A stretch of DNA of 7,703 nt, from positions 1 through 7,703 of the forward strand of contig JAQGKJ010000041.1 of NCBI GenBank assembly GCA_028290165.1, in the 5' to 3' direction. Of the stretch, positions 1-7,703 are shown piece by piece. Made by a program: the position numbers and the translations under genes. Within the stretch, counting starts at the first letter, position 1. The number at the start of each line of letters is the position of its first letter. This DNA is from Bradyrhizobium sp. (lineage in GTDB: Bacteria > Pseudomonadota > Alphaproteobacteria > Rhizobiales > Xanthobacteraceae). The notes beneath the pieces are model-generated. The model worked only from the letters and a program-made list of their open reading frames with translations, did no database searches and had not been told where the DNA came from.

Positions 1-40
1 GTGGCGCTAAAACAGCGTTTTGAATTTCGCGAGCAGCAAT

Positions 41-68
41 GGGCCGGGATATTTTCCCGGCCCTTTGC
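41..68 (+). terminator. Rho-independent terminator of an upstream gene
   Basis: GGGCCGGGA (41-49) and TCCCGGCCC (55-63) form a perfect 9-bp GC-rich stem with a TATTT loop, followed by TTT and a T-rich stretch. The U-tract is only on the + side, so it ends a + strand transcript. The gene it serves lies almost wholly left of the window. Stops occur at 8-10, 21-23 and 73-75 in the three + frames, and the first two would place a stop just before the hairpin. The frame of the upstream gene cannot be decided from this stub. Confidence 0.8.
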
Positions 69-123
69 TTGTTGAACTTCATTGCAAACCAACGCACGCG
101 GTTCACGCCTAGCTGACAACATT

Positions 124-190
124 GTGAGTTGGCATCACGTCCCATCACGTATTACACACTCTCACGATAGTTATATTATATAATTAAATC
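124..190 (+). promoter_or_regulatory. Putative promoter/operator region of the first DoxX gene
   Basis: An AT-rich island (168-190) in otherwise GC-rich DNA contains a perfect TATAAT (179-184) and an overlapping TATATT (172-177), either of which could be a -10 box. No good TTGACA lies 16-18 bp upstream, so an activator may be needed. Just upstream, CATCACGT occurs twice (133-140 and 143-150), exactly 10 bp apart. GTGAG (124-128) and CTCAC (161-165) form an outer inverted pair. A regulator site is inferred, not shown. Confidence 0.4.
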
Positions 191-210
191 GATGGATGGG
201 ACTTGACTCG

Positions 211-621
211 ATGACTTCGGACCGCCTCTCCCCGGTCTGGGCGCCGCGCGCCCTTTACATCCTCAGCGTTCTCCGCGTCTTCACGGGACTGGAGCTGCTC
301 CAGCATGGCACCGGAAAGATTCTCGGCTTTCCCGCCGTTCCCAGCTTTGCGCACGTTCAGATCGGTTCGCTGTCGGGCGCCGGTGGCCTGATTGAACTGA
401 TCGGGGGCTTCCTGTTCTTGATCGGCCTGTTCACGCAGCCGGTCGCCTTCATCCTGTCCGGCTTCACGGCGGTGGCCTACTTCATGGCGCATGCCAGCAA
501 GGGGTTCTATCCGGTACTGAACGGCGGCGAACTTGCGGCGCTGTTCAGCTTCGTTTTCCTGTTCTTCACGTTCGCCGGCGGCGGACCGTGGAGCCTGGAT
601 GCAATTAGAGAGCGCAGATGA
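211..621 (+). CDS. DoxX family small integral membrane protein (copy 1)
   Basis: A 136-residue, strongly hydrophobic protein with about four membrane helices, the usual size and shape of DoxX/DoxD-like proteins. Family marks are R-x-x-x-G-x-x-x-x-x-H-G-x-x-K near the first helix (H32, G33, K36), a central G-L-F-T turn, and the C-terminal G-G-G-P-W-S-L-D just after the last helix. DoxX relatives are linked to quinone-coupled sulfur oxidation or to membrane redox complexes, but most members are uncharacterised and no substrate is implied here. The reading frame opens at ATG 196. ATG 211 is preferred because it is preceded by purine-rich GGATGGGA and because the candidate -10 box at 179-184 would leave 196 almost no leader. 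The same-strand second DoxX gene follows after 95 bp without an obvious terminator, so the two may be co-transcribed. Confidence 0.85.
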   Translation: MTSDRLSPVWAPRALYILSVLRVFTGLELLQHGTGKILGFPAVPSFAHVQIGSLSGAGGLIELIGGFLFLIGLFTQPVAFILSGFTAVAYFMAHASKGFYPVLNGGELAALFSFVFLFFTFAGGGPWSLDAIRERR

Positions 622-716
622 AGGTGCGCCCGGCGGCGGCTGGTCGAATGCATATCTTGTGAACGAATCGTTGCCGGTGTTGTTGGTTCGTCTAGGCTTC
701 TGATCGGAGGCACAAT

Positions 717-1163
717 ATGAGCCTGGTTCGTATTGGCGCGGCCTATCAGCCCTATTTGTTGAGCCTTTTCAGGTTCATCACCGGCCTGTCCATGTTCCAG
801 TTCGGGGTCGCGAAGCTGTTCAAGTTTCCGGCGGTCGAAATCTTCGAGGACGTCACCCCGCTCTCGCTGTTCGGCGTCGCAGGCATGTTCGAGCTGGTGT
901 TGGGAGCGATGTTGATGCTGGGTCTCTTCACCCGCGTCGTCGCCTTCATTTTGTCCGGCGAGATGGCATTCGCTTATTTCATCGAACATTTCCCGCGCAG
1001 TTTCTTCCCGTTGCTCAATGAGGGAACGCTGGCGATCATGTTCTGTTTTTCTTGTCTCTACCTCGCGGCAGCCGGTGGCGGACCACTCAGCCTCGACGCG
1101 CTCCTGCGCATCGAGCCGCCGCTTCAACCGGACGACCGCGAACTGAGCCGGGCCCGACGCTAA
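717..1163 (+). CDS. DoxX family small integral membrane protein (copy 2)
   Basis: A 148-residue protein with about four predicted membrane helices. It is clearly paralogous to its upstream neighbour: both share the helix-1 pattern R-F/V-x-T-G-L, the F-P-A-V segment, G-L-F-T, A-F-I-L-S-G and the C-terminal G-G-G-P-x-S-L-D-A. The start is well supported by GGAGG at 706-710, six bases before ATG. The H-G pair in helix 1 of the other two copies is F29-G30 here, while K33 is kept, so the conserved histidine is lost. The C-terminal tail after the last helix (about 20 residues) is charged and arginine-rich. Its TAA stop overlaps the stop of the convergent third DoxX gene. Function is unknown beyond family membership. 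Confidence 0.87.
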   Translation: MSLVRIGAAYQPYLLSLFRFITGLSMFQFGVAKLFKFPAVEIFEDVTPLSLFGVAGMFELVLGAMLMLGLFTRVVAFILSGEMAFAYFIEHFPRSFFPLLNEGTLAIMFCFSCLYLAAAGGGPLSLDALLRIEPPLQPDDRELSRARR

Positions 1164-1615
1164 AACTCCTTGCCGATCAGCCGGTCGATCGAATAGCGGC
1201 CACCACCCTTGAAGAAGATGGCGATACACAGAAGCGCCCACAGCAGGGCGAACTCGTATCCGCGGGTCGTCCAGAAATACCCGAACTGCCATTGGAAGAC
1301 GAAAACGATGACCAGCATTTCAATCCCGACGACGGCCGCAGCGATCCGGGTGAAGAGCCCGATGGCCAGGCAGGCCGCCGCGACCGATTCGGCAAAGTAG
1401 GTCAGATAGGCCAGCGCTTCCGCAAACGGCAGCCCTTTGGCCGCAATGTTTGGAGCAAATTTGGCAATCGGAGTGTTGAGTGTTTTCTGGATGCCGTGCG
1501 GCACCAGGATTGCGCCGGTCGCAAAACGCATGAAGGCGTAAGAAAACGGAGAGAAGCGCTGGTAGAGGTCGCCGAGGGCCGGAAAAATAAGTTCTTGTTC
1601 GTCTTGGGACGCCAT
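1160..1615 (-). CDS. DoxX family small integral membrane protein (copy 3, convergent)
   Basis: A 151-residue protein with a hydrophilic N-terminal segment of about 25 residues, then about four hydrophobic helices. Family marks are M-R-F-A-T-G, P-H-G-x-Q-K (H40, G41, K44), G-L-F-T-R and the terminal G-G-G-R-Y-S-I-D. The frame opens at 1660, but ATG 1615 is chosen because GGGGAGGA lies about five bases before it. It is more diverged from the + strand pair than they are from each other, with a longer loop after helix 1. It lies downstream of, and in the same direction as, the Lrp/AsnC gene, with 159 bp between them. It could be read from that gene's promoter or its own; no clear signal decides this. 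It meets the second DoxX gene tail to tail with a 4-bp overlap. The biochemical role is unknown. Confidence 0.85.
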   Translation of the reverse strand: MASQDEQELIFPALGDLYQRFSPFSYAFMRFATGAILVPHGIQKTLNTPIAKFAPNIAAKGLPFAEALAYLTYFAESVAAACLAIGLFTRIAAAVVGIEMLVIVFVFQWQFGYFWTTRGYEFALLWALLCIAIFFKGGGRYSIDRLIGKEF

Positions 1616-1774
1616 CGCATCCTCCCCATTTCTGCCCAGCCGTTGCAGGGCACCGTCCATAACACGGCCAGGCGCCTGTTATTCCGCGCGTCGTTCAGAG
1701 CAACGCCGTCGCAGCGACCTGTGATTGCACGTCCGATCTGAGGATGTTCTGGAGCGCTGGAACGAGAAATGGCG

Positions 1775-2254
1775 TCAGCCGGCCACCTTCACTTCGAGCG
1801 GCACGGCCGCCTCGTATTTGGAATTGTGCAGCACCAGCGATGTCCTGACATTACGCACGTGCGGTGCGGCCGTCAGATGCGTAACGAAATCCTGAAACGT
1901 CGCCATGTCCGGCGCCACGCATTTCAGAATGAAGTCGACCTCGCCCGACAGCATCCAGCATTCCCGGACCAGCGGTTCAGCGCGCACGAATTCCTCGAAC
2001 GCGCGCAAATCGGCATCGGCCTGGCTGGAGAGATGCACGGAGGCAAACACGGTGACGTCGAAACCGAGCAGGCGCGGATCCAATAATCCGCGGTAACCCT
2101 GGATGTAGCCCTCCTCCTCAAGCGTCCGCACCCGGCGCAGGCAGGGCGGCGGCGAAATGCCGACCCGTTTGGCCAGTTCCACATTGGTGATTCGGCCGTC
2201 GGCCTGGATTTCACTGAGAATTTTGAGGTCGATCTCGTCAAGATTCTTCGACAC
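1775..2254 (-). CDS. Lrp/AsnC family transcriptional regulator
   Basis: A 159-residue protein of standard family length. The N-terminal winged helix-turn-helix starts with L-D-x-I-D-x-K-I-L and has its HTH at about residues 23-45 (T-N-V-E-L-A-K-R-V-G-I-S, then C-L-R-R-V-R-x-L-E). The C-terminal RAM ligand-binding and oligomerisation domain spans about 65-150 and includes G-E-V-D-F-I-L-K. Members sense amino acids or related metabolites and act as dimers to octamers. The start is GTG at 2254 with an AGGAA ten bases upstream. It is divergent from trxB, and the shared gap carries a perfect palindrome 74-90 bases before this start, suggesting autoregulation and possible control of trxB. The ligand cannot be told from the sequence. 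Confidence 0.93.
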   Translation of the reverse strand: MSKNLDEIDLKILSEIQADGRITNVELAKRVGISPPPCLRRVRTLEEEGYIQGYRGLLDPRLLGFDVTVFASVHLSSQADADLRAFEEFVRAEPLVRECWMLSGEVDFILKCVAPDMATFQDFVTHLTAAPHVRNVRTSLVLHNSKYEAAVPLEVKVAG

Positions 2255-2306
2255 GCGGGTTCGGTTCCTGGGCTGGCAAGGCTTGCGGGGAATATCGGCA
2301 ACACTC

Positions 2307-2356
2307 TTAGCGCAGCTGGCAGAGTTAGCGCAATTTTATTGCGCGTGCGTTGCGCC
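2307..2356. promoter_or_regulatory. Putative operator cluster between the lrp-like gene and trxB
   Basis: GCGCAATTTTATTGCGC (2328-2344) is a perfect 7+3+7 palindrome with an AT centre, the form of an Lrp/AsnC operator. Related half-sites flank it: TTAGCGCA at 2307-2314 and again at 2325-2332 (18 bp apart), and TTGCGC at 2339-2344 and 2350-2355 (11 bp apart). Such phased multiple sites fit cooperative binding by Lrp octamers. The cluster is 51-103 bp before the regulator's GTG and about 165-215 bp before trxB. That this regulator is the binder is inferred. Confidence 0.6.
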
Positions 2357-2520
2357 ATTTATCACGCTCGGCGGGAAAATTCGCCGATATGGATTGCAAT
2401 TCTTGCATAGCTTGCCAGAAACCTTATCTTGGATTCGACACTTTCGGCGCCGCCGCGATGCCTTTCCGGGCCCATTCCGCTCCAGCGCTGGCTAATTCCC
2501 TTAAGAGAGGGATCGACCCT

Positions 2521-3486
2521 ATGCCTGCCCCCATCCATGCCAAGGTGGTCATTATTGGTTCCGGCCCGGCCGGCTACACCGCGGCGATCTATGCCGCGCG
2601 CGCGATGCTTGAACCCGTGCTGATCCAGGGCATCCAGCCCGGCGGCCAGCTCACCATCACCACCGACGTGGAGAACTATCCGGGTTTTGCCGACGTCATC
2701 CAGGGCCCCTGGCTGATGGAGCAGATGGAGAAGCAGGCCGCCCATGTCGGCACCAAAATCGTCACCGATCTCGTCACCAAACTCGAACTCGGCCACCGGC
2801 CGTTCCGCCTGACCTGCGACAGCGGCGACGTCTACCTCGCCGAGACCGTCATTCTCGCCACCGGCGCGCAGGCGCGCTGGCTCGGCACCCCGTCGGAGGA
2901 GAAATTCAAGGGGTTTGGCGTATCGGCATGCGCGACCTGCGACGGATTTTTCTATCGCGGCAAGGAGGTCGTCGTGGTCGGCGGCGGCAACACCGCGGTC
3001 GAGGAAGCGATGTTCTTGACCAACTTCGCGTCCACCGTGACCGTCGTGCATCGCCGCGATCACTTCCGCGCCGAGCGCATCCTGCAGGACCGCCTGTTCA
3101 GGAACCCCAAGATCAGGGTGGTGTGGGACAGCGCCATCGACGAAATCCGCGGCACCGAGAACCCGACCAAGGTGACCCATGTCCGGCTGAAGAATGTCAA
3201 AACCGGCGCGCTGACCGAACTGCCGGCGGATGGCGTCTTCATTGCGATCGGGCATGCGCCCGCAACCGATTTGATCCGGGGCCAGATCAAGCTGAAACCA
3301 TCGGGATATGTCGAGGTGGCGCCGAACTCGACCGCGACTTCAGTCCCCGGCGTATTCGCCGCCGGCGACGTCGCCGATGAAATCTACCGGCAGGCGGTCA
3401 CGGCCGCGGGGCTCGGCTGCATGGCCGCGCTCGAAGCCGAACGCTTTATCGCTTTGCGCGCCAGCGATCGCGCGGCGGCAGAATAA
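2521..3486 (+). CDS. trxB: Thioredoxin-disulfide reductase (NADPH, FAD)
   Basis: A 321-residue flavoprotein that transfers electrons from NADPH through FAD and a redox-active disulfide to thioredoxin in the cytoplasm. Visible motifs in order: FAD dinucleotide-binding G-S-G-P-A-G (13-18), G-G-Q-L near 41, active-site C137-A-T-C140, NADPH-binding G-G-G-N-T-A (154-159), H-R-R-x-x-F-R (177-183) for the 2'-phosphate of NADPH, and the C-terminal FAD motif A-G-D (281-283) followed by R-Q-A (290-292). Length matches bacterial low-molecular-weight TrxB. The frame stays open back to 2350, but ATG 2521 is chosen: the FAD motif then starts at the usual distance and GAGAGGG lies about nine bases upstream. 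It is divergent from the Lrp/AsnC gene and followed after two bases by a LysR gene, forming an evident operon. Confidence 0.97.
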   Translation: MPAPIHAKVVIIGSGPAGYTAAIYAARAMLEPVLIQGIQPGGQLTITTDVENYPGFADVIQGPWLMEQMEKQAAHVGTKIVTDLVTKLELGHRPFRLTCDSGDVYLAETVILATGAQARWLGTPSEEKFKGFGVSACATCDGFFYRGKEVVVVGGGNTAVEEAMFLTNFASTVTVVHRRDHFRAERILQDRLFRNPKIRVVWDSAIDEIRGTENPTKVTHVRLKNVKTGALTELPADGVFIAIGHAPATDLIRGQIKLKPSGYVEVAPNSTATSVPGVFAAGDVADEIYRQAVTAAGLGCMAALEAERFIALRASDRAAAE

Positions 3487-3488
3487 TC

Positions 3489-4412
3489 ATGGCTCGAACT
3501 CGCGACGGATTTACCGATATGGACTGGGACAAGCTGAAGGTGTTTCACGCGGCGGCGGAAGCTGGGAGCTTCACGCATGCCGGAGAACAGCTTGGACTGT
3601 CGCAATCGGCGGTCTCCAGGCAGGTCAGCGCGCTGGAGCAGGAACTCTCGGTATCGCTGTTCCATCGGCATGCACGCGGTCTCATCCTGACCGAACAGGG
3701 CGACCTGCTGTTCCGCACGGCGCATGACGTGTTCATGCAGCTGCAGGCGGCGCGTGCGAAACTGACCGACAGCCGCGAGCGGCCGAGCGGCGACCTCAAG
3801 ATCACGACACCCCCGGCGCTTGGCATCAACTGGCTGATTCCGCGGCTCCATGAATTCACGGCACTTTATCCGGAAATCCGGATTACCATGCTCGTCACCG
3901 ACGAAGACCTCGACCTCTCGATGCGCGAGGCCGATGTCGCGATCCGCACCCGCAAGCCAACCCAGCCCGACCTCATTCAGCGCAAGCTGTTCTCGATCGG
4001 CTTCCACGCCTATTGTTCGCCGGAATACATCAAGCGCTTCGGAACACCGCGCACGCTCGACGATCTCGACGCGCATCGCATCATCATGCTGAGCGATTCA
4101 CAAGTTCCAACGCATTTGCAGAACCGCAGCTGGCTGATCGATGCCGGCCGCAACGGCTCTGGGCCGCGCGAGGCCTATTTCAAGGTCAATAACATCCTTG
4201 GCCTGGTGCGCGCGTGCCAGCAGGGATTGGGCATCGCGGCGCTGCCGGATTATCTGGTCGAGGAAAATAACCGCCTGGTGCAGCTGTTCGGCGAGTCCGA
4301 TTCGATCCAGCTCGACACCTATTTCGTCTATCCCGAAGAGTTGAAGACGGTGGCGCGGGTGCAGGTGTTCCGCGACTTCGTGGTGAGCAAGGCGCAGCGC
4401 TGGCCTTCGTAA
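3489..4412 (+). CDS. LysR family transcriptional regulator, coupled to trxB
   Basis: A 307-residue LysR-type regulator of normal length. The N-terminal winged HTH lies at about residues 13-70, with helix-turn-helix core S27-F-T to Q45 (L-G-L-S-Q-S-A-V-S-R-Q-V) and the wing ending L-T-E-Q-G. The effector-binding domain follows (about 100-300), including the segment I-T-T-P-P-A-L-G and the late Q-Q-G-L-G-I-A-A-L-P-D-Y. ATG 3489 is two bases after the trxB stop but has no strong Shine-Dalgarno, so translation is probably coupled to trxB. An internal ATG at 3519 (residue 11) is a real alternative and keeps the whole HTH. Co-location suggests a role in redox or thiol control, but the effector and targets are unknown. 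Confidence 0.94.
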   Translation: MARTRDGFTDMDWDKLKVFHAAAEAGSFTHAGEQLGLSQSAVSRQVSALEQELSVSLFHRHARGLILTEQGDLLFRTAHDVFMQLQAARAKLTDSRERPSGDLKITTPPALGINWLIPRLHEFTALYPEIRITMLVTDEDLDLSMREADVAIRTRKPTQPDLIQRKLFSIGFHAYCSPEYIKRFGTPRTLDDLDAHRIIMLSDSQVPTHLQNRSWLIDAGRNGSGPREAYFKVNNILGLVRACQQGLGIAALPDYLVEENNRLVQLFGESDSIQLDTYFVYPEELKTVARVQVFRDFVVSKAQRWPS

Positions 4413-4646
4413 CGTTTTGTTGCTGGAGCGGTAGCTGAGAGACTATCCGAACCTTGCGCTTCAGGAGAATTTCCGAACCAAAACCGGCGGGATTTTAGAT
4501 TCGTGTTCTTTCGAACCGAGCGTTCGCAGATGGAACGATGCTCGACTCCGAATGGGCGTCACAGCCCCCGATCTCCCCCCGATCTCCGCATGACTGACAT
4601 GCGGACCGGGTGGTTGCTGCAGGACGCCGAGGCGGACAATAGTGTT
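4413..4646. other. Gene-free stretch after the LysR gene
   Basis: No convincing protein gene is seen on either strand. Open frames crossing it have no family motif, no ribosome-binding site and odd composition. It holds an 11-bp tandem repeat (4565-4586) overlapping a hairpin TCCGCATG/CATGCGGA (4585-4592 and 4598-4605, loop ACTGA), and a weak promoter-like pair in front of the candidate small RNA: TTGCTG (4614-4619) and GACAAT (4635-4640), spacer 15. No terminator is seen between the LysR stop and 4755, so the trxB-LysR transcript may run through here. Confidence 0.45.
4565..4586. repeat. Perfect 11-bp tandem duplication
   Basis: CCCCCGATCTC occurs twice back to back (4565-4575 and 4576-4586). 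The second copy runs into the left arm of an 8-bp hairpin (4585-4605). It may be a simple slippage duplication or part of a leader structure; no function is known. Confidence 0.7.
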
Positions 4647-4786
4647 TGCACGCTGAGAGTTCGCGTTGCGCATTGTCCCCCTCCTCCAGTGGCGCGAAAG
4701 CTCAGTAATCCCTCTTGGAAGGTGATTGTGTCGGCCTCACGTGGCCAATACCTTAAGCCGGGCTCTTTCGAGCCCGGCTTTTTTTT
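4647..4786 (+). ncRNA. Candidate trans-acting small RNA with a CCUCCUCC loop
   Basis: Three successive structures end in a strong terminator. Hairpin 1: CTGAG (4653-4657) pairs with CTCAG (4701-4705) and TTCGCG (4660-4665) with CGCGAA (4693-4698), separated by a symmetric AG/AG internal loop. Its apical loop contains CCUCCUCC (4680-4687), complementary to a Shine-Dalgarno. Hairpin 2: AAGGT/ACCTT (4719-4723 and 4750-4754), ATT/AAT, then GGCC/GGCC (4733-4736 and 4743-4746), with bulges. The terminator is at 4755-4786. The start is a guess from a weak -10 (GACAAT, 4635-4640). An exposed anti-SD loop is known from some alphaproteobacterial small RNAs and from Neisseria-type CCUCC RNAs, but I cannot assign a family. 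It could also be the 3' end of the trxB-LysR mRNA, processed or not. Confidence 0.5.
4755..4786 (+). terminator. Strong Rho-independent terminator
   Basis: AAGCCGGGCTC (4755-4765) pairs perfectly with GAGCCCGGCTT (4770-4780) over 11 bp with a TTTC loop. A run of eight T (4779-4786) follows. It ends either the candidate small RNA or a long trxB-LysR transcript (343 bases after the LysR stop). Confidence 0.92.
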
Positions 4787-4878
4787 GCCGCGGAACCCTT
4801 TGCTCAGCAAACACCTTCATCATGCGCAGCGTCGGCGACGACATTGTCGGCTTCATGCATGCGGCTGCACCTATTCCG

Positions 4879-4907
4879 TTGACAGGTTTGGCGGCGCCAA
4901 TCATCAT
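4879..4907 (+). promoter_or_regulatory. Putative sigma70-type promoter
   Basis: A perfect TTGACA (4879-4884) is followed after a 17-bp spacer by CATCAT (4902-4907), a 4/6 match to TATAAT. Transcription would start near 4914 and run through the hairpin and terminator before the dapA-like gene. It is the only good -35 box seen in the 4787-5084 gap. Confidence 0.45.
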
Positions 4908-4946
4908 CCGCAGATGACCATGAGTCTCTGCATCGCAGCGTCGCCG

Positions 4947-4970
4947 AAAAAAGTCCCCGTTCCGGGGACT
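4947..4970 (-). terminator. Terminator-like hairpin on the minus strand
   Basis: Read on the - strand, AGTCCCCG-GAA-CGGGGACT is followed by a run of T (complement of the A run beginning at 4947), the full form of an intrinsic terminator. No - strand gene is seen immediately to the right, so it either blocks antisense transcription or only serves as the 5' hairpin of the + strand RNA. Confidence 0.45.
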
Positions 4971-5015
4971 GGAGATCGACGCGCGCGATAGAATCACTCG
5001 CCCAACATCGATCCC

Positions 5016-5046
5016 AAGAACCCCGCCGCGAGGTGCGGGGTTTTTT
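5016..5046 (+). terminator. Rho-independent terminator in front of the dapA-like gene
   Basis: AACCCCGC (5019-5026) pairs with GCGGGGTT (5035-5042), extendable by the AAG before it pairing with T, and the T run 5041-5046 follows. It lies 38 bp before the next start codon, so it either closes the candidate small RNA or acts as an attenuator. Confidence 0.85.
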
Positions 5047-5084
5047 ATTGTCCCGTCTCCGGCTCACCCCAAGGAGATGGACCC

Positions 5085-6065
5085 ATGACTGACCTTCGAG
5101 CCTCCGACCTTCAATCTTTGTTGCATGGCCTCTGGCTTCCGCTCGTCACCCCGTTCCGTGACGGCGAACTCGACGAGGCCACGCTGCGGCGGCTGGTGCG
5201 GCATTACGCGGCCCGGCCCGTCGATGGGCTGGTGCTCGCCGCCACCACCGGCGAAGGCCTCACACTTGAGCCCGCAGAGACCGAACGCCTTGTGTTTGCG
5301 GTCCGCGACGAGGTCGGCAGCAAGGATATTCCGATTCTCCTCGGCCTTTCCGGCAGCAACACGCGCGCGTTGCTGGACACGCTCGCGAGAACAGCGGCGT
5401 GGCCGATCGACGGATATCTGATTTCCTGCCCCTATTACTCGCGGCCGTCGCAGCGCGGGTTGGAGCTTCATTTCACCGCGCTCGCGGATCGCGCGCGTCA
5501 CCCGGTCATGCTCTACAACATCCCCTACCGGACCGGCGTCAATCTCGGCAACGAGGCGATGCTGCACCTGGCCGATCATCCGAACATCGCTGGCCTCAAG
5601 GATTGCTCGGCGAATCGCGAGCAGTCGCTCGACCTGCTGCACCGGCGCCCGCAACACTTCGCCGTGCTCACCGGCGAGGATGCCCAATATCATGAGGCGT
5701 TGGCGGACGGCGCCGACGGCGGCATTTTAGCTTCCGCGCATATCGAAACCGAAACCTTCGCGGAAATTCAGAATCTAGAGGCGGCCGGCGAGCGCGACGC
5801 CGCGCTGGCGCGTTGGCGATCGGTCGCCGATCTCACGCGGTTGCTGTTTTCCGAGCCGAGCCCGGCTCCGATCAAGTATTGGCTGTGGCGCACGGGACTG
5901 ATCGACAGCCCGGAAGTAAGGCTGCCGATGACGGAAGTGAGCGCGGATCTGGCCGCGCGTCTCGATCAGGAAATCGAACGTTGTCTCCACCGCCATAGCG
6001 AAGAGCGCAGCGACGAAGCAATCGAGAAGGCCGGAAGTCATCCGCGTACCCTCGGAATGACGTGA
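5085..6065 (+). CDS. Dihydrodipicolinate synthase (DapA) family aldolase
   Basis: A 326-residue class I aldolase/lyase of the DapA/N-acetylneuraminate lyase family (TIM barrel). Catalytic marks: T54-T55-G-E (pyruvate carboxylate binding), P-Y-Y at 116-118, Y144-N-I-P-Y-R149-T-G, and the Schiff-base lysine K172 in G-L-K-D, 28 residues after Y144 as in E. coli DapA. Y-N-x-P-x-R-T-G fits 4-hydroxy-tetrahydrodipicolinate synthase, which condenses pyruvate with aspartate semialdehyde for lysine and cell-wall synthesis, but close relatives act on other substrates. As I recall, the housekeeping dapA of Rhizobiales lies by smpB, so this may be a paralogue; no symbol is given. The start is supported by AAGGAG (5071-5076), eight bases before ATG. 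The last 25 residues come from a dispersed repeat; without it the protein is a normal 301 residues. A terminator lies in its leader. Confidence 0.9.
   Translation: MTDLRASDLQSLLHGLWLPLVTPFRDGELDEATLRRLVRHYAARPVDGLVLAATTGEGLTLEPAETERLVFAVRDEVGSKDIPILLGLSGSNTRALLDTLARTAAWPIDGYLISCPYYSRPSQRGLELHFTALADRARHPVMLYNIPYRTGVNLGNEAMLHLADHPNIAGLKDCSANREQSLDLLHRRPQHFAVLTGEDAQYHEALADGADGGILASAHIETETFAEIQNLEAAGERDAALARWRSVADLTRLLFSEPSPAPIKYWLWRTGLIDSPEVRLPMTEVSADLAARLDQEIERCLHRHSEERSDEAIEKAGSHPRTLGMT
5991..6062. repeat. Dispersed REP-like repeat fused into the 3' end of the dapA-like gene
   Basis: The segment GCGAAGAGCGCAGCGACGAA and its surroundings match the style of short intergenic repeats common in Bradyrhizobium-type genomes, recognised by their translation H-S-E-E-R-S-D-E-A-I on one strand and D-C-F-V-A-A-L on the other. 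Its ends are imperfect inverted copies: CGCCATAGCGAAGA (5991-6004) against the complement of CCCTCGGAATGACG (6049-6062), 9 of 14 matching. The gene's stop codon follows directly at 6063. Copy number elsewhere cannot be seen from this window. Confidence 0.65.
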
Positions 6066-6189
6066 ATGACCCACCAGCAGATCGAAAACTCGCGATCGGT
6101 TCGGCTGCGCGCCATGCTCCGGCTGCTGAGGAAGTGGCTCGCGCCCGCAGCCAAGCTATGGATCCACGATTTAAGTCGAGGCCAGCAGC

Positions 6190-6615
6190 TTACTTGCCAT
6201 CGTTCCAAATATCGGCCGCGAGCTTCCAGTCATTTCCGACCTTTTCCCAAACCACGACATACTTCCCGGTTACTTCCTGTGGTGTCTGGCCCTTGGTCTT
6301 CAAGCTGAAGGTCCCGATCTCCCGTGCCGCGGAGGGACCGAGCGGCTTGACGTCGAGGGTTGTGACTTTCGGATCACCGACTTGTTCCGCCATGCTTTTC
6401 CACATTGCCCCAATGGCGGCTGCGCCCTGCACCATCGCAGAACCGGGCGGGAATGCGGTCGCATCGGTGGTGTAGAGCGACGCAACACCAGCAAAATCCC
6501 CCTGGTTGAAGAATTCGGTCCATTTCGCGTTGACCGCCTCAATCTCGGCCTTCTGAGCCGACGCCGGTGCGATCAATCCGAGTACGAATACAATCACTAG
6601 TGCGGTTATGCGCAT
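6190..6615 (-). CDS. Secreted NTF2-like protein (SnoaL / DUF4440 / SgcJ-EcaC type)
   Basis: A 141-residue protein with a clear Sec signal peptide: M-R-I-T, a hydrophobic core at residues 5-16 and A-S-A before Q21 as the likely cleavage site. The mature part, about 120 residues, is one cone-shaped NTF2-like domain. Typical marks are W-T-E-F-F-N-Q-G-D-F, Y-T-T-D-A-T-A-F-P-P-G, V-Q-G-A-A-A-I and the late strand V-V-V-W-E-K-V-G-N-D-W-K-L-A-x-D-I-W-N. Many members bind small ligands and few have known activity, so a periplasmic role of unknown substrate is all that can be said. The frame opens at 6678, but ATG 6615 is chosen because it begins the signal peptide and has GGAGC five bases upstream. 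It converges on the dapA-like gene across 124 bp. Confidence 0.87.
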   Translation of the reverse strand: MRITALVIVFVLGLIAPASAQKAEIEAVNAKWTEFFNQGDFAGVASLYTTDATAFPPGSAMVQGAAAIGAMWKSMAEQVGDPKVTTLDVKPLGPSAAREIGTFSLKTKGQTPQEVTGKYVVVWEKVGNDWKLAADIWNDGK

Positions 6616-6712
6616 GATCAGCTCCAGTGGTAATAAGCGAGGCGCGCTCAGTGCTGGCAGAGGTAGTAGAGCAGCCACCCCAGATTAGCCGCGAAAAAAC
6701 AATCATACTGCA

Positions 6713-7703
6713 TTATGGCTTAACGTAAATGCTCTCATACAATCCTGCGTATTCCTCCTTCCAACCTCTCTTATCCACGAGAAACCGCTTTAAATTTTCA
6801 TGCGCCTTCACCCAAAGCACCGTATCGATTTGGTATTTCTCAAGCACCGTGTCCCAGGCGGTCTCATCAATCTCCCATTCGGCCAGTTTGAAATAGTCAC
6901 GCAGTAACGCATCTGGATAGGCGGTAGCTCCTCGACCATCTACGAACACAGGTACGGTACCTCGCGTGAGGAAAATCAAAAGTCCGCCGACATTCCAGTT
7001 GTTCAGAAGCCGCGCATGCGAAAAGTGTGTTTGAAGATACAGTGCATCCTGCTCTGAAAGCATTTTCGGAAATCCGAGAGCCGGTTGTATTTGCATAAAG
7101 GTCAATGGCAGAGCGCACGCTCCAATGATGCCAGCAGCCAACAACGACCTTTGGACTTCAAAAATATTCAGCTGTCTAGGTAGCAGCCGATCAAGGTGAA
7201 GAGCTAATGGAACCGTCGAGAATATAAAAAAGAAAGACATGTATCTGAATTGATAAAGTCCCAAAAACAAAAAGAGCCAGGAAAGCAGCCGTGGCTCCAG
7301 AGGAATAGGACAAGAACTCCTGTGGCGCAGTTCAAACCCGATAAATATCAAAATATAGATGATGCCGGGAATGCTCCCAGGAATGTTCCCCGGCACGGTT
7401 ATGTTCTGATAATAAGACTGCCACTCGGTGATGTTCGCTTGCACAAAGTGGCCTAATGTAGCCGTTAAGCCGTCGTAGATATGCCAGCCGAGCGGATTGA
7501 TAAATATTGCAATGAAGCAACCAACTCCCGCGAAGCTGTAGATTTTGAAACCTGCCCAATCCCGTCTGAGCAAAGCCGCGCCGCAAAAAATGCCAATAAT
7601 TAGAAAACCAAGCAAAAAGCCGCAGTGCAGATTAGCCCAAAGGACCATCATCACAGGCAACAAGAAACATCTCGCTCTCTTCAAACATTCTGCGAAGAAA
7701 ATG
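6713..7703 (-). CDS. Polytopic membrane protein, GT-C-like, N-terminus cut by window end
   Basis: The frame is open to the right edge of the window (330 codons seen). An in-frame TTG at 7684 is not a credible start because coding continues upstream with hydrophobic residues. About seven to eight membrane helices precede a soluble C-terminal domain of about 100 residues. Recognisable elements are W-A-N-L-H-C-G-F-L-L-G, I-N-P-L-G-W, I-T-E-W-Q-S, R-Y-M-S-F-F-F, N-N-W-N-V-G-G and V-F-V-D-G-R-G-A-T-A-Y-P. From memory, this pattern belongs to a family of uncharacterised bacterial membrane proteins resembling GT-C glycosyltransferases in layout; the donor, acceptor and activity are unknown. Base composition is much lower in GC than its neighbours (20 G+C of 60 in 7201-7260, against 39 of 60 in 2941-3000), suggesting transfer. 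Confidence 0.75.
   Translation of the reverse strand, partial: IFFAECLKRARCFLLPVMMVLWANLHCGFLLGFLIIGIFCGAALLRRDWAGFKIYSFAGVGCFIAIFINPLGWHIYDGLTATLGHFVQANITEWQSYYQNITVPGNIPGSIPGIIYILIFIGFELRHRSSCPIPLEPRLLSWLFLFLGLYQFRYMSFFFIFSTVPLALHLDRLLPRQLNIFEVQRSLLAAGIIGACALPLTFMQIQPALGFPKMLSEQDALYLQTHFSHARLLNNWNVGGLLIFLTRGTVPVFVDGRGATAYPDALLRDYFKLAEWEIDETAWDTVLEKYQIDTVLWVKAHENLKRFLVDKRGWKEEYAGLYESIYVKP
7367..7390. repeat. Imperfect 12-bp tandem repeat inside the membrane protein gene
   Basis: GGGAATGCTCCC and AGGAATGTTCCC lie back to back with 10 of 12 bases equal. Each unit is also nearly self-complementary. On the coding strand they give G-N-I-P and G-S-I-P in a loop between helices, so the repeat is in frame and harmless to the protein. 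Confidence 0.6.

Follow-up and report, generated by a model that had tools for sequence, protein, structure and literature searches.

A conserved small RNA downstream of trxB and lsrB in Bradyrhizobium is a probable orthologue of AbcR1

What is encoded in the gap that follows a LysR-type regulator gene in Bradyrhizobium: the tail of an mRNA or a regulatory RNA in its own right? We analysed a stretch of 7,703 nucleotides (the window), in which the original prediction had placed a trans-acting RNA presenting an anti-Shine-Dalgarno (anti-SD) loop; comparative evidence points to such a molecule, and its family can now be named as AbcR. The observation made at 4647-4786 is real: this is a conserved small RNA, about 137 nt long and on the plus strand (4650..4786), with its 5' end inferred at 4649 or 4650. 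We consider it very likely that 4650-4786 is the Bradyrhizobium orthologue of AbcR1 (alpha-r15), transcribed alone under LsrB and silencing through its anti-SD loop.

The RNA follows two genes on the same strand, trxB, encoding a thioredoxin reductase (2518..3486, +; TIGR01292, 410 bits against a cut-off of 343.45), and the LysR regulator gene (3489..4412, +), whose stop codon lies 237 bases before the RNA. Among solved structures, the best match to the regulator is a 9hh1 chain (E 1e-105; the next structure, 5.4e-37), with 156 of 294 residues identical, and 49 of 61 in the DNA-binding part. The entry is listed merely as a LysR regulator and has cysteines at 144, 236, 244 and 273; because these positions equal the cysteine numbers given for A. 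tumefaciens LsrB (PMC11975290), we infer that 9hh1 is LsrB, and on sequence similarity the window protein is identified as an LsrB/VtlR orthologue. The order reported for A. tumefaciens is trxB-vtlR, followed by abcR1-abcR2 (PMC7486931). A scan with the LysR protein provided 80 Bradyrhizobium-type loci (mostly Bradyrhizobium, with a few MAGs, one Tardiphaga and one Rhodopseudomonas), and a further 80 loci of the order were taken from about 150 LsrB/VtlR places; trxB lies upstream of LsrB/VtlR in all 80 of these further loci. One draft assembly, B. centrolobii BR 10245, carries the full trxB-lsrB-RNA locus on two contigs (L066 and L067), which may be a true duplication or an artefact of assembly. 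Elsewhere in the window, at 196-1660, there are three consecutive genes for DoxX-family membrane proteins, two on the plus strand and one on the minus strand.

All 80 Bradyrhizobium-type loci match the intergenic sequence, 79 of them across the RNA; the remaining locus (L025) matches over 29 bases only, where its contig ends. In these 79 loci the RNA and an upstream box form a conserved island from about 4576 to 4786, whose mean column agreement with the window is 0.59-0.99 (ten-column bins, 4576-4785) against 0.19-0.38 outside. Across the genus the RNA is present in 260 of 265 genomes, and the five genomes that lack it are assemblies of 3.8-5.3 Mb that may be incomplete. A single match at E<=1e-10 is found in 258 of the 260 matching genomes and two matches in the others (G323 and G434).

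The upstream box is a palindromic operator, GCATGACTGACATGC (4588..4602, without assigned strand), 13 of whose 15 columns are 98-100% conserved; its positions 4588-4600 match the LsrB/VtlR box, described as GCAT-N3-TG-N3-T (PMC7486931, PMC8844928). The two less conserved columns, 4593 and 4595, carry A in 52% and T in 90% of the loci, respectively; at 4593, the A of the window and of about half the loci is replaced by T in others shown, giving GCATGTCTGACATGC. The box of S. meliloti abcR1 is reported at -61 to -49 of the start (PMC8844928), and the window box starts 62 nt before the modelled 5' end of the RNA. In 39 relatives, the LysR gene and the RNA are separated by 99 to 759 nt. The best box match upstream of the RNA is exact in 13 of these relatives, deviates at one position in 14 and at several in 12, and the 27 exact or one-mismatch boxes sit at -55 to -65. 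The exact pattern occurs once per genome in five of six genomes and twice in the sixth; a wider regulon drawn from the palindrome was rejected, the 13 one-mismatch sites in these six genomes looking like background. Reading the palindrome as part of the RNA is also disfavoured, as the inferred promoter comes after it, and its flanks are not complementary in every locus shown.

Between the box and the RNA, we assign a putative -35 element, TTGCTG (4614..4619, +; columns 73-99% conserved), and, 18 nt after it, a putative -10 element, AATAGT (4638..4643, +; C-ATA-N-T in most loci), in which ATA and the last T are 98-99% conserved and the first base differs from that of the window in nearly all loci. 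Both hexamers are weak, and a scan for consensus promoters lists neither. The small RNA could instead be processed from the 3' end of the trxB-lsrB mRNA and have no promoter of its own, given that it lies on the same strand, 237 bases past the lsrB stop codon, and that a strong sigma-70 consensus is absent upstream. We find such processing improbable because the box and the promoter-like columns are conserved at constant spacing whereas the stretch before the box (4556-4575) is not, and because the S. meliloti homologue is described as having its own LsrB-dependent promoter (PMC8844928). The original prediction had allowed for both an RNA made alone and one cut from the trxB-LysR transcript: the constant spacing of the box, the lack of conservation before it and the variable length of the gap favour the former.

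Three models bear on the family to which the RNA belongs. R1, a covariance model built from RNA of the Bradyrhizobium clade only, matches the RNA of the window, itself among its training sequences, with 161 bits. In the 80 further loci of the order, 39 R1 matches reach E<=0.05, every one of them downstream of LsrB/VtlR and on its strand, and the other 41 loci have no match at that threshold; eight matches with E 0.087-0.99, three of them downstream on the right strand and five not, are excluded from the 39. When ten loci were rescanned, R1 and the Rfam ar15 model marked nearly the same interval in eight (ar15 being above its cut-off in five and below it in three). On tandem loci, the first copy obtains just 6.7-10.3 bits and the top match of the search lies elsewhere: taken alone, R1 does not extend far enough to catch tandem copies.

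R2, built from eight clade sequences and 24 relatives, finds matches (E<=0.01) in 129 of 297 genomes of the order and none in 168. Distances from R2 matches to LsrB/VtlR were taken over 98 genomes in which the place of LsrB/VtlR is known, 64 of them held out, that is, outside both the clade and the training set. In these 64 genomes, the best R2 match is within 3 kb of LsrB/VtlR in 40, at 3-30 kb in 14, and far away or on another contig in ten. The RNA is 3-30 kb off, often 19-27 kb, in G213, G300, G025, G138, G166, G107, G190, G285, G064, G269 and others; the displacement in 14 of the 64 suggests a shared rearrangement that would have kept an AbcR-like RNA. In four genomes with strong tandem ar15 matches, R2, which was not trained on them, finds the copies at E 2.8e-6 to 1.2e-3. 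Their loci (L202-L205) are arranged trxB-LsrB-RNA-RNA, and an exact box stands at -61 of the first copy in all four. The second copy has no exact box, and in three of the four a one-mismatch form, GCATAGCAGGCAT, precedes it, possibly a decayed or weak LsrB/VtlR site.

R3 is a sequence profile of 27 sequences that include none of the Bradyrhizobium clade, and it was run on the window and on 37 of the 80 loci. It finds the RNA of the window at 4673-4786 (26.4 bits, E 1.5e-6) and a counterpart in all 37 other loci tried (38 of 38 sources with the window). The terminator may account for some of the 26.4 bits, since its region by itself, read on the minus strand, scores 10.5 bits.

With the curated Rfam model, ar15 (RF02345; gathering cut-off 40 bits), the window is unreported at E<=5 in a scan that hides overlapping hits of the same clan, and at E<=1 there is no match at the LsrB/VtlR locus in any of the ten clade genomes among the 297 searched. 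The model exceeds its cut-off in three of 20 order loci scanned, and in 17 of the 297 genomes against the 129 reached by R2; the ar15 family seems under-described outside the Rhizobiaceae. In 40 of the 69 genomes compared, in which the place of LsrB/VtlR is known, the ar15 match at E<=1 is no more than 3 kb away from it; since E<=1 also gives sub-cut-off matches in three of 14 named control genomes, weak ar15 matches count by their place only. The models for BjrC68 (RF02353), BjrC80 and BjrC1505 have no match in the window up to E 5, nor do the other BjrC families that were presumably present in the Rfam copy scanned. A match of suhB/mmgR (RF00519) reaches 21.9 bits at 4727-4793, for a cut-off of 41 bits, and the sub-threshold matches of the window (among them Acido-Lenti-1, Betaproteobacteria toxic sRNA, anti-hemB, suhB and SorX around the terminator) were set aside as chance or likeness between terminators. 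The Rfam scan that had been put forward as a check thus returned sub-threshold matches only: Rfam alone would have missed the RNA. A Bradyrhizobium AbcR would show that the curated model misses part of the family. Because ar15 misses the window and R1 is weak on tandem copies, our claim that the RNA is an AbcR1 orthologue is built on intermediates, synteny and a common operator; it is a sequence-based assignment and not curated membership of RF02345.

The failure of ar15 could also mean that an unrelated anti-SD RNA, for example of the cuckoo type or NfeR1-like, has come by convergence to occupy the place of AbcR, and loops of the CCUCCUCCC type are described in other RNAs of the Rhizobiales (PMC3927594). 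The alignment nevertheless extends beyond the loop to a UGGAAGGUG core and its closing stem, R3 matches the RNA, and the operator and its spacing are held in common; moreover, there is one CCUCC loop here against the three or four of the RNAs described in PMC3927594. Such convergence is, to our judgement, very improbable, and orthology to AbcR1 remains the preferred reading.

The predicted fold provides the elements that this reading requires. The RNA opens with a long hairpin, SL1 (4652..4706, +), whose helix 1 consists of 11 pairs (4653-4657 with 4701-4705 and 4660-4665 with 4693-4698) around a symmetric AG/AG internal loop, and is lengthened in the predicted fold as far as 4669/4689. The loop at 4676-4688 has a mean unpaired probability of 0.96 in the computed fold and holds aSD1, the tract CCCCCUCCUCC (4677..4687, +), the proposed targeting site, within which CCUCCUCC occupies 4680-4687. 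Between SL1 and the bulged hairpin SL2 (4719..4754, +) lies an aSD2-like UCCCUCU (4709..4715, +) that aligns with UUCCCCUC of relatives; this stretch (4709-4717) is half buried, with an unpaired probability of 0.46. Because aSD1 is open (0.96 against 0.46) and pairs more strongly in test pairings with SD oligomers (-9.6 to -10.7 kcal/mol against -6.6 to -8.0 for aSD2), the models make it the likelier working site. The RNA ends with an intrinsic terminator and its U run (4755..4786, +), in which 4755-4765 form 11 pairs with 4770-4780.

Much of this architecture had been anticipated: helix 1 with its AG/AG internal loop and the apical anti-SD loop lie exactly where they were drawn, and the 11-bp terminator followed by eight T was found, the eight T being 4779-4786 with the first two inside the stem. 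The hairpin drawn at 4719-4754 fares less well. It is foldable, and appears in the best fold (-56.7 kcal/mol) when 4709-4717 is held open, but it is absent from the minimum-energy fold (-60.8 kcal/mol), which has a small hairpin at 4707-4727 and another at 4728-4751; SL2, seen in constrained folds, competes with these two. That the region is more ordered than chance would make it is borne out by 4640-4795: its folding energy is -64.4 kcal/mol, whereas 200 dinucleotide shuffles average -48.1 (sd 4.03; z -4.04) and not one of them folds as well.

Conservation supports the fold in part. From the 66 distinct clade sequences, we aligned the window with 35 chosen below 95.5% identity (alignment A1), leaving out L025, whose contig ends inside the element. 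In these 36 diverse sequences, SL1 has 17 consensus pairs with 96.6% of cells paired and six pairs changed on both sides, and the terminator has 96.5% of cells paired and two pairs changed on both sides, so that covarying base pairs, which the original prediction proposed to seek, are present in both. All five measures exceed those of all 500 shuffles and of all slid versions, bearing in mind that the structure was derived from the alignment on which it was tested, which favours it over the slid controls, and that kinship among sequences can by itself beat shuffles without any structure. The stretch 3' of SL1 is nearly invariant and the pairs of SL2 hardly vary in the clade, which is why covariation does not decide how the RNA folds after SL1; in an alignment across the order, where SL1 and SL2 align badly at such distance, the consensus fold keeps eight pairs only and speaks neither for nor against the hairpins. 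The CCCCCUCCUCC loop itself is 98-99% invariant, and variable stems around an invariant C/U-rich loop are the pattern to be expected of a base-pairing RNA. Loss of the helices in relatives that keep trxB-LysR had been named beforehand as grounds to give up the prediction: the helices are kept and the claim stands.

A strong intrinsic terminator does end the region, and one could see here a mere terminator region or mRNA tail with chance hairpins; with all 137 nt and the box conserved, SL1 covarying and the shuffles folding worse, we regard this as hardly tenable. A short protein-coding gene has next to no credibility and is largely refuted, for although the window has a 162-codon open frame running through the region (4503-4991), the three frames meet stops inside the RNA in 59, 66 and 60 of the 66 distinct clade sequences, whose lengths differ by non-multiples of three.

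Beyond the RNA, a second conserved non-coding stretch (4879-5084, +) precedes a dapA-family gene (5085-6065), and its part 4940-5084 is matched in 66 of 80 loci. It comprises a promoter-like TTGACA-17-CATCAT (4879-4907), a hairpin (4952-4970) which, read on the minus strand, also resembles a terminator, and a terminator on the plus strand some 40 nt ahead of the ATG, after which a nearly invariant GTCCCGTCTCCGG could pair with the Shine-Dalgarno region GGAGATGGAC. In this stretch Rfam gives a sub-threshold match to Trp_leader only. The stretch resembles either an attenuator leader for the dapA-family gene or a further small RNA.

How would the AbcR1 orthologue act? LsrB/VtlR, made from the gene just upstream, would bind the palindrome at 4588-4602 and activate a promoter starting near 4649-4650, as the identity and the spacing of the box suggest. 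The short RNA would stop at its own terminator, recognisable in the sequence, and is predicted by the computed fold to present CCCCCUCCUCC in the open loop of SL1. By analogy with tested homologues, CCCCCUCCUCC could then pair with the ribosome-binding sites of many mRNAs, mainly those of ABC transporters and related metabolism, and lower their translation and stability. In S. meliloti, LsrB is reported to activate the abcR1 promoter, as seen with reporter fusions and gel shift, and aSD1 and aSD2 of AbcR1 to base-pair with their target mRNAs, thereby silencing genes of transport and metabolism (PMC8844928); expression, LsrB activation and targets in Bradyrhizobium are transferred from such homologues.

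The regulator itself differs from the studied one. C144 and C273 of A. tumefaciens LsrB are proposed to form a disulfide pair (PMC11975290), and in none of the 160 aligned loci (80 Bradyrhizobium-type and 80 other loci of the order) do the two occur together. At position 144, 79 Bradyrhizobium-type loci have V and one has A, while the 80 others have V, I or L. At position 273, all 80 Bradyrhizobium-type loci have V, and five of the 80 others have C. C236 is kept in all 80 Bradyrhizobium-type loci and C244 in none, leaving C236 as the sole survivor of the four cysteines. Judging from these sequences, in which the C144/C273 pair is missing, the thiol switch cannot operate here as published, and the signal sensed by LsrB outside the studied lineage becomes a directly testable question. 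A tentative and rather doubtful extension is that the AbcR circuit has been rewired in Bradyrhizobium, with one AbcR, one dominant anti-SD loop beside a partly closed second site, a near-unique palindromic operator and an LsrB that answers another signal; if so, LsrB would act almost solely through one RNA. In Rhizobiaceae and Brucella, AbcR is known to restrain nutrient uptake globally, at the post-transcriptional level. With an AbcR of its own, Bradyrhizobium, the genus of the soybean symbionts, would gain a candidate for the master regulator of transport, one whose activator can be named and whose operator can be tested. By title and abstract opening, in a search that covered few subscription papers, we found no published Bradyrhizobium AbcR.

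The closest known system is AbcR1/AbcR2 (RF02345) of Sinorhizobium, Agrobacterium and Brucella, which also follows trxB-LsrB/VtlR with a box at about -61, and which shares with the Bradyrhizobium RNA an SL1 with an anti-SD loop, a C/U-rich stretch between SL1 and SL2, an intrinsic terminator and a UGGA(A/G)G core. There are nevertheless a number of differences: (i), SL1 is longer in Bradyrhizobium and the curated model is blind to the RNA; (ii), the loop is CCCCCUCCUCC in place of CUCCUCCC, and the core AUCCCUCUUGGAAGGUG in place of UUCCCCUCUGGA(A/G)G; (iii), the Bradyrhizobium RNA is nearly always single copy, whereas AbcR1/AbcR2 have two or more, and its regulator is without C144 and C273. 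For alpha-r15 in Rhizobiaceae and Brucellaceae, several copies per genome are always reported (PMC3712013). Within the genus, the RNA may be BjsR1 of B. japonicum USDA 110, a match made by description alone: BjsR1 is reported to be conserved in Bradyrhizobium and Rhodopseudomonas, to have a predicted RpoD-type promoter and to be Northern-positive, and is called a new family (PMC5082802). SmelA075/SmelA099 and NfeR1 of S. meliloti are alike in exposing anti-SD motifs for ribosome-binding sites, but are described with three or four such motifs, against one CCUCC loop and a different neighbourhood for the window RNA (PMC3927594, PMC8844928). SmelA075/SmelA099 are defined by a CCUCCUCCC loop in every one of their three or four hairpins, and the window RNA has one such loop. 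As for the circuit, a LysR regulator also controls an adjacent small RNA in GcvB/GcvA and OxyS/OxyR, whose RNAs are unrelated to that of the window, and GcvB also targets transporter mRNAs. GcvB has been described as a functional analogue of AbcR (PMC7143759).
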